A stretch of DNA of 64,000 bases from Deltaproteobacteria bacterium (GTDB lineage Bacteria > Desulfobacterota > Binatia > HRBIN30 > JACQVA1), in contig JACOST010000014.1 of NCBI GenBank assembly GCA_016178705.1, forward strand, positions 124,001 through 188,000, written 5' to 3'. A program made the translations under genes and the position numbers. Shown here in pieces: positions 1 through 64,000 of this stretch (within the stretch, counting starts at the first letter, position 1; each line of letters begins with the position of its first letter). The notes under the pieces are model-generated. The model was not told the DNA's origin, did no database searches, and saw only the letters and a program-made list of their open reading frames with translations.

Positions 1-612
1 GGCCGTGGTAGCGGCCAGTGGCAGCGCGACGACTGCCGGTGCGCCACCGCCACTGCCATTGATTGACCGCTTCGTCACCATCGACGCTGCGCCCGCCAGT
101 GCCAGGACGAGCAGTTCGTCCACACCGGCGGCGGTAAGCGCGACGGCCGCGACGCCGATCGCTGCGAGCCGCATCGATTTGATCGCCGTCCGACCCAGTC
201 CCCACAGCGCGTGCAGCACTATCGCGATCACCACGGGCTTCATGCCGTACAACAGCGCCGCGGCCTGCGGCAGCGTTCCCAACCGCACATAGACGGCGGC
301 GATCACCGCCACCACCAACGCCGCCGGCACGATGAAGCATACGCCCGCCACCACCAACCCAGCCCAGCCGGCCCGCAGATAGCCGACGTGGATTGCCATC
401 TCGGTCGAGTTGGGGCCGGGGATGAGGTTGGTGGCGCCGAGGAGATCGAGGAATTGAGTTCGCGACAGCCAGCCGCGGCGGCGGACGACTTCGTCCTCCA
501 TCATCGCGATGTGCGCCGCGGGGCCGCCGAACGCGGTGGCGCCGAGGCGGAGAAACAGCCGCGCCAGTTCGCTCAACCGCGCGGCGCGCGCATCCACGTC
601 ACGATGCGCCAT
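1..612 (-). CDS. chrA: Chromate transporter family protein ChrA, 3' end cut off by window
   Basis: The reading frame stays open from an ATG at 612 to the window edge, giving 204 codons of a longer protein. It encodes a ChrA/CHR-family inner-membrane transporter, known for proton-linked chromate efflux. Visible family marks are [16 protein letters not shown] near residue 28, then [15 protein letters not shown], then a Gly/Pro segment [20 protein letters not shown], followed by hydrophobic helices. The start overlaps the end of the upstream glycosyltransferase gene by 14 bases, so the two are probably translationally coupled. The missing end prevents telling a one-domain from a two-domain ChrA. 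Substrate is inferred from the family only. Confidence 0.9.
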
Positions 613-2830
613 CCGCGGGCGGCTGCAAGTGCCAGATGTAGTACAGCTCAGCGTTGCTGTCGGTTTGATCGGTGCGAATCAAACGGAAGTCATTGTGCCC
701 CTCAATCAGCAACGCGGCGGGCACGGTCAGCAGCGCTTCATCCCACGAGTCGTCGCCCGCCGGCATGTTGAACACGTCGTCGACTTTGTGGCCGTTGACT
801 TCCAACTCATAGATGCCGCTGCCGGTGTGATCGTAGCGAATCACCACCACCAGATCGCGACTCGCGCTGATGTTGCGCGCCGACCAGCGCAACTGGTACG
901 GCGTCCGGCGTCCGTGATCGACCAGGATGATGTCCGACAACGGCGGACGGTAGCGCAGGATCTTCTCGTGATAGTTGTGGGAGTAGGGCTGGTCGGCAGC
1001 GTGCGGTTCCTCGAACGCATGCTCGCGCTCCGAGGCTTCGTCCTCGATGTCGACCGCATCGACGATCTGGTAGGAGCGATACTTCTCGTCCAGGGTGTAG
1101 AGGTTGTGGCGCGCGGATATTCCAACGTCGCCGTAAAACACCAGCCGCGGATCTTTGCGGAGCGCAGCCACGTCGACGCGCTCGGTGTTGAGGATCGCGA
1201 TCTCGGTATAGCGACCATCCGGCAAGCGGACACTGACGCTCTCTTCGCCGGTCTTGGACGGCGACGTGTGGGCGCGTGCCAAGTGATGCGGCTCGGCAAA
1301 AAAGAGGAAGACATCGACGCCGCGCGCGCGCAACTTGTCGAAGTCGTCGAGCGAGTGTTCATGCCCCATGCGCCCGCGATTCTCGGGATCGACCGGGCTG
1401 TGCGCGATCTCCGGATCGGTGAGGCCGTGGAGATCGAGACAGTGGCGATCGCAGTAGAAAGGAATAATGCCGGCCGAGGTCGTGGCGATGACCGCATCGC
1501 GCGGCAGGACTTCCTGCAACACTTTCCCGCTGGTGCCCCAGTCCATAATGGTCGGATCGCAGTAGCGTCGCAGCAAGCCGATGCTTTCCTGTCCAGGAAC
1601 GCGCGCCTCCTTAGCAGTCTCCATACAATTCGCGGTGGCGATGGTAAGCGCCGCGCCCACGGCCAAGCCGACGAGCCAACCGTCGATGCCAAGATTGGCG
1701 ACGCCGAGATTTGCGACCCCGAGATTCGCCCCATCGGCAGGCCGGCGCCCACGAAACGCCGTCCACAACCGGTGCGCCACCACCGAGGCGCCGATGACGA
1801 TCGCCGGATAGAGCACGCCGGTCACCGGCGTGACGAAGCGCCACTCCATGAAGTCGCCGCCAAGTCGCACGACGTAAAAGAAGACGAACGCGCTCATCAG
1901 CAGCGAGCCCCACAGGAATCGCCGCACGATCCCCGCCGGCGCCAGCCACGCGCCAACAATCGCAAAGCCGAGGTACGGGAGAAACGGATACGCTCTGAGG
2001 TAAGTCAGCAAGTATCTCGCGCCGCGCCCGTAGAAGGTGAGGTACGCGACCTTGGTGTAGTAGGTGTTGGGATAGAAGGAGCCGTAGTAGGCGATGCGCC
2101 ACGCGTTGAACGGCAGGTAGATCAGCAGCACGGGTAACGCCGGCACGAGCAAGTAGCGCCGCCAGCGCTTCTCGATCAGCAGCGGATGCCAGTAGAGCAA
2201 GACGCCGGCAACCGCGAGCGCGGCGAGCGTCACGACGCCGTCGGGCCGCGTCATCGTCAGCAACACCGCCGCCAGACTGGCCCACAGCAGCGCCGACGGA
2301 TGCGTCTTGGGATCGAAGGAGAAGGCGTAGAGCACGGCGATGGTCAGGAAGGAGACCAGCGGCGTCTCCATGCCCGAGAGAAACCACAAGTTGAACGAGT
2401 AGTGGTACGTCAGCGGCACCAGCGCGAGCGGCGCGATCCACACCCCCGCGCGAAACAGCCGCACGCCGAGCGACATAAGCAGCCCGTACGACGCAAGCCA
2501 CAGCAGCATGCTGAGCAGGTGCATGAACGGCAACGGATCGTCCGCGCCCATCGCCATTGGGATCGCCGAGAACATGGTCCACAGAAAATTGGTGTAGCCC
2601 TCGACGTACTGCCCGACGTTATAGACGATGCCGTGCCCCGCGACGAAGTTCTTGGCGTAGCGGAAGCTGACATAGGCGTCGTCTTGCACCCAACGATCGC
2701 GCCACAACGGCCCGGCATGAATCGCCACGACATACACGGCGCCGATCACTTGCACAGCGAGCAGCAGCGCAACAAGCACGCGCCGGCTCTTGGCGGAAGG
2801 AACATCAGCGGTGGCGGCGGTGGTCGTCAT
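599..2830 (-). CDS. GT-C type polyprenyl-linked glycosyltransferase, multi-pass membrane protein
   Basis: This 743-residue protein has about ten hydrophobic segments in its first ~430 residues and a soluble C-terminal part. After the first helix it carries [13 protein letters not shown] and VEGYTNFLW, the acidic first-loop signature of GT-C enzymes related to mycobacterial arabinofuranosyltransferases such as AftB. Such enzymes take a sugar from a polyprenyl-phosphate donor on the periplasmic side. The region after the helices contains a segment of the type [19 protein letters not shown], typical of this family's soluble domain. An in-frame 15-base tandem repeat gives an ANLGV run near residues 367-380. 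It lies 59 bases after the MacB permease gene and overlaps chrA. Acceptor and sugar are unknown. Confidence 0.75.
1689..1733. repeat. Three 15-base tandem units inside the glycosyltransferase gene
   Basis: Units at 1689-1703, 1704-1718 and 1719-1733 are near copies, for example CCAAGATTGGCGACG and CCGAGATTTGCGACC. Read on the minus strand they keep frame and encode successive ANLG-containing repeats between the membrane domain and a late helix. This is an in-frame slippage-prone minisatellite. Confidence 0.8.
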
Positions 2831-2889
2831 CAGGTGCGCACCGCCTTACTACGTTCGCTGGTCGCAAAACAACGGAAGGACGAGTCGCG

Positions 2890-4122
2890 TCACTCGTAGC
2901 GTAGCGCGGCGATCGGATCGAGGCGGGCGGCCTTGCGGGCAGGATAGAACCCGAAGAACACTCCGACGGCGCCGGAGAAGAGCACGGAGCCAAACACCGC
3001 AACCGGCGACAGCAGGGTCGGCCACGCGGCGAAGTACGAGATCAATTGCGCGCCCGCGACTCCCAGCAACGCCCCGGCGACGCCGCCGACCATGCTGAGC
3101 GTGACCGCTTCGACCAGGAACTGCAGCAGGATGTGCCGCGCTTTCGCGCCGACCGCCATGCGGATTCCGATTTCACGCGTGCGCTCGGTCACCGACACCA
3201 GCAGGATGTTCATGATCCCGATACCGCCCACCAACAGTGAGATCGACGCCACGCTGAGCAACAGACTGGTCATCACTTGGCTGGCGCTTTCGGAGGCCTT
3301 CGCCACGTCGTTGAGATTGCGTACCGTGAAATCGTTTTCTTGATTCGGCTGAACGTGATGGCGGTCGTGCAGCAGAGTGGTGATCTGATTGGTCGCTTCG
3401 ACAAGCTCGTCGGTCGAGACCGTCGAGGCGAAGACCATGTCGACGCTACCGACGAACTGCGTGCCGAGCACGCGCCGCACCGCCGTCGAAAACGGCATGA
3501 CGATCACATCGTCCTGGTCTTGCCCCCAAGCGGTTTGCCCTTTCGCTTCGAGGACGCCGACCACGCGGAACGGTACGTCCTTGATGCGCACGAGCGCTCC
3601 GACCGGGTCTTCACCCGGCCCGAAGAGATGATCGGCGACGGTTTGGCCGAGCAGCACGACGCGGTTGGCCGTCTCTTCGTCGCGTTCGGTGTAGAAACTG
3701 CCGGCGGCGGCTCCCCACGCCCGCACCTTTTGAAACGACGGCGTCGATCCTTGCGCAACCGTTGACCAGTTCTGGTCTCCGTAGACCGCCTGCACCACCT
3801 GCCGCTTGATGTACGTCACGTTGGCCACGGTCTGACACTCTTTGAGGATAGCCTCCGCGTCGCCAACAGTAAGCGTCGACACGCCACCCCATCCGGAACG
3901 CACACCGGAAGCAGTGGTCGCGCCAGGGACGATCATCAGGAGATTGGTGCCCAGGCTGAGGATCTGCTTTTGTACCGCCGCATCCGCTCCCTGGCCGATG
4001 CTCACCATGGTGATGACCGCGGCGACGCCGATGATGATCCCCAACATCGTAAGGCCGGAGCGCATCTTGTTGCGTCGCAGGGCGCGCAAGGCGGTGCGCA
4101 TGGTCATACGGAAGAGCTTCAT
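2890..4122 (-). CDS. MacB-type ABC transporter permease (FtsX/MacB fold)
   Basis: A 410-residue permease with an N-terminal helix in the segment RSGLTMLGIIIGVAAVITMV, a large periplasmic MacB core domain of about 220 residues, and three C-terminal helices. The loop motif RTREIGIRMAVGA and the end KAARLDPIAALRYE are standard for MacB/LolC-like permeases. It works as a mechanotransmission pump with the ATPase encoded just upstream, whose stop it overlaps by 4 bases. In this family the ATPase and permease are often one polypeptide; here they are separate. It is the last clear efflux gene of the operon that begins with tetR. The substrate cannot be read from sequence. Confidence 0.92.
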   Translation of the reverse strand: MKLFRMTMRTALRALRRNKMRSGLTMLGIIIGVAAVITMVSIGQGADAAVQKQILSLGTNLLMIVPGATTASGVRSGWGGVSTLTVGDAEAILKECQTVANVTYIKRQVVQAVYGDQNWSTVAQGSTPSFQKVRAWGAAAGSFYTERDEETANRVVLLGQTVADHLFGPGEDPVGALVRIKDVPFRVVGVLEAKGQTAWGQDQDDVIVMPFSTAVRRVLGTQFVGSVDMVFASTVSTDELVEATNQITTLLHDRHHVQPNQENDFTVRNLNDVAKASESASQVMTSLLLSVASISLLVGGIGIMNILLVSVTERTREIGIRMAVGAKARHILLQFLVEAVTLSMVGGVAGALLGVAGAQLISYFAAWPTLLSPVAVFGSVLFSGAVGVFFGFYPARKAARLDPIAALRYE

Positions 4123-4850
4123 GCCGACGCCTCCGCGCCGCCGTCAGTCGCAACCGCCGATGGCTGCCGCGCGTCGGATACGACCTGGCCGTCGCGAAAC
4201 GTGATCACTCGTTGCGTGTACGTCGCGATGTCGGGTTCGTGGGTGACTAACACCACAGTGATGCCGTGTTCGCGATTGAGTCGCTGGAAGATGTCGAGGA
4301 TCTCGATGCTCGTCTGCGTATCCAAGTTCCCGGTCGGCTCGTCGGCGAGTAGCAGCGACGGCTGATTCACCAACGCCCGCGCGATGGCGACGCGTTGCTG
4401 CTGACCGCCGGAAAGCTGATTCGGCAAGTGCTGCTCGCGCCCACCGAGTCCGACCGTCACCAGCGCCTCGCGCGCCCGTTGCCGTTGCTCGGCGATGGGC
4501 ACATCGCTGTAGAACAGCGGTAGCTCGACGTTCTCGATCGCGCTGGTACGAGGAATGAGGTTGAAGTTTTGAAACACGAAACCGATCTGGTGATTGCGGA
4601 TGGTGGCGCGGTCGTCGGAGCTCAACGTCGAGACATCGGTTCCGTTCAGGTGGTACGTGCCGCGCGTCGGGCGATCGAGGCAACCGACGATGTTCATGAA
4701 CGTCGACTTGCCTGATCCCGATGCGCCCATCACAGCAACGATTTCGCCGGACGCAATGGCGAGCGAGACGCCGCGCAGCGCTTGCACTTCGACGTCCCCC
4801 AATTGGTAGACCTTCCAGAGGTCACGAACCTCGATCAGGGAGTGACTCAT
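4119..4850 (-). CDS. MacB/LolD-type ABC transporter ATPase
   Basis: A complete 243-residue ATPase. Walker A GASGSGKST lies at residues 42-50, the Q-loop at FVFQNFN near 93, the signature LSGGQQQR at 146-153, Walker B LLLADE at 166-171, and the switch histidine at 204. The MacB/LolD subfamily energises tripartite macrolide, peptide or lipoprotein transport from the cytoplasmic side of the inner membrane. It overlaps the permease gene by 4 bases and follows the MacA-like adaptor by 8 bases, so the three should form one pump. The C-terminal tail after residue 225 is low-complexity and specific to this protein. Confidence 0.95.
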   Translation of the reverse strand: MSHSLIEVRDLWKVYQLGDVEVQALRGVSLAIASGEIVAVMGASGSGKSTFMNIVGCLDRPTRGTYHLNGTDVSTLSSDDRATIRNHQIGFVFQNFNLIPRTSAIENVELPLFYSDVPIAEQRQRAREALVTVGLGGREQHLPNQLSGGQQQRVAIARALVNQPSLLLADEPTGNLDTQTSIEILDIFQRLNREHGITVVLVTHEPDIATYTQRVITFRDGQVVSDARQPSAVATDGGAEASA

Positions 4851-4858
4851 CGCGGCGG

Positions 4859-6073
4859 CTAGAAGCGGCGACCGCCACCGAAGGACGGGGGTTGCACTTG
4901 TACTTTTGGAGCGCTGCGACGGAAGGCCACCGCCAATTGGTCTCCTTGATGAAGATCACCGGAGATGAGCTCCGCGTACTGATCATTGCGTACGCCGGTT
5001 TGGACCTCGACTTTCCGCAGCGTGCGGTCTGGTTGGAGTTCCCACACGACCAATGGACCTTGATGAGCCGATTCCCGCGCCGTGGGCGTCTCCGCGGCGG
5101 CGCCCGGCTTGCGGTCGGGTCGGAAACGCAGCGCCCTCAACGGGACCAACAACACGTCGTCGCGTTGCGCGGTGGTGATCGTGACCGTGGCAGTCATGCC
5201 GGGTTTGAGTTCCAAATCGGGATTGCTGACGGCGATCACCACATCGTAGGTCACGACGTTCTGCACGGCGATCGGGGCGTTGCGAATCTGCGCCACGGTG
5301 CCGTGAAACGCCTTACCCGGGTACGCATCGACGGTGAACGAGGCGGCTTGATTCTCACGCACGGTGCCAATGTCCGACTCGCTGACGTTGGTGTCGACTT
5401 GCATCTTGGTGAGGTCTTGCGCGATCAAGAACAGCGTCGGGGTTTGAAAGCTGGCCGCTACGGTCTGCCCGACGTCAACGTTACGCGAGACCACCACGCC
5501 GTCGACGGGCGATTTGATGTCGGTGTAGTTGAGATTGATGCGCGCCTCCTGAAGCGCCGCTTCGGTTTGCTTGACTGCGGCTTGATCCAGCGCGATCTGC
5601 GCCGCGGCCTGATCGTAGTTGCTCTTCGCCGTGTCCAGGTCATTCTGTGAGATCAGATTCTTTGTGAGCAACTCCCGGTTGCGTTCGAGCGTGAGCTTCT
5701 TCAACACCAGATCGGCGCGGTCCTTGTCGACTCTAGCCCGGGCGTTGGCGAGATTCGCGTCGGCCTGCTGCACCTTCACGAGGAATGCGGCCGGATCGAT
5801 CTTCGCCACCAGCTGGCCCTTGGCCACGGGCGAGTTGTAGTCGGCGTAGAGGGCTTGAATCGGTCCCGACACGTAGGTGCCCACTTGGACCGTGCTCACA
5901 GGATTAAGCGTGCCGGTCGCCGTCACCGTCGCAGCGACGGTACCGCGTTCGAGCGCGTCAGTAACGTACTCGCCCTTGCCGTTCTCGTCGCCGTGGCGCC
6001 AGTAGGCATAGCTCGCCACCGCAATCAATACGACGAGCGCTGCGACCACCACATTGCGGACCTTGGGCATCAT
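4859..6073 (-). CDS. MacA-like periplasmic adaptor (membrane fusion protein)
   Basis: A 404-residue adaptor with one N-terminal anchor helix (about residues 7-25). The lipoyl-like halves surround a long coiled-coil hairpin, with Ala/Asp/Lys-rich helical sequence from about 105 to 180. A beta-barrel and membrane-proximal domain follow. LKPGMTATVTI and the preceding beta-barrel strand are typical of MacA/HlyD proteins. It would link the MacB ATPase and permease to an outer-membrane TolC channel. No separate TolC lies next to it, so it probably shares the one encoded at the start of the operon. Start could be either of two adjacent ATG codons. Confidence 0.9.
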   Translation of the reverse strand: MMPKVRNVVVAALVVLIAVASYAYWRHGDENGKGEYVTDALERGTVAATVTATGTLNPVSTVQVGTYVSGPIQALYADYNSPVAKGQLVAKIDPAAFLVKVQQADANLANARARVDKDRADLVLKKLTLERNRELLTKNLISQNDLDTAKSNYDQAAAQIALDQAAVKQTEAALQEARINLNYTDIKSPVDGVVVSRNVDVGQTVAASFQTPTLFLIAQDLTKMQVDTNVSESDIGTVRENQAASFTVDAYPGKAFHGTVAQIRNAPIAVQNVVTYDVVIAVSNPDLELKPGMTATVTITTAQRDDVLLVPLRALRFRPDRKPGAAAETPTARESAHQGPLVVWELQPDRTLRKVEVQTGVRNDQYAELISGDLHQGDQLAVAFRRSAPKVQVQPPSFGGGRRF

Positions 6074-6082
6074 GCGACCGAC

Positions 6083-9000
6083 TCAATCCTCCTCAGCGCG
6101 GATCTCGCGATGAAAGCGCTCCTCGATGACGGTGTAGAGCGTCGGCACGAACACCAACGTCAACACGGTGGACACGCTGAGCCCACCGAGCACGGCGCGC
6201 GCGAGTGGCGCGTTGGTCTCGCTGCCCACCGCCCACCCCAGCGCCATCGGCAGCAGGCCGAAGATCGTCGTCAGCGTCGTCATCAGGATCGGCCGCAAGC
6301 GTGTGCGGCCGCCGGTGATCACCGCCTCGTGTAACTCCATTCCGCGGCGCCGCAACACGTTGGTGTAGTCCACCAGCAGCACTCCGTTACTGACGACGAT
6401 CCCCACCATCATGATCACACCCATGAACGACGTCGTCGACAGCGTGGTGTGGGAGAGAAACAGCGCCCACAGCACGCCGGTCAAACCCAGCGGCACGGAG
6501 AACATGATGATGAGCGGATCGAGCAACGACCGGAATTGCGCCGCCAGCACCATGTACACCAACATCAGCGCCACCAGCATGCTGAAGCGCAAGCTCTGAA
6601 AGGCTTCGCGCTGCTGCTTGGTCTGGCCGCCGAGGTGCACTTCGAACCCGGCGGGGAGTTTGAGTTGGTCGAAGCTGCGGTCGAGCTCCTCCGACAAGCT
6701 GCCGAGGTCGCGCCCGGCGGGATTGGCGGTGAGGTGCACGATGCGTTGCTCGTACTTGCGATCCAGTTCGACCGGACCCGAACCGCGCTGCACCGACGCC
6801 ACGCTCTTGAGTAGAATGGGAGTGCTGTGATCGGCGCGGATCACCAAGTTCTCCAAATCGGACGGATCGTCACGGAACCGGTCGGCGAGTTGCGCCACGA
6901 TGTTGTACTCATTGCCGGTGATCGGGTCGGTGAACAACGACGGACCGCTCGATACGTTGCTCGACAGCGAGAACAACACGGACGTGGCGATTTGGCGCTC
7001 CGACAGACCGAGCAGCGCGGCCTTCTCGCGATCGACGACGACATCGAGTTCCGGATAGTCCTCCTCGCGAGTGACTTGAATGTCGGCCAACCCGTTCATG
7101 TTCGCCATGACGCCGCGCAACTGCTGCGTCAGATCGCGCGCGGCGTGCAGATCGTATCCCAGCACCTCGACGTCCACTGGAGCGGCCGAGCCGAAATTCA
7201 GGATGCGTTTTACGATCCCGCCGGGATCGAAGTAAATCGCCACCCCGGGAAATTGGCTCGCTACTTTGGCCCGCAGATTCGCGACGATCTCTTCTGTACT
7301 TTGATCGCGCGCCTGCGGATCGACCAGCTCGATTTGAATGTTCGAGGAGTGTGGCCCCGTGTTGGGACTGTAAATCGAGGCGGTGGTCGACGGCAAACCG
7401 ATGCTCGACACCGTCGCCTTGTGGTAGCCGGCGGGAATGCTGTCCTTCACCGCCGCTTCGATGCGCTCGACCAAACGATCGGTGTCCTCGACGCGCGTGC
7501 CCACCGGAGCTTTGACGATCATGCGGAACTGACTTTCATCGGTGACCGGAAAGAACTCGGTGCCGATAACCGGCAGCAGCAACAAGCTCCCGGCGAAGAT
7601 CGCCACCGTGGTGAAGATGACGGTCGCGCGATGATGGAGCGCCCAGGCAAGCACGGTTTGGTAACGGTCGTCGATGCCGTCGAAGAACGCGGCCCCGGCG
7701 CGCGCCAGGCGGCCGCGCGGTCGCTCGTCGTGCGCGCGCATCAGGCGCGCACACAGGAGCGGCGTCACGGTGCGCGAGATCCAAAAGGACGCCACCAGCG
7801 CCATCGAGATGGTCAGCGTCAGCGGCACGAACAACAGCTTGGCCGCACCGACGAGGAACACCACCGGGAAGAAGACGACGATGGTGGTCACCGTCGACGC
7901 CAGAATCGGCATCGCCACCTCGCGCGCGGCGTCGAGCGCGGCTTGCTTGCGCGACTTACCCATCGCCAGGTGGCGGTTGATGTTCTCCAGTTCGACAATC
8001 GAGTCGTCGACCAACCGTCCGACCGCGAGCGCGAGGCCGCCGAGCGTGAACACGTTCAGCGATTGGTCGCCGAAGTACATGAAGATGAAGGTCATCAACA
8101 CCGACAGCGGAATCGCCAGCGAGATGATGAAGGTCGAGGTGAAGCTCTGCAGGAAGATCAGAATAACGAGAAAGGCTAGCCCGGAACCTTGCAACGCCTC
8201 GTGCACCAGCGCCTCGATCGACTGGCGGATGTAGATCGACTGGTCGAAGAAGGTGCCGAGCTGCAACCCCTTGGGAAGATTGTACAGGTTGGGTAGCGCG
8301 CGCTTGACCGCATCGATCACTTCGATGGTGTTGCTACCCGGCTGTTTGTTGATGCGCAGGTAGACCGCGCGCTGCCCGTTCATGCGCACGATCGACGTCT
8401 GCGTTGCGTACGAGTCGGTGACCGTGCCGAGGTCCTTGAGATGAATTGGCACGCCAGCAACCGTCTGCACGACGATGTCCTCCATCGGCTTGACGATGTC
8501 GAACTGGTTGTTGGTGAAGACGTTGTAGTCGAGTGAGCCGGTCTTGAGGTCACCGGAGGCGAGGATCAGGTTGGCGTCGGCAACCGCGCTCACGACATCC
8601 TGAATGTTGATGCCCTTCGCCTGCAGCTGGTCGCGATCGAGGTTGATGGTGATCTGGCGGATCTTGCCGCCTTCGACGCTGGCCGCGGCGACGTGCGGCA
8701 GATGTTCGAGCTGCGGCTCCACCACGTTGTAGGCGATGTCGTAGAGTTGCTTCTCGTCATAGCCCTCGCCGGTGAGCGTGACCAGCAACACGGGAATGTT
8801 CGAGAGATCGAATTTGACCACGAACGGCTGCTGCACGCCGGTGGGGAGGGCACCGATGATGCCCTGGATCTTTTGGATGACCTCGACTTCTCCGGCATCG
8901 ACGTTCGCACCCCAGTTGAACCACACCTGCACCACCGAGATGCCTTGCTTCGAGCGTGACTCGACGTGTTCGACGCCGCTGACCGAGCTCACGGCCTTTT

Positions 9001-9202
9001 CGATCGGGTACGTGACGCTCTTCTCCATGTCCTTGACGCCGGCGCCTTTGTAGACGGTGCCGACTTGGACGATCGGGAGATTGATATGGGGGAACAGATC
9101 GACCGGTAGCCGCTGCAGCGAGACCCATCCGAGCACCACGATCGCCAGCGACAGCATGAGGATCGCGATCGCGTTACGGAAGGCTAACAGGGTGAGCCAC
9201 AT
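6083..9202 (-). CDS. RND-family efflux pump inner-membrane transporter (AcrB/MdtB-like)
   Basis: A full-length 1039-residue RND transporter, the usual size of the HAE/AcrB group. It starts with a helix followed by PVDLFPHINLPIV, has two large periplasmic loops, and shows twelve predicted helices. The proton-relay pair is present as GRLVDDSIVELEN with Asp399-Asp400 in helix 4. The C-terminal half carries FMGVIMMVGIVVSNGVLLVD and GGRTRLRPILMT motifs. It exports drugs, lipids or similar compounds using the proton gradient. The adaptor gene lies 3 bases upstream and the TolC gene just before that, so the three form a tripartite pump. Confidence 0.95.
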   Translation of the reverse strand: MWLTLLAFRNAIAILMLSLAIVVLGWVSLQRLPVDLFPHINLPIVQVGTVYKGAGVKDMEKSVTYPIEKAVSSVSGVEHVESRSKQGISVVQVWFNWGANVDAGEVEVIQKIQGIIGALPTGVQQPFVVKFDLSNIPVLLVTLTGEGYDEKQLYDIAYNVVEPQLEHLPHVAAASVEGGKIRQITINLDRDQLQAKGINIQDVVSAVADANLILASGDLKTGSLDYNVFTNNQFDIVKPMEDIVVQTVAGVPIHLKDLGTVTDSYATQTSIVRMNGQRAVYLRINKQPGSNTIEVIDAVKRALPNLYNLPKGLQLGTFFDQSIYIRQSIEALVHEALQGSGLAFLVILIFLQSFTSTFIISLAIPLSVLMTFIFMYFGDQSLNVFTLGGLALAVGRLVDDSIVELENINRHLAMGKSRKQAALDAAREVAMPILASTVTTIVVFFPVVFLVGAAKLLFVPLTLTISMALVASFWISRTVTPLLCARLMRAHDERPRGRLARAGAAFFDGIDDRYQTVLAWALHHRATVIFTTVAIFAGSLLLLPVIGTEFFPVTDESQFRMIVKAPVGTRVEDTDRLVERIEAAVKDSIPAGYHKATVSSIGLPSTTASIYSPNTGPHSSNIQIELVDPQARDQSTEEIVANLRAKVASQFPGVAIYFDPGGIVKRILNFGSAAPVDVEVLGYDLHAARDLTQQLRGVMANMNGLADIQVTREEDYPELDVVVDREKAALLGLSERQIATSVLFSLSSNVSSGPSLFTDPITGNEYNIVAQLADRFRDDPSDLENLVIRADHSTPILLKSVASVQRGSGPVELDRKYEQRIVHLTANPAGRDLGSLSEELDRSFDQLKLPAGFEVHLGGQTKQQREAFQSLRFSMLVALMLVYMVLAAQFRSLLDPLIIMFSVPLGLTGVLWALFLSHTTLSTTSFMGVIMMVGIVVSNGVLLVDYTNVLRRRGMELHEAVITGGRTRLRPILMTTLTTIFGLLPMALGWAVGSETNAPLARAVLGGLSVSTVLTLVFVPTLYTVIEERFHREIRAEED

Positions 9203-9205
9203 GGT

Positions 9206-10336
9206 TCAGTGCTCTGTCGCGACCCGCGGCGAGTTGCCATCGGCGGCGACGCGTACGACGCTGCCGTCGTGCAAAAGTTCTTTGCCGCTGCGCACGATGC
9301 GGCTGCTCGGGGCGAGGCCGGCCAAGATTTCGACTTGGCCGCCGTCTTCGATGCCGGTGCTCACCGCCACCTTGCGCACGGTGGAGTCGGCAGCACCGTC
9401 GGTGGCCGCGTTGACGACATAGAGGTAGCTACCCAACTCGTTGACCAACAACGCTTCACTCGGGACCGCCAACACATCGGGGCGTCGTTCGAGGATGAGC
9501 AGCACGCGCGCGAACATGCCTGGCTTGAGCGCCAGATCGTCGTTCGCCGCGTCGACCTCGACCAGCAGCGTGCGGCTGCCGCGATCGAGCGCCGGCCCAA
9601 AGCGGCTCACTTGACCGCGGAACGTCTGATCCGGATACGCGTCGACCGTGAGCGACACGGCATCGCCGACGTGCACGCTGGCGATATCACGCTCCGGTAC
9701 GTTGATCAGCACCTTTACCCGCGAGATGTCCATCACCGTCAGCAGGATGTTGGCACTCGACGACCCGCTGTTGACCTGTGGAATGAGGGCGCCGGGATCG
9801 ACGTGTCGCTGGGTGACGTAGCCGTCAAAGGGCGCAATGATCTTGGCGTACTCGGCGTAGGTTTGCTGCAACTCCAGCTCCCGCTTCGCAATCGAAAAGC
9901 GGCTGTGCGCGTCGTCCAGTTCCTGCTTGGCGATGAGACCCTGCGCGAACAGCGCATCGAGACGCTCGAAGGTGATCTTGGCGTGGTCGTAGTTGGCTTG
10001 GGCGCGCTGCAGTTGGTGCTCGAGTTCGGGTTCGCGGATGATCGCCAGCAGTTGTCCGGCACGAACCCGGTCGCCGCGGTCGACATAGATGGCGTCGAGA
10101 TAGCCGGCCACTTTCGCCATCAGATCGGCCTGCTGCAGTGGCAGCACATCGGCCGTCAGGAGCAGTTTGCGCTCCATCGTCAGTTGCAGCGGCGCGGCCA
10201 CTTGGACGAGCGGCAGCGGGCGCTGCGCGCTGTCGGATTGGCGCGCCAGACCCAGCCGCTGCCAGACCAGCGCCGCCAAGCCGAGGATGGCCAGTGCCGC
10301 CAGCCCGAAGAATACTCGTCGAGTCCAAGAACGCAT
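9206..10336 (-). CDS. RND efflux periplasmic adaptor subunit
   Basis: This adaptor has an N-terminal membrane anchor (FFGLAALAILGLAALVW), a lipoyl domain around VAGYLDAIYVDRGDRV, and a helical hairpin of about residues 100-160. It then shows the second lipoyl half with IIAPFDGYVTQRHVDPGALI and a beta-barrel ending in LKPGMFARVLL. It bridges the RND pump encoded directly downstream to TolC. I prefer the ATG at 10336 because a GTGAGG ribosome site sits 8 bases before it. A GTG at 10342 would add two residues. Membership of the efflux operon is clear from 3-10 base spacing. Confidence 0.9.
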   Translation of the reverse strand: MRSWTRRVFFGLAALAILGLAALVWQRLGLARQSDSAQRPLPLVQVAAPLQLTMERKLLLTADVLPLQQADLMAKVAGYLDAIYVDRGDRVRAGQLLAIIREPELEHQLQRAQANYDHAKITFERLDALFAQGLIAKQELDDAHSRFSIAKRELELQQTYAEYAKIIAPFDGYVTQRHVDPGALIPQVNSGSSSANILLTVMDISRVKVLINVPERDIASVHVGDAVSLTVDAYPDQTFRGQVSRFGPALDRGSRTLLVEVDAANDDLALKPGMFARVLLILERRPDVLAVPSEALLVNELGSYLYVVNAATDGAADSTVRKVAVSTGIEDGGQVEILAGLAPSSRIVRSGKELLHDGSVVRVAADGNSPRVATEH

Positions 10337-10346
10337 GCGCACGACC

Positions 10347-11651
10347 TCACTCCGCCGCCAACGGTTGGGCGGTGGCCTTCTCCAGCGCCGCGACCGTGGT
10401 CTGGTAGTTGTACAGGGACTGCACGTGGTTGGCCTCGGCTGTTGTCAACGAGGCTTGCGCGTCAGTCAGTTCGATGATGTTGCCAACCCCGGTGTTGTAA
10501 CGGCCCTCCGCCAGATCGAGATTCTCGCGGGCCTGCTGCAGTCCCTTGTCCGACACCCGAATGCTCTCGGACGCCTGTTGGAGATTGAGCGTGGCCTGGC
10601 GCACTTCGAGGGCGATGTTCTGCCGCAAGCCGTCCTCGTTGAACTTGAGGTTGGCGAGCGTGGCCTGCTGTTCGCCGATCTGCGCCGTCGTCAACCCGCC
10701 GTTGAAAATCGACAGGTTGAGCGCCGCGCCGACGTTCCAGTTCGATTGCAGTGGGTACTCGCTACCCGACCATTGGTAGTTCCCGTTGCCAGTGATGTTG
10801 GGCAGATAGCTCTTTTGCAACGACTTGATTTTTTCGGCTGTGGAGAGTTCCTGGGCGTGAATGCTCTGCAGCTCGGGCCGTTTGTCGTATGCCATGGCCA
10901 GCGCCTGATCCTCGCTGACGCTGACCGTCTGGAGGTCGAAGTTGTCGACGATATCGAAGTCGAGCGGGCCGATGAGGCCGAGCGCGTTGCGCAGCGTCTC
11001 ACGCGCGATGGCGACGTTGTTGCGCGCGCCCACCTGGTTCAGCTCGGCGTTCGCCAGTTGAACCTGCGCCTGGGTGACGTCGAATTTCGCCGCCAAGCCG
11101 ACGGTGAAGCGGCCTTCCGCCTGCTCGACGTGTTTGCCGTTCTGCCGCACGGTTTCGTCCGCGACCGCGAGCAGGCGGCGGGCGGCGAGTACATTGAAGT
11201 ACGCTTGCTTGAGGTTGAGGACGACCGTGTCTTGCTGCGTTGACCAATCGGCTTCGAGTGACCGCTCGCTCGCCTGCGCGGCGCGAATCGTGTTGAGCGT
11301 CTGCCCGAAGTCGAAGATCATCTGAGTGAAACTGAAGCCGGTGTTGTAAAAATTGAACGTCGGCGCCTGGGTCCCGAGGCCGCTGGTCTGCGAGCCGGTA
11401 CGCACGGCGGGACTGGACTGACGGCGATTGGCGGTATAGTTGCCGCTGATCTGTGGCAGATAGTTCGCGGCGGCTTCGCGCACCCGCTGACCGCCAGCCT
11501 GCACGGAGGCATTTGCAGCTTTCAAGCTCGGATGATTTTCCACCGCAATCGCGACACACTCCGGCAGCGTCTTCGTAGGCAGGCCGTCCGCGACGGCGCG
11601 CGAGGCGAGCGCGGCGATCAGCAGCGCGGCGATGTCAGCACCCGGACGCAT
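10347..11651 (-). CDS. TolC-family outer-membrane efflux channel
   Basis: A 434-residue outer-membrane factor. A signal peptide (AALLIAALASRAVA) precedes two internally similar halves rich in long amphipathic helices. Each half contains the typical short strand region (for example SGNYTANRRQSSP and ITGNGNYQWSG). The segment YNTGVGNIIELTDAQASLTTA matches the conserved C-terminal helix of TolC proteins. It is the only outer-membrane channel in an operon carrying two different inner-membrane pumps. Its ATG follows the stop of the TetR gene with no more than one base between. Confidence 0.92.
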   Translation of the reverse strand: MRPGADIAALLIAALASRAVADGLPTKTLPECVAIAVENHPSLKAANASVQAGGQRVREAAANYLPQISGNYTANRRQSSPAVRTGSQTSGLGTQAPTFNFYNTGFSFTQMIFDFGQTLNTIRAAQASERSLEADWSTQQDTVVLNLKQAYFNVLAARRLLAVADETVRQNGKHVEQAEGRFTVGLAAKFDVTQAQVQLANAELNQVGARNNVAIARETLRNALGLIGPLDFDIVDNFDLQTVSVSEDQALAMAYDKRPELQSIHAQELSTAEKIKSLQKSYLPNITGNGNYQWSGSEYPLQSNWNVGAALNLSIFNGGLTTAQIGEQQATLANLKFNEDGLRQNIALEVRQATLNLQQASESIRVSDKGLQQARENLDLAEGRYNTGVGNIIELTDAQASLTTAEANHVQSLYNYQTTVAALEKATAQPLAAE

Positions 11652-12347
11652 TCATTTCTTTCGCCCGCGGCCATTCAATACCAGCCGCCGGCTCACCGGC
11701 GTTCCGACCAGCCGCCGGCCTGCCGGTGTGCCGACCCCGAACAGAAATACGTCCAGAACCGCGGCGACCATAGTGTCGAGCGTGTCATGGGCCGTGCGGT
11801 AGCGGTTGGCGCCGCGCAACATGCCCATCAGCATCTCGGTCGCGATTCGCGGGTCGACGCGACGCACGTGGCCCGCGCTCATGGCCTCTTCGAGCGCGCG
11901 CTGAATGAGGCGCGACAGTTCCGTCCGCCGCCGTAGCCACTCGCGAAAATCAGGGTCGTCCGGCTTGTGTTCGTTGCGGTTGATCAGGGCAAAGAAGAAA
12001 CGCCGGTCCCAAAAATACCCGAGGATGCAGCGGACCGCTCGCTCGACCTTTCGCGCCGGCTGCTCCGCGACCCCGACAGCGACCCGCAATTCATCGCGCA
12101 GCCGCTCGATCCCCTCAAACATCATCGCGAGATACAGCTCGCGCTTGCCGGGAAAATATCGATAGAGAGTCCCCTTGGCGACGCCGCAGGCACGGGCGAC
12201 ATCGTCCATCAGCACTTCGTGGTAGTCGTGCAGGGCGAACACCTGCTCCGCCGCGCGCAAGATGCTCCCGCGCAGTCCAGCGGTCGGGGGTCGGCCGCGC
12301 GGGGATATGGTCAAGGCCACGGCTGTAGTCGGTGAGCGCATTTCCAA
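11652..12347 (-). CDS. TetR/AcrR-family transcriptional regulator of the efflux operon
   Basis: A 231-residue repressor. The DNA-binding helix-turn-helix lies near residues 43-72 (MDDVARACGVAKGTLYRYF), followed by an alpha-helical ligand domain. The last 30 residues are Arg/Gly-rich with a repeated RRLV pattern. The longest frame starts at TTG 12347; an ATG two codons in (12341) is an equally good start. It heads the tolC-RND-MacAB operon and a perfect inverted repeat lies immediately upstream of the start, so self-repression relieved by a pump substrate is likely. The ligand is unknown. Confidence 0.92.
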   Translation of the reverse strand: MEMRSPTTAVALTISPRGRPPTAGLRGSILRAAEQVFALHDYHEVLMDDVARACGVAKGTLYRYFPGKRELYLAMMFEGIERLRDELRVAVGVAEQPARKVERAVRCILGYFWDRRFFFALINRNEHKPDDPDFREWLRRRTELSRLIQRALEEAMSAGHVRRVDPRIATEMLMGMLRGANRYRTAHDTLDTMVAAVLDVFLFGVGTPAGRRLVGTPVSRRLVLNGRGRKK

Positions 12348-12348
12348 G

Positions 12349-12362
12349 ACTGACCAGTCAGT
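12349..12362. promoter_or_regulatory. TetR-type operator ACTGAC-CA-GTCAGT
   Basis: Perfect 6-base inverted arms ACTGAC (12349-12354) and GTCAGT (12357-12362) are separated by two bases. The site lies 1-15 bases before the tetR start codon, in the 71-base gap after corA. Sites of the form ACTGAC-N2-GTCAGT are known operators of AcrR/TetR repressors. Binding here would block the start of the efflux transcript. Confidence 0.7.
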
Positions 12363-12418
12363 TCAGTAAATACCCGAGCGCCAACGCTGGCGCAATACCG
12401 GGGCAGAGCGGCTCGCGT

Positions 12419-13396
12419 TCAGAGCCAGCCGGACCGCTTAAACGAGACGTAGAGCCAGCCGCACGCGGCCGCCATCACGCCGACGGCGAGGCCGTAGCCG
12501 TATTGCCAGTGCAGTTCGGGCATGAACTCGAAGTTCATCCCGTAGATGCCGGCGATCATTGTCGGCACGGCGAGGATGGCGGCCCAGGCTCCGAGCTTCT
12601 TCATGACTTCGTTCTGCCGCACCGAGATGAGCGAGAGATTGGCTTCGAGCGCGGTGGTGAGCAGCTCGCGCAAATTGTCGACGGTCTCGTTGGTCCGCAC
12701 CACGTGATCGTAGACGTCGCGAAAGTAGAGCCGCACGTCGTCGGGAATCAGCATCATGTCGAAGCGCACGAGGCGATTGCAGACTTCGAGCAGCGGCGAC
12801 ACCGCGCGCTTGAGCGACACCAGATCGCGCTTGAGCTCATAGATGCGCTCGGTGGTGGCGCGCGTGAAACTACCACCGAAGATCTCTTCTTCGAGCCGCT
12901 CGAGCTCCTCTTCGAGCGCATCGACGATTGGAAAGTAGTGATCGACGACGAAATCGGTCAGGGCGTAGAGCACGAAGCCGGTGCCTTTGCGCAGCAGGTT
13001 CGGCGTACTCTCGCAGCGCGCCCGCACGTCGGCATACGAATCCGAGGCGCCGTGACGCACAGAGACGATCCAACGCGGCCCGACGAAGATGTGGGTCTCG
13101 CCGAAATCGATCTGGCGCTCGTGCAGCTGCGCGGTTCGCAACACGACAAAGAGCCCGTCGCCGTACTCCTCCAGCTTCGGCCGCTGATGCGCCCGTAGCG
13201 CATCTTCCACCGCCAAGTCGTGCAAACCGAACACCTGCTGCACCTGGCGCAGCAGCGGCTCGTCGGGTTCGTACAACCCCACCCAGATAAACTGCGCGTC
13301 ACTCTCGAGGACGGTGGGAATATCGCCGATCGCAACGTTGGCTAGGCGGCGTCCGTCGGCGTACGCGGCGCAATTGACGATCGTGCCGGGGTCCAT
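12419..13396 (-). CDS. corA: CorA-family magnesium/cobalt transporter
   Basis: A 325-residue CorA protein with a soluble alpha/beta N-terminal funnel and long stalk helices. Two C-terminal helices are joined by the diagnostic YGMNF loop, followed by the acidic MPELHW. The C-terminus ends in basic residues (FKRSGWL) on the cytoplasmic side, as expected. CorA pentamers move Mg2+ or Co2+ down the membrane potential. The gene is 13 bases downstream of tatC on the same strand, yet its function is unrelated to Tat. Its 3' end lies 57 bases before the TetR operator. Confidence 0.95.
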   Translation of the reverse strand: MDPGTIVNCAAYADGRRLANVAIGDIPTVLESDAQFIWVGLYEPDEPLLRQVQQVFGLHDLAVEDALRAHQRPKLEEYGDGLFVVLRTAQLHERQIDFGETHIFVGPRWIVSVRHGASDSYADVRARCESTPNLLRKGTGFVLYALTDFVVDHYFPIVDALEEELERLEEEIFGGSFTRATTERIYELKRDLVSLKRAVSPLLEVCNRLVRFDMMLIPDDVRLYFRDVYDHVVRTNETVDNLRELLTTALEANLSLISVRQNEVMKKLGAWAAILAVPTMIAGIYGMNFEFMPELHWQYGYGLAVGVMAAACGWLYVSFKRSGWL

Positions 13397-13409
13397 CGGC
13401 TACTCGCTG

Positions 13410-14171
13410 CTATTCGCCGGCAGGCGCGGCCTGGCGCGGTTTGCCGAAGACGTGCGCGACCCCGATGCTGAGGAAGTACAAGACCAGCAGCGGCGTCGCC
13501 ATCAGCAACTGCGACGCAACGTCGGGTCCTGGCGTCAGGATCGCCGCGACAATGAAGATCACCAGAATGGCGTAGCGCGTAGCCCTTAGCATCATCGCTG
13601 CGGTGACGACGCCGATCCGCGCCAGGAAGAACGTGACCACTGGCATCTCGAAGGTCGCCCCGAACGCGAGCAGCATCCGAGCGGTGAACGTCAGGTACTC
13701 GCTGATGCGAATTTGCGGATCGACGCGGATGGTGCCGTACTCCGCAACGAAGAACCGGTAGCCGACCGGCAGCACCAAGTAGTAACAAAACGCGGCGCCG
13801 GCGACGAAGAAGAGCGTTCCGAAAAATACGAACGGCTTGGCGTAGCGCTTCTCTTTGTCGTACAGGCCCGGCGCGGTGAATTGCCAGAGTTGATAGAGCA
13901 GCACTGGACTCGCCACGAACGTCCCCGCCAGGAAGCAGACCTTCAACTTGGTGAAGAAGGCTTCCGCGACACCGGTCCCGATCAGTTGCACCGAGCGTCC
14001 GTCGCCAATGTCGGCATTGATCGCCAGCAGTGGTTCGGTCAAGAACGCGAACAGGATCTCCGCAAAGTAGTAACAGACAGCGAACGCGAGGCCGATCGCC
14101 ACCAATGCCTTGATGAGTCGCCAGCGCAACTCTTCGAGGTGCGCGGTGAGCGGCATCTTAACGTCGATCAT
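13410..14171 (-). CDS. tatC: Sec-independent protein translocase subunit TatC
   Basis: TatC is the signal-peptide receptor of the Tat system, which exports folded proteins across the inner membrane. The protein shows six helices. The N-terminal MPLTAHLEELRWRLIK carries the conserved HLxELR motif, and FVFFGTLFFVAGAAFCYYLVLP is typical of helix 3. I place the start at ATG 14171, 253 residues, which puts HLEELR near the N-terminus as in the family. A GTG at 14216 that overlaps the tatA stop would add 15 residues. A frame-edge Arg-rich stretch before 14171 favours the shorter start. It directly follows the TatA/B gene. Confidence 0.95.
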   Translation of the reverse strand: MIDVKMPLTAHLEELRWRLIKALVAIGLAFAVCYYFAEILFAFLTEPLLAINADIGDGRSVQLIGTGVAEAFFTKLKVCFLAGTFVASPVLLYQLWQFTAPGLYDKEKRYAKPFVFFGTLFFVAGAAFCYYLVLPVGYRFFVAEYGTIRVDPQIRISEYLTFTARMLLAFGATFEMPVVTFFLARIGVVTAAMMLRATRYAILVIFIVAAILTPGPDVASQLLMATPLLVLYFLSIGVAHVFGKPRQAAPAGE

Positions 14172-14212
14172 CGAGCGGCGCGACAGGGGGCGGGCGACCA
14201 GCGGCGCAACGA

Positions 14213-14509
14213 TCACGCCGATGCGGGCGGCTTGGGGTCCTCGGGAGCCTTCTCGCTCTTCGACGCGATCGTTTCAGGCGGTTGAATCTGATTTGGCTTC
14301 GGCGCTGCCGGTCGCGTGATGTTGCGCGCCTCTTCTTCGATCATGATGCGCGCGTTGCGCAATTCGTCCGAGACGCCACTGGTCGCCTTACGCAACTCGG
14401 CGAGCGCCTTGCCGAGCGCCTGCGCCACCTCGGGTAAGCGCTGCGGACCCAAGACGATCAGCGCCACGACCAGAATGACCAGCAGCTCCGGAACCCCAAT
14501 TCCAAACAT
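14213..14509 (-). CDS. Tat translocase subunit TatA/TatB
   Basis: This 98-residue protein begins MFGIGVPELLVILVVALIVLG, a single N-terminal helix. The hinge GPQRLPEVAQALGKALAELRK and an amphipathic helix follow, then a Pro-rich charged tail. FGIG at the start and the glycine-proline hinge identify a TatA/B family pore component. The length and the E in the membrane helix resemble TatB somewhat more than TatA; I cannot decide. A longer frame starting at 14545 adds an unlikely basic, non-conserved extension, so I use ATG 14509. It pairs with tatC just downstream; no second TatA gene is visible here. Confidence 0.9.
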   Translation of the reverse strand: MFGIGVPELLVILVVALIVLGPQRLPEVAQALGKALAELRKATSGVSDELRNARIMIEEEARNITRPAAPKPNQIQPPETIASKSEKAPEDPKPPASA

Positions 14510-14587
14510 CGCCGTCACGCTAAGGCAAGAGCGGCGGGGTGTCAATTCGTGCTGGTCCGACGGAAACCGAAACTCCAGTCGCCCCGT

Positions 14588-15691
14588 TCAGAACGTGAAG
14601 CGTCGCATGCCGATGTTCATCAAGAGACCGATGCCGATCATCAGTGCGAGCAGCGAAGAACCACCATAACTGACGAATGGCAGCGTGATACCGACCACGG
14701 GGAGTGAGCCGGTGGCCATGCCGAGGTTGATCAGCACTTGCCAGAAGATCGTGGCGGTGATGCCGAACGCCAGCAGCGTGCCAAACGCGTCCTTCGCGCG
14801 CGTCGCGACCATGAAGCAGCGCAACAGCAACGCCAGGTACAGTGTGAGCATCACCATCGCGCCGATGAACCCCCACTCTTCCGCGAATACCGAGAAGATG
14901 AAGTCGGTGTGCTGCTCGGGGAGGAAGTTCAACTTGCTCTGCGTGCCGTGCAGGAAGCCCTTGCCCCACACCTGCCCCGAGCCGATCGCGATCTCCGATT
15001 GGATGACGTGATAGCCGGCACCGAGTGGGTCGGCCATCGGATCGAGGAACGTCGTCAGCCGTTGCTTCTGATACGGCTTGAGGTGCGACCACACGAACGG
15101 CAGGGCCGGCGCGATCACGGCCAGCGCGATCAAGACATAGCGCACCCGGAAGCCGGCGAGCAGCACCAGACTCGCCACCGTCAATCCGAGCACCATCGCG
15201 GTGCCAAGATCGGGTTGCCTAAGGATGAGCAATCCCGCCGGCAGGAACAGCGCGAGGGGTACGATCAGCGCGCGAATCGGCAGCGGCTGATCGCCCGTCA
15301 TCCGATGCAGCCAGCGCGCGAGCGCTACCACGAGTGCGAGCTTGATGAACTCGGACGGTTGCAGCGACGCCGGGCCGAGAATGAGCCAGCGGCGCGAGCC
15401 ACCGCCCACGGCGCCGAGCACTGGCACGAGGATGAGGAGGAGCAGCGCGCCGGCGTAGATCACGTACGCCCAGCTCTCCAACCGGCGATAGTCGAAACTG
15501 AGCGCGGCGAGCATCGCCAGCAGTCCGACGCCGGCCCAGGCGAGTTGCCGCACGACGGAGCTACTCACCGGCCGCGCCGCCGAGTGGGTCGCGCTCAACA
15601 CGGTGGTGACGCCGCAGCCGATGATCAGCAGCACGATCAGCAGCAACGTCCAATCAAAGTGGACGATCAGCCGGCGATCTATTTTGAGCAT
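14588..15691 (-). CDS. rodA: Peptidoglycan glycosyltransferase RodA (SEDS family)
   Basis: RodA polymerises lipid II into glycan strands for side-wall elongation. The 367-residue protein has ten hydrophobic segments. It carries SEDS motifs: GSRRWLILGPASLQPSEFIKL near the middle (with the conserved W-x-x-G-P-x-x-QPSE), DLGTAMVL, and the C-terminal GITLPFVSYGGSSLLALM. The start is ATG 15691 (MLKIDRRLIVHFDWTLL); it overlaps the end of mrdA by 38 bases. It pairs with the class B PBP encoded just upstream, the normal RodA-PBP2 couple. Confidence 0.96.
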   Translation of the reverse strand: MLKIDRRLIVHFDWTLLLIVLLIIGCGVTTVLSATHSAARPVSSSVVRQLAWAGVGLLAMLAALSFDYRRLESWAYVIYAGALLLLILVPVLGAVGGGSRRWLILGPASLQPSEFIKLALVVALARWLHRMTGDQPLPIRALIVPLALFLPAGLLILRQPDLGTAMVLGLTVASLVLLAGFRVRYVLIALAVIAPALPFVWSHLKPYQKQRLTTFLDPMADPLGAGYHVIQSEIAIGSGQVWGKGFLHGTQSKLNFLPEQHTDFIFSVFAEEWGFIGAMVMLTLYLALLLRCFMVATRAKDAFGTLLAFGITATIFWQVLINLGMATGSLPVVGITLPFVSYGGSSLLALMIGIGLLMNIGMRRFTF

Positions 15692-17522
15692 AGTTGGCCT
15701 TGCCGCGCGCCTCGCGCAGCCGGAAGTAGGTGTCGAGGACGTCGTGAACGGCCGGTGCAGCGATCGCACCGCCACCGCCGTCGGCGTGCTCGACGATGGC
15801 GGCGACCGCGATCTCCGGGTTGTCGGCCGGCGCGTAAGCGACGAACCACGCGTGGTCGCGGCTCTGCCACGGAATCTGTGCAGCCTTGAGGCGCACCTCC
15901 CCGAGCTTCACCACCTGCGAGGTGCCAGTCTTGCCGGCGACCTCGACCGTCTTGAGGCGCGCCTTCTTGCCGGTACCGCGATCGCTTTGCACGACATCGC
16001 GCAAGGCATCGCGCACCAGCTTCAACGTGGTCTCGCGCACTTTGAGCTGATGCGTGCGCTCGGGCCCGAGGCGCTCGATCACTTCGCCGTCAGGGGTCGC
16101 GACTTGCTTGACGAAGTGGGGGCGAAAACGCGAGCCGGTCGCCATGGTCGCGATGGCGTTGGCCATCTGCAACGGAGTGGCAGTGACGTAGCCTTGTCCG
16201 ATGGCGACCGAGAGGGTTTCGCCGGCGTACCAGGGCTGATGGAAACGCTTTTTCTTCCACGCGACATCCGGAATCGTGCCGGTCTTCTCGTGTTCGAGCG
16301 CGATCCCGGTCGGCATGCCGAGGCCGAAGGCGCGCGCGTAGCGCGCGATGGTGTCGATCTGCATGCGCTGCGCGAGTTGATAGAAGAATACGTCGCACGA
16401 TTGCACCAGCGCTTCGTGGAGATCGAGCGCGCCGTGCCCCCCCTTCTTCCAGCAGCGGAAGTAGTGACCGCCGAACTGCACACCGCCGCCGCAGTGGATA
16501 CGGGTGAACGGGTTGATCACGCCTTCCTCGATCGCGGCGGTGGCCATGATGAACTTGAATGTCGAGCCGGGTGGATACTGGCCCTGAATCGCACGGTGCG
16601 TCAGCGGATGGTGCGGGTCCTTCATCAGCCGCTGCCATTCGTCGGCACTCACTCCGTGCGCGAAAACGTTGGGGTCATAGGAGGGATGGTTGACGTACGC
16701 GAGGATCTCGCCGCTGGTGGGATCGAGGGCGACGATCGAGCCGTCGCGCTCGCCCAGCGCGCGTTCCGCCGCCGCTTGCACTTCGAGGTCGACCGTCAAC
16801 GTCACCGTGTTTCCGGGCACCTCTTCGACTTCGCGCAACACGCGCAGTTTGCGTCCGACCGCATCGACTTCGATTTGCTGGCCGCCATCGACTCCGCGCA
16901 GCGCCGATTCCCAACCACGCTCGAGTCCGGTCTTGCCGATCAGATCACCCATGCGATAGCGCGGGTCGGCCGCGAGTTCCTTCTCACTCACTTCGCTGAC
17001 GTAGCCGAGCAGCTGTGACAGCGTGGCGCCGAGCGGATAGCTGCGCCGGGGCGTGATGGTGAGACTGACGCCGGGCAGATCGAGCTGATGGGTTTCGAGC
17101 GCGACCATGTCGTTCCAGTTGACGTCCCGCTTGACGACGACTTCCTGAAACGCGGGACGGCCTTTGGCTTGGTGCAGGATGGACTGCGTCTCGGCCGAAC
17201 TCTGTTGCAGCAGTTGCGCCAGGTTCTCAACCGTGACGGCGAGGTTGCTCGTGTCCTCGGGAACCAGCACGGCGTCGAACGACGGGCGGCTGTCGACGAC
17301 GACTTGGCCATTGCGGTCGAGCACGGTGCCGCGGGTGGCGTGAACGCGGTGCAGGCGGATGCGATTGTTTTCGGACAGAACACGCTTCTCCTCGCCTTCG
17401 ATGACTTGCAGGATCCACAGGCGACTGACGAGGCCGAGCAATCCGACAATGGTGGCGATGAGGAAGACCGCGAGGCGGCGGCGCAGCGCCACGGGCGTCT
17501 CGCGTTGCGCCAGCGGGATCAT
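15654..17522 (-). CDS. mrdA: Penicillin-binding protein 2 (peptidoglycan transpeptidase of elongation)
   Basis: A 622-residue class B PBP that crosslinks peptidoglycan together with RodA. It has a cytoplasmic tail with a single helix (FLIATIVGLLGLVSRLWIL), then the pedestal domain beginning RGTVLDRNG. The transpeptidase domain shows the active-site STFK at Ser320, SCD at Ser375 and KTGTSQ at Lys531. The start ATG 17522 overlaps the mreD stop in an ATGA arrangement. A longer frame to 17957 only reads the mreD region out of frame. Confidence 0.96.
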   Translation of the reverse strand: MIPLAQRETPVALRRRLAVFLIATIVGLLGLVSRLWILQVIEGEEKRVLSENNRIRLHRVHATRGTVLDRNGQVVVDSRPSFDAVLVPEDTSNLAVTVENLAQLLQQSSAETQSILHQAKGRPAFQEVVVKRDVNWNDMVALETHQLDLPGVSLTITPRRSYPLGATLSQLLGYVSEVSEKELAADPRYRMGDLIGKTGLERGWESALRGVDGGQQIEVDAVGRKLRVLREVEEVPGNTVTLTVDLEVQAAAERALGERDGSIVALDPTSGEILAYVNHPSYDPNVFAHGVSADEWQRLMKDPHHPLTHRAIQGQYPPGSTFKFIMATAAIEEGVINPFTRIHCGGGVQFGGHYFRCWKKGGHGALDLHEALVQSCDVFFYQLAQRMQIDTIARYARAFGLGMPTGIALEHEKTGTIPDVAWKKKRFHQPWYAGETLSVAIGQGYVTATPLQMANAIATMATGSRFRPHFVKQVATPDGEVIERLGPERTHQLKVRETTLKLVRDALRDVVQSDRGTGKKARLKTVEVAGKTGTSQVVKLGEVRLKAAQIPWQSRDHAWFVAYAPADNPEIAVAAIVEHADGGGGAIAAPAVHDVLDTYFRLREARGKANYAQNRSPADRPL

Positions 17523-18019
17523 GCGTCGTCCTCCGCTTCGGTGACGTGGCGCGTGGAGGCCAGCATCGCAAACACCGGCGGGCTCAGCGCCGCCGCCACC
17601 GCGGCTTCGATCATCAGGTGGCGCGCGAGGGTCGACCAAATGCCGGCAGTGGAGAGAAAGACCGCAATCAGGCCGACGACCACCATTGTCTTGACGACCG
17701 AAGCGAGAAAGACGAGCACGACTTTCGAAATCGCGTTGTCGACCCATAGGTGGCGCGAGGTCAGGTAGACGAGCGCGAACACGAGTGACATCGCAAACGC
17801 GTTGAGCCCGACGGCGCCGCCGGAAAAACTGTCTTGCGCGTAACCGAGAAAAAAAGCGCCGAGCGCGCCGCCGACCGTATGTTGGTGGAGGCCGAGATAG
17901 ACGCAGAGGATGAGCAGCAGGTCCGGGATCGCGCCGCCGAGCGGCAGCCAATGCCACACTGTCGTCTGGAGCACCAGAGCGGCGACGGTGGCTGCACCGA
18001 AGATCAGCACGGTGCGCAT
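17519..18019 (-). CDS. mreD: Rod shape-determining protein MreD
   Basis: A 166-residue membrane protein with five to six hydrophobic segments and the family pattern IPDLLLILCVYLGLHQ with GFFLGYAQD-like sequence (FFLGYAQDSFSGGAVGLNAF). MreD is an integral membrane partner of MreC and PBP2 in the elongasome. ATG 18019 lies one base after the mreC stop codon (TAAGATG), and its end overlaps mrdA. I reject the 25-residue Ser/Thr-rich extension up to 18094 because it overlaps mreC and is not hydrophobic. Confidence 0.92.
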   Translation of the reverse strand: MRTVLIFGAATVAALVLQTTVWHWLPLGGAIPDLLLILCVYLGLHQHTVGGALGAFFLGYAQDSFSGGAVGLNAFAMSLVFALVYLTSRHLWVDNAISKVVLVFLASVVKTMVVVGLIAVFLSTAGIWSTLARHLMIEAAVAAALSPPVFAMLASTRHVTEAEDDA

Positions 18020-18020
18020 C

Positions 18021-18869
18021 TTAAGAGTCACCGTTGGTCGGCTCGTTGACGTGCGCGCCGGGAGCGACCACCAAGACGTCTTCGAGGCGCTCAAGCGCGG
18101 CGCTCGGCCGGACTTCGGCCAATTGCAGCAGGCCGCGATGGTTGCGCGACACCTTGGTCACCTCGCCGATCAAGACGCCTTTGGGAAAAATTCCATCGAG
18201 ACCCGATGTGGTGACACGATCGCCCACCGCCACGTCCTCCCCGCGTTGCAGATACTTCATCACACAGCCGTCCGCCAGTGCGCCGGCGACGATACCGCGC
18301 GCGCGGCTACGCTGGACTACCGCGTCGACGCCGCTGTTGTGATCGGTGACCAGCAGCACCCGCGCAGCATGGGCGCTGGTGGCAACCACCTGGCCGACGA
18401 CGCCGTCGGGTGACAACACGGCGAAACCTTTGCTGACTCCGTCGTGTTCACCCTTGTCAATCGTCAGGCTCTGGAATAGCGCGCCGGGGTCACGGCCGGA
18501 GATCTGCGCATTGACGGTCTGCCCGTCGAGTGTCGAGCGGAAGCCGAGCAGCTCCTTGAGGTGCTGGTTCGATTCCTCGATCTCGCCCAAACGGTTGGCG
18601 TGCTGTTCCAGTTCGCGCACCCGTGCGCGCAGCGCCTCATTTTCGGCGCGCACGCCGACCAACTCGACGTAGTGGTTCCAGACTGCGGTGAGAGCGCTGC
18701 CGGCGTCGCTGACGCCGACTTGGAGCGGGCGCATGGCTTCGAGCAGGAGGGCGGTCAGCGGGTCGCGGCGGCGCGGTGCGCGCACGCTGGTTGAAACCAG
18801 CAACAGGGAAAACAGCAACAGAAACCCGGAGGTCAGGATGATCCGATTTCTCCGGACGAACTCCAGCAT
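18021..18869 (-). CDS. mreC: Rod shape-determining protein MreC
   Basis: A 282-residue protein with one N-terminal membrane helix (IILTSGFLLLFSLLLVSTS), a periplasmic coiled coil (about residues 65-105), and the double beta-barrel MreC core with ISGRDPGALFQSLTIDKGEHDGV. MreC forms filaments that activate PBP2-RodA in the periplasm. It lies 34 bases downstream of mreB, separated by a GC-rich hairpin, and one base from mreD. Confidence 0.95.
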   Translation of the reverse strand: MLEFVRRNRIILTSGFLLLFSLLLVSTSVRAPRRRDPLTALLLEAMRPLQVGVSDAGSALTAVWNHYVELVGVRAENEALRARVRELEQHANRLGEIEESNQHLKELLGFRSTLDGQTVNAQISGRDPGALFQSLTIDKGEHDGVSKGFAVLSPDGVVGQVVATSAHAARVLLVTDHNSGVDAVVQRSRARGIVAGALADGCVMKYLQRGEDVAVGDRVTTSGLDGIFPKGVLIGEVTKVSRNHRGLLQLAEVRPSAALERLEDVLVVAPGAHVNEPTNGDS

Positions 18870-18879
18870 GGGGCAGCGT

Positions 18880-18900
18880 GCGGGGCGCTAGCGTCCCCGC
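18880..18900 (-). terminator. GC hairpin in the mreB-mreC spacer
   Basis: GCGGGGCGC and GCGTCCCCGC form a near-perfect stem with a TA loop and one bulged base, filling the 34-base gap between mreB and mreC. No U-run follows. It could be a weak attenuator or an RNA processing or stability element that lowers mreC and later genes relative to mreB. Confidence 0.45.
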
Positions 18901-18903
18901 GCC

Positions 18904-20555
<1,652 letters not shown>

Positions 20556-20585
20556 AGGCGCGCGGATCTCGCTCGTAGTTGGAAT

Positions 20586-20611
20586 GCCGTCGCGGCGCTC
20601 GCCGCGACGGC
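20586..20611. terminator. Bidirectional hairpin between convergent genes
   Basis: Perfect 11-base arms GCCGTCGCGGC (20586-20596) and GCCGCGACGGC (20601-20611) enclose a four-base GCTC loop. The hairpin sits between the 3' ends of the phasin-like gene (plus) and fmdB (minus). There is no T-run, but its location and symmetry suit termination for both strands. Confidence 0.65.
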
Positions 20612-20624
20612 TGCTCACCGCCTG

Positions 20625-20963
20625 TCAGGCGGCGCTGGCCTCTTTGGACGGCTTGGTGTCGCTGGCGCCTTTGCTGGGGCCTTCAACCTTGCCGCTGCTT
20701 TCGGTCTTGCTGCTGGGCTCGGTCTTGCCGGAATCTGACGCGGCCTTGGTCTCCGCTCCACCGTTGGTTTTCGACCCGCCCGAATCCTTGCGGGCGTAAT
20801 CGGTGACGTACCACCCGCTGCCCTTCAATTGAAAGGAGGTGTTGGAGATCAGCTTCGACACCTTCCCTTTGCACGTCGGGCAGCGCTTGAGCGTGGCGTC
20901 GCTGAACTTCTGAATCCGCTCGAAGGGCCCACACTTTGCGCACTGGTACTCGTAGATCGGCAT
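20625..20963 (-). CDS. FmdB-family zinc-ribbon protein
   Basis: A 112-residue protein starting [18 protein letters not shown], the exact FmdB/CxxC_CXXC_SSSS family signature. A four-cysteine zinc ribbon (CAKC near residue 8, CPTC near 30) is followed by [17 protein letters not shown]. The C-terminal 60 residues are a low-complexity Ser/Lys/Glu/Gly tail. The family was named for a putative regulator of formamidase genes, but its real role is undefined. Neighbours are housekeeping genes, which gives no functional link. Confidence 0.85.
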
Positions 20964-21009
20964 CAAGTTCTCCGCTGCCCGATGACGTTAACCAGCGGTC
21001 ATCCGGTTG

Positions 21010-21333
21010 TCAACGAGACGCGCTTTTGCAGCGTGCCAGGAGTTCAGCGACGCGGGTTGCAATCCGCGTGGAATCGGCGGTGCGAATCTCGACTAGCTTG
21101 TCGCGACTCTTGGCCCCTCCGACCACTTGCACGGCCGATTGCGGCACGCCCACCAAGCTGGCGAGTAGTCGAACCACCGCTGCGTTGGCTTCGCCCTCGA
21201 CCGGCGGAGCGGTCACTTGCAGCTTGAGCGCGTCGCCGTGGAGACCAACCAGCCGGTTGTGAGACGCCCGCGGTTGCACCCGCACTTGCAGCCGTACGCC
21301 GTCCGCCGCCAGCGACAGATAGGCAGCGATCAT
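21010..21333 (-). CDS. DUF167 (YggU) family protein
   Basis: A 107-residue protein with VRLQVRVQPRASHNRL and the pattern LKLQVTAPPVEGEANAAVVRLLA, both signatures of the YggU/DUF167 family. It then shows the short helix and strand expected of this small alpha/beta fold. The biochemical role is not established. The start at ATG 21333 overlaps the stop of yggT by 4 bases, the usual arrangement in the yggS-proC-yggT-yggU cluster. A longer frame to 21573 reads antisense-like sequence over yggT and is rejected. Confidence 0.88.
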   Translation of the reverse strand: MIAAYLSLAADGVRLQVRVQPRASHNRLVGLHGDALKLQVTAPPVEGEANAAVVRLLASLVGVPQSAVQVVGGAKSRDKLVEIRTADSTRIATRVAELLARCKSASR

Positions 21334-21629
21334 CGCAGCGAGTGCGCTAAATCGAAGAGGCTCTGGACCAGGAAAAACTGCAGGAAATAGATTCCAAGCA
21401 AAACGATGAATGGCGAGAAGTCGATCCCGCCGCCGAAGAATGGGATCGCACGGCGAACCCGGTACAGCACGGGCTCCGTCGCGGTGTACAAGAAGCGGAC
21501 GATGGGATTGCCGGGATCGGGATTGACCCACGAGAGGATGGCGCGGGCGATCAGTATCCACATGTAGAGCCACAGCACCATGTTTAAGACCTGCGCCAGT
21601 GCCGCGAGAAAGTTTGCGATGATGAACAT
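21330..21629 (-). CDS. YggT family membrane protein
   Basis: A 99-residue protein with two hydrophobic regions. ILIARAILSWVNPDPGNP and the segment LYRVRRAIPFFGGGIDFSP are diagnostic for YggT. The family contributes to osmotic or potassium balance in a few bacteria and often sits next to proC and yggS, as here. It lies 49 bases after proC and is translationally coupled to the DUF167 gene. Confidence 0.92.
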   Translation of the reverse strand: MFIIANFLAALAQVLNMVLWLYMWILIARAILSWVNPDPGNPIVRFLYTATEPVLYRVRRAIPFFGGGIDFSPFIVLLGIYFLQFFLVQSLFDLAHSLR

Positions 21630-21678
21630 GCGATTGTCGGATCGTTTAGCGTGGACCGGGGTGCATCACAAGACGGTT

Positions 21679-22521
21679 TCAGCCGCGTCCCAATTCTCTT
21701 GATCGATTGGTTGCGGCGGTGACAGCGGCCGCCACCGCTTCCTTGAACCCGCGCTGATCGAGTTCCGTCAGCCCCGCCAGTGTGGTGCCGCCCGGAGACG
21801 TGACCTGCGCGCGCAAGCGCTCCGGGGTCTCGTTTGTCTCTTGCAGCATCGCCGTCGCCCCGTGGAGTGTTTGGTAGGTCAGCTCAGCGGCCAGTTGTGC
21901 CGGCAACCCCGCGGCGACGCCGCCAGCGATCAACGCCTCGGCAAACAGATACACGTACGCGGGACCGCTGCCGCTGAGGCCGGTGACGGCGTCGATCAAC
22001 CTTTCGTCCGGCACGGCGACCGCACGGCCGACAGCGCGGAAGAGCTTTACCGCCAGGCGTTCATCCGCCACCGTCGCGCGCGCGCCGCGCACGATCACCG
22101 ACATGCCCTTGCCCAACAGCGCCGGTGTGTTGGGCATTACTCGCACCACGCGAGCTTCGGGGCCGAGGCCCCGCTCGATCCGCGCCGTCGGCACGCCCGC
22201 AGCAATCGAGATGAACAGCTTGTTGCCGGCCACCTCGTCTCGTAACCCGGCGAGCACCTCGTCCATGATCTGCGGCTTGACCGCGAGCAGGATCACCTTG
22301 GCGTCGTGCACGACCGCACGATTGTCTTCGGTTGCGGTGACTCGTAGGCGACGCTTCAGCTCGACGCGTTTGGTCGCATCGACGTCGCTCGCCTGCATTT
22401 CGTCGGCGCGATAGAGCCCGGCGGCGATCAGGCCGCGGATCATCGCGGTCGCCATGTTGCCGCCGCCGATGAAGCCGATCACGCGACGCGCCGGTGCCTT
22501 GGTTCGACGTTTCGTGGCCAT
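21679..22521 (-). CDS. proC: Pyrroline-5-carboxylate reductase
   Basis: ProC reduces pyrroline-5-carboxylate to proline with NAD(P)H, the last step of proline synthesis. The 280-residue protein opens with a basic tail and a Rossmann motif FIGGGNMATAM near residue 17. It has AVKPQIMDEVL in the middle and the ProC signature GLSGSGPAYVYLFAEALI with the nearby SPGGTTLAGL. It starts 6 bases after the yggS stop. The whole cluster maf-yggS-proC-yggT-DUF167 is one likely transcript. Confidence 0.96.
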   Translation of the reverse strand: MATKRRTKAPARRVIGFIGGGNMATAMIRGLIAAGLYRADEMQASDVDATKRVELKRRLRVTATEDNRAVVHDAKVILLAVKPQIMDEVLAGLRDEVAGNKLFISIAAGVPTARIERGLGPEARVVRVMPNTPALLGKGMSVIVRGARATVADERLAVKLFRAVGRAVAVPDERLIDAVTGLSGSGPAYVYLFAEALIAGGVAAGLPAQLAAELTYQTLHGATAMLQETNETPERLRAQVTSPGGTTLAGLTELDQRGFKEAVAAAVTAATNRSRELGRG

Positions 22522-22527
22522 GGTTGG

Positions 22528-23214
22528 TTATCCTTCTCGCACTCCAAAGATGGCGCGGCCGATGCGAACCATCGTGGCGCCCTCTTCGATCGCGACCTCA
22601 AAGTCTTCGCTCATACCCATCGACAGTTCGCTGATGGTCGGTACGCTGGGCGCGAGCTGCTCGCGCAGGCGCCGCAACATGACGAAGTACGGCCGCACAT
22701 CCGCGGCTGCCGACACCGGTGGGGGCACCGTCATCAGCCCTTCGACTCGCAGGTGCGTGCGGGCGCTGAGTTGCGCGACGAGTTCCGCGGCTCGCTCCGG
22801 TGCCACACCGCTCTTGCTGGCCTCGCCGCCGGTGTTGACCTCGATCAGGATGCGCACGGGCTTCGCGCGTTTCACTCCCTGCCGGTCGAGTGCGTCCACC
22901 AACGCCAGGCTGTCGATCGTTTGAATCACGTCGAACAGCTCAACCGCGCGCGTGACCTTGTTGCGCTGCAGGTGGCCGATCAAGTGCCAACTGGCGTTGG
23001 TGCGGCCAACCGCGTCGATCTTGCCGGCCGCCTCTTGGACGTAGTTTTCGCCAACGGTGGTGACACCCGCGCGGATCGCCTCGCTGACCAGGGCTGCGGG
23101 TTTGGTCTTCGACACAGCGATGATCTTCACGCTGCCCAGCGGGCGCCCGGCACGCTCTTCCGCACGGGCAACCCGCTCCCGCACACCTGCGAGGTTGTCG
23201 GCGACATCGATCAT
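22528..23214 (-). CDS. YggS-family pyridoxal phosphate homeostasis protein
   Basis: A 228-residue PLP-binding protein of the YggS/PLPBP family. The PLP lysine is Lys36 in AVSKTKPAA. It also has VGENYVQEA, WHLIGHLQRNK and the C-terminal SMGMSEDFEVAIEEGATMVRIG. These proteins buffer free PLP and affect amino-acid metabolism. The ATG overlaps the maf stop by 4 bases and proC follows after 6. Confidence 0.95.
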   Translation of the reverse strand: MIDVADNLAGVRERVARAEERAGRPLGSVKIIAVSKTKPAALVSEAIRAGVTTVGENYVQEAAGKIDAVGRTNASWHLIGHLQRNKVTRAVELFDVIQTIDSLALVDALDRQGVKRAKPVRILIEVNTGGEASKSGVAPERAAELVAQLSARTHLRVEGLMTVPPPVSAAADVRPYFVMLRRLREQLAPSVPTISELSMGMSEDFEVAIEEGATMVRIGRAIFGVREG

Positions 23215-23807
23215 GCCGGAGAGTCGGGGCGGGTAGCTAGCAAGTCGTGCCGTTCGAGCAGGGCGCGCACTTCGTCGAGCGGTAGACCGACAACGTTGGT
23301 GTAGGAACCGTTGACGGCCGCGATAAACGGTGACGCTCGTCCTTGAATGCCGTAGCCTCCCGCTTTGTCGAAGGGCTCACCCGAATCCAGATACTGTTCA
23401 ATCTCCCGATCGCTGAGCGGACGCATGGTGACTGCGGTCGCGCACAGTAAGTCTTCACTGCGCTGGCGGCTGGGTGACCGGAGCGTGACGGCCGTCAGCA
23501 CACGGTGGGTGCGGCCGCTCAGTTCGCGGAGCATGCGACGAGCATCGATGGCATCGGCCGGCTTGCCAAGAATGCGCCCCTCAATGGTGACGACCGTGTC
23601 GGCGGCTAGCACCCACGCGGCAGGCCGTTGTGCGGCAACCTCGTCGGCTTTCTCTCGCGCAACCCGAGCGGCAAACGCCTCGGGCGATTCGCCCGCCAGC
23701 GGCTCCTCCGGTACCTCGCTGGGCAGCACCTCGAACGGCACGCCGAGCTGCGCGAGCAACTCGCGCCGGCGCGGCGAGGCCGAAGCAAGCACAAGCGCGG
23801 CGGTCAT
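23211..23807 (-). CDS. Maf-family nucleotide pyrophosphatase
   Basis: A 198-residue protein starting MTAALVLASASPRRREL, the Maf signature. It carries LAADTVV with the catalytic aspartate, GRILGKPADA and a C-terminal GGYGIQG. Maf enzymes hydrolyse non-canonical or methylated nucleoside triphosphates to the monophosphate. I use ATG 23807, which places the ASPRR motif at the N-terminus. The upstream frame extension has no conserved sequence. It is the first gene of the cluster and is divergent from the lytic transglycosylase gene 78 bases away. Confidence 0.94.
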   Translation of the reverse strand: MTAALVLASASPRRRELLAQLGVPFEVLPSEVPEEPLAGESPEAFAARVAREKADEVAAQRPAAWVLAADTVVTIEGRILGKPADAIDARRMLRELSGRTHRVLTAVTLRSPSRQRSEDLLCATAVTMRPLSDREIEQYLDSGEPFDKAGGYGIQGRASPFIAAVNGSYTNVVGLPLDEVRALLERHDLLATRPDSPA

Positions 23808-23885
23808 GTGGCTGTGTTGGCCGATGCGGTGCGGGTTGTCAATTGCGCGTTTGGGACGTGCCGCGAATGTGCTACCCACGTCGGC

Positions 23886-25958
23886 ATGCGATGGTGGGTA
23901 GTGGTGGTGGCGATTGGTGCGGCGTGGAGCGCGGGCTGCCGCGCACCGCAGGTCGTACCGCTACCGCGACCGGAACCATCAGGCCCGCCACCCGAGCGCC
24001 GCGCAGCCTTCGCCGAAGCGGTCGCCCTGATCGAGCAAGAGCGATTTGCCGACGCGGCTCCACGCTTCGAGGCGTTGTCACGCACGTATCCGGAGCTGAT
24101 CGACTATCAGTGGTACTACCTCGGAGTCGCCCTTGCGCGTAGCGGTCATCCCGCCGAAGCGGCACCGCCGTTGCGCCGTTTGCTGAACGAGCAACCGCGC
24201 AGCGTCAATCGCGATGCGGGCGCGCTCGAACTCGGGCGCGTCGAGCTGACGCGTGGCGATCTGGTTGCCGCGCGCGCCGCTCTAGCCGCCGCGACCGGCG
24301 CGCGTGAGCGCACCATCGCCCAGCCGGCTGCCCTGGAATTGGCGCGCGTGCAGATCGCCGCTGGCGACGTGGCGGCTGCCGCCGCGGGTTTGCAGCGACT
24401 GCGCCGCGAGGCGTCGGGCGAGCCGGTCGGCGTGCAAGCCAAGGCGGAGCTGCTGCAGCTGCGTGCGAGTAATCCCGCGCTCGCGCCGGGTGATACCGAG
24501 CTGATCGACGAGATTCGGGTGCTGGTGGGCGAGCACGATTTCGCGACGGCTGAACCGCTAGTGCGCCAGCAACTCACGCACGCGAACGAGAGCGAGCGCG
24601 ACGAACTGCTGCATCTCGACGCGCAGGCGTTGCTCGGGCTGGGGCGGGTGGACGACACGATCGCGGCGCTGCGCATCGCGGCTCGTGGCGAGTCGGGGAC
24701 GACCGCTGCCGCGACGGAGTTCCGCATCGCGTCTATTTTGTGGAATCGCGATCGCGATGAGGAGGCACTGGCGGCCTTCGCCAACCTACGGCGCCGCTAT
24801 GCGCGCGCGGAGAAAGCCACGGAGTCGCTCTACGCGATCGGCCGCATTCACGAGAAGGCCGGTCGCGCCGACCGCGCGATAGCGAGCTACCGCGAACTGG
24901 CGCGCATCGCCCCGCGGGACAAGCTGGCACGCGAAGCACGCTGGCGCATCGGCTGGATTCAGTATGGCCGCGCCGATTGGGCCGCCGCGGCCAACAGTTT
25001 TGCGGCGCTCGCGCGCTGCGGGAATACTGAGGATTGTGCCGACGCACTCTATTGGCAGGCGCGCGCGCTCGATCACCAAGGGCGGAGCGCGGCGGCTCGC
25101 GCACTGTATCAACGACTCGCGAGCGATGCCCCAACGAGCTACTACGCGATGTGGGCCGAGCAACGGCTCGGCGTCGTGTCGGCGTCACCGAGCGCCGTTG
25201 TGCCACCGGCCGATGCGGCGCTTCCTGTATCGTCGGTGGACTACCACCTCGGTCGTGCGGTTGAGCTGCGCGCCGCGGCCTTACCGTCGCTGGCCCGTCG
25301 CGAACTGAACGCGTACGAATCCGAGCAGCGCGGCAACACCGCCGAACTCCGCAAACTACTGCGGTGGTACCGCGCTGTGGATGGCGACGGGGCCGCACTT
25401 CGCCTGGCGCGCCGCCTCGGCAATCAGGCCGGCTTGGATGCCGCGGCCCGCCAGCGAGTCTTTTGTCCGCTCGGATTTTGGGACGACGTGCAACGCGCCG
25501 CGCGCGAGAACGCGACGAGTTCTCCGATCGATCCGCTGTTGGTGGCCGCGCTGATCCGGCAAGAGAGTCTGTACGACCCCGATGCGCGATCGCCCGCCGA
25601 CGCTTGGGGATTGATGCAGTTACTGCCGCGCACCGCCGAGCGAGTTGCCGGCGCGCCGATCAGCACCGAGCAGCTCCGTGACCCGCAGCGCAACATTGCA
25701 CTCGGCACGCGCTACCTGGTCCAATTGCTCGCGCAGTTTCACGGCGATCCGTTGAAAGCGCTGGCGGCGTACAATGGCGGTGAGCCCGCGGTCGAGAAGT
25801 GGGCGCGGCGTTTCGGCGCTCAAGACCGCGACGAGTTCGTCGAGTCGATCAGCTTCCGCGAGACTCGCGACTACGTGAAGAAAGTGATCGGCGGCTATCG
25901 CCAGTACCAGCGCCTGTACGGCGCCGCACCGTCAGTGATAGAAGAGCCGCACCAATAG
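23886..25958 (+). CDS. Soluble-type lytic transglycosylase lipoprotein with TPR solenoid
   Basis: A 690-residue protein that cleaves peptidoglycan glycan strands with formation of anhydro-muramic ends. The N-terminus MRWWVVVVAIGAAWSAGC is a lipoprotein signal with Cys18. About 450 residues of Ala/Arg-rich helical TPR-like repeats follow, as in Slt70. The C-terminal SLT domain has ALIRQESLYDP with catalytic Glu560, then AWGLMQLLP and ALAAYNGG. It is outer-membrane anchored by the lipid. The start is ATG 23886; a frame extension to 23628 overlaps maf. Possible partners are the MreB elongation machinery and MltG encoded further on. Confidence 0.93.
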   Translation: MRWWVVVVAIGAAWSAGCRAPQVVPLPRPEPSGPPPERRAAFAEAVALIEQERFADAAPRFEALSRTYPELIDYQWYYLGVALARSGHPAEAAPPLRRLLNEQPRSVNRDAGALELGRVELTRGDLVAARAALAAATGARERTIAQPAALELARVQIAAGDVAAAAAGLQRLRREASGEPVGVQAKAELLQLRASNPALAPGDTELIDEIRVLVGEHDFATAEPLVRQQLTHANESERDELLHLDAQALLGLGRVDDTIAALRIAARGESGTTAAATEFRIASILWNRDRDEEALAAFANLRRRYARAEKATESLYAIGRIHEKAGRADRAIASYRELARIAPRDKLAREARWRIGWIQYGRADWAAAANSFAALARCGNTEDCADALYWQARALDHQGRSAAARALYQRLASDAPTSYYAMWAEQRLGVVSASPSAVVPPADAALPVSSVDYHLGRAVELRAAALPSLARRELNAYESEQRGNTAELRKLLRWYRAVDGDGAALRLARRLGNQAGLDAAARQRVFCPLGFWDDVQRAARENATSSPIDPLLVAALIRQESLYDPDARSPADAWGLMQLLPRTAERVAGAPISTEQLRDPQRNIALGTRYLVQLLAQFHGDPLKALAAYNGGEPAVEKWARRFGAQDRDEFVESISFRETRDYVKKVIGGYRQYQRLYGAAPSVIEEPHQ

Positions 25959-25967
25959 GGAGGCCCG

Positions 25968-26408
25968 ATGGATACTTTGCTGACTCACTACCCGGCGTTG
26001 TCGGTGCTTGGTGTGGTGTATCTGATCTTGGTGTTGAAGATGGCGGCGGTGGGTGGCTACACGAGCTTGATGCGGATTCAGCGCGGTCACTACGCCACCC
26101 CCGAAGATTTTGCGTTACAGGGGTTACCGCCGGTGACCGCGGCGGACGCGGACATCGAGCGCGCGCGGCGGGCTCACCGCAACGACCTGGAGAACATTCT
26201 TCCCTTCTTTGGCGCCGCGTTGTTCTACGCACTCACGCAGCCGTCGATGTTCATGACACGCGTCTACTTTTGGGGCTTCTGCGCCGCGCGCGTGCTCCAC
26301 AGCATCTTCTACATCCGCCAGCAGCAGCCGCACCGAACCATCGCATTCCTGGTCGGGATGCTTCTGATGCTGCTGATGGTGCTGACGACGTTGGTTTCCC
26401 TCCTGTAA
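25968..26408 (+). CDS. MAPEG-family membrane protein (microsomal GST-like)
   Basis: A 146-residue, four-helix membrane protein of the MAPEG superfamily. Between helices 1 and 2 it has ERARRAHRNDLENILPF, the conserved Arg/Asn/Glu cytosolic loop of microsomal glutathione transferase 1. Members conjugate glutathione or handle lipid peroxides; here activity is inferred only. A strong GGGAGG site precedes the ATG. It follows the lytic transglycosylase by 9 bases and is probably cotranscribed. Confidence 0.88.
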   Translation: MDTLLTHYPALSVLGVVYLILVLKMAAVGGYTSLMRIQRGHYATPEDFALQGLPPVTAADADIERARRAHRNDLENILPFFGAALFYALTQPSMFMTRVYFWGFCAARVLHSIFYIRQQQPHRTIAFLVGMLLMLLMVLTTLVSLL

Positions 26409-26502
26409 AATTCCGAGGGGAACCGGCGCCCGTCGTCCCCCATACGTCGGAGCGCAACTCGCCAAAAAATGGGGCGTTGCCCAGGCGTGAAATTTTAGGG
26501 GG

Positions 26503-27084
26503 TCAATTGCAGTGCGGTTCGGGATCGACGGTTCCACCATCGCCGAAGCAGCTGTTGCTCAGGGTCGCGTCGAAGTTTCCTGACTCACCCGGCGGGAGCG
26601 TGTTGGGAACGACCTCGATTTCCTCACGCGCGCACTCGCGGCCAGTTGAATCGGCGATGTGCGCGGTGACGGCGACGCGGCCGGCGGGACGCCCGCCCAC
26701 ATTCTTGACCACGCCGATCAAATGGCGCGCGTCGGTGCTGCGCGGGATCGTGTTGTGAGAGACGAGGATCACCCGCGCCGCTACCGCGGGCCCGGCGTCT
26801 GGAGCCGCCCCTGCGGCCACGGGTGCTGCTGGAGCGTCGCTCGCGGCGTTGGCTGGTGCGGCGTTGGCGGCGGCCCCGGGTTCACCCAGCGGTGTGCCGC
26901 GCTCTTCATACTTCTGGCCACCCGATGGCGGGAAATCGGAGAAATGGACCACGCCTTGGTCGTCGGTCCACTTGTAGAGGGTTTGCGCGGCGCTCACGTG
27001 CGACAAGGTCAGTATCACCACCAAGCACAGCTGCGCGCAGGCAACGCGAAGCAGTCCGGGCGAGCGACGCGACGAACGGTGCAT
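26503..27084 (-). CDS. Secreted DUF4124-domain protein
   Basis: A 193-residue exported protein. The signal peptide (LCLVVILTLSHVSAAQT) leads into YKWTDDQGVVHFSDFPP, the hallmark of DUF4124. A 50-residue Ala/Pro linker follows, and the C-terminal ~85 residues look like an FxLYD-type beta-sandwich (LIGVVKNVGGRPAGRVAV and LPPGESGNFDATL). The single Cys pair (C169, C185 approximately) may form a disulfide. Function is unknown; the fold suggests an envelope or binding protein. The 94-base convergent gap 26409-26502 to the MAPEG gene holds no clear terminator. Confidence 0.85.
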   Translation of the reverse strand: MHRSSRRSPGLLRVACAQLCLVVILTLSHVSAAQTLYKWTDDQGVVHFSDFPPSGGQKYEERGTPLGEPGAAANAAPANAASDAPAAPVAAGAAPDAGPAVAARVILVSHNTIPRSTDARHLIGVVKNVGGRPAGRVAVTAHIADSTGRECAREEIEVVPNTLPPGESGNFDATLSNSCFGDGGTVDPEPHCN

Positions 27085-27162
27085 GTGCGGCGCACTTTAC
27101 GAACAGCCGGGCAGCAAGTCAACGCGGAATTCACTCCGAATGCATGAGGCACCTTGCCGACA

Positions 27163-27207
27163 CAGCAATTGCTGATTAACTACACCGGCAGTCTCGCAGG
27201 GTGAGAC
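27163..27207. promoter_or_regulatory. Two palindromes in a divergent promoter region
   Basis: CAGCAATTGCTG (27163-27174) is a perfect 12-base palindrome. GTCTC-N7-GAGAC (27191-27207) is a second inverted repeat that ends 14 bases before the ATG at 27221. Both lie in the 136-base gap between the divergent DUF4124 gene and the 121-residue gene. They could be operator sites or a leader hairpin; nothing identifies the regulator. Confidence 0.35.
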
Positions 27208-27220
27208 GACTGGAGGAACG

Positions 27221-27586
27221 ATGACCGGCAAGGACGCGCTACTGGCTGCCTTCGACCGCCTGTTCGAAAGAGCGGCGGTGAAGCTGCACGTCGAATGTAC
27301 TCCAGAGGAGCAAGCCGACGCCAAGCGGCACTTTGCTGAACGCTTTTCCGCTGCGCTGGAGATCGCGGGGCACGTCCCCGTCCCGGAACTGCCGCCCGAA
27401 GTGATGAGCACGATGGAGCACGCCATCGATGAACTCTCCCCGGCACAGCTCGTCGGCTATCTCGCCGCGATCCCGCTCGCACAGCAGACGCAAGACATGC
27501 TGCGTACTATTGCGTACCGCGCCGCCGAGCAGCGCCTGGTCGAACATTTCGTCAACCAAGCCGACGACAAGTACGGTGGCAACTGA
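27221..27586 (+). CDS. Conserved-looking helical protein of unknown function
   Basis: A 121-residue soluble, acidic, predicted all-helical protein. It has no signal peptide and no motif I recognise. Sequence features are a central cysteine (ECTPEEQADAKRHFAERF) and a C-terminal AEQRLVEHFVNQADDKYGG. Codon use and a GGAGG ribosome site 8 bases before ATG support a real gene. It stands alone between a divergent DUF4124 gene and convergent glmS. Function unknown. Confidence 0.75.
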   Translation: MTGKDALLAAFDRLFERAAVKLHVECTPEEQADAKRHFAERFSAALEIAGHVPVPELPPEVMSTMEHAIDELSPAQLVGYLAAIPLAQQTQDMLRTIAYRAAEQRLVEHFVNQADDKYGGN

Positions 27587-27595
27587 CGCGGGTTC

Positions 27596-27643
27596 CGAGC
27601 ACGAACCACGAGCACGAGTCACGAGCCCCGAGCACGGATCACG
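27596..27643. repeat. Degenerate 6/7-base tandem array, CGAGCA/CGAGTCA type
   Basis: The convergent gap between the 121-residue gene and glmS is filled by units CGAGCA, CGAACCA, CGAGCA, CGAGTCA, CGAGCCC, CGAGCA and CGGATCA in a row. The reverse complement of this unit makes the array at 38494-38527. Confidence 0.75.
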
Positions 27644-27646
27644 CCC

Positions 27647-29470
27647 TCACTCCACCGTGACACTCTTTGCCAGGTTGCGCGGCTGATCGATGTCGCGCCC
27701 GAGCGCCACGGCGCAGTGATAGGCGAAGAGCTGCAACGGAATCGTCAACAGGATCGGATTGAGCGCTGTCTCGGTGGACGGGACCACCAGCAGATCGTCG
27801 ACTTTAGTCGGTAGACCTTCATCACCCGGATGGGTGACGGCGATCAGCGGCCCGCGGCGGGCGCGGATCTCCTCGAGTGACGACAGCGACTTCTCATACA
27901 GCTCGTCGCGTGGCAACACGATCACCGTCGGTGTTTCGGGACTGATCAGCGCGAGCGGCCCATGCTTCAGCTCCGACGCTGGATAGGCCTCGGCGTGAAT
28001 GTAGGAAATCTCCTTCAACTTCTGCGCCCCTTCCAGCGCCACGGGGTATCCACTCGCGCGGCCGATGAAGAACATGTTTTTCCGTTGCGCATACTTGAGC
28101 GCGATGGATTTGATGCGATCGCTGTCGCGGAGAATTTCGCGCAGTTGTTCAGGTAGCCGATGCAGTGCGTCGACCAGTCGCTTGCCGTCGGACGGCGACA
28201 GATCGCGAATCCGTCCGAGATGCAGTGCCAACAGTGAGAACGCCACCAGCGTGCAGACGAAGGTCTTGGTCGAGGCCACGGAGATTTCAGGACCGGCGTG
28301 AATGTAAATGCCGCCATCGCACTCGCGCGCAATGGTGCTGCCGACCGCGTTGACGACGCCGAGTACGCGGCCGCCCTTGCGCTGCACCTCGCGCACAGCT
28401 GCCAGGGTGTCGGCGGTTTCCCCGGATTGACTCACGGCGATGTAGAGCGTGTCATTTTCGATGACGGGATTGCGGTAGCGGAATTCCGAGGCGGCCTCGG
28501 CGTCCGCCGGCACGCGCGCGAGCCGCTCGATGAGGTGCGCGCCGCCGATGCCAGCGTAGTACGCCGAGCCGCAACCGAGGATCTTGATCCGGCGGATATC
28601 GAGGAGATCACGCGCGGTCAGATTCAAGCCGCCGAGGCGAGCGGTTTGAAACTGCGTATCGAGCCGACCCTTGAGCGTCCGCTCGCACGCTTCAGGTTGT
28701 TCCATGATTTCCTTCAGCAGGAAGTGTGCGTGCGGACCGCGATCGTAAGCCTCGTAGCCCCATTGCACGGTGGCGGGACTCTTCTGCGTCGGCCGGTCGT
28801 CGAGGGTGCTGGTGTGATAGCCGTCGGCGTCGACCGTAGCCACTTCGCGATCGTCCAAGTACACCACCTGTTGCGTGTGCCGCACCAGCGCGGCCACGTC
28901 CGAGGCGACGAACATCTCGTGCTCGCCGAGCCCAATCACTACCGGACTACCGTTACGTGCCGTGACGATGCGATCGGGATGGCGCGCATCGACCACGGCG
29001 ATGCCGTAGGTGCCTTCGATGGCCGCGAGTGCTTGGCACACGGCGCGGTGGAGGTCCCCGTCGCCCATCGCTTCGATCAGATGCGCGAGCACCTCCGTGT
29101 CCGTGTCGGAGTGGAACACGTGGCCCTTGGCTTCGAGCTGGGTGCGCAGCTCGGCGGCGTTTTCGATGATGCCGTTGTGCACAACCGCGATCTGCCCAGT
29201 ACAGTCCGAGTGTGGATGCGCGTTGACATCGTTCGGCTCACCGTGCGTCGCCCACCGGGTGTGACCAATGCCGACGGTGCCCTTCACTCGCTTCGGCAGC
29301 GTGTCTTCGAGTTGGCGGATCTTCCCCGCCGCCTTGTGCACCTTGAGACCAGAGCGGCCGATGACGGCTACCCCGGCCGAGTCGTAGCCGCGGTATTCGA
29401 GCCGATGCAGGCCGGCGATTAAGATCGGTGTCGCGTCTTGTTTGCCAACGTAGCCAACGATGCCACACAT
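27647..29470 (-). CDS. glmS: Glutamine--fructose-6-phosphate aminotransferase (isomerising)
   Basis: GlmS makes glucosamine-6-phosphate from fructose-6-phosphate and glutamine, the entry to cell-wall amino sugars. The 607-residue protein starts MCGIVGYVG with the nucleophile Cys2. The class II amidotransferase domain (residues 1-235) shows GHTRWATHGEPND. Two SIS domains follow with VSQSGETADTLAA and EISYIHAEAYPASELKHGP, and the C-terminus ends in LAKSVTVE. AAGGGGGC lies just before the ATG. The gene follows a 90-residue gene by 15 bases. No glmS ribozyme-like leader is apparent. Confidence 0.97.
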   Translation of the reverse strand: MCGIVGYVGKQDATPILIAGLHRLEYRGYDSAGVAVIGRSGLKVHKAAGKIRQLEDTLPKRVKGTVGIGHTRWATHGEPNDVNAHPHSDCTGQIAVVHNGIIENAAELRTQLEAKGHVFHSDTDTEVLAHLIEAMGDGDLHRAVCQALAAIEGTYGIAVVDARHPDRIVTARNGSPVVIGLGEHEMFVASDVAALVRHTQQVVYLDDREVATVDADGYHTSTLDDRPTQKSPATVQWGYEAYDRGPHAHFLLKEIMEQPEACERTLKGRLDTQFQTARLGGLNLTARDLLDIRRIKILGCGSAYYAGIGGAHLIERLARVPADAEAASEFRYRNPVIENDTLYIAVSQSGETADTLAAVREVQRKGGRVLGVVNAVGSTIARECDGGIYIHAGPEISVASTKTFVCTLVAFSLLALHLGRIRDLSPSDGKRLVDALHRLPEQLREILRDSDRIKSIALKYAQRKNMFFIGRASGYPVALEGAQKLKEISYIHAEAYPASELKHGPLALISPETPTVIVLPRDELYEKSLSSLEEIRARRGPLIAVTHPGDEGLPTKVDDLLVVPSTETALNPILLTIPLQLFAYHCAVALGRDIDQPRNLAKSVTVE

Positions 29471-29485
29471 GGTGCCCCCTTTGGT

Positions 29486-29758
29486 CTAGCCGTAGATCAG
29501 GCGGCGAATTTGGCGCGCCGACAGCGGTGGCGCGGCGAAGCGGCGCGCACACAGCTCGGCCGCGATGCGCTCGAAGATCTCGTCGTTCTTGTACTGCTCG
29601 ACTTGGAGTTCCTGATGGCGTCGCCGCACGAAGCGCTCGATCGTGTCGGAGAAGTACGTCACCACCTCCGCCACCAACCGGCGTGCCTCAGTCGGGTTCA
29701 TGCGCGTCGTGCGTTCGAGGTGCGCGACTAGTTCGTCCAAGTCGGCGGCGGCTTCCAT
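29486..29758 (-). CDS. Small protein of unknown function upstream of glmS
   Basis: A 90-residue soluble, helical, charged protein. It has ARRLVAEVVTYFSDTIERFVRRRHQELQ and ends APPLSARQIRRLIYG. It looks like a conserved regulatory or adaptor protein because of its regular helix pattern and strongly coding composition, but I cannot name a family. I chose ATG 29758. The longer frame to 29818 adds a Ser/Cys-rich stretch that overlaps the upstream hairpin. Only 15 bases separate it from glmS, so both are likely one operon. Confidence 0.7.
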   Translation of the reverse strand: MEAAADLDELVAHLERTTRMNPTEARRLVAEVVTYFSDTIERFVRRRHQELQVEQYKNDEIFERIAAELCARRFAAPPLSARQIRRLIYG

Positions 29759-29800
29759 GGCGCAAGAAGACCACGTTGCCCTAGGGAATTCAAGAAATTT

Positions 29801-29814
29801 GCCCGAACTCGGGC
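29801..29814. terminator. Short perfect inverted repeat before the glmS operon
   Basis: GCCCGA-AC-TCGGGC forms a 6-base stem with a two-base spacer, followed on the minus strand by AAATTT. It sits between the 3' end of the lipoprotein gene (29856) and the start of the next gene (29758). It could terminate the upstream operon or serve as an operator for the downstream one. Confidence 0.4.
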
Positions 29815-29855
29815 ACAATATTATGTTTGTGGTGCGAGAAAGACCGGACGGCTGC

Positions 29856-30578
29856 TCAGGAGCGCCTGGGCTTGAATGCCTTGAGCTCGAAGGTCATGTC
29901 GCCAGAGCCGAGGACGGGGCGGTTGCTGCTCTCACGTTGCATCGCCTTGATCAGCCCCACATCGGGCGCGTACCAGGCGTCGGCTTCGACTTGAATCTGC
30001 GCGACCCCGACCAGATCCTTGAACCGCTTAGCGGTGGAACCCGAACTGGTGACGCGCACGCAATTGGCGAACGTGCCGGCGAGTACGGTGACGGTTTCGT
30101 TGACACTCTCGATGCGCGAGGTCTGCGGCAGCGACACGGTCTCTTTCATCAGCATCGTCGTTGCGCTGTCGGCCCACGCGGACCCCGCCCCTACGGGATA
30201 CCTCAGAACGTACGACGTCTCGTCTTGGACCTCCGGCTTGGCTGCATCCATCGCTTGCAGCGCGAAGATGCGCACTCCGGTCGCATCTTCGATCAGAAAC
30301 ATCGTGCGCAGCAAACCTGCCATGTCAGTACGTTGCGGCGTCACGCGCACGCCCATCAGTGTCTGGGGAGCCAAGTTGGTGACCACTGCGATGTCGACCT
30401 TGGGCGGCTGGGTCGCGCCTTCCGGTGATCGCTGGCGGACGGTGACCTGATATTCCCACGTCATGCCTTCGGTGAGCGGATAGTACGATGGCGGGGCACT
30501 GTGGCACGCCGAACACCAGGCCAGCGCGCAGATGGCGAAGAATCGACTCAACACACGCGACGCTATCACTCGACTCAC
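29856..30578 (-). CDS. Probable lipoprotein of unknown function
   Basis: A 240-residue protein. Starting at GTG 30578 it has a basic N-terminus, a hydrophobic stretch (VLSRFFAICALAWCSAC) and a probable lipobox cysteine at residue 25. The mature part is rich in beta strands, including SYYPLTEGMTWEYQVTV and DAWYAPDVGLIKAMQRE. This layout recalls beta-sandwich lipoproteins that read a WEY motif, but no named family is certain. GTG overlaps the stop of the preceding gene (GTGA). The frame extends upstream to 30776 over that gene, which I reject. It is the last gene of a four-gene operon. Confidence 0.75.
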   Translation of the reverse strand: MSRVIASRVLSRFFAICALAWCSACHSAPPSYYPLTEGMTWEYQVTVRQRSPEGATQPPKVDIAVVTNLAPQTLMGVRVTPQRTDMAGLLRTMFLIEDATGVRIFALQAMDAAKPEVQDETSYVLRYPVGAGSAWADSATTMLMKETVSLPQTSRIESVNETVTVLAGTFANCVRVTSSGSTAKRFKDLVGVAQIQVEADAWYAPDVGLIKAMQRESSNRPVLGSGDMTFELKAFKPRRS

Positions 30579-31171
30579 GGCAACGAGTCCAGGCTGCGCG
30601 CCTTGCCCTCGACGCAGGCGTTGATCGCCGTGCGAATCCGCCGGAACTCGATCGCCTCGAAGCGCAGACACTCGTCGTACATGGCGAGATGCGCGGCGAG
30701 GATCGCGAGTTTGCGGTCGATCTGGTCGTGGGCAGGCAGCAACGGGTGATCCTCGGCGCGCTCGCTGTCGAGCCACTCGCGCAGCGCCGTCAAGTTCTTT
30801 GACGCGGCGTCCTCTGGCTGAAACACGCGACGATAGGCACCGGTCGACTGCATGTCACCTATGCTCACTCCGATGCGTTGTGCGCTCTGCAGGTACTGGC
30901 GCTCGGCTTCATATAGGCTCTGCAAACGCGCGCGCGGGCTGGCGGCATGCTCGCGCGCGTACTGGGCGTTGCGCACGGTGCTCGCAAGGCCGCTGAGTTG
31001 GTCGCGCAACGGTGCGATCTCCTCAATCGTCTTTTGGATCTGGTCGAATGCGGCGTGTTGGTAGCCGCTGTACATTCGGCTGAACAGAAAGAGCAGACCG
31101 ACGACGAGGAGGATCGCCAGCACTCGCCTGGCTGCGCCCAGGCCGGGCGCCGTCGCATCGCCGTCAAGCAT
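30575..31171 (-). CDS. Membrane-anchored helical protein, second of two tandem paralogues
   Basis: A 198-residue protein with one N-terminal membrane helix (VLAILLVVGLLFLFSRMYSGYQ) and a periplasmic or cytoplasmic helical domain. Conserved positions shared with the neighbouring 189-residue protein are LQSLYEAERQYLQSA, REWLDSE.AEDHPLL, DQIDRKLAIL, HLAMYDECLR and a final Cys-containing helix ending LDSLP. Three cysteines near the C-terminus occur at similar places in both. I do not recognise the family. It is coupled to the following lipoprotein gene through GTGA. Confidence 0.75.
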   Translation of the reverse strand: MLDGDATAPGLGAARRVLAILLVVGLLFLFSRMYSGYQHAAFDQIQKTIEEIAPLRDQLSGLASTVRNAQYAREHAASPRARLQSLYEAERQYLQSAQRIGVSIGDMQSTGAYRRVFQPEDAASKNLTALREWLDSERAEDHPLLPAHDQIDRKLAILAAHLAMYDECLRFEAIEFRRIRTAINACVEGKARSLDSLP

Positions 31172-31222
31172 AGTCGCAATTGCTGAACCAGCTCACGCAT
31201 CGCGGCGGTTGTGCCGCTGGTG

Positions 31223-31792
31223 TCACGGGAGTGGCTCCAAGCCCTTCTGCCGGGCGCCGATGCAGCCGTCGATGTCGGTGCGCAAGTAACCGAAGTCGCG
31301 TTTTCCGATCCGCAGGCACTCTCGGTACATGGCGAAGTGCGTGGTCAACGCGGCGAGTTTGCGATCGACGCCCTGATCGATGGAGAGCAGCGGATGCTCC
31401 TCGCCCTGCTCGGTTGACAACCAATCCCGCAGCTCCTTCAGCTGTGTGGGCATCTTGTCGCCGGGCCGAAAGATGCTCTGCAGAGCGATGGTGGTCTTCG
31501 GGTCGTCGATGGCCTCGACCAAGCCGTGGGCGGCTTTGACGTACCCCTCCTCGATCGTGTAGAGCCGTTGCAGCCGTTCCTTGGGCGTGCGCGAGTTGTC
31601 GCGCGCGTTGCGCGCGCCCTGCAACAGGCGCCCAAAGCCGTCGACTTGATACTGCAGCGAGGTGATGCGCCTGACCACGACCTCCATTGGTTCGCTGACC
31701 GCGACGCTCTGATACGCCGAATACGTCCGGATGAGGACGAACGCGCCGCCGACAATGACGAACGCCGCGAGCAGTCGCAGCGCGCGGATCAT
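31223..31792 (-). CDS. Membrane-anchored helical protein, first of two tandem paralogues
   Basis: A 189-residue protein built like its neighbour: a membrane helix (LRLLAAFVIVGGAFVLIRTYSAYQ), then a helical domain with RLQRLYTIEEGYVKAAHGL, LRDWLSTEQGEEHPLL, DQGVDRKLAALTTHFAMY and RECLR. It ends GLEPLP. The start ATG 31792 overlaps the stop of the TPR gene by 4 bases. Fifty-one bases without a clear gene separate it from its paralogue. Pairwise similarity runs over the whole length, so this is a tandem duplication. Function unknown. Confidence 0.75.
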   Translation of the reverse strand: MIRALRLLAAFVIVGGAFVLIRTYSAYQSVAVSEPMEVVVRRITSLQYQVDGFGRLLQGARNARDNSRTPKERLQRLYTIEEGYVKAAHGLVEAIDDPKTTIALQSIFRPGDKMPTQLKELRDWLSTEQGEEHPLLSIDQGVDRKLAALTTHFAMYRECLRIGKRDFGYLRTDIDGCIGARQKGLEPLP

Positions 31793-33216
31793 GTCGCAGC
31801 GCCTCGCTCCAGCTGCTGTAAGCCAGCGGAGTGGACGGCGCGACAGTTCTCCGCGTCGCGCGCCGGGAACGATTCCTTCATCACGGCGAAGTCGCGCGCG
31901 ACAGCGTCGGCCGCTGCCGTTACCCGCGTCGCTGGCGGCTTTCCCGCCGCGGTCAGCGCTTGCCACGCTTCCAGATGGCTGTCGACCGCGCGACAAACCA
32001 CCGCCGCCTGCTTGGTGCGCGTGCCCAGTTCACGCAACGCGTCACCAAGTTTCGTCTGCGTGAGGGCGAACGCAAACGGCACCTGCGCACGTGTCCGCTC
32101 TTGCAGCGCATCGCGAAAGGCCGCGGCCGCGGCTTCGAGCCGGTTCGGTCCCACTTGTCGCACGCCCAGCGACGTCAACACGATGCCGAGATTGCTCTCG
32201 ATCATTGCCCACGCCAGCGGGGTGCGCTCGCGACTCACATCGAGCAGCGCGCTCTGCAGGACGGCCAGGGCGCGCTCGAGATTGGCCCGTTGTACCGGCA
32301 ATTCACTTTCGTGTTCGCCGACCATCCACAGCGCGTTCGCCAGGTTGTTCTGGAGCATGGCCCAACGCAGCGGTTCGGCATCTGCCGGGCGTCCGGCCAA
32401 CAACTCGCGGTACAGCGTCACCGCCTCCTGCACCAGCTTCGTCTGCTGGGTCTGTTCGCCGTACGCGGCCAACACGTACGCGAGGACGAACTGCACGTCG
32501 ATGCGCGCCCGCTTGCTCATGCCGGGTCGTTGTCGGCTGCCGTAGGCGAACGCCCGCACGCGGTCGAGGATCGCGGGAAACGCGTCGTCCATTGCACCCT
32601 CGTTCGCGTGGAACTCCGCGGCTTGCGTGATCACCAGCAGGCGCAGCAGATCGGCGAGGTCGCTCGCTCCAATCAATGGCAGGTGGAGCGTCTCCGGCGG
32701 TTGATAGCGTCCCCAGCGCCCGCCATCTTGCAGCTCGGCAGCGAGCGTCCAGTAGAGGTCTGGCGACATTTCGCCTTCGCGCGTCGACAGCGCGCCCCAA
32801 ATGAGTACCGAGGCGCCCGACTGCGCGAGCAGTTTGCGGGCGGTGTCGTGATCGGCCACCGGTGCGCCATCGTCAACTCCAATCGTACGGTCGAACTGCA
32901 CGGCGCGACCGTCGCCGACGCCGAGCAACGCGTTGACGATCAACTGCGCCTGCTGATTGCCGGCGTCGCCGGCGAAGTGTGTCACGGCAGCGGTAAAGCG
33001 CCCCGGCTCCACATGGGGCAATGGCTGTTCAGTCGCCGACTCGGCGGCTGGTGGCGGGGGCGCCGGTTTCATCAGCCACCATGCCGCAACGCCAACGCCG
33101 AGCAGAGCCGCGATCAGGATGAACGTACCGCCGCGCCGGTGTGCGATGCGTTGCGGCCGGGTGAGCTCAATGCTCGGCTTGTGCCGCGGCGGTGGCGTGT
33201 CGGACTCAAGAGACAC
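31789..33216 (-). CDS. TPR-repeat protein with N-terminal membrane anchor
   Basis: A 475-residue protein. A short basic tail precedes one membrane helix (FILIAALLGVGVAAWWLM), then a Pro-rich linker and a ~130-residue alpha/beta region (with DGRAVQFDRTIGVDDG). Helical repeats of TPR type follow from about 235 to 430 (AMLQNNLANALWMVGE, AMIESNLGIVLTSLG, ALTQTKLGDALREL, each with the L.LG.AL pattern). Asn-Leu-Ala/Gly positions are conserved between repeats. It starts the four-gene operon and is 98 bases from the divergent sulfatase start. It probably organises a complex at the membrane. Substrate unknown. Confidence 0.78.
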   Translation of the reverse strand: MSLESDTPPPRHKPSIELTRPQRIAHRRGGTFILIAALLGVGVAAWWLMKPAPPPPAAESATEQPLPHVEPGRFTAAVTHFAGDAGNQQAQLIVNALLGVGDGRAVQFDRTIGVDDGAPVADHDTARKLLAQSGASVLIWGALSTREGEMSPDLYWTLAAELQDGGRWGRYQPPETLHLPLIGASDLADLLRLLVITQAAEFHANEGAMDDAFPAILDRVRAFAYGSRQRPGMSKRARIDVQFVLAYVLAAYGEQTQQTKLVQEAVTLYRELLAGRPADAEPLRWAMLQNNLANALWMVGEHESELPVQRANLERALAVLQSALLDVSRERTPLAWAMIESNLGIVLTSLGVRQVGPNRLEAAAAAFRDALQERTRAQVPFAFALTQTKLGDALRELGTRTKQAAVVCRAVDSHLEAWQALTAAGKPPATRVTAAADAVARDFAVMKESFPARDAENCRAVHSAGLQQLERGAAT

Positions 33217-33314
33217 GGCGGTAGTGTAGCAGGCACAGGCGGGCGCTCGGAAACGCTTTTCATCATGTCGCGCCGGTGTGTGCTATGGATTTGCTTGCAG
33301 AGGGAACCCGCCAA

Positions 33315-34832
33315 ATGGATCCGACGACCCCCAGCGCCCCCAAGCGCGCGATTGTGATGTTGCTCGACAGCCTCAATCGCCACCTGCTCGGCGCCTACGG
33401 CGGCACGGAGTTCGACACGCCGAATCTCGACCGCTTCGCGCGCCGCGCGGTTCGTTTTGATGAGCACTACGCCGGCTCGCTGCCATGCATGCCGGCGCGG
33501 CACGACATTCTGTGCGGCGCACTCGACTTCCCATGGAAGCCGTGGGGCTCGATCGAGATTTGGGAACAGCCGCTAACGGCATCGTTGCGCGCCGCGGACG
33601 TGACCACGGTGCTGGTAACCGACCATCCACATCTGTTCGAAACCGGCGGTGAGAACTACCACTGCGACTTTGCCGCGTGGGACTACCAGCGCGGTCATGA
33701 GAGCGATCCCTGGAAGACGCGGCCCGATCCGAGTTGGGTCGGCGCACCGTCGTTCGGCCGTGGCCATACGCACTACGACAACTCGCGCGGCTACTTTCGT
33801 GACGAAGCCGATTTTCCCGGTCCGCGCACGATGACGGCCGCGGCGCGGTGGCTCGATGACCATGCCCGCTTTCACGACCGCTTCCTGTTGTTCGTCGATG
33901 AATTCGATCCGCACGAGCCGTTCGATACTCCGGAACCGTATGCGTCGATGTATGACACCGCGTGGCAAGGGCCGCATCTGATTTGGCCGCCGTACGTGCG
34001 TGGCGCCATCGAGAAGGGCGTGCTCACGCCCGCGCAGGCGCGGCAAGTGCGCGCCTGCTACGGTGGCAAGCTGACGATGATCGACCGATGGTTCGGCCGC
34101 GTGCTCGACGCCATCGACCGCAATCATCTGTGGGCCGACTGCGCCGTGATTGTTTGCACCGATCATGGCCACTTCCTTGGCGAGAAGGACATCTGGGGCA
34201 AACCGGGCGTGCCGATCTACCAACCGCTCGGGCACATCCCGCTGATGATTGCGTGGCCGGGGATCGAGTCGGGGACCCAGACGGCGCTGACCACCAGCGT
34301 TGATCTGTTCGCGACGCTCGCCGATCTCTTCGGCGCGCCTGTCAGTCATCGGACCCATGGTCGCTCGTTGATCCCATTGATCCGTGGCGAGGTGCACTCG
34401 GTGCGCGACCGCGTACTGTCCGGCGTGTGGGGGCGCGAGATCCATCTGATCGACGGCGCGACCAAGTACGCGCGCGCGCCGGTGAGCGCCAACGCGCCGC
34501 TCAGCATGTGGTCGAATCGCTGGTCGACGATGCCCGTGCCGAACCTGCCCAAGCTGCGCCTGCCATTGCTCGACCAGCGCGCCGTTCTCGACCACATGCC
34601 GGGTACGAGCGTGCCGGTCATCCGCCAGCCATTCGTCGACGGCGACTTCCTCCCGTTTTGGGCGTACTCCGAGTTCGCCGGCAATCTGCTGTTTGATCTT
34701 CGCGACGATCCGCGCGAAGCGCGCAACCTGGCCGGTTCAGCGCGCGAGAAGGACGCGGCGGAGCACCTGCGTGTCGCGCTCCAGGAGATCGACGCGCCCG
34801 ACGATCAGTTTGTGCGGCTGGGCCTCGCGTGA
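33315..34832 (+). CDS. Sulfatase (Cys-type, formylglycine-dependent)
   Basis: A 505-residue enzyme of the alkaline phosphatase/sulfatase superfamily. MLLDSLNRHLLGAYGG gives the first metal ligands. SLPCMPARHDIL has the C-x-P-x-R site at Cys58, which would be oxidised to formylglycine. VCTDHGHFLGE provides the second metal site. It hydrolyses an unknown sulfate ester. No signal peptide is obvious from this start. I prefer ATG 33315 because GAGGGA (33300-33305) lies 9 bases ahead; the frame extends to GTG 33276. It overlaps the next gene by one base. The formylglycine-generating enzyme is not in the window. Confidence 0.88.
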   Translation: MDPTTPSAPKRAIVMLLDSLNRHLLGAYGGTEFDTPNLDRFARRAVRFDEHYAGSLPCMPARHDILCGALDFPWKPWGSIEIWEQPLTASLRAADVTTVLVTDHPHLFETGGENYHCDFAAWDYQRGHESDPWKTRPDPSWVGAPSFGRGHTHYDNSRGYFRDEADFPGPRTMTAAARWLDDHARFHDRFLLFVDEFDPHEPFDTPEPYASMYDTAWQGPHLIWPPYVRGAIEKGVLTPAQARQVRACYGGKLTMIDRWFGRVLDAIDRNHLWADCAVIVCTDHGHFLGEKDIWGKPGVPIYQPLGHIPLMIAWPGIESGTQTALTTSVDLFATLADLFGAPVSHRTHGRSLIPLIRGEVHSVRDRVLSGVWGREIHLIDGATKYARAPVSANAPLSMWSNRWSTMPVPNLPKLRLPLLDQRAVLDHMPGTSVPVIRQPFVDGDFLPFWAYSEFAGNLLFDLRDDPREARNLAGSAREKDAAEHLRVALQEIDAPDDQFVRLGLA

Positions 34833-37102
34833 TGCGTCGTCGCCGTTCGCTCACGCTCGTGCTCGGCTTGATCACGTACACGGTCTTCTTCTATCGCGAT
34901 CAGCTGTTCGGCGATCGTGTGGTGGTGTTCCGCGACGCGTACACACTCTTTCTCACCATCGATCACGCCGCGCGCACGCTGGCGGCGTTCAGTTGGCCGC
35001 CGCTGTGGGATCCGTTTGCGGTGCTCGGCAAACCCTTCGCTGCGGATATCGAGACCGGCGTCTACTATCCGATCAATTGGTTGCTCCGGTCGCTGCGCGA
35101 ACCATTCGGGTTCAACGTCAGTATCGCCCTTCACCACCTGATCGCGGCGAGTGGAATGTTTGCGCTCCTGCGCTTCCGCAACCTGTCGCTGCCGGCGGCA
35201 ACACTCGGTGGGCTGGTGTTCGGCTTCGGCGGAACGCTGGTGGCGTTGGACAACTTGCTCAACGGTTTGCAGTCCGCGATATGGATCCCGTGGATCATTC
35301 TTGCGTTCGAAGTGTGGTGTGAGCGTCGCACCGCCGCCGCGCTAGCGGGATTGAGCATCGCGTTCGCGGTTGCGGTGCTCGGCGCGATGCCGGAGTTCGT
35401 GGTGTTCGCAAACCTGTTGGTGCTGGCCCGCGCGATCGACCGTTCGCACAGCGGACCCGGTCCGCGCTGGAGCACGTCGATGGCGGCGCTGACTGCCGCG
35501 AACGTCGTCGCGCTCGGGTTGTGCGCGGTGCAGCTCGTCCCGCTTGCGGAGTACCTGCTGCATTCATCGCGCTTGGGCGGACTCAACGTCGAAGGGGTGG
35601 TCGACTACTCGCTGCATCCGCTCGGCGTGTTGGCGTTCGCGCTGCCGCGTCACTACGTCGATGCTGGTGGGCAATTTCACGAGACCGCTGCCTTGTGGGA
35701 AGGCGATTTCGCGCGCGCGCCGTGGCTGCTCACGCTCTATGCTGGCGCGGTGCTGGCGCTACTGCCCGCAGCCTTCGCCCGTTTGTCACGCTTCCAGCGC
35801 GCGTGGTGGGGCGGCATCACGATCGCGTGCCTGTTGTTGGCGCTGGGACAATATCTGCCGGGGTATCTGTGGGTGATCGAACACGTCGCACCATTGCGCA
35901 TGCTCCGTTACCCCGAGAAATTTCTCCTCGTCGTTCACCTGGCGCTAGCGGTCGCCGTGGCGCGGGGGCTGGAGGGGGTTCTGCAGGCGCCATCGCGTGC
36001 TCGCGGCGTGGCGGTCGTCGCCGCGAGTTGTGCCATCGGCGCGCTGATCATTGGTCGCGTTGTTGCCGGCACGATCACGCTGCCGGCGGTGTTGCTTGCC
36101 AGCGATCTGAACGTGCTCGGCATGTTGTTCGGCCTGGTTGCTGCCACTGCGTTGGTTGCGCGCACGCAACCGGCGGTTGCCGGTGTAGCGTTCGTCGTCC
36201 TCGTCGCCGCCGATTTGTATCGCGTCAATGCGGCGTTGCTACCGGCGATGGCGTGGAATGACGTGCGCCGGCCGCCGCGCGCACTCGCGGCGATGGCGCA
36301 CGGGGCTGACCCGCTGCGCATCTACAGCGACGGCGTCGGTCGTCCCGATGTGCCCGCGTTTCCCGACAGCTTCGTGCAAGAGCAGAACCTGTTGCTGATG
36401 CAGAACGCCGGCTTTCATCTGATCGGCAACGTCAACGTGCCGGCCGCGATCAATCTGCGCGACCACGAGCGCCTCGAAGCGTTGCTCGAACAGGCGCCGC
36501 GCGAACGCGCCGCAGTGCTGCTCGGTGCCTTCAACGTGGCGTATGTTACCAGTCCAAAGCCGTTGGATCGGCCGGGCCTGGTGTTGCGTCAGATACCGAC
36601 CGATGCGCGCGACGCCTTTGTCTACGAAGTCGCGCCGCGGGTTCCGCGCGCATTCGTTCCGCGCGCTGTGCGCGTCGTCGCCACGGCCGACGCGGCCGTG
36701 ACTCATTTGCTCAACGCCGACGATCCGAGCGCCGAAGTTGCGATTGGAAGCGACGCGCTACCCGTCGGCCTGCCTGCGGCGATGGGGGGCAGCGTGCGCA
36801 TCGAGTCGTATCTCCCCGAGCGCATCGAGTTGCTCGCTGAGATGCAGACGCTGGGAGTGGTGGTCGTGACCGACACGTACTATCCCGGGTGGCAGGCCAC
36901 AGTGGATGGCGCCCCGACGGCAATCGTGCGCGTCAACGGATTCGCGCGTGGCGTACTCGTCGACGCGGGCGCTCATCGCATCGTGATGCAATACGCACCA
37001 GCGAGTCATCGCATCGGAATAGCGATCTCGTTCGCCACTGTTTTCTTCGTGGGATTCGCCGTCCTGCGCTTCCGCCGCGCCCCGATCGGCAGTAGCGTAT
37101 GA
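34832..37102 (+). CDS. YfhO-family multi-pass membrane protein (GT-C-like)
   Basis: A 756-residue protein of the YfhO/GT-C group. About twelve helices fill the first 470 residues. The first loop has GDRVVVFRDAYTLFLTIDH and DPFAVLGKPFAADIETGVYYP, a family mark. The C-terminal soluble domain ends with DTYYPGWQATVDG, typical of YfhO proteins, followed by one last helix. YfhO members add sugars to teichoic acids or other envelope polymers. The ATG at 34832 shares one base with the sulfatase stop (TGATG); a GTG at 34829 adds one codon. The pairing with a sulfatase suggests an envelope glycan. Confidence 0.85.
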   Translation: MRRRRSLTLVLGLITYTVFFYRDQLFGDRVVVFRDAYTLFLTIDHAARTLAAFSWPPLWDPFAVLGKPFAADIETGVYYPINWLLRSLREPFGFNVSIALHHLIAASGMFALLRFRNLSLPAATLGGLVFGFGGTLVALDNLLNGLQSAIWIPWIILAFEVWCERRTAAALAGLSIAFAVAVLGAMPEFVVFANLLVLARAIDRSHSGPGPRWSTSMAALTAANVVALGLCAVQLVPLAEYLLHSSRLGGLNVEGVVDYSLHPLGVLAFALPRHYVDAGGQFHETAALWEGDFARAPWLLTLYAGAVLALLPAAFARLSRFQRAWWGGITIACLLLALGQYLPGYLWVIEHVAPLRMLRYPEKFLLVVHLALAVAVARGLEGVLQAPSRARGVAVVAASCAIGALIIGRVVAGTITLPAVLLASDLNVLGMLFGLVAATALVARTQPAVAGVAFVVLVAADLYRVNAALLPAMAWNDVRRPPRALAAMAHGADPLRIYSDGVGRPDVPAFPDSFVQEQNLLLMQNAGFHLIGNVNVPAAINLRDHERLEALLEQAPRERAAVLLGAFNVAYVTSPKPLDRPGLVLRQIPTDARDAFVYEVAPRVPRAFVPRAVRVVATADAAVTHLLNADDPSAEVAIGSDALPVGLPAAMGGSVRIESYLPERIELLAEMQTLGVVVVTDTYYPGWQATVDGAPTAIVRVNGFARGVLVDAGAHRIVMQYAPASHRIGIAISFATVFFVGFAVLRFRRAPIGSSV

Positions 37103-37115
37103 GCGCGATAAGCAA

Positions 37116-37967
37116 ATGATTCGCCTCGACGACAAAGTAGCGATCGTGACCGGCGGCGGGCGCGGGCTCGGTCGCGCGTACGCGTTAGCGTTGGCGGGCG
37201 CCGGTGCGTGCGTGGTGGTCAACGATCTGGGAGTCCGGCTCGATGGCAGCGCGCCCGGCGATCAAAGTGCGGGCGCGGTCGTCAACGAGATTCGCCGCGC
37301 CGGCGGCCACGCGATTGCCAACACCGATTCGGTGGCGGATCCGGCCGCCGTGCAACGGCTCGTCGATTCGACGCTGGCGCTGTTTCAACGTATCGACATC
37401 GTCGTCAACAACGCCGGCATCGTGCGCAGCCGTCCGATCGAAGCGATGGGCGACGCCGACTTTGACGACGTGCTGGCGGTGCACCTGCGTGGCACCTTCC
37501 TCTGCACCCGTGCCGCCATGCGCGCCATGCGCGCGGCCGGCCGCGGCGGGCGGATCATCAACACCACATCGGGCCGCGCCTACTACGCGCCGTCTGCCGG
37601 GACCGCGAACTATGCGTCCGCGAAGGGCGGGATCATCAGCCTCACCGGCGTGGCGGCGGTCGAAGGGAAGGACGCCGGCATCATCTGCAACGCGCTGTCG
37701 CCTCTCGCGCGCACGCGGATGTCGGCGCAGTACCTCGCCAACGATCAGGACGATGCGCTCGACCCGGCGACGGTGGCGCCATTAGTGGTGTTCCTGGCGT
37801 CCGACGCGGCCGCGGGAGTCACCGGTCAAGTGTTCCGCGTGGCGCGCGGCGAGATCGCTACGGTGACGACCGCGATGGGTCCGCCGATCCGTTCGACGCG
37901 CGGGCGATGGACCGCGGAAGAGATCGCCGAACGCATTCCATCGATCATCGCATCAACACCAACGTGA
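37116..37967 (+). CDS. SDR dehydrogenase resembling the hydroxyacyl-CoA dehydrogenase domain of MFE-2
   Basis: A 283-residue short-chain dehydrogenase. TGGGRGLG at residues 12-19 binds NAD(P). VVNDLG at 34-39 is the typical acidic strand of the peroxisomal-type multifunctional enzyme. NNAG at 98-101, Ser152 and Tyr166-x3-Lys170 (NYASAK) complete the active site. The family oxidises (3R)-hydroxyacyl-CoA. The C-terminal 60 residues beyond the fold are specific. It lies 13 bases after the YfhO gene. A hydratase-2-type gene at 40519-41355 would supply the preceding step, though not in the same transcript. Confidence 0.85.
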   Translation: MIRLDDKVAIVTGGGRGLGRAYALALAGAGACVVVNDLGVRLDGSAPGDQSAGAVVNEIRRAGGHAIANTDSVADPAAVQRLVDSTLALFQRIDIVVNNAGIVRSRPIEAMGDADFDDVLAVHLRGTFLCTRAAMRAMRAAGRGGRIINTTSGRAYYAPSAGTANYASAKGGIISLTGVAAVEGKDAGIICNALSPLARTRMSAQYLANDQDDALDPATVAPLVVFLASDAAAGVTGQVFRVARGEIATVTTAMGPPIRSTRGRWTAEEIAERIPSIIASTPT

Positions 37968-37981
37968 GCAGGGGAGGCGGT

Positions 37982-38491
37982 ATGACGCTCGTTCTACTTG
38001 GTTTGGTCGTCGGCACGCTCAGCGGGATTCTCGGCTTGGGCGGAGGCATCTTCCTGGTGCCGGCGCTGATATTTCTGTTCGACTTCACGCCCCACCAAGC
38101 CCAAGGCACGTCGCTCGGCGTGTTGATCCCGCCGGTTGGGATCTTTGCCGCGCTCGAATACTACCGGCGGGGGTACATCGACTTCTCGGTTGTCGGCCTC
38201 ATCTGCGTCGGCTTCGTCGTCGGCGCCTACGCCGGTGCCTTTGTCGTCGATCGCATTCCAGTGCCGTTGATGCGCCGGCTGTTCGGCTTCTTCATGTTCT
38301 TCATTGCCGTGCAGATGGTCTTCACTAGTCCGGATCGCCGCTTCGGCTCGGTGTTTCCCGCCACCGTCGCCACCGGCGTGCTGGCGATCGTCTATCTCGT
38401 CGAGCGTCGTCTCGGACTCGCCCTGCCGCGCGTCCGCCGCTACGTCGAAAGCCACAAACCGAAGAAGCCGATGATCGAGTACAACATCTGA
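37982..38491 (+). CDS. TSUP (TauE/SafE) family membrane transporter, short form
   Basis: A 169-residue membrane protein with about five helices. GILGLGGGIFLVPALIFL followed by QAQGTSLGVLIPP is the TSUP signature. Normal TSUP proteins have about 250 residues in two repeats; this one carries the first repeat and part of the second, so it may work as a dimer. Family members export sulfite, organosulfonates or sulfoacetate. A strong GGGGAGG ribosome site precedes ATG 37982. A sulfur-related role next to a sulfatase is possible but is only a guess. Confidence 0.85.
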   Translation: MTLVLLGLVVGTLSGILGLGGGIFLVPALIFLFDFTPHQAQGTSLGVLIPPVGIFAALEYYRRGYIDFSVVGLICVGFVVGAYAGAFVVDRIPVPLMRRLFGFFMFFIAVQMVFTSPDRRFGSVFPATVATGVLAIVYLVERRLGLALPRVRRYVESHKPKKPMIEYNI

Positions 38492-38493
38492 GG

Positions 38494-38527
38494 TCGTGAC
38501 TCGTGTTCGTGAGTCGTGAATCGTCGG
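38494..38527. repeat. Degenerate heptamer array, TCGTGAN type
   Basis: TCGTGAC, TCGTGT, TCGTGAG, TCGTGAA and TCGTCGG follow each other directly after the stop of the TSUP gene. It is the reverse complement of the unit in the array at 27596-27643. Confidence 0.75.
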
Positions 38528-38532
38528 ATGGT

Positions 38533-38555
38533 GGCACAGACATCTTGCCTGTGCC
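38533..38555. terminator. Hairpin between convergent genes
   Basis: GGCACAG (38533-38539) pairs with CTGTGCC (38549-38555) around a nine-base loop. It sits just after the heptamer array and four bases before the end of the DJ-1 gene on the other strand. A terminator for both genes is plausible, though there is no T-run. Confidence 0.5.
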
Positions 38556-38558
38556 GGC

Positions 38559-39152
38559 TCACGCGTCGGCTGCGTACGGGGGCGCGGGGTCGTACTCGAT
38601 GCCTTTTTGAATCAGCCTGGCGACATCAACGCCGTGGATCTGGCCGACCAGCCACAGCGCCATGTCGATGCCCGCCGAAACGCCGGCTGAGGTCACGACG
38701 TTGCCGTCGCGCACGTAGCGGACGCGCTCGACCACTGTCACATCGCCGCGTGCTCGCAGCACCTCGATGAAGCTCCAGTGGGTCGTGACCCGTTTGCCCT
38801 TGGCGATCCCGGCCTCGGCCAACAACTGCGCGCCGGTACACACGCTCGTCACCCAGGTGCAGCGCGCCGCCGTTTTGCGCAGCCATCCGAGCAGCACCGG
38901 GTTCGTCACTTCGCGCAACGTGCCGTGACCGCCGGGCACCAGCACGACATCCAGGGCTGGGGCATCGGCGAAGCTGTGATCGGGCAGCACCCGCAGTCCT
39001 TTCGCGCATCGTATCGGCGCCATGGTCTCGGCGATGGTGACTACGCGGTCGCCTGCGTTCACCATGGTGGCGGCCGTGAACACTTCCCACGGCCCAGCCC
39101 AGTCGAGTTCCTCGGCGTCGTTGAACAGTAGAATCCCCGTGGTGAGCGACAT
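38559..39152 (-). CDS. DJ-1/PfpI family protein, isonitrile hydratase-like
   Basis: A 197-residue class I amidotransferase-like protein. TSVCTGAQLLAEAG holds the nucleophile cysteine on the elbow, LFNDAEELDWAGPWEVF the acidic pocket, and VVTSAGVSAGIDMAL the C-terminal family mark. These resemble isonitrile hydratase and the sensing domain of GlxA regulators. Substrate is unknown. A GGGAGAAG site precedes the ATG. The neighbouring araC gene encodes a fusion with the same fold, so the two may share a ligand. Confidence 0.85.
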   Translation of the reverse strand: MSLTTGILLFNDAEELDWAGPWEVFTAATMVNAGDRVVTIAETMAPIRCAKGLRVLPDHSFADAPALDVVLVPGGHGTLREVTNPVLLGWLRKTAARCTWVTSVCTGAQLLAEAGIAKGKRVTTHWSFIEVLRARGDVTVVERVRYVRDGNVVTSAGVSAGIDMALWLVGQIHGVDVARLIQKGIEYDPAPPYAADA

Positions 39153-39212
39153 CGTCTTCTCCCTTCAATGCGGCGTTACTCAGGCAATCAGATTGTGTGG
39201 CCGTGAAGAAGC

Positions 39213-39285
39213 AACCGTTTCCCCGAGTAGCAGACCGAGTAGAAGCCCAAGGCTTCGTATCGAGGGCTGCGTATCGAGGGGCCAC
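39213..39285. repeat. 75-base dispersed repeat, copy A
   Basis: From AACCGTTTCCCCGAGTAG to TATCGAGGGGCCAC this segment matches the reverse complement of copy B at 41437-41513, with two substitutions and two small indels. It lies in the 150-base gap between the DJ-1 gene and the araC gene. Confidence 0.8.
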
Positions 39286-39302
39286 TGCTTGTGCATGGCG
39301 CT

Positions 39303-40343
39303 TCAATGTAGTGACAGACTCGGCGGTGACACACTCGCAAAGCGGTGGCGATAGGCGCTGGGTGCGACCCGCAGCCGGCGCAAGAAGGCGCGTCGCATCG
39401 ATTCGGCGGTGCCAAACCCGCACTGAGACGCGATCGCGTCGACCCCGTGCGCCGACTCTTCGAGGCGTCGCCGCGCGGCTTCGACGCGTGCCTGCTCGAC
39501 AAAGCGCGCCGGCGTCACACCGACCTCGCGCGTGAACACGCGCGCGAAGTTGCGCGGACTCATGGCGACTCGATCGGCCAAGGCTTCCACAGACAGATCC
39601 CGATTGAGATGATCGGCGATCCACGCTTGCAATTCGCGCAGCGGCTCGCGGTCGGCGGCTTGCACGGCCAATTGCGCGCTGAACTGCGACTGCCCGCCGG
39701 GCCGCCGCAGGAACAGTACAAGTTGGCGCGCCACCCGCAACGCCAGCTCGCGTCCGTGATCTTCTTCGACAAGCGCCAGCGCGAGGTCCATCCCCGCGGT
39801 GACGCCGGCCGACGTGTAGATGTTGCCGTCGCGCACGAAGATCGGGTCGGGATCGACCGTGACGCGCGGGTACCGTTGCGCCAGCTCCTTGCACCACGCC
39901 CAGTGGGTGGTCGCGCGGCGGCCGTCGAGCAGGCCTGCCTCGGCGAGTATGAATGCGCCGGAGCACACCGAGCCGATGCGGCGCACGCGTGGCCCCATAA
40001 GTTGCAACCAGCGCACGAGTGCGGCGTCTCGAATTGCCGCCGCCGTGCCGGTTCCGCCGGCGACCAGCAGCGTGTCGATGCCACACACTTCGCGCAGCCT
40101 GCGATCGGCAACCAGTCGCACCCCGGACGACGCGGTGATTGGCCCCGACTTACTCGCCAACAACTCGATCGTATACGCAGCATCGGTACGCCTGCCGCGC
40201 TCGCGCAAACAGCGCGCCGCTTGATCGAAGACCTCGAGCGGCCCGGTGACATCGAGGATCTGCACACCGGGAAACGCGACCAACGCCACGCGCCGAGTCG
40301 CGTTCTGCGTTTGTGTTCTCTTGCCCGCTTGCCGCCGTGTCAT
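39303..40343 (-). CDS. GlxA-family regulator: DJ-1/PfpI domain fused to AraC-type HTH
   Basis: A 346-residue regulator. Residues ~17-205 form a DJ-1 fold with GSVCSGAFILAEAGLLDG (nucleophile elbow) and IYTSAGVTAGMDLALALV. Residues ~235-340 hold the AraC double helix-turn-helix with LSVEALADRVAMSPRNFARVF and the second motif IASQCGFGTAESMRRAFLRR. Start ATG 40343; the open frame continues upstream without conserved sequence. It shares the TSAGV...GMD motif with the stand-alone DJ-1 protein downstream on the same strand and may control that gene. The inducer is unknown. Confidence 0.92.
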   Translation of the reverse strand: MTRRQAGKRTQTQNATRRVALVAFPGVQILDVTGPLEVFDQAARCLRERGRRTDAAYTIELLASKSGPITASSGVRLVADRRLREVCGIDTLLVAGGTGTAAAIRDAALVRWLQLMGPRVRRIGSVCSGAFILAEAGLLDGRRATTHWAWCKELAQRYPRVTVDPDPIFVRDGNIYTSAGVTAGMDLALALVEEDHGRELALRVARQLVLFLRRPGGQSQFSAQLAVQAADREPLRELQAWIADHLNRDLSVEALADRVAMSPRNFARVFTREVGVTPARFVEQARVEAARRRLEESAHGVDAIASQCGFGTAESMRRAFLRRLRVAPSAYRHRFASVSPPSLSLH

Positions 40344-40417
40344 ACGCCCACTATGGCGTCGCGCGCGATTGGCGGCAATGACAATGTGCCCACGAATTCG
40401 GACAAACTCCTCCCTGA

Positions 40418-40453
40418 CCCTCCTCCGCTCACGGAAGTGTTCGCAGAGGAGGG
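40418..40453. terminator. Stem-loop CCCTCCTC / GAGGAGGG
   Basis: Perfect 8-base arms at 40418-40425 and 40446-40453 with a 20-base loop lie in the 175-base gap after the MaoC gene and before araC. It may end the maoC transcript. No T-run is present. Confidence 0.4.
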
Positions 40454-40518
40454 AACTCCTGGCGCGGCGATACCGGCACGCTCCGGTCCCCTCCGCCGTG
40501 AATGCAGGGGGTCGCCCC

Positions 40519-41355
40519 TCACCCCACAACCGTCGCCGCCGCGGCGGAGATCGCCACCTCGCCGCGCTCTTTGGTGCGGGCTTGGACGATGATGGTGGTC
40601 GCGTTCTCCTTCCACATCTCGGTGACGATGGTTTCGCCGGGGAAGACCACGCCGGAGAAGCGAACGTCGAAGGCTTGGAACTTCGCCGGGTCGTTGCCGC
40701 AGTAGGTCTGCAGCACGGCGCGGCCGACGTGGCCGAAGGTGCACAGCCCGTGCAAGATCGGGCGATCGTAACCACCCATCTTTGCAAAGTCGGGATCGGC
40801 GTGCAGCGGATTCATGTCGCCGGACAAGCGATAGATCAGCGCTTGCTGCGGCAACGTCTTCATCTCCACCACGGCGTCGGGCGGGCGTTGCGGCGGTACG
40901 TTCTTCGGACCACTGGGTCCGCGATCGCCGCCGAACCCGCCTTCGCCGCGGGCGAAGGTGCTGAAGGTGTTGCGGAAGAGCAGCGTGCCCTTCGCATCGA
41001 CCGTGTCGGCGTCGACGACGATGAGCGCGCCTTTGATCTTGTCGTAGATACCCTTGATCGTCGGCGTCGATGTCAACGTGCCGCGTGTCGGGATGGGCGC
41101 GAACAACTCGATGCGCTGCTCGCCGTGCAGCACCATCATCGGGTTGACTTGCATCACGTTGCCCATGGCGAAGAGCGCGGGAAACGCGGGGATCACGCCG
41201 AAGGTCGGCAACACTTTCAGATCGCGTTCGTAGGTGAACGGCAACTCGTCCGTGCCGGCGCCGACGCCGAGCGCGTAGAGCATGACGTCCTTCTCTCCGT
41301 ACGTGAACGTGGTGGGGGCAAGTTGCTTGCCGACAGCGCTGAGATCGACGGGCAT
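40519..41355 (-). CDS. MaoC-like (R)-specific enoyl-CoA hydratase (hydratase 2)
   Basis: A 278-residue double hot-dog protein like the hydratase of MFE-2. The C-terminal half contains QALIYRLSGDMNPLHADPDFA followed by PILHGLCTFG, the hydratase-2 active-site motif with catalytic Asp and His. The N-terminal half is the degenerate partner fold with FPALFAMGNVMQVNP. It hydrates trans-2-enoyl-CoA to (3R)-hydroxyacyl-CoA. GGAGATTCCC precedes ATG 41355. The SDR at 37116-37967 could perform the next oxidation, giving a split version of MFE-2. Confidence 0.9.
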   Translation of the reverse strand: MPVDLSAVGKQLAPTTFTYGEKDVMLYALGVGAGTDELPFTYERDLKVLPTFGVIPAFPALFAMGNVMQVNPMMVLHGEQRIELFAPIPTRGTLTSTPTIKGIYDKIKGALIVVDADTVDAKGTLLFRNTFSTFARGEGGFGGDRGPSGPKNVPPQRPPDAVVEMKTLPQQALIYRLSGDMNPLHADPDFAKMGGYDRPILHGLCTFGHVGRAVLQTYCGNDPAKFQAFDVRFSGVVFPGETIVTEMWKENATTIIVQARTKERGEVAISAAAATVVG

Positions 41356-41689
41356 GGGAATCTCCTTCGCGGACAGGGTGACGACACTTCTTCATCAGCG
41401 CCCGGGTTTCGTCAAGGACGCGCGGCTTTTCCGGAAGTGGAGCCCCTCGATACGCGGCCCTCGATACGAAGCCTTCGGCTTCTACTCGGTCCTGCTACTC
41501 GGGGAAACGGTTTCTCTCTCGTACCATTTCGGCAGCCGTTTGCCCGAGTAGATCGCGCAGCAATCGTATCGAGGGCCTTCATTTTGCCGAAGCCTCTCGA
41601 AGGAGAGAGAAATTTGGCAGGAGTCCGTCATCGTGATTCTAAAACACGGTACAGCAAACCGATCGGAAGGATCGCGATGGAGAGCACGC
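41356..41689. other. 334-base gap holding repeat copies and fold-back sequence
   Basis: No gene is supported. It contains copy B of the 75-base repeat and, 20 bases further on, a weaker inverted partial copy (about 41535-41580). TTTCTCTCTC at 41511-41520 pairs with GAGAGAGAAA near 41603-41612. The last 70 bases show nothing I can interpret. Confidence 0.7.
41437..41513. repeat. 75-base dispersed repeat, copy B (inverted)
   Basis: This is the reverse-complement partner of copy A at 39213-39285. Shared core phrases are CCCCTCGATACG, CTTCGGCTTCTACTCGG and CTACTCGGGGAAACGG. The segment between the copies (about 2.15 kb) holds the araC and maoC genes. Confidence 0.8.
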
Positions 41690-42100
41690 TCACGCAGTCA
41701 AGCTGATCTCACCACGCGCAAGGCGGGCGATGAACTCGCGGTCGCCGGCGAGGAAGTCGAGCGCCGCCAACGCCGCCAACGCATGGACCGGCAGCCAGCG
41801 GATTTGGGCGAACGCCCGATTCGTCTCCACGCCGCGATACGCCGACACCAGCAGGAAGTGCAACCCGATCGGCTCACGACCGGGGTAGGTATGCTCAGTG
41901 AACCACAACTCGCGGGCAATCTCGGCGTCGATGCCGAGTTCCTCGCGCAGTTCGCGCTGCAAACAGGCGGCGATCGATTCGCCCGGTTCCGCCTTGCCGC
42001 CGGGGAACTCCCACTGGAGCGGATGATGGCCGTCGGCGCGACGCTGACACGCGAGCACTGCGCCGGCTCGCACGATCACACCGGCCGCGACGGTGGTCAT
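41690..42100 (-). CDS. NUDIX hydrolase, MutT-like
   Basis: A 136-residue enzyme. The NUDIX box runs Gly35 to Gly56 with the metal-binding REELxEExG pattern (RELREELG) and upstream GGKAEPGES. The size and the LQWEFPGGK opening match MutT/8-oxo-dGTP diphosphatase-like proteins that clean oxidised nucleotides. No C-terminal extra domain. The start at ATG 42100 follows a heptamer hairpin that separates it from the SirB1 gene. Confidence 0.92.
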   Translation of the reverse strand: MTTVAAGVIVRAGAVLACQRRADGHHPLQWEFPGGKAEPGESIAACLQRELREELGIDAEIARELWFTEHTYPGREPIGLHFLLVSAYRGVETNRAFAQIRWLPVHALAALAALDFLAGDREFIARLARGEISLTA

Positions 42101-42114
42101 GGGCAGAGTTGCAA

Positions 42115-42187
42115 GCTGAAAGTCGAAAGTTCAAAGCCGAAGGCCAGCATCTGGCTTTGAACTTTCAGGTTTCGACTTTCAACTCCA
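42115..42187. repeat. Head-to-head heptamer array forming an imperfect hairpin
   Basis: Units GCTGAAA, GTCGAAA, GTTCAAA, GCCGAAG run in one direction; GGCTTTG, AACTTTC, AGGTTTC, GACTTTC, AACTCCA run in the other. Arms 42117-42138 and 42153-42181 pair except for a 7-base insertion, exactly one unit, in the second. It lies between the SirB1 and NUDIX genes and may end the former's transcript. Confidence 0.75.
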
Positions 42188-42188
42188 C

Positions 42189-43025
42189 TCAATGAACTTG
42201 CGCGGCTTGGCGACGCAGGCCGATGAGGTTCTCGCGGATGGTGTCGGCGGTTTCATCGTTGGGGGCGAGTTTCAGAAAGCGTTCGAGATCGGCGAGCGCC
42301 GGACCGAAACACTCCAGCTTTTGGTAGATCAGCCCGCGATCGCGCAGCTCCTGCGGCGCGTTGGGCGCGAGCAGGAGAATACGCTCGCACGATGAGAGCG
42401 CGGCCTCGAATTCGTGCGCGTTGATGTGCACCTGCTTCAGGTTGCCCAACATGCGCACGAGGATTTCGCGCGGCGTGGCGGCGCGCAGGTAGCGGCGATC
42501 GAACGGCGCGTCGGGGCCGAGCACGCTCTGCAAGCGTTCGTGGCACTCCCGCTCGCTGAGCACTTGGCCGAAGAAGGCGTCGATGATGATCTCCTCTTCG
42601 CCATCGTATTTGGCGAGAAAGTGCCCGGGAAAGCCGACGCCACGCACCGGCAGGCCGAGCCGCCGCGCCACCTCCATGTAGACGAGCGACAGCGTGAGCG
42701 GGATCCCGGTGTGGCGGTCGAGGACTTCGTTGAGAAAGCTGTTGCGACGATCGTAGTAATGCTTCTGATTGCCGACGAAGCGCTTGTGCACGAACAGAAA
42801 CTGATTGAGCCGCTCGACGTACTGCGGGCCGGACGGGGTTGCGCCGATGAACTCGCGCGCTTCCTGCGCCAACGCATCGAGCCGCTGCAGATACGCCGCG
42901 ATATCGAGGTTGGGATAGGCTTCCGCGGCAATCAGCAACGCGCCTTCGGCGACATCGATGCGATCGTCCGGTGCCCGCGACAACTCGACGAAGCGTTCGC
43001 GCGGGTTGGTGTTCATGTCCGCCAT
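42189..43025 (-). CDS. SirB1-family transglutaminase-like/TPR protein
   Basis: A 278-residue protein of the SirB1 type. The N-terminal ~180 residues are a transglutaminase-like fold with RNSFLNEVLDRHTGIPLTL, SLVYMEVARRLGLPV and GVGFPGHFLAKYD. The last ~75 residues are tetratricopeptide-like (FEAALSSCERILLLAPN, GLIYQKLECFGPALADL). No classical catalytic cysteine is visible, so the domain may be non-enzymatic. ATG 43025 is preceded by GGGAGA. The family is widespread; its role is not settled. Confidence 0.88.
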   Translation of the reverse strand: MADMNTNPRERFVELSRAPDDRIDVAEGALLIAAEAYPNLDIAAYLQRLDALAQEAREFIGATPSGPQYVERLNQFLFVHKRFVGNQKHYYDRRNSFLNEVLDRHTGIPLTLSLVYMEVARRLGLPVRGVGFPGHFLAKYDGEEEIIIDAFFGQVLSERECHERLQSVLGPDAPFDRRYLRAATPREILVRMLGNLKQVHINAHEFEAALSSCERILLLAPNAPQELRDRGLIYQKLECFGPALADLERFLKLAPNDETADTIRENLIGLRRQAAQVH

Positions 43026-43156
43026 AGCTGATCTCCCGCATAGCGTGACGGCGGGCGGAAATGCAAGACGTTTGGCCAGACGCTTCGCAAGGTGCTTCGC
43101 CACGACAGTTTTGCCGTGGTTGCCAACGCCCGGCGGCGGTGAGATAGACACCAAGC

Positions 43157-44137
43157 ATGCGAGCCATTGTCATCGAGCAACCCGGAGACGAGGACGTTCT
43201 GCGCATCGGCGAGGCTGAAGCGCCGGCGATGGGACCCGCCGACCTGCGCATCCGCGTGAGCGCGACGGCAGTGAATCGCGCCGACTTGTTGCAACGCCAA
43301 GGTATGTACCCGCCGCCATTGGGCTCGTCGCCGATTCTCGGTTTGGAATGCGCCGGTCGCGTGCTCGAAGTCGGCGCCAACGTCAGCGGTTGGCAAGCAG
43401 GTGACCGGGTGATGGCGCTGCTGCCGGGTGGTGGCTACGCGGCTGAAGCGGTGGTGCACGCCGGTTCAGCACTGCATGTGCCGGCGGCGCTGTCCGATGT
43501 CGAAGCGGCGGCCCTGCCGGAAGTGTTTCTCACCGCGTTTCTCAACATCTTCATGTTGGGCGAGCCCCCGGCGGGTGGCAGCGTGCTCGTCCACGGCGGC
43601 GGCAGCGGTGTCGGCACCGCAGCGATCACGCTGTGCAAAGAAGCGGGGCTGCGGGTCATCGTAACCGCGGGCAGCGACGAGAAGTGTCAGCGCTGTCGCG
43701 AGCACGGCGCCGATGTCGCGATCAACTACCGCAGCGGGGACTTCGCGGCTGCGGTGCAGGAAGCCACGGACGGCAAGGGGGTCAACGTCGTGCTCGATTC
43801 CATCGGCGCCAGCTATCTCGCGTCCAATCTCACCTCCCTCGCGCTCGATGGTCGCTTGGTGATCATCGGCCTCACCGGCGGCGCGCGCACGGAAGTGAAT
43901 CTCGCGATGGTGATGCTCAAACGCTTGCGCGTGATCGGTTCGACGTTGCGGACTCGCCCGGTCGACGAGAAGGCCGTCATCGTCCGCACGTTCGGGCAAC
44001 GATTCGGTGAGGCGCTCAAGGCCGGCCGCATCCGGCCGGTGATTGATCGGGTGCTGCCGCTCGAGCGCGCCGCCGAAGCCCACCGAGTGGTGTATGCCAG
44101 CGTGCATTTCGGAAAAGTCGTGCTGCGGATTCAGTAG
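43157..44137 (+). CDS. Zinc-independent quinone oxidoreductase (PIG3/zeta-crystallin type)
   Basis: A 326-residue NADPH-dependent reductase of the medium-chain family. It starts MRAIVIEQPGDEDVLRIGE and has AVNRADLLQRQGMYPPP near residue 36 and EVFLTAFLNIF at the substrate edge. The nucleotide motif is VHGGGSGVGTAAI. Zinc ligands are absent, which fits quinone reductases of the human TP53I3/PIG3 group. It reduces quinones or enones. It lies 10 bases before the double VOC gene. Confidence 0.93.
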   Translation: MRAIVIEQPGDEDVLRIGEAEAPAMGPADLRIRVSATAVNRADLLQRQGMYPPPLGSSPILGLECAGRVLEVGANVSGWQAGDRVMALLPGGGYAAEAVVHAGSALHVPAALSDVEAAALPEVFLTAFLNIFMLGEPPAGGSVLVHGGGSGVGTAAITLCKEAGLRVIVTAGSDEKCQRCREHGADVAINYRSGDFAAAVQEATDGKGVNVVLDSIGASYLASNLTSLALDGRLVIIGLTGGARTEVNLAMVMLKRLRVIGSTLRTRPVDEKAVIVRTFGQRFGEALKAGRIRPVIDRVLPLERAAEAHRVVYASVHFGKVVLRIQ

Positions 44138-44147
44138 GCGACGGGCG

Positions 44148-45020
44148 ATGCGAGTCGACCACGTTTCGATCGCCGTCCGCGATATCGACGCAGCGCTGGA
44201 TTTCTTTCGCCGCTGCTTGCCGATCGCGATGGGGGTCGACAAGCGTCCCGGCTATACGCCCGATTTCAATTGGTGCGATTTCTACGTCGGCGACTTCAAG
44301 ATCGAGTTGATCGAAGCCACACGTCCCGACAGTTTCGTGCGGCGCTTCATCGACAAACGCGGCGAGGGCCTGCACCACCTGTCGCTCGAAGTGCGCGACC
44401 TCGCCCCGCTGCTACAGCGGATGGAAGCCGACGGGTTGCGCATCGTCGATCGCTTCAACGCCGGTGACGGCGACCTGACAGCGTTCATCTCGCCGCGCAG
44501 CGCGCACGGCACGCTCATCCAGTTTTGGCAGGTGCCGCACATCGAGGTGCCCGAGCGCCCCAACCACGCCATGCTGCGGCTGCGCTCGGGCGAGGCGGTC
44601 ACGATGCGGGTCGATCACACGGCGATCGCGGTACATGACATCGACGCTGCGCTCGCATTCTTTCGCCGCTACTTTCCGGTCAAGCGTCGCGGCGCCAAGC
44701 ACGGGGGTTACGACCGTAGCTTCGCGTTGTGCAACCTTCGGCTCAATGGTTACAAGATCGAACTGATCGAGCCGGCCAAGGGGGAGCAGTCCGGATTCGT
44801 TGCGCGCTTTCTCGCCAAGCGCGGCGAAGGCTTTCATCATCTTTCGATCGATGTCGACCGGCTCGACCCGTTGCTCGCCCAGCTCGAAACCGATGGCGTA
44901 CGTATCGTCGACCGCACAGACTTCGGCGCTGGCCGCCAGACCGCGTTCATCTCGCCGCGCAGCGCGCACGGTGTGCTGATTCAGTTTTGGCAATGGCAAG
45001 CGCCGATGTCGCGAACGTGA
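44148..45020 (+). CDS. Double VOC-fold protein, methylmalonyl-CoA epimerase-like halves
   Basis: A 290-residue protein made of two similar halves of about 135 residues. Each half starts MRVDH.(T/S)IAV.DIDAAL and contains G(F/L)HHLS(I/L)(D/E)V and AFISPRSAHG.LIQFW, so the second half is an internal duplicate. The motifs His5, Glu in the ELIE strand, and the central His match the metal ligands of methylmalonyl-CoA epimerase/VOC enzymes. Family members are normally a single ~140-residue chain that dimerises; here the dimer is fused. Function is inferred. A 16-base duplication covers its last codons and stop. Confidence 0.85.
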   Translation: MRVDHVSIAVRDIDAALDFFRRCLPIAMGVDKRPGYTPDFNWCDFYVGDFKIELIEATRPDSFVRRFIDKRGEGLHHLSLEVRDLAPLLQRMEADGLRIVDRFNAGDGDLTAFISPRSAHGTLIQFWQVPHIEVPERPNHAMLRLRSGEAVTMRVDHTAIAVHDIDAALAFFRRYFPVKRRGAKHGGYDRSFALCNLRLNGYKIELIEPAKGEQSGFVARFLAKRGEGFHHLSIDVDRLDPLLAQLETDGVRIVDRTDFGAGRQTAFISPRSAHGVLIQFWQWQAPMSRT

Positions 45021-45036
45021 GATGTCGCGAGCGTGA
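45005..45036. repeat. Tandem 16-base duplication across the VOC stop codon
   Basis: GATGTCGCGAACGTGA (45005-45020) and GATGTCGCGAGCGTGA (45021-45036) differ at one base. The first copy carries the last codons and TGA of the VOC gene; the second lies in the gap just ahead of the CYTH start. Confidence 0.8.
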
Positions 45037-45039
45037 TGT

Positions 45040-45681
45040 GTGGCCGCCGCGCGAGTGCCTGTGGAGATCGAAGCCAAGCTCCTCGTACCGTCCGAGGTCG
45101 CTCTCGACCTCATTGCGCGGCTTGACCACCTTGGGTCGTACCGCTTGCGCCCGCGGCGCGCTGCACGGCTGCACTCGCTCTACTTGGACACACCAAAGCT
45201 GACGCTCGCCCATCACCGCGTGGCGTTGCGCTTGCGCCGGCGGGGACGGCGTTGGGAGATGACAGCGAAGTGGGTGGGGCGCGTTCGTGGGATGATTCAC
45301 GAGCGCCCCGAGTTGACCGTTCCCCTAACCGCCGCCCCGCGATTCCCGTTCGTCGTGTCGGCCGGGCCGCTGCGCGCGCGGCTCGGCGCGTTGATCGGGC
45401 GGCACGGCTTGCGGCCGATTCTCGTCACCGACATTCACCGGCGTCTCTTCGATGTCCTTCCGCAGCATGGCGAGCAAGCCCTCGCTGAGTTGGCGCTCGA
45501 TCACGTACGCCTAGCGGTGCCGACTGGCCGGCGAGAAACCTACGACGAGGTCGAGATCGAAGCGAAAGCCGGATCGCGCCGTGACGTAGCGCGCATCGCG
45601 CGCTTGCTCCGGGCACGATTCGGACTGCGTCTGTCGCCGGCGTCGAAGTTTGCCCGCGGGCTAGCGCTGCTCGATGGGTAA
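45040..45681 (+). CDS. CYTH-domain protein
   Basis: A 213-residue CYTH (class IV adenylate cyclase/thiamine triphosphatase) protein. The ExExK motif is at Glu9, Glu11 and Lys13 (VEIEAKL). It then shows YLDTPKLTLAHHRVALRLRR and a late EVEIEAKAG strand, forming the triphosphate tunnel. Members hydrolyse inorganic triphosphate or thiamine triphosphate, or make cyclic AMP. No CHAD domain is attached. The start is GTG 45040; no ATG is available near it. It follows the VOC gene by 19 bases. Confidence 0.88.
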   Translation: MAAARVPVEIEAKLLVPSEVALDLIARLDHLGSYRLRPRRAARLHSLYLDTPKLTLAHHRVALRLRRRGRRWEMTAKWVGRVRGMIHERPELTVPLTAAPRFPFVVSAGPLRARLGALIGRHGLRPILVTDIHRRLFDVLPQHGEQALAELALDHVRLAVPTGRRETYDEVEIEAKAGSRRDVARIARLLRARFGLRLSPASKFARGLALLDG

Positions 45682-45784
45682 CCCGTCTCTGCTCGCGTCT
45701 TCAACGCGACCGCTGCGCCGCCGGTGATGATCAATCCGGGGTAAACGTGGCGTTGCCCCGACCTTCTCCGCTATCTTGACCGCC

Positions 45785-46783
45785 GTGCGCAAACTGTTGG
45801 TGAGCATCGTGGTGCTGCTAGTCATGGCCGCGGGTGTTGTGGCGGGAGCGGCTCAGCTTGCGTGGCGCGAGCTGCACCGGTCACAGCCGCTGCCGGTGGC
45901 TGGGGTGGTGGTGAGTGTGACGCCCGGTGACCACTTCCGCACGGTGGCCAACCGCCTGCAAGCGGCCGGCATCCTGCGCCATGGCTGGCTGCTCTCGCTG
46001 TGGGCGCGGGTGAACGCGCTCGATCGTCAGGTGCGTCCCGGCGACTATCGCTTCGAGCGCGCGCTGACGCCGATCGAGGTACTCGACCTGCTGCGCTCCC
46101 CGCTGGCGGCGCTCCATCGCGTCACCATACCCGAAGGCAGCACGGCCGAGCAGATCGCGGCGATCTGGGCCGCGCAAGGTTTCGGTGGCGTTGATGCGTT
46201 CATGCTCGCGGCGCACGACCCCAACTTGCTCGCCGATTTGGATCTGCCGGCGAGCGGGGTGGAGGGCTACTTGTTCCCCAACACCTACGCAGCGCAATGG
46301 AGCGACGCGCCCGCAGAGATCATTCGGCGCATGGTCGCGCGGTTCCGCGCGGTGGCGAGCGAGTTGGATGCGCTGCGGCGCCAGCGCGACCTGACGGTCC
46401 AAGCCTGGGTGACGCTGGCATCGATCGTCGAGAAGGAAACCGGCGCGCCGAGTGAGCGGGCGCTGGTGGCCGCCGTGTTTCTCAATCGCTTGCGTTCGCA
46501 CTGGCCTTTGCAGTCGGATCCGACAGTGATCTACGGCATCGAGGCCTTCGACGGCAATCTGACCAAGGCCCAGCTGCGCCAGCCGACTCGCTACAACACG
46601 TACACCATCCCAGGCTTACCGCCGGGTCCGATTTGCAATCCGGGACGCGCCGCGCTCGCCGCGGTACTGCAACCGGCTGCCGTCGACTCCCTTTACTTCG
46701 TCGCCCGCGGCGATGGCACGCATCAGTTCTCCACTACCCTGGCCGAGCACAATCGCGCCGTCGATCGCTTCCAACGGAAGTAG
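45785..46783 (+). CDS. mltG: Endolytic transglycosylase MltG (YceG)
   Basis: MltG cuts nascent glycan strands inside the membrane-proximal peptidoglycan and so helps end polymerisation. The 332-residue protein has one N-terminal helix (VSIVVLLVMAAGVVAGAA), a LysM-like segment with VTPGDHFRTVANRLQ, and the catalytic domain with VTLASIVEKETG. The active Glu is residue 216, near the E. coli position 218. Other marks are GVEGYLFPNTY and YNTYTIPGLPPGPICNPG. GTG 45785 is preferred over TTG 45776. The 103-base gap before it shows no obvious promoter. Confidence 0.93.
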   Translation: MRKLLVSIVVLLVMAAGVVAGAAQLAWRELHRSQPLPVAGVVVSVTPGDHFRTVANRLQAAGILRHGWLLSLWARVNALDRQVRPGDYRFERALTPIEVLDLLRSPLAALHRVTIPEGSTAEQIAAIWAAQGFGGVDAFMLAAHDPNLLADLDLPASGVEGYLFPNTYAAQWSDAPAEIIRRMVARFRAVASELDALRRQRDLTVQAWVTLASIVEKETGAPSERALVAAVFLNRLRSHWPLQSDPTVIYGIEAFDGNLTKAQLRQPTRYNTYTIPGLPPGPICNPGRAALAAVLQPAAVDSLYFVARGDGTHQFSTTLAEHNRAVDRFQRK

Positions 46784-46853
46784 GGAGGGCCGCTCCCACC
46801 TTGGCTTGATTCCGATCCGGATTGTCGGCAGGATCGCGCGCGCGGAGTCTCCC

Positions 46854-47027
46854 ATGGCAGATGAGTTGCAGTCGTGTTGTGTGGTGGCGCGGGATGCGTA
46901 CTTGCGGCGGATCGCCGACAGCGTCATCAACTATCCCGTGATCAAACAATTTTCGTGTCCTACCTGCCGTCAAATCGTGCCGGTGCGGCTCTACGGTCCG
47001 CCCGACGACGCGGGAGAGGCCGCCTGA
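46854..47027 (+). CDS. Small cysteine-containing protein
   Basis: A 57-residue protein with CC near residue 8 and a CPTC at about 35 (FSCPTCRQIVPV), possibly one zinc site shared by four cysteines. Its composition looks coding and it sits 22 bases before the glycosyltransferase gene. No family recognised and no strong ribosome site, so it could be a leader peptide or a chance frame. Confidence 0.45.
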   Translation: MADELQSCCVVARDAYLRRIADSVINYPVIKQFSCPTCRQIVPVRLYGPPDDAGEAA

Positions 47028-47049
47028 GCCGCGCCGGCGTTCGCGCCTC

Positions 47050-48693
47050 ATGAGTCGAGCCCACGCCCGCCGTTGGGCCAGTGCTGTAGTCGGGCTTGGC
47101 AGCCTATTGATTGGGATCACGATATTTCGCACGAGTCTCACCGACGACGAACCCTACAGCTACGCCTTCGGTCATCGCATTGTCTTTGACGGCAACTTCG
47201 TTCGGCCGGGCCCGTTCGAAGCGTCGAAGTTACCGGTGCTGGCGCTGGCCGCGCTGCCCGAGCGGATCGGTAACTGGTTGGGGCTCGATCGCCGCCTCGC
47301 CGAGCGCGCGCTGTCGTTGACAGCGCTGCACACGCGCGAGCGCAGCTACATCGTGGACAATCTGCCGGTGTACGGCGGTCGCCTGGTTACCGCGCTCTTC
47401 TATCTCGGCATCGGTGTCCTCGTCTTCGCCTGGGGGCTCGAAGTGTACGGGCCGAGCGGCGCGCTGGGCGCGACATTGTTGATCGCGTTTCTGCCGACGT
47501 TGCTCGGACACGCCGCCGCGGCGACCACCGACGCGGCAGCCACCTTTGCTGTCCTCGCCGCGGTCTATGCGCTGGCGCGCGGACTACTCGACCCGACCAT
47601 CGAACGCATCCTGCTCGCCGGCCTCGCCTGCGGGTTCGCGCTGCTGACCAAGTACTCGGCCGCGGCGTTGGCGCCGCTGGCCCTGATCATGGTGGGGATT
47701 CGGACGCTGACAGCGGAACCGATCGAATCGAAAATCCGCGTGGCGCAGGCGGCTCTCAGCGCCGTCGTGCTGACGGGCCTGGTTGCGACGGTGGTGCTGA
47801 GTGCCGGCTTCGCGTTTCAGCATCCACTAACGAACTTAAACGAGTTGGCGTGCGCGAGCCGCGTGATGCAGGCGCTGCGCGGCTGGATCGGCGGCGTCGC
47901 GTTGCCACTGCCGTACGAGTATCTCACCGGCCTCGACCAGGTGCTGCAACAGGATCAAGATCGCACCGCCGGCGGCGCGGTGTACTTGCTCGGCACGCTC
48001 AGTGAGCACGGACTGCCGTCGTTCTATCTGATCGCGACCGCACTCAAGACACCACTGCCGTTCCTGCTACTCGTGCTCGCGCGACCGTGGCGGTGGCATC
48101 GCCGCTACACCGACCTGGTGTGGCTGGCGCCGATTGCGTGGTTCGCAATCGAGATGAGTTATGGCCTGAACTCGCAAGTGGGACTGCGCTACCTCTTGCC
48201 GGTGTTTCCGTTCACCGCGCTGTTAGCAGGCGCGGCGTGGGATCATGGGCGCCCGCGACGCTGGCGCCAGCTCGCGACCGCTCTCGGCGTGCTCGCGGTC
48301 ATTGAAGCGGCGTGGAATTGCCCGCACTATCTGTCGTACTTCAATCAACTCATTGGCTCGCGTGTGAACGCGTATCGCTACTTGGCGGATTCGAATCTCG
48401 ATTGGGACCAAGCGCGTTTCGAGTTGTGGCGGTGGGAGGAGCGTCAGCAGCCCGGAACGTACTTCCTCGACGCGCGCTACGAGCCGCGCGCCGGCCTCGT
48501 GGTGGTGCGCGCCTCCGAGCTCGTCGGCGTGTACGACGTTGCAACGTACCGTTGGTTGCGCGAGGCCAACGCCCACGGCACCGCGCACTTGATCGATTCG
48601 GTGGGCGATGCGTTTCTCGTGTTTGCAGTCGATCCGAAAGTCGTGTTGCCGGCGACAGAGGCCGGGCAGAAGAGCGGTCCGCCCGGCGAGTAG
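47050..48693 (+). CDS. GT39-like dolichyl/polyprenyl-phosphate-mannose-protein mannosyltransferase family membrane protein
   Basis: A 547-residue GT-C protein with about ten helices. The first loop has the catalytic pair in TDDEPYSYAFGHR. Other PMT/ArnT-type traits are ATLLIAFLPTLLGHAAAATTDAAATF and, near the end, NLDWDQARFELW, which is typical of bacterial GT39 proteins. It should transfer a sugar from a lipid carrier to a protein or glycan. The C-terminal ~60 residues lack helices. The frame extends beyond neither edge. It is the third GT-C-type protein in this window. Confidence 0.82.
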   Translation: MSRAHARRWASAVVGLGSLLIGITIFRTSLTDDEPYSYAFGHRIVFDGNFVRPGPFEASKLPVLALAALPERIGNWLGLDRRLAERALSLTALHTRERSYIVDNLPVYGGRLVTALFYLGIGVLVFAWGLEVYGPSGALGATLLIAFLPTLLGHAAAATTDAAATFAVLAAVYALARGLLDPTIERILLAGLACGFALLTKYSAAALAPLALIMVGIRTLTAEPIESKIRVAQAALSAVVLTGLVATVVLSAGFAFQHPLTNLNELACASRVMQALRGWIGGVALPLPYEYLTGLDQVLQQDQDRTAGGAVYLLGTLSEHGLPSFYLIATALKTPLPFLLLVLARPWRWHRRYTDLVWLAPIAWFAIEMSYGLNSQVGLRYLLPVFPFTALLAGAAWDHGRPRRWRQLATALGVLAVIEAAWNCPHYLSYFNQLIGSRVNAYRYLADSNLDWDQARFELWRWEERQQPGTYFLDARYEPRAGLVVVRASELVGVYDVATYRWLREANAHGTAHLIDSVGDAFLVFAVDPKVVLPATEAGQKSGPPGE

Positions 48694-49147
48694 GGAGGAC
48701 GAGGACCTCGCCGGGCGGTTCTGGGGGGACCAGGCTTGACGCGATCGAACGTTCAAAGTTGAGGGTCGCAGGCGCGGATTGTTGCGGCGCGACCTTCAGC
48801 TCTCAATGCTCCATCGCCACCTACTGCTGCGCCACCTACGACTGAGGGGGACGAGTCGGACGCTTGGCGCTACTCGCCGACCGGAGCGACGGTACGCCTG
48901 CGGGCCGCTTCAGGGCCACCACCATCATCCACCGCTTCTTTGCCTTCGACCACTTCCCGGTTGCGATCAATTGCATCTGACTCTCCCCTCCACAGCGATC
49001 TGGAAAGGAAGAGAGGCAAGCCACATGCCACGGTAGCCTCGGGCTGACCGCACATTGGTTCGCGGCCGGCCGCACAAATGCGAACAGCGGGGATTACAAC
49101 AGTGCGCGATCTAGGCTCTGAGCCTGATCGTATGGTAGGAAGCTGCG
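48694..49147. other. 454-base gap with a decayed heptamer hairpin
   Basis: No gene is supported. Bases 48742-48845 show CGATCGA, ACGTTCA, AAGTTGA, GGGTCGC and then GCGACCT, TCAGCTC, TCAATGC, a worn head-to-head heptamer array. Apart from this and the ribosome site of the next gene I see nothing clear. A promoter for the next gene must lie here. Confidence 0.6.
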
Positions 49148-49438
49148 ATGATGCGCCTCGCTTGTACGCTGACCTTGACACTCGCGCTCGCTGGGATGGC
49201 TGTGGCGCAGACTGCCGCGCCGGTCCAGTTCGGATACTTCAAATGTTCCTGCGGGCCAACGAGTCCGGCCTTGTCCCCGACCCCGAACTTCTTGGGTCAG
49301 GCTGCCGTAACGTTGTCGTGGAGCGGGACCATCTACGCGCTCTCCGATGTTGACGCCCGTCTCAAGGCGAAGAACGCGTGCGTGGCCGAGAACCGCGGCA
49401 GTTCCCTGCTGTGTGACGGCTGTCGGTGTTCCAAGTAG
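49148..49438 (+). CDS. Small secreted cysteine-rich protein
   Basis: A 96-residue protein with a clean signal peptide (LACTLTLTLALAGMAVAQ). The mature part of ~75 residues has six cysteines: YFKCSCGP near the N-terminus and CVAENRGSSLLCDGCRCSK at the end, a likely disulfide or metal cluster. An AGGAAG site precedes the adjacent ATGATG. It may be periplasmic or extracellular. Not recognised. Confidence 0.7.
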   Translation: MMRLACTLTLTLALAGMAVAQTAAPVQFGYFKCSCGPTSPALSPTPNFLGQAAVTLSWSGTIYALSDVDARLKAKNACVAENRGSSLLCDGCRCSK

Positions 49439-49506
49439 GTCGAACGCGCGACCGGCCGGTTTGAGGGATGGGAGAGCGCGCGAGGAGCGTGAGAGAGGAA
49501 CTCCTG

Positions 49507-49932
49507 ATGAAGATGGTTTTCACGGGGCTTGTGGCAATCCATTTCGCCGCGGCCGCCTGGCACGGCGGCGCGCACGATCAGCTCGCGATCGCGTTGCCGC
49601 CCGCAAAGAACGCTTTCGTCTACATCGTGATCCTCGTCGGCCCCATCGTCGGGGCGGCGCTCAGTTGGACGCGCTACGCGTGGCTGGGCATCTGGACGTT
49701 CTTCTTCTCCATGCTCGGCGCCCTTCTCTTCGGCGTGTATCATCACTACGTGATGGTGTCGCCGGACAACATCGGCCATTTGCCGACCGGCACGGCGGAC
49801 GCTCATTCGCAATTCATCGCCAGCGCGGCCGTCATTGCCTTGCTGGAACTGGCGTCAGCGCTCTACGGCGCATTCTGCCTCGGCTCGTATCGTGGAACTG
49901 CCGCGCCGTTGTCCGACGCACGCAAGAGATAG
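49507..49932 (+). CDS. Four-helix membrane protein of unknown function
   Basis: A 141-residue protein with four hydrophobic segments (FTGLVAIHFAAAAWHGGAH, AFVYIVILVGPIVGAALSW, LGIWTFFFSMLGALLFGVYHH, FIASAAVIALLELASALYGAFCLG). Histidines His12, His17 and His20 region plus HHY in helix 3 could bind a metal or haem, but this is speculation. I use ATG 49507, preceded by GAGAGAGGAACTCC. It is 74 bases after the small secreted protein gene. Confidence 0.72.
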   Translation: MKMVFTGLVAIHFAAAAWHGGAHDQLAIALPPAKNAFVYIVILVGPIVGAALSWTRYAWLGIWTFFFSMLGALLFGVYHHYVMVSPDNIGHLPTGTADAHSQFIASAAVIALLELASALYGAFCLGSYRGTAAPLSDARKR

Positions 49933-49948
49933 GATCATCGTCGGGCGG

Positions 49949-51139
49949 CTAGCGCCGCCGTTGCTGGGCCGCCTGTGCCGCCGCCTGTTGCGGCGTCATG
50001 ATCAGCGATGAGCGCACCTGTTCCTGCTCTTGTTCAGCGGCCATCTGAAGGAAGGCGGCGAGACTGGTGCGCACGAGTTGTTCGCACAGTGGAACGTCGC
50101 GCCCGCCGTGCGTGCTCTGCTCAAGCGCGACGGCGACGGCGCACGCGCGCCGTGCCGCATCGAGTCGTTGCGTGGCCGCGAACACGTACGCCATCAGCAG
50201 CAGCCGGCGCGCGTAACTCGCCTGCCGCTCGCCGCCGAAGAGTTCTTCGAGCGCATGGTCAATGGTGGTGCGGAAGCGCTCCTGCTGTTGCGCCGGGCTG
50301 AGCACGATGGGGCTGTCCTTCACCTGTAGCATCTCGTCGAGGTACGGCTTCAACGTCTCGACGTCGAAGAACCAGGTGCGAAATTCCTTCTCTTCGAGCA
50401 GCGTGGGTGACGTGGCGAGCAGCGTGGGTTCGGCAGCGATGGCCGTGGCGTCGAGTTTGGACCAGATCAATGCGGGTAGATCACCCGGCGCCGGCGTGCG
50501 CACCAACTGTGCCCGCAAGCCGGGGTAGTCACCCTCGATGGCGGTGCCGCGCTGTCCCGCCCACTGAAAGGCGCGGTCCATCAAGAAATCACAGTAGCGC
50601 CAGTCGGCGTCGACGAGGCGGATCTCGTGCTTGGTCTCCAGATCTTGCCGCGCGCTACGCAGCGCTTTGCGCGTGGTGTGATGGAGCGCGGTGTCGCGCA
50701 TGCCCTCGGGGTCGTTGATGACCGCGAGCAAGTGGGCGATGCCGCCGCCGGGCAGCGGCCGCACCAACCACACCAACTGATCGCCTCGCCCGTCGATCGG
50801 GGAAAGATAGCCTTCGATCTGCGGGCCAAGCAGCGGGGCGGGTGCCGCTGCCGTGATCTCGGCGGGCCGCGCGATGCCGCGTTGCTCGAGGCGATAGAGC
50901 GCGCGCTTCACTTCCTTGTGCACGAGCTTGTCCGCGCTGCGGACTTCGATCTCGTGCAGCAGTGCGACGCTCGCGTCGTGCGGTTGCGCTCCCAGGCGGG
51001 CGGCGATGGCGACATCGGCGCTGGGGTCACGATGGACGTGCGCGCGGAGTGCGCCGGCGTCGGCGTCCGCGCCCACGTGCCACTCATCTAGCAACGCCTC
51101 GCCACGGCGCACAGATTCGTCTCGATCGAGTTTCGCCAT
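49949..51139 (-). CDS. Soluble protein of unknown function
   Basis: A 396-residue protein without signal or membrane helix. The N-terminal part is helical and HEAT-like (DPSADVAIAARLG, KEVKRALYRLEQRGI). The centre has a mixed alpha/beta region with LVWLVRPLPGGG and INDPEGMRD. The C-terminus is a Gln/Ala-rich tail (QEQEQ, AAAQAAQQRRR). I find no family. The start at ATG 51139 excludes a basic extension to 51214. It converges with the four-helix membrane protein gene and follows the cytochrome gene on the same strand. Confidence 0.75.
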   Translation of the reverse strand: MAKLDRDESVRRGEALLDEWHVGADADAGALRAHVHRDPSADVAIAARLGAQPHDASVALLHEIEVRSADKLVHKEVKRALYRLEQRGIARPAEITAAAPAPLLGPQIEGYLSPIDGRGDQLVWLVRPLPGGGIAHLLAVINDPEGMRDTALHHTTRKALRSARQDLETKHEIRLVDADWRYCDFLMDRAFQWAGQRGTAIEGDYPGLRAQLVRTPAPGDLPALIWSKLDATAIAAEPTLLATSPTLLEEKEFRTWFFDVETLKPYLDEMLQVKDSPIVLSPAQQQERFRTTIDHALEELFGGERQASYARRLLLMAYVFAATQRLDAARRACAVAVALEQSTHGGRDVPLCEQLVRTSLAAFLQMAAEQEQEQVRSSLIMTPQQAAAQAAQQRRR

Positions 51140-51210
51140 TCGGGTTCCGCTGCGGGGCACTCTAAACCGTCGACCTTTGGCTGTCGACTTCGCCGACGGA
51201 CTTCGTCTCG

Positions 51211-51249
51211 TCACGTCGCCTACTCACGTCGTCTACTCACGTCGTCTAA
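51211..51249. repeat. Three tandem 13-base units across the cytochrome stop codon
   Basis: TCACGTCGCCTAC, TCACGTCGTCTAC and TCACGTCGTCTAA follow each other exactly. The third carries the cytochrome stop codon on the minus strand. Confidence 0.8.
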
Positions 51250-53288
51250 TGACATCCCGGCGTGTCATCGCTGTCGCGTACCCAAAAGGTGTAGGCGGCG
51301 CAGTCGTTGGGCTTTGGTGACACCGCGGCCGGAATCCCGTTCTCGACCGGTGGCAACGCGCGCAGGTAGGCGAGCAGTGCGTGTTGATCCTCGACGCTGT
51401 AGTTCGAGAACTGCGTCCACGGCATCGCTTGCCAGTGAAAGGCCGCGCCTTCGCGCCCGACTCCGCTCACCAGTGCGCGCAACAGCGCCACGTCGGACCA
51501 CTCGCCCACGCCGGTCTCGTGCGGCGTGAGGTTAGGCATCCAAATGGTGCCGAATGTTGTTGCGCTGGTCTTCTTGCCGCCGCTACCGTCGCTGCTGTGG
51601 CAATAGGCGCACGAGGCCACACCGTACAGATAGCGTCCGCGCTGGAGCACGGCGACCGTATTGCGGGAGACGCTCGCCTCGACTGGCATCGGCAGGGCCG
51701 CGTTGAAGGTGCGTATCAGCGGCTCCGCCGACAGCATATCGAGGGCGGGCAAACGTGCGATCGTGACGCCGATGCCAACCAGCGCAACCACCACCAGCGC
51801 GAAGGCAACGGCCGGCCAGCGCCGCCGTCGCCGCCGGCCGTGCTTTGGCGCTCGCACCGCGACGAACATAATGAGGCCGCCAACGAGGATGACGGCCTGC
51901 AGCCACTCCATGACTCGCAGTGGCAAATCCAGCGCGATCGTCGCTGACGGCTCCTCCTCCCCGAAATTCCCGGGCGATCGTGTAAGTCGTTCGGGGATCG
52001 CTGCCGGCCGCGGCGCGCGCAGCTTGCGCGCCACGGTTTCGAGCAATCCAAAATGTAGCGCCGCCGGTACACGATTGCGCACCGGCGGTACGGTCTTCAG
52101 GTAACTGGCGATGGCGTTAGCATCGGCATCAGTAAGCGTGCCGAAGATCTGCCACGGCATGCTCCACAAATTGAGCCGCCGCCCGCGCGTGTGCCCACTG
52201 CGGATCGCATCCGCGATCTGTTCGACCGTCCAGCTGCCGAGGCCAGTGTCGTTGTCGGAGGTGAGGTTGCCGGCGAAGAACACGCCGTGCGCATCAGCGG
52301 TGATCTTCATGCCGCCAGCGAGGTAGTGCGTGGCGAGCGTGATGCCGGCGGCGTCGACCGGACTGTGGCAGAGACCGCACATGCTGCTCTCGACGAGGTA
52401 CTCGCCGCGCACCACGGGATCCGGCGCGCGCACGCCGTCGTCGAACGTGCCGTTGGGTTCCCACGGTGGGGTGCGGGCGAGGGAGCGGACATAGGCGACG
52501 ACCGCGGCAATCTGCGCCGGCTCGGCAACCTCCGCGTAGCCCGGCATCGGGGTGCCGCCCATACCGAAGGCGATGCGCGCGTACAGTGCCTCCGCGCTGT
52601 CACCACCACTGAAGGTCCACGGCGCACTGAGATCGCGCGGCGGATCGGGCTGACCCCACGTGTCCTTCAATTCCCTCGCTGCCGCGCCGTCGCCTCGTCC
52701 TTGGATGCCGTGACACGCGCCGCAGCTGAGCGCGCCATAGAGTTCGCGTCCTTGAAGAGCTGGATCGGCCGACGCCGGCACCAACAACGGCTCAGCCGCG
52801 TGCGGCGGGTTGCCCCATGCGCGATGCGGACCGAGATCGCGCACGTATTCAGCAACGGCGGTGACGTCGTCTGCCGATAGAATGTCTTGCCACTCCGGCA
52901 TTGCGCTCCCCGGCATGCCGCGTGTGATCGCGTCGCGCACGTCGTCGAATGCCGGCGGCTCATTGCTCGCAGTCGATTTGAGTTTGAAGACGCCGCCCGT
53001 GAAATCGCGCGGGCGAGGATGAAGAGCGACGGCGGCGGGGCCGTCGCCGCGACCGTCGGGTCCGTGACACACGGCGCAGTGTTGCGCGTAAACACGTGCG
53101 CCAATCGGCGCGTCGTCTTTCAAATCACTTCCCGGCGGCCATGCGATCGCGCGCGCGTCGGCGCGATCGGGCGATTGCGATTGCGGCGGCTTTGCCGACG
53201 CGAAGCGCGCGTACCACGACCGGCCCCCATCGAGTGCGAGCAAGAGCGCGAACATGGCCAGTAGAACTCGAACCCGCGAGGTTGGCAC
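51246..53288 (-). CDS. Membrane-anchored tetra-haem cytochrome c fusion
   Basis: A 680-residue exported c-type cytochrome with four CxxCH sites: CAVCH at 71-75, CGACH at 189-193, CGLCH at 304-308 and CAYCH at 560-564. An N-terminal anchor or signal (VRVLLAMFALLLALDGG) precedes two mono-haem domains, then a third domain like those of dehydrogenase cytochrome subunits (NLTSDNDTGLGSWTVEQIADAI). A membrane helix (about 465-485) and a second helix (about 500-520) follow, then the fourth haem domain. Each haem domain has the usual distal Met region. It transfers electrons in the periplasm to or from an unknown partner. Start is GTG 53288. No dehydrogenase subunit is adjacent. Confidence 0.9.
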   Translation of the reverse strand: MPTSRVRVLLAMFALLLALDGGRSWYARFASAKPPQSQSPDRADARAIAWPPGSDLKDDAPIGARVYAQHCAVCHGPDGRGDGPAAVALHPRPRDFTGGVFKLKSTASNEPPAFDDVRDAITRGMPGSAMPEWQDILSADDVTAVAEYVRDLGPHRAWGNPPHAAEPLLVPASADPALQGRELYGALSCGACHGIQGRGDGAAARELKDTWGQPDPPRDLSAPWTFSGGDSAEALYARIAFGMGGTPMPGYAEVAEPAQIAAVVAYVRSLARTPPWEPNGTFDDGVRAPDPVVRGEYLVESSMCGLCHSPVDAAGITLATHYLAGGMKITADAHGVFFAGNLTSDNDTGLGSWTVEQIADAIRSGHTRGRRLNLWSMPWQIFGTLTDADANAIASYLKTVPPVRNRVPAALHFGLLETVARKLRAPRPAAIPERLTRSPGNFGEEEPSATIALDLPLRVMEWLQAVILVGGLIMFVAVRAPKHGRRRRRRWPAVAFALVVVALVGIGVTIARLPALDMLSAEPLIRTFNAALPMPVEASVSRNTVAVLQRGRYLYGVASCAYCHSSDGSGGKKTSATTFGTIWMPNLTPHETGVGEWSDVALLRALVSGVGREGAAFHWQAMPWTQFSNYSVEDQHALLAYLRALPPVENGIPAAVSPKPNDCAAYTFWVRDSDDTPGCH

Positions 53289-53392
53289 CGGGCGACCCTA
53301 GGTGGCTGCGGTACGAGGGTCAAGGTCAACCGGCGCGTTCTAAATTCGCTCGCCTCGATTTCGGGGGCCGCTGCGTGCTAGGCGGAACAACG

Positions 53393-54325
53393 ATGATCAG
53401 AAGCACCCTTGCGATTCCCATCGTGCTCGATACCGATGTCGGCACCGACGTTGACGACGCGATTGCGATTGCGCTGTTGCTGGCGTCGCCGGAACTCGAC
53501 GCGCGGGCGGTGACGACTGTTTCGGGCGATGTTACGCTGCGCGCGCGCATCGCGAAGAAACTCTTCACGCTCGGTGAGCGCGCGAACGTTCCAATCGCCG
53601 CCGGCGTGCGCGAACCCATTCTCCGCCAGCGCAACTTCCTGTGGCTGGGGCATGAAGGGCGCGCGATCGTCGGTGACGACGAGTCGCTGCCGCTATCGCC
53701 CGTGCACGGTGTCGATTTGTTCATCGACACCGTGCTGCGCGAACGGCCGCAGGTGGTGACGATCGGGCCCTTATCGAATCTCGCCGTCGCGATCATGAAA
53801 GAGCCGGCGGTGATCGCGGCGATTCCCCACCTGACCGTGATGGGCGGCTCGATCGGCCGCGCGCTCGATGTGCCGCAGCTCGAATACAATCTCGGCAGCG
53901 ACGCCGAAGCCGCTCAGTTGGTGCTCGCCGCCGGTATCCCGACGACGCTGGTCCCGCTCGACGTGACCTTTCGCGTGTTCTTCGCTACCGCCGAGCTGGC
54001 GCGTCTACGCGCCTCGCGTTCACGGCTGGTGCAAACGGTATGTGACGCCATCGATGTGTGGGCTCCTATTCATGCACAGTTCTTTGGCGAGTCGCGAGCC
54101 TTCGATCCGACCACCGTGGCGTTCTTGCACGATCCCTTGACGCTGGCAGTGGTGTTCGAGCGTTCGTTCGTCACCATGGAGCGACTGCGGTTGCGGCCGG
54201 CGATCGTCGATGGGATCTTCCGTCTCATGGAAGAACCGAATGCGCTGGAGTTCGAGGTCGCCACCCGCGTCGATGCGCCGGCGTTCGTCGAGTTTCTGCT
54301 ACAGCGGTTGATGAGTTTGGAATGA
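53393..54325 (+). CDS. Inosine/uridine-preferring nucleoside hydrolase
   Basis: A 310-residue enzyme that hydrolyses ribonucleosides to base and ribose. The calcium-binding motif DTDVGTDVDD is at residues 13-22. It also has VTIGPLSNLAVAI, LTVMGGSIG and an EYNLGSDAEAAQLVL stretch, all family marks, and LHDPLTLA near the end. The start ATG 53393 is preferred; the frame runs back to 53096 over the divergent cytochrome gene. The ribokinase downstream can phosphorylate its product, so this is a salvage pair. Confidence 0.93.
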   Translation: MIRSTLAIPIVLDTDVGTDVDDAIAIALLLASPELDARAVTTVSGDVTLRARIAKKLFTLGERANVPIAAGVREPILRQRNFLWLGHEGRAIVGDDESLPLSPVHGVDLFIDTVLRERPQVVTIGPLSNLAVAIMKEPAVIAAIPHLTVMGGSIGRALDVPQLEYNLGSDAEAAQLVLAAGIPTTLVPLDVTFRVFFATAELARLRASRSRLVQTVCDAIDVWAPIHAQFFGESRAFDPTTVAFLHDPLTLAVVFERSFVTMERLRLRPAIVDGIFRLMEEPNALEFEVATRVDAPAFVEFLLQRLMSLE

Positions 54326-54327
54326 CC

Positions 54328-54419
54328 GCCGATTGCCGATGGCAGATGGCTGATGGCCGATCGTTCAGTGAAGGCGCACTTCGAGCAGTAGACCATATGC
54401 CATCAGCCATCAGCCAAAT
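54328..54419. repeat. Heptamer arrays in inverted orientation, crossing the ribokinase start
   Basis: After the hydrolase stop: GCCGATT, GCCGATG, GCAGATG, GCTGATG, GCCGATC. Near the ribokinase ATG: GCCATCA, GCCATCA, GCCAAAT. GGCTGATGGC and GCCATCAGCC can pair, hiding the start codon at 54397. Confidence 0.8.
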
Positions 54420-55326
54420 TCTCGTCATCGGCAGTCTCAACGTCGATCTGGTCACGCGCGTGCCGCGCCTCCCGGCACCGGGTGAGACGGTGATCGGCGG
54501 AACGTTTCACACCGCGGCGGGCGGCAAGGGCGCGAACCAAGCGGTGGCGTCGGCGCGCATGGGCGCGCCGGTTGCAATGATTGGTCGCGTCGGCGACGAC
54601 ATGTTTGGCGCGATGGCGCGCGCGGAACTCACGCGCGCCGGCGTCGACATCACGCACGTGCGAACGGATGCCGATGCGGCGACGGGGACGGGACAGATTG
54701 TCATCGACGCCGCCGGACAAAACTCGATTGCGGTCGCGTCGGGCGCGAACGCGCGTCTGTCGCCCGCGGACATCGACAGCGCCGCCGCAGTTTGGGAGCG
54801 AGCGGCCGTACTCGTCTTGCAGCTCGAGATTCCGCTCGATACCAACGCGGCGGCAATCGCACGCGCGACTGCGCTCGGTATTCCGGTGATCCTGAACGCT
54901 GCCCCGGCCGCGTCTTTCGATGACGAACTCCGGCGCGCGGTGAGCTGGTTGATCGTCAACGAGATCGAGGCGGCGCAACGGCTCAGGCAGCCGGTCTCTT
55001 CGATCGACGAGGCAATGGCTGCGGCGGCTGCGCTCGGTCGACTGACCCCGCATGTTGTCGTGACATTGGGCGCACAGGGCGCGGTGTTCACTGCCGGCGA
55101 TTCGCCGCGGCACGTTCCCGCACCGCCCGTCGCGGTCGTGGACACGACCGCCGCCGGCGACGCGTTCGTCGGCGCACTGGCGGCCGCGTTGTGGCGCGGC
55201 GAGTCGGACGATGCAGCGCTGCGCGCCGCTGTCGTCGCGGGAAGCCTCGCCTGCACGAAGCTGGGAGCGATCCCGTCGCTCCCCACCATCGATGAACTCC
55301 GGAATTTCCGAACGTCTTCCTTGTAG
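54397..55326 (+). CDS. rbsK: Ribokinase (PfkB family)
   Basis: A 309-residue sugar kinase. It has VIGSLNVDLVTRVPRLPAPGE, the Gly-Gly motif AAGGKGANQAV, and the catalytic anion-hole motif DTTAAGDAFVGA with the base Asp (A replaces the usual first G). It makes ribose 5-phosphate from ribose. The first codons MPSAISQ are encoded by the heptamer array, so this N-terminal tail may be a by-product of the repeat; no other start codon lies closer to the ILVIGSLN strand. It follows the nucleoside hydrolase. Confidence 0.93.
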   Translation: MPSAISQILVIGSLNVDLVTRVPRLPAPGETVIGGTFHTAAGGKGANQAVASARMGAPVAMIGRVGDDMFGAMARAELTRAGVDITHVRTDADAATGTGQIVIDAAGQNSIAVASGANARLSPADIDSAAAVWERAAVLVLQLEIPLDTNAAAIARATALGIPVILNAAPAASFDDELRRAVSWLIVNEIEAAQRLRQPVSSIDEAMAAAAALGRLTPHVVVTLGAQGAVFTAGDSPRHVPAPPVAVVDTTAAGDAFVGALAAALWRGESDDAALRAAVVAGSLACTKLGAIPSLPTIDELRNFRTSSL

Positions 55327-55336
55327 TTTCTTGTCT

Positions 55337-55413
55337 CTGCCTACTGCCCACTGTCTACTGCCTACTGTCTTTTGCCTTTTGACTTTTGCCTTTCCAACCC
55401 TGCATCCTGCGCC
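55337..55413. repeat. Heptamer array of eleven units ending at a start codon
   Basis: CTGCCTA, CTGCCCA, CTGTCTA, CTGCCTA, CTGTCTT, TTGCCTT, TTGACTT, TTGCCTT, TCCAACC, CTGCATC, CTGCGCC: exactly 77 bases in one register, then the ATG of the GDPD gene. It leaves no room for a normal ribosome site. Confidence 0.85.
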
Positions 55414-56229
55414 ATGCAACTCGTCTGGCACATGGCGCGCGCGACCCGACACGAGCCGCCCAACACCGTGGCCGGTATCGACGCGGCGCTGGCGGCCGGT
55501 GCGCAGCGGATCGAGATCGACGTGCGGCTGCTCGCCGATGCCGACGCGTTGCTGTCCCACGATCGCCAGCTTGCCGACGGCCGCTCCGTGCGCGCGCTCA
55601 CCGCCGCGCAGGTGCACGCCGAGGCATTGCCGACGTTGTCGCAGGCGGTGCAGCGCATCGCCGACTCCGGCGCGTTGCTGCAAGTGGACCTCAAAGACGA
55701 AGGCGCGTTGACGCCCGCCGAGATTCAGCGCGTGGCGGATCTGGTTGCGCCACTCGGCGAGCGCGTGATCGTTGGCAGCATGATCGATTGGAACCTGCGC
55801 GCGCTGCGCGCCGCCGCGCCGTCACTGCAATTGGGGTTTGATCCACTGCTCTACTTTCATCATTGGGAGAACCGCCCGACCGAGGTACCGTTCCCGCGCC
55901 AGCGCGGCGCGTATGAATACTGGGACGATCATCCGCTCGCGACCGTGCCGATGATGCCGGTGCGGGACTACGTCATGGTCCGGCTCGGGGCGTTGCAGGC
56001 GACAGTGCCGCGACTCGACGAGGTCATGCTGCACTACCCGACGCTGCTGCGGGCGATACACGACGGGGTGGACGTCGTCGCTTTCTTTCACGCGCACAGC
56101 ACCAAGGTGTTGGCGTGGACGCTCGACGCCGACACGGCGAACGCGGCGCATGTCTTCGCGCAGCTCAGCGCGGCGGGCGTCGATACGCTGGTGACGAACA
56201 CACCGCGAGAATTCGCTCGGCGGGCGTAA
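55414..56229 (+). CDS. Glycerophosphodiester phosphodiesterase family protein (GDPD)
   Basis: A 271-residue TIM-barrel enzyme. The N-terminal HMARATRHEPPNT corresponds to the GDPD HR..(E)PENT motif, IEIDVRLLADADALLSHD holds the metal-binding Glu/Asp and catalytic His, and LQVDLKDE is the next acid cluster. LAWTLDAD and VDTLVTNTP close the barrel as expected. The family cleaves glycerophosphodiesters to glycerol 3-phosphate. Here the usual first motif is HMAR rather than HRG, so substrate may differ. No signal peptide. Confidence 0.85.
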   Translation: MQLVWHMARATRHEPPNTVAGIDAALAAGAQRIEIDVRLLADADALLSHDRQLADGRSVRALTAAQVHAEALPTLSQAVQRIADSGALLQVDLKDEGALTPAEIQRVADLVAPLGERVIVGSMIDWNLRALRAAAPSLQLGFDPLLYFHHWENRPTEVPFPRQRGAYEYWDDHPLATVPMMPVRDYVMVRLGALQATVPRLDEVMLHYPTLLRAIHDGVDVVAFFHAHSTKVLAWTLDADTANAAHVFAQLSAAGVDTLVTNTPREFARRA

Positions 56230-56315
56230 GTCCGCAGCCGCACTCGACCCAAACAACGCGTCCGTCAATTGGCGACAATCTCAGTTTCAAGTCTGCACCG
56301 CGACCAGACGCCTCG

Positions 56316-56427
56316 GTCATTGCGAGCCCCAAGGGCGAAGCAATCTCGATGCTCGGGGTATCGCGCTCGCGAGTAGGGCTGCCTCCACGCAACGAGATTG
56401 CTTCGTCACTCCGTTCCTCGCAATGAC
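56316..56427. repeat. REP-like palindrome with ATTGCGAG ends
   Basis: Outer arms GTCATTGCGAG (56316-56326) and CTCGCAATGAC (56417-56427) and inner arms GCGAAGCAATCTCG (56335-56348) and CGAGATTGCTTCG (56393-56405) are inverted repeats. The same arm words are known from dispersed intergenic palindromes of many bacteria, whose chance translation gives a HCEERSDEAI peptide. Confidence 0.8.
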
Positions 56428-56475
56428 GACTTCGGTTGCCTTCAAACCGAGGCACTACTCGATTGGCATTTGCGC

Positions 56476-56503
56476 TTGACAGCACAACAGGAATTGTTTT
56501 AGA
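56476..56503 (+). promoter_or_regulatory. Possible promoter of the Cys-rich lipoprotein operon
   Basis: A perfect TTGACA (56476-56481) is followed after 16 bases by TTTAGA (56498-56503), in an AT-rich stretch 73 bases before the first ATG. The -10 match is weak. Confidence 0.35.
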
Positions 56504-56575
56504 AGCGAACGAGATAAGTCTGAATATTCTGGCCGCAGAAAGCGGATGGGCAGCGGGAGTCGCGGAGGAGAGCGG

Positions 56576-58027
56576 ATGCGCCTCGCCAGGTTGTGCCGAG
56601 ATCGAGCAGGGATGTCGCGAATGATCGCGATGGCCGCGCTGCTCGCGGCGCTCGCCGCCTGCGGCGGCGCTAGCGGAGGGCACGACGCGCCGACGGCGAC
56701 CGCTAGTGCGTCTGTAACACCACCCCCGTCGCTGACTCCGATGCCGACCGCGTCACCGACCGTGACTGCCACGGTCGCGCGCTGTCCTTCGCGACAGCCA
56801 ACGGAGTGTGGAGGCGCGGTGCTCGTGTGTGACAACCGATGCTGTCGCTGCGAGCAGCCGACGCCGAGACCCAGTCTCACATCGATCGCTACACCGATCA
56901 TGACCCCACCGGTGCGGAGTGAGAGCGCGACACCGACGGCCACGACAGCAGCACCAACCGCGACGGCCGGCGATGGCTGCCCATGCGGCGCTCGGTGTTT
57001 GCTCGGTGGCACTGTTCCGGGCGAGTGCCGCCCACACCCCGTTTCACCCGGCGCCTGCGTATGCGTGGAACTGATCGCCAAGCCGACACCGACGCCGACA
57101 TGCGCACCCACAGGCACGCCCTACTCCAGCGACCACTGCCAACCGTGCCCGACGATTCGCGAGGGATGCTACGCCTCGGCGTGCGGGCAGTGCATCCCGA
57201 ACCCCACGGCAACGCCCACCCCATCACCCACCGCAACGGCGACGCTGTGCTTTGGCGGCGCGTCGGTGTCGTGCGGCACCGATCTCCGAGTGCAGCTCAG
57301 TGCCGACGACAGCCGGCTCTTTGACGACTCTGAGCTGGACTACCGAATCGTTGTCATGAACCGCAGCGCCGACCGTCTGGCCGATGTGACGATGATCGAC
57401 AAAATCGAATTCTACGAGGAAGGATCGTTCCCACGAGTCGCCGTTGAGACCAGCCAGGGAAGTTGCAACGGATACGATAGCGTGACGTGCTTACTCGGCG
57501 ACCTCGATCCGAACGCCAGCGCCACCATCGACATTCATCTGAGCGCCATTTTTCGTTACCTTCGCTACTCCTACGAGGCCGGCATCGTCGCCACCGTGAG
57601 CGCTCAAGGGATCGGGCCCACGGAGGCGAGTCTCGGCACGCATGTTCGGCCGCAACCTACGCCACCCGCGGTCTGCAACCCTCCTCATGTTGATCCCGTC
57701 ACATCGCCGACCAACGCGTTGACGCAACGGGTCGCAGGGACCATCGACGCTTCGGGCTTCGCGCCGTACTTGACCATCTGCAGTGAAGCAGGCTGCGGTC
57801 CGAGCGGTCTGCCGAGCGTTCCCCCGCAGGGGTATCGGTTTGCGGTCCAAGTCCCGCTTCAGCCAGGCGTGCTCAACCACGTGCGCGCATGCATTACAGA
57901 GGTGTTTCCGCTCGTCTGCTCTCGGTGCACGACCACTGACGTCAACGGCGCACCGCTGGACATACTTCAGACCAGCGCAACATTCACACGAACGCCCACA
58001 CCAACCCAGCCGCCAGAGGTCGCATGA
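56576..58027 (+). CDS. Cys-rich, Thr/Pro-linker lipoprotein, first of three
   Basis: A 483-residue lipoprotein (LLAALAAC, lipidated Cys29). Mature order: Thr/Pro linker; a Cys knot ending CCRCE; linker; a short module CPCGARC...CVCVEL; linker; the module CPTIREGCYASACGQC (about 176-207); linker; a DUF11-like beta-sandwich (about 225-355) with LDYRIVVMNRSADRLADVTM; and a C-terminal ~95-residue domain (VDPVTSPTN to DVNGAPLDILQ). A GGAGGAG site sets ATG 56576. Its stop overlaps the next start (ATGA). It is outer-membrane anchored and probably displayed. Function unknown; the fold names come from motif impressions. Confidence 0.8.
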   Translation: MRLARLCRDRAGMSRMIAMAALLAALAACGGASGGHDAPTATASASVTPPPSLTPMPTASPTVTATVARCPSRQPTECGGAVLVCDNRCCRCEQPTPRPSLTSIATPIMTPPVRSESATPTATTAAPTATAGDGCPCGARCLLGGTVPGECRPHPVSPGACVCVELIAKPTPTPTCAPTGTPYSSDHCQPCPTIREGCYASACGQCIPNPTATPTPSPTATATLCFGGASVSCGTDLRVQLSADDSRLFDDSELDYRIVVMNRSADRLADVTMIDKIEFYEEGSFPRVAVETSQGSCNGYDSVTCLLGDLDPNASATIDIHLSAIFRYLRYSYEAGIVATVSAQGIGPTEASLGTHVRPQPTPPAVCNPPHVDPVTSPTNALTQRVAGTIDASGFAPYLTICSEAGCGPSGLPSVPPQGYRFAVQVPLQPGVLNHVRACITEVFPLVCSRCTTTDVNGAPLDILQTSATFTRTPTPTQPPEVA

Positions 58028-61000
58028 GAGTCTTGCAAGTTTTCCGGCTTCCGCGCAGGAGGCACTTGATTGCGAGCGCACTATCCGTGCTCCTCATCGG
58101 CTGCGGCGGCAGTAGCGAAGGCGCTGCGCATCCAACCGCGAGCCCGACGCTCGTCCCAACCGCCACCAAAGAACTGACCGCAACACCAACGCCCCCGCCG
58201 ACGCAGTCACCGACCGCGAGCGGCACACCGACAGCTTCGGTTACGTCGACGGCCACCGTTACGCCGACACCCACGTCCTCGCAGACACCGACCCTCACCT
58301 CGTGCGGAGTGGCGGCGCCTCCGCTCGTTGATCCAGTGATCTCCCCCACCGATCTTCTGCAGCAGACCATCACTGGATTCGCGCACTTAACCGGAGCCCG
58401 ATCCATCATCATTTCGAGTGAGGGTAGGTGCCAGGTCGACCGCGAGTTCAACCTCCGCTTCAGCGCCACGTGCACGCTGCTGCCGAATCAGATCAACCAC
58501 GTGGAAGTGTGCTTGTACAACTCCTGCGGCGCCGTCCAGAAAGCGTGTACCCGACGCGATGTGAACGGGGCTCCTCTGGAAATCGCTCAGGTTGCCAGCT
58601 TGCCAACGTTGACCCCGACTCCGTCGCCCACAACTCCGGCCGTGACGCCCACGAGCACTCCGACCCCTTCGCCGACTTGCGGCCAAACGGTCTTCCAGTT
58701 CTGTCCCGACGGAGTGACGACGTGCCCGCGCAACGGCGACCTCTGCTGCGTCTGTGAGGCGACTCGTACACCCACGCCGACGCCAACGATCACAAGTACG
58801 AGCACGCCGGATTGTGGAGCAATTGCACCGCGCCTCGATCCGCTTCCAGTCTCGACGGACGAGTTGAAGATCCACGTCACCGGCACCTACACCGCGTTCG
58901 CACCGGATACGTCGATCAGCGTGTGCAGCGAAGCCGCTTGCTTCTACCAAGCTTATGTCTCCGACCAACCGAGTTCCTACCATCAACTCGCCTTCGATCT
59001 CACGCTGAAGCCCAACGGCGTGAACCACATCACCGCCTGCGGCCGTTCGGGCTTCTGCAGGAACCGCGAGTGCAAGCCGCCGATCGAGATCCTCCAAACG
59101 TGCGTAGAGACCGTCCACCCTGACTGCCTCGGTGCGACGAGCTGCGGGCCATGTTGCCTATGTGGGGCGACAAACACCCGGACCCCCACGCCAACTGCAA
59201 CGGCGCCGACGCCGACCATCACACCGACAGCGCCGACACCGACGATCACTCGGACACCACTCGTCGGTCGCTTTGCGTACATCACCAACTACGGTGGTGA
59301 CTCTGTCACCGTGATCGATACGGCGACCAACACGATCGTCACCGACGTCACGGTCGGCCGCGCACCGTTCCGCGTAGCGACGACGCCCGACGGGCGCTTT
59401 GCCTTGGTGACGCGGCCACTCGACGATCTGGTCACCATCATCGCGACGCTCAACAACTCAGTGGTCGCGAATGTCCGCGTGTTCCGACCGAGCGGTATCG
59501 GTATCAGCCCCGACGGCGCCACCGCATACGTCAGCGAATCGATCTTCGGAACGGTCGCAGCCATCAATGTGCAGGCCGGAATAGTGCAGGCGGCCGTCTG
59601 TGTTGGGGGACTACCGGATGACGTCGCCGTGGCACCTGACGGAGACATCCTGTACGTGACCGACCGCGAGACACCAACGCTTCACATCGTCGATCTCGAC
59701 GAGCGGCTCACGCTGCAACGCTCGCTGCCAGTGTCAGCACGAACGGGCGCGGTGGCCGTGGCACCCGACGGCGCAACCGCTTACGTCGGCAGTACCTCTG
59801 CTCAACTCGGCAGCCTCTGGTCATTCGACACCGCCGCGTTGATGTTTGTCGATCACGTCGACTTCGGCACGGCGCAGCCCGCGGCCGTGCGCGTCACGGC
59901 CGACGGCACGGCCGTCTTTGTCACCGATGTTCCGTCCGGGTCCGTCTCGGTCGTCGAGCCGGACACCCTGCACTTGAAAGAATCCATCGCGGCGGGCGAC
60001 GCCCTACGTGGCATCGCGTTCACACCCGACACGGCGCTGGCGTACGTGGCCGATCAAGCGGCGAGCACAGTGATCGTGCTCGACACCGTGCACGGAACCG
60101 TGGCGTCGACCATCGAAGGGCTGAGCAATCCCGCCGACGTGGCCATTGCGGATCTCCGCTCGCCCACCCCGTGCGACGGCGGTGCCGTTTGCACCCCGAG
60201 GCCCACCTTCACCCACCGGCCGACGCGCACACGTACCCCGACGCTCACACCGACGCTGACGCTGACACCAACCGATACACCGACGCCGACACAAACACTG
60301 ACCCCCTGCTTCGCGAACCAGGGCACGCCGTGCACACCGCTACCGACGGCGACACCAACGCGAAGCGTTACAGCAACGGCCGCCCTCAACGCCACCTCAA
60401 CCATAACAGCGACCCGTACTCCGACACTCTGCCCGCCCGATCAATTCCGTGGATGCGCGTGCAGTGGCCCTCCTGCGTGCGCGTGTCTGGTCTGCCCGCC
60501 CTGTCCGCCCGGCTACTTTCTCAGCGCAACGCCGGGAAAGTGCGCGTGCGGCTTCGGACCCAGCCCAACGCCGACGCAAACGCACCCCGGAAGCGTCACG
60601 CGCGCCCCGGTCGCGACGTTTACGCCCACAATCACTCCGATGACGCCGACCGTGTCGCCGACCTGCAGCCAAACCGTTTTTCAATTCTGTCCCGACGGCG
60701 TGACGACGTGCTCGCGCATCGGCAACGCCTGCTGCATCTGTGAGGCGACGAACACTCCGAGTGCGACGCCGACTCCGACGTCAACCTGCGCGCCGACCGG
60801 CACGCCGTATCACAGCGATGACTGCCGTCCGTGCCCGACAATTCGCGAGGGATGCTACGCCTCCGGGTGCGGACAGTGTATCCAGAACCCCACGGCAACT
60901 CCGACACCGACGGTTCCGACACCGACAGCCACGCCTACCGCCACGCACACACCGGCGTTGTGCGTGACGGGTCTGAACCCTGAGATGGCTTCTGTTCCAG

Positions 61001-62799
61001 GCACAGGCGGATCTGCGTGTACCAATGTCATCGCCCCCGCGGATTGCTGTTGGGAGGCTCGGGTTCGGTATGGATACGTCTTGGAACAAGGCTGCGGCAA
61101 TGGCGTCGTATGCTACTCGCTCGGGTTCAACGACGGACAGTCTTTTCGCCTCTACATCGATGTGGGCAGCCGGACGTTCGTGGTCTCTCAAAGCATGCCG
61201 TCTTCGCCTACCACGAGCAGTACCGCCACGGTGACCGTGACGCCGACGGCGACACGCACCCTCAAGCCGACTCAGACGCCGACAACGACGCCCACGATCA
61301 CGCACACACGCAAGCCGACCGCGACATCGACTCCGTCGTTCACGCGCCGGCCGACACAAACGCCGACGCCGTCGTCGACTCCGCGACCGACACGATCGCC
61401 TACGGCCAGCGTCACTCCGACACCGAGCAAGACGCCACGACCGTCGATCACTCCAACGCCGACGCCCACGCAGACCCCGCTCATCGGCCGTTTCGCCTAC
61501 GTTACCAACTACGGTGGCGACTCGGTGTCGGTCATCGACTTGGCGACCAACGCGATTGTCCGCAACACCGTCGTCGGCCGCGCGCCGTTCCACATCGCGA
61601 TTACACCAGATGGGCGCTTTGCCTACGTGACGCGTCCGCTCGATGATCTGGTGTCGGTCATCGATACAGCCAGTAACAGCGTGATTCGCGACATTCGCGT
61701 CGACCGGTGGCCGGCCGGGATTGCGATCAGCCCCGACGCGCGAACCGTCTACGTCGCCAGCGAGGTCGCCGGGGTCGTCGATGTGATTGACGTCGGAAGC
61801 AATGCTATTCGCGGCATCGTCGCCGTGGGCGGTGAACCGAGTAGTTTGGCGGTCGCACCGGGCGGCGCATCTGTGTACGTGACGAACTCGCGATCCACCT
61901 GCTTGTCCGTGGTGGACGTTGAAACCCTCGGGCGGGCCGACCACTCGATCGGTTTACCCAGTGGTGTTGTGGCCGCGTCACCGGATGGCGCGCGGCTCTA
62001 TGTCAGCACCCACCACCCGTTCGCCGATGCCTTGTCGTTTGTCGACCCGACCAGCTTCGCTATCGGCTCGAAGATCGACTTCGGCGTCGCGTTGCCACAG
62101 GGTGTCGCGGTCAGTGCAAACAGTGCACGGGTGTACGTGACGGACGCCCCGGTTGGATTTGTCTCGATCATTGATCCGTCGGCCGGGTCCGTCATCGGCT
62201 CCGTTGGTGTGGGAATCTATCCGCGCGGGATCGCCCTCACATCGGATGGGACGCTGGCATACGTGGCGAACGAGGCGTCGCGCTCCGTGTCCGTCATCGA
62301 TACGGAGACGATCACAGTCGCGCGCACGATTTCGTTTCCAAACTATCCCGTCGATGTCGCGATTGCCGATCTCCGCGCGCGAACATGCGTTGGCGACGCA
62401 CCCTGTACGGCGACGCCGACGTTCACCACGCGGCCGACACACTCCGCAACACCAACGCCAACGGTGACACTGGGAGTCCCGTGTTTTGGCGGCATCACTT
62501 GCACGCCGATGGGTACGTCAACGAGGACACCCACCGCCACGGTGACGCACACCCGTACGCCGTGCCCGGCTGGGTCCTTCGCCAGCTGTACGTATCCCAG
62601 CAGCAGCCCCGACTGCGGGGCGGATACCCGATGCGAATGCATCGCGTGCCCGCAGTGCCCGCCAAATCAGGTCCGACCTTTCGGGCTCGGCGACTGTCTC
62701 TGCATCCGCGAGCCCACTCCGACTGTACAGCCGCCCGCCACGCCACGGGCTACTCCCACACCAACCAAGATATCGCTCGCGTCAATGGGAGTTGCATGA
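58024..62799 (+). CDS. Giant modular lipoprotein with two YVTN beta-propellers, second of three
   Basis: A 1591-residue lipoprotein (SVLLIGC, Cys27). Order: Thr/Pro linker; domain ending VNGAPLEIAQ (~98-195); FCPDGVTTC...CCVCEAT module; second related domain (~260-355); Cys module ending CCLCGAT; first YVTN propeller (~413-713; GRFAYITNYGGDSVTVID); Cys module (CACLVCPPCPPG); second CC.CEAT module; CPTIREGCYASGCGQC; a BACON-like domain (~979-1057); second propeller (~1152-1452); a final Cys module (CECIACPQCPPN). Long TPTPT linkers separate all parts. The two halves look like an internal duplication. Overlaps both neighbours by 4 bases. Likely a surface or periplasmic binding scaffold. Confidence 0.82.
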   Translation: MRVLQVFRLPRRRHLIASALSVLLIGCGGSSEGAAHPTASPTLVPTATKELTATPTPPPTQSPTASGTPTASVTSTATVTPTPTSSQTPTLTSCGVAAPPLVDPVISPTDLLQQTITGFAHLTGARSIIISSEGRCQVDREFNLRFSATCTLLPNQINHVEVCLYNSCGAVQKACTRRDVNGAPLEIAQVASLPTLTPTPSPTTPAVTPTSTPTPSPTCGQTVFQFCPDGVTTCPRNGDLCCVCEATRTPTPTPTITSTSTPDCGAIAPRLDPLPVSTDELKIHVTGTYTAFAPDTSISVCSEAACFYQAYVSDQPSSYHQLAFDLTLKPNGVNHITACGRSGFCRNRECKPPIEILQTCVETVHPDCLGATSCGPCCLCGATNTRTPTPTATAPTPTITPTAPTPTITRTPLVGRFAYITNYGGDSVTVIDTATNTIVTDVTVGRAPFRVATTPDGRFALVTRPLDDLVTIIATLNNSVVANVRVFRPSGIGISPDGATAYVSESIFGTVAAINVQAGIVQAAVCVGGLPDDVAVAPDGDILYVTDRETPTLHIVDLDERLTLQRSLPVSARTGAVAVAPDGATAYVGSTSAQLGSLWSFDTAALMFVDHVDFGTAQPAAVRVTADGTAVFVTDVPSGSVSVVEPDTLHLKESIAAGDALRGIAFTPDTALAYVADQAASTVIVLDTVHGTVASTIEGLSNPADVAIADLRSPTPCDGGAVCTPRPTFTHRPTRTRTPTLTPTLTLTPTDTPTPTQTLTPCFANQGTPCTPLPTATPTRSVTATAALNATSTITATRTPTLCPPDQFRGCACSGPPACACLVCPPCPPGYFLSATPGKCACGFGPSPTPTQTHPGSVTRAPVATFTPTITPMTPTVSPTCSQTVFQFCPDGVTTCSRIGNACCICEATNTPSATPTPTSTCAPTGTPYHSDDCRPCPTIREGCYASGCGQCIQNPTATPTPTVPTPTATPTATHTPALCVTGLNPEMASVPGTGGSACTNVIAPADCCWEARVRYGYVLEQGCGNGVVCYSLGFNDGQSFRLYIDVGSRTFVVSQSMPSSPTTSSTATVTVTPTATRTLKPTQTPTTTPTITHTRKPTATSTPSFTRRPTQTPTPSSTPRPTRSPTASVTPTPSKTPRPSITPTPTPTQTPLIGRFAYVTNYGGDSVSVIDLATNAIVRNTVVGRAPFHIAITPDGRFAYVTRPLDDLVSVIDTASNSVIRDIRVDRWPAGIAISPDARTVYVASEVAGVVDVIDVGSNAIRGIVAVGGEPSSLAVAPGGASVYVTNSRSTCLSVVDVETLGRADHSIGLPSGVVAASPDGARLYVSTHHPFADALSFVDPTSFAIGSKIDFGVALPQGVAVSANSARVYVTDAPVGFVSIIDPSAGSVIGSVGVGIYPRGIALTSDGTLAYVANEASRSVSVIDTETITVARTISFPNYPVDVAIADLRARTCVGDAPCTATPTFTTRPTHSATPTPTVTLGVPCFGGITCTPMGTSTRTPTATVTHTRTPCPAGSFASCTYPSSSPDCGADTRCECIACPQCPPNQVRPFGLGDCLCIREPTPTVQPPATPRATPTPTKISLASMGVA

Positions 62800-63806
62800 C
62801 GGCTTCGTGGATTTCCCGAAGCCGGTTGCTGCGCTCGCGGCATGTGCTTGCGACCGCACTATTCGCGCTCCTCGTCGGTTGCGGCGGCAGTGGCAGCGGT
62901 GCGCTGCCGACGCCCTCGCCGACGTTACTGCCGACCGCGTCGCCAACGATGAGCGCGCCGACCCCGACCGTATCCGCAACGCCGAGCAACACCGCAGCGC
63001 CCACGGACTCGCCGACTCCAACGCCCACCTGCGCTCCGACCGGCACGCCGTATCACAGCGATGACTGCCAATCGTGTCCTACAATTCGTGAAGGCTGCTA
63101 CGCCTCGGCGTGCGGCCAATGTATCCCGAACCCGACGTTGACACCGACACCGAAGGGTCCGACGCCTTCACCTACCTGCGCAGGGATCATCTTCGCGTTC
63201 TGCCCGGGCGATACCTGCGGCCCGTGCTGCATGTGCGAAGCGACCACTACGCCGACGCCTCCGGGCAAAGTGACCAACACGCCGGGTGCCACCCCGCTGC
63301 GAACGCCGGTGTGCGCTGGACCGTGCCCCGACCTCGTGGCGAGCCAAGTTGGCTTGTTCTCCTTTTACGGTTGCATCGTTTCGTTCAGTGATTGGTTGGC
63401 TCTTCCGCGCGATGTGCGGGTGTGCGTCACCAATTTTGGCAATGCCGCGGCCGGGTCGTTCCATGTTTCGGTCGGACCTCCGGTCTCGACCGTCTTGACG
63501 GTGAACGGGCTCGCGGCCGGCGGTTCCTCATGCATGACGTTCCCGCACGGAAGCGAATTTCCCAGGCTCGACGTGTTCGCCGATTCCCTCAACGAAGTCG
63601 ACGAGAGCGACGAGTCGAACAACAAGGCCGCCTACGCCCCGACCGGAACGCCGCCGACTATATGTACCCCGACGCCCACCCCTCCGGCGTCGCCTCCAAC
63701 CGTCACGGCGACGGCGACTCGATCAGGGGGCACGCCCACCTCCACACCAACGATCACGCCGACTCCGACGAAGACACCCTCGCTGATTCCCGCGGCCTTC
63801 ATCTGA
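62796..63806 (+). CDS. Cys-rich, Thr/Pro-linker lipoprotein with CARDB domain, third of three
   Basis: A 336-residue lipoprotein (ALFALLVGC, Cys29). Order: Thr/Pro linker; the module CPTIREGCYASACGQC (about 79-110); linker; a short FAFCPGDTC...CCMCEAT module; linker; then a CARDB-type beta-sandwich (about 165-290) with CVTNFGNAAAGSFHVSV and the end NEVDESDESNNKAAY, the classic CARDB close. A final Thr/Pro tail follows. ATG 62796 overlaps the previous stop (ATGA). It shares modules with the two upstream proteins. It is the last gene before the double hairpin. Confidence 0.8.
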   Translation: MTASWISRSRLLRSRHVLATALFALLVGCGGSGSGALPTPSPTLLPTASPTMSAPTPTVSATPSNTAAPTDSPTPTPTCAPTGTPYHSDDCQSCPTIREGCYASACGQCIPNPTLTPTPKGPTPSPTCAGIIFAFCPGDTCGPCCMCEATTTPTPPGKVTNTPGATPLRTPVCAGPCPDLVASQVGLFSFYGCIVSFSDWLALPRDVRVCVTNFGNAAAGSFHVSVGPPVSTVLTVNGLAAGGSSCMTFPHGSEFPRLDVFADSLNEVDESDESNNKAAYAPTGTPPTICTPTPTPPASPPTVTATATRSGGTPTSTPTITPTPTKTPSLIPAAFI

Positions 63807-63814
63807 TTCGGTAG

Positions 63815-63855
63815 GGCGGGCGGCTCGCCCGCCGTGCAGGCAGGGACGCCTGCAC
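63815..63855. terminator. Double hairpin after the lipoprotein operon
   Basis: GGCGGGCG-GCT-CGCCCGCC (63815-63833) and GTGCAGGC-AGGGAC-GCCTGCAC (63834-63855) are two adjacent perfect stems, 9 bases after the last stop codon. A T-run is absent. They would terminate transcription or protect the mRNA end. Confidence 0.6.
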
Positions 63856-64000
63856 CCACCAGGACTCTTCCTTCGTGCCCTTCGTGTCTTCGTGGTGAAC
63901 TCCGTTCGGCCGCGTTGCTTCTGCGCTGAACCGGCCTCTGCACCGGAAGACGCAATCACTATCGTCGGCGCGCGCCAGAACAATCGGAAAGGGATCCGGC
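63856..64000. other. Right-edge non-coding tail
   Basis: Contains CCTTCGTGC, CCTTCGTGT, CTTCGTGGT in a row near 63872-63898, another short tandem array. I see no gene before the window ends. Confidence 0.5.

Follow-up and report, generated by a model that had tools for sequence, protein, structure and literature searches.

1L0Q is an extracellular protein, presumably from Methanosarcina mazei, that contains seven-bladed YVTN propellers of the kind present in the second protein of the three-gene locus described here. The propeller is the only element in common; the proteins of the trio additionally have Cys modules, Thr/Pro stalks and a predicted lipid anchor. Within the same order, modular secreted proteins (L003, L031, L032, L042 and L043) carry Thr/Pro linkers and the same Cys module as the trio. 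In contrast to the trio, these proteins hold the module in an unsplit form (7+5 or 5+5 Cys), are not part of a lipobox trio, and usually also contain an EF-hand/dockerin-like repeat pair or other domains. A further likeness concerns Big_6 (PF17936)/Glucodextran_B (PF09136) domains; domain D of the trio shows profile similarity to such a domain encoded in genome G088 (hhalign probability 89%), from which it differs in having additional Cys and in lying below Pfam detection. A literature search found no description of the domain combination of the trio.

Within the window, the whole 64,000-nucleotide stretch of DNA that was analysed, three genes on the + strand encode lipoproteins of 483, 1591 and 336 aa. 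Gene 1 is located at 56576..58027 (lipobox LAAC, Cys29), gene 2 at 58024..62799 (LIGC, Cys27), and gene 3 at 62796..63806 (LVGC, Cys29). All three proteins show the N-terminal signal and the lipobox ending in Cys by which bacterial lipoproteins are recognised, and Gly-Gly directly follows the lipobox Cys in each of them. Genes 1 and 2, and likewise genes 2 and 3, are joined by 4-base ATGA overlaps at 58024 and 62796, respectively. A Shine-Dalgarno-like GGAGGAGAG is situated upstream of the gene 1 ATG, purine-rich stretches lie ahead of the starts of genes 2 and 3, and the proteins encoded by these two genes share 62% identity in their signal regions. These open reading frames are real genes, and the three ATGA-linked lipobox proteins reported in the first-pass annotation were recovered with their exact coordinates, overlaps and lipoboxes. 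The three genes would be co-transcribed as one unit; a search for a promoter-like site for the trio found none. Just 5' of gene 1, a REP/MITE-like inverted repeat (56336-56427) contains the 34-mer GAGATTGCTTCGTCACTCCGTTCCTCGCAATGAC, which has 11 copies in the genome at ≤3 mismatches and none in the reversed control.

The modules, several of which are shared among the proteins, are arranged differently in each of them. Protein 1 is composed, in order, of Cys module B with 6 Cys (56783..56857), an unclassified module with 6 Cys (56978..57064), Cys module A with 6 Cys (57101..57208), a DUF11 domain (57281..57565) and the Ig-like domain D with 6 Cys (57674..57970). Protein 2 begins with D (58303..58590), B (58678..58764), a second D (58813..59097) and a diverged B (59104..59172), which are followed by propeller 1 (59257..60171), Cys module C with 9 Cys (60430..60549), a further B (60664..60750), A (60787..60894), the beta-rich domain E with 6 Cys (60961..61194), a long linker, propeller 2 (61480..62394) and a second copy of C (62563..62703). 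Protein 3 comprises A (63030..63137), B (63177..63245), a CARDB domain (63414..63629) and a linker tail.

The propellers noticed in the first-pass annotation are confirmed as two seven-bladed beta-propellers of YVTN type, both in protein 2. TIGR02276 (YVTN) matches this protein in 10 stretches (E 1.6e-66), and in each propeller the blade motif recurs every ~42 aa, with six of the seven blades caught by the motif search. Propeller 1 is identified by profile, PDB and blade-motif matches, and propeller 2 by profile and blade-motif matches. Among the solved structures in the PDB, propeller 1 best matches 1L0Q, a YVTN surface-layer protein (E 4.4e-35), and next hydrazine synthase beta. Many other YVTN propellers are encoded in this genome (G000), for example at C28:119625-121376, C15:150145-151143 and C31:187553-188533, and several of them adjoin Thr/Pro linkers (e.g., L007).

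The CARDB-like domain of the same annotation proved to be CARDB, with a Pfam match in protein 3 above the gathering score (E 9e-8; 32.7 bits vs 22.7). The annotation missed the DUF11 domain of protein 1 (Pfam E 1.3e-6; 29.2 bits vs a gathering score of 24.6) and domain D, which is present three times. The AlphaFold model of D is all-beta (pLDDT 71.5) with an immunoglobulin-type sandwich, and its best Foldseek matches are immunoglobulin folds, weak and unspecific (best E 0.024) and informative at the level of the fold only. Judged by this model, D is a predicted Cys-decorated Ig-like domain that was previously unrecognised. Domain E (residues 980-1057 of protein 2) gave a poor model with beta-strands only (pLDDT 54) and is probably all-beta. 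Its earlier designation as BACON-like was not confirmed: the domain has no Pfam match even at E≤10, and the model is too weak for a structure search. Neither dockerin nor cohesin was detected by Pfam in the three proteins, EF-hand-like repeats being confined to the relatives.

The Cys modules show a regular composition. The A and B halves are separated by linkers in the trio, and 6 Cys are present in 3/3 copies of A and 5/5 copies of B. This genome encodes a fused A+B module elsewhere (locus L003), and fused modules are also present in G003, G008, G009 and G013, with 7+5 Cys in four cases and 5+5 in that of G008, where the Cys at positions 16 and 28 are both absent. Relative to the fused form, A of the trio is without Cys 9 and B has one extra Cys. 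The number of Cys in A/B-type modules, when whole, is always even and is therefore read as reflecting paired disulfides, although this parity is drawn from related copies and gives small independent support. The pattern suggests that A and B would be disulfide-paired, with a bridge between the halves in the fused form. Module C, with 9 Cys, is the exception and would need a partner outside the module. In total, 28, 70 and 18 Cys follow the lipid Cys in proteins 1, 2 and 3, respectively. Protein 3 retains the A-linker-B order, like the unsplit module of the relatives, as if a linker had been inserted into the fused module past the shared “NPT”.

No match of the Cys modules to characterised families was found in Pfam or the PDB. 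EPC3, a PDB match with E 0.015, was rejected because the alignment is without Cys register. The Cys module forms a small, hitherto undescribed family. We tentatively go further, at somewhat less than even confidence, and propose a new disulfide-domain family of one order, cut here by a Thr/Pro linker and re-paired, in which loss of the bridging Cys from A and gain of one in B would have turned a 12-Cys domain into a pair of 6-Cys domains that fold independently. That the change ran from fused to split is suggested by the wider occurrence of the fused form.

Other Cys-rich proteins of the order are built in a similar manner. L003 (G000:C28:716507-719647), a protein of secreted type with 817 aa, begins with EF-hand/dockerin-like repeats and also contains the fused A+B module, Thr/Pro linkers and additional Cys-rich stretches; it has no Pfam match at E 0.01. 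L042 (G003) and L041/L032 (G009) contain arrays of additional short Cys modules with the pattern C-x4-C...C-P-x-C-V, which are set between Thr/Pro linkers and adjoin an EF-hand-like pair; L041 has no Pfam match. A possible VWC/antistasin-like resemblance of the further modules of L032 and L042 was set aside; Pfam gave no match.

Thr/Pro linkers constitute 29-43% of each trio protein by a simple window rule and contain short tandem repeats. As noted in the first-pass annotation, Cys-rich modules alternate with long TPTPT linkers in all three proteins. ACNCCNACNCCNAC, which encodes Thr-Pro-Thr-Pro-Thr, occurs 16 times in the window against 0.14 expected, which excludes chance, and all 16 copies fall within the trio on the coding strand. 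The longest linker (61195..61494, gene 2) extends over ~100 aa by the window rule, and its final residues overlap the start of propeller 2. Strict TPTPTPT-coding runs, of which this genome has 35, are found in 15/15 genomes of the order. Several further families of the class have them too, and in others they are rare. A PMT-type glycosyltransferase gene lies on the + strand ~8 kb upstream of the trio (47050-48690); as a speculation, its product is a candidate for Thr glycosylation of the linkers.

The lipid anchor, the stalk-like linkers, the disulfide modules and the binding-type domains together suggest envelope proteins with an external binding partner, and surface stalks carrying putative binding heads are the most likely function. 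With slightly better than even confidence, we favour a single transcription unit that encodes paralogous, lipid-anchored envelope proteins, whose stalks with binding heads have grown by module duplication and shuffling and whose 12-Cys module has been split. Each protein would be exported and receive its lipid on the lipobox Cys, and since position +2 is Gly and not Asp, it would probably be routed to the outer membrane. The Thr/Pro linkers may act as extended stalks, perhaps O-glycosylated, that present propeller or beta-sandwich heads along with small Cys modules stabilised by disulfides, and these may bind other proteins, glycans or cells. The set would have been enlarged through duplication and through module shuffling at the Thr/Pro linkers. 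An ancestral 12-Cys module, with at least one disulfide between its halves, would have been divided by a linker, leaving two 6-Cys modules independent of each other, the split coming with one Cys lost in A and one gained in B. Against this reading, YVTN propellers are also known from redox proteins and from proteins of the periplasm.

The trio is absent from the other genomes of its class (148 genomes searched). A search of related lineages for the trio, which the first-pass annotation had itself named as a check, thus found no related genome that carries it. In G001, the closest genome (same family), the GDPD gene that lies upstream of the trio here is present at 66% identity without the trio beside it. 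Relatives of protein 1 beyond single modules or linkers were not found in 145 related genomes, and protein 3 has short partial matches only, to the lipobox plus linker or to CARDB. Module A occurs in 5/15 genomes of the order, with one weak match (E 0.006) elsewhere in the class; among 395 genomes drawn from the phylum, a draw that contained few of the order, no further genome was found. Domain D is present in 2/15 genomes of the order, with weak matches in two further members of the class. As the parts are lineage-wide and the trio is absent from relatives, the trio is read as having been assembled locally from components common to the lineage. Its presence in one genome of 148 gives no ground for arguing a conserved joint function, and the trio is accordingly less important as a defined three-protein system. 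Of the one surface-displayed binding or matrix system proposed earlier, lipid-anchored, extracytoplasmic binding proteins remain the best reading of the anatomy (lipoboxes, Cys modules, and YVTN, CARDB, DUF11 and Ig-like domains), with surface exposure and binding as its putative parts; the conserved trio does not stand.

The main rival to a binding function is a structural role, in which the proteins would make up a lipid-anchored, glycosylated coat or S-layer-like layer without a specific ligand and would be the repeat-rich proteins typical of the lineage. The proximity of propeller 1 to a surface-layer protein in the PDB and the large share of linkers in each protein are in keeping with such a coat, as are like linkers at ~30 sites within this genome and in every genome of the order. 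The domain types are nevertheless highly diverse for a coat, an array-forming repeat is absent, and a main coat protein should be conserved, whereas the trio is not. We consider this role unlikely, though worth weighing.

A redox or metal-handling role, in which propellers and Cys modules of envelope proteins would hold a metal or cofactor, is improbable. The propellers score against enzyme models for cytochrome d1, hydrazine synthase beta and a nitrous-oxide reductase of lactonase type. In addition, the - strand encodes, ~3 kb upstream (51246-53288), a protein with several cytochrome c domains (Cytochrom_C, three stretches). The NCBIfam enzyme-model scores are however far under the curated cut-offs, as expected of general YVTN repeats, no CxxCH haem motif is present in any of the three proteins, and the Cys numbers of modules A and B are even throughout.

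Comparison of the module copies reveals the selection acting on them. The three A copies share 86-92% protein identity and differ at 42-64% of synonymous vs 5-8% of non-synonymous sites, which corresponds to dN/dS of 0.03-0.13 at dS of 0.6-1.4; dN/dS between propellers 1 and 2 is 0.35. These Nei-Gojobori figures are rough owing to biased codon usage and short modules, yet the contrast is strong. The low dN/dS at such dS indicates that the A copies are old and conserved, and the modules, as judged from these substitution patterns, are under strong purifying selection. The first-pass annotation had raised a chance accretion of repeats as the alternative; in this view, slippage-prone Thr/Pro repeats and fragments of modules would have come together by chance and have no present function. 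It could draw on relatives without the trio and on the tandem repeats within the linkers, but is unsupported because of the dN/dS values of A copies and propellers, and is very improbable in view also of 7.2 kb of overlapping open frames with intact signals and of the conserved Cys positions.

The trio of putative binding stalks is thus a real, selected, yet genome-specific operon of familiar style; what is new in it is the Cys module, which is specific to the order and has apparently been split here. The locus indicates how an uncultured lineage builds envelope proteins through the exchange of disulfide modules along repetitive linkers, and it offers a natural case in which a domain has apparently been split and its cysteine pairing rebalanced.
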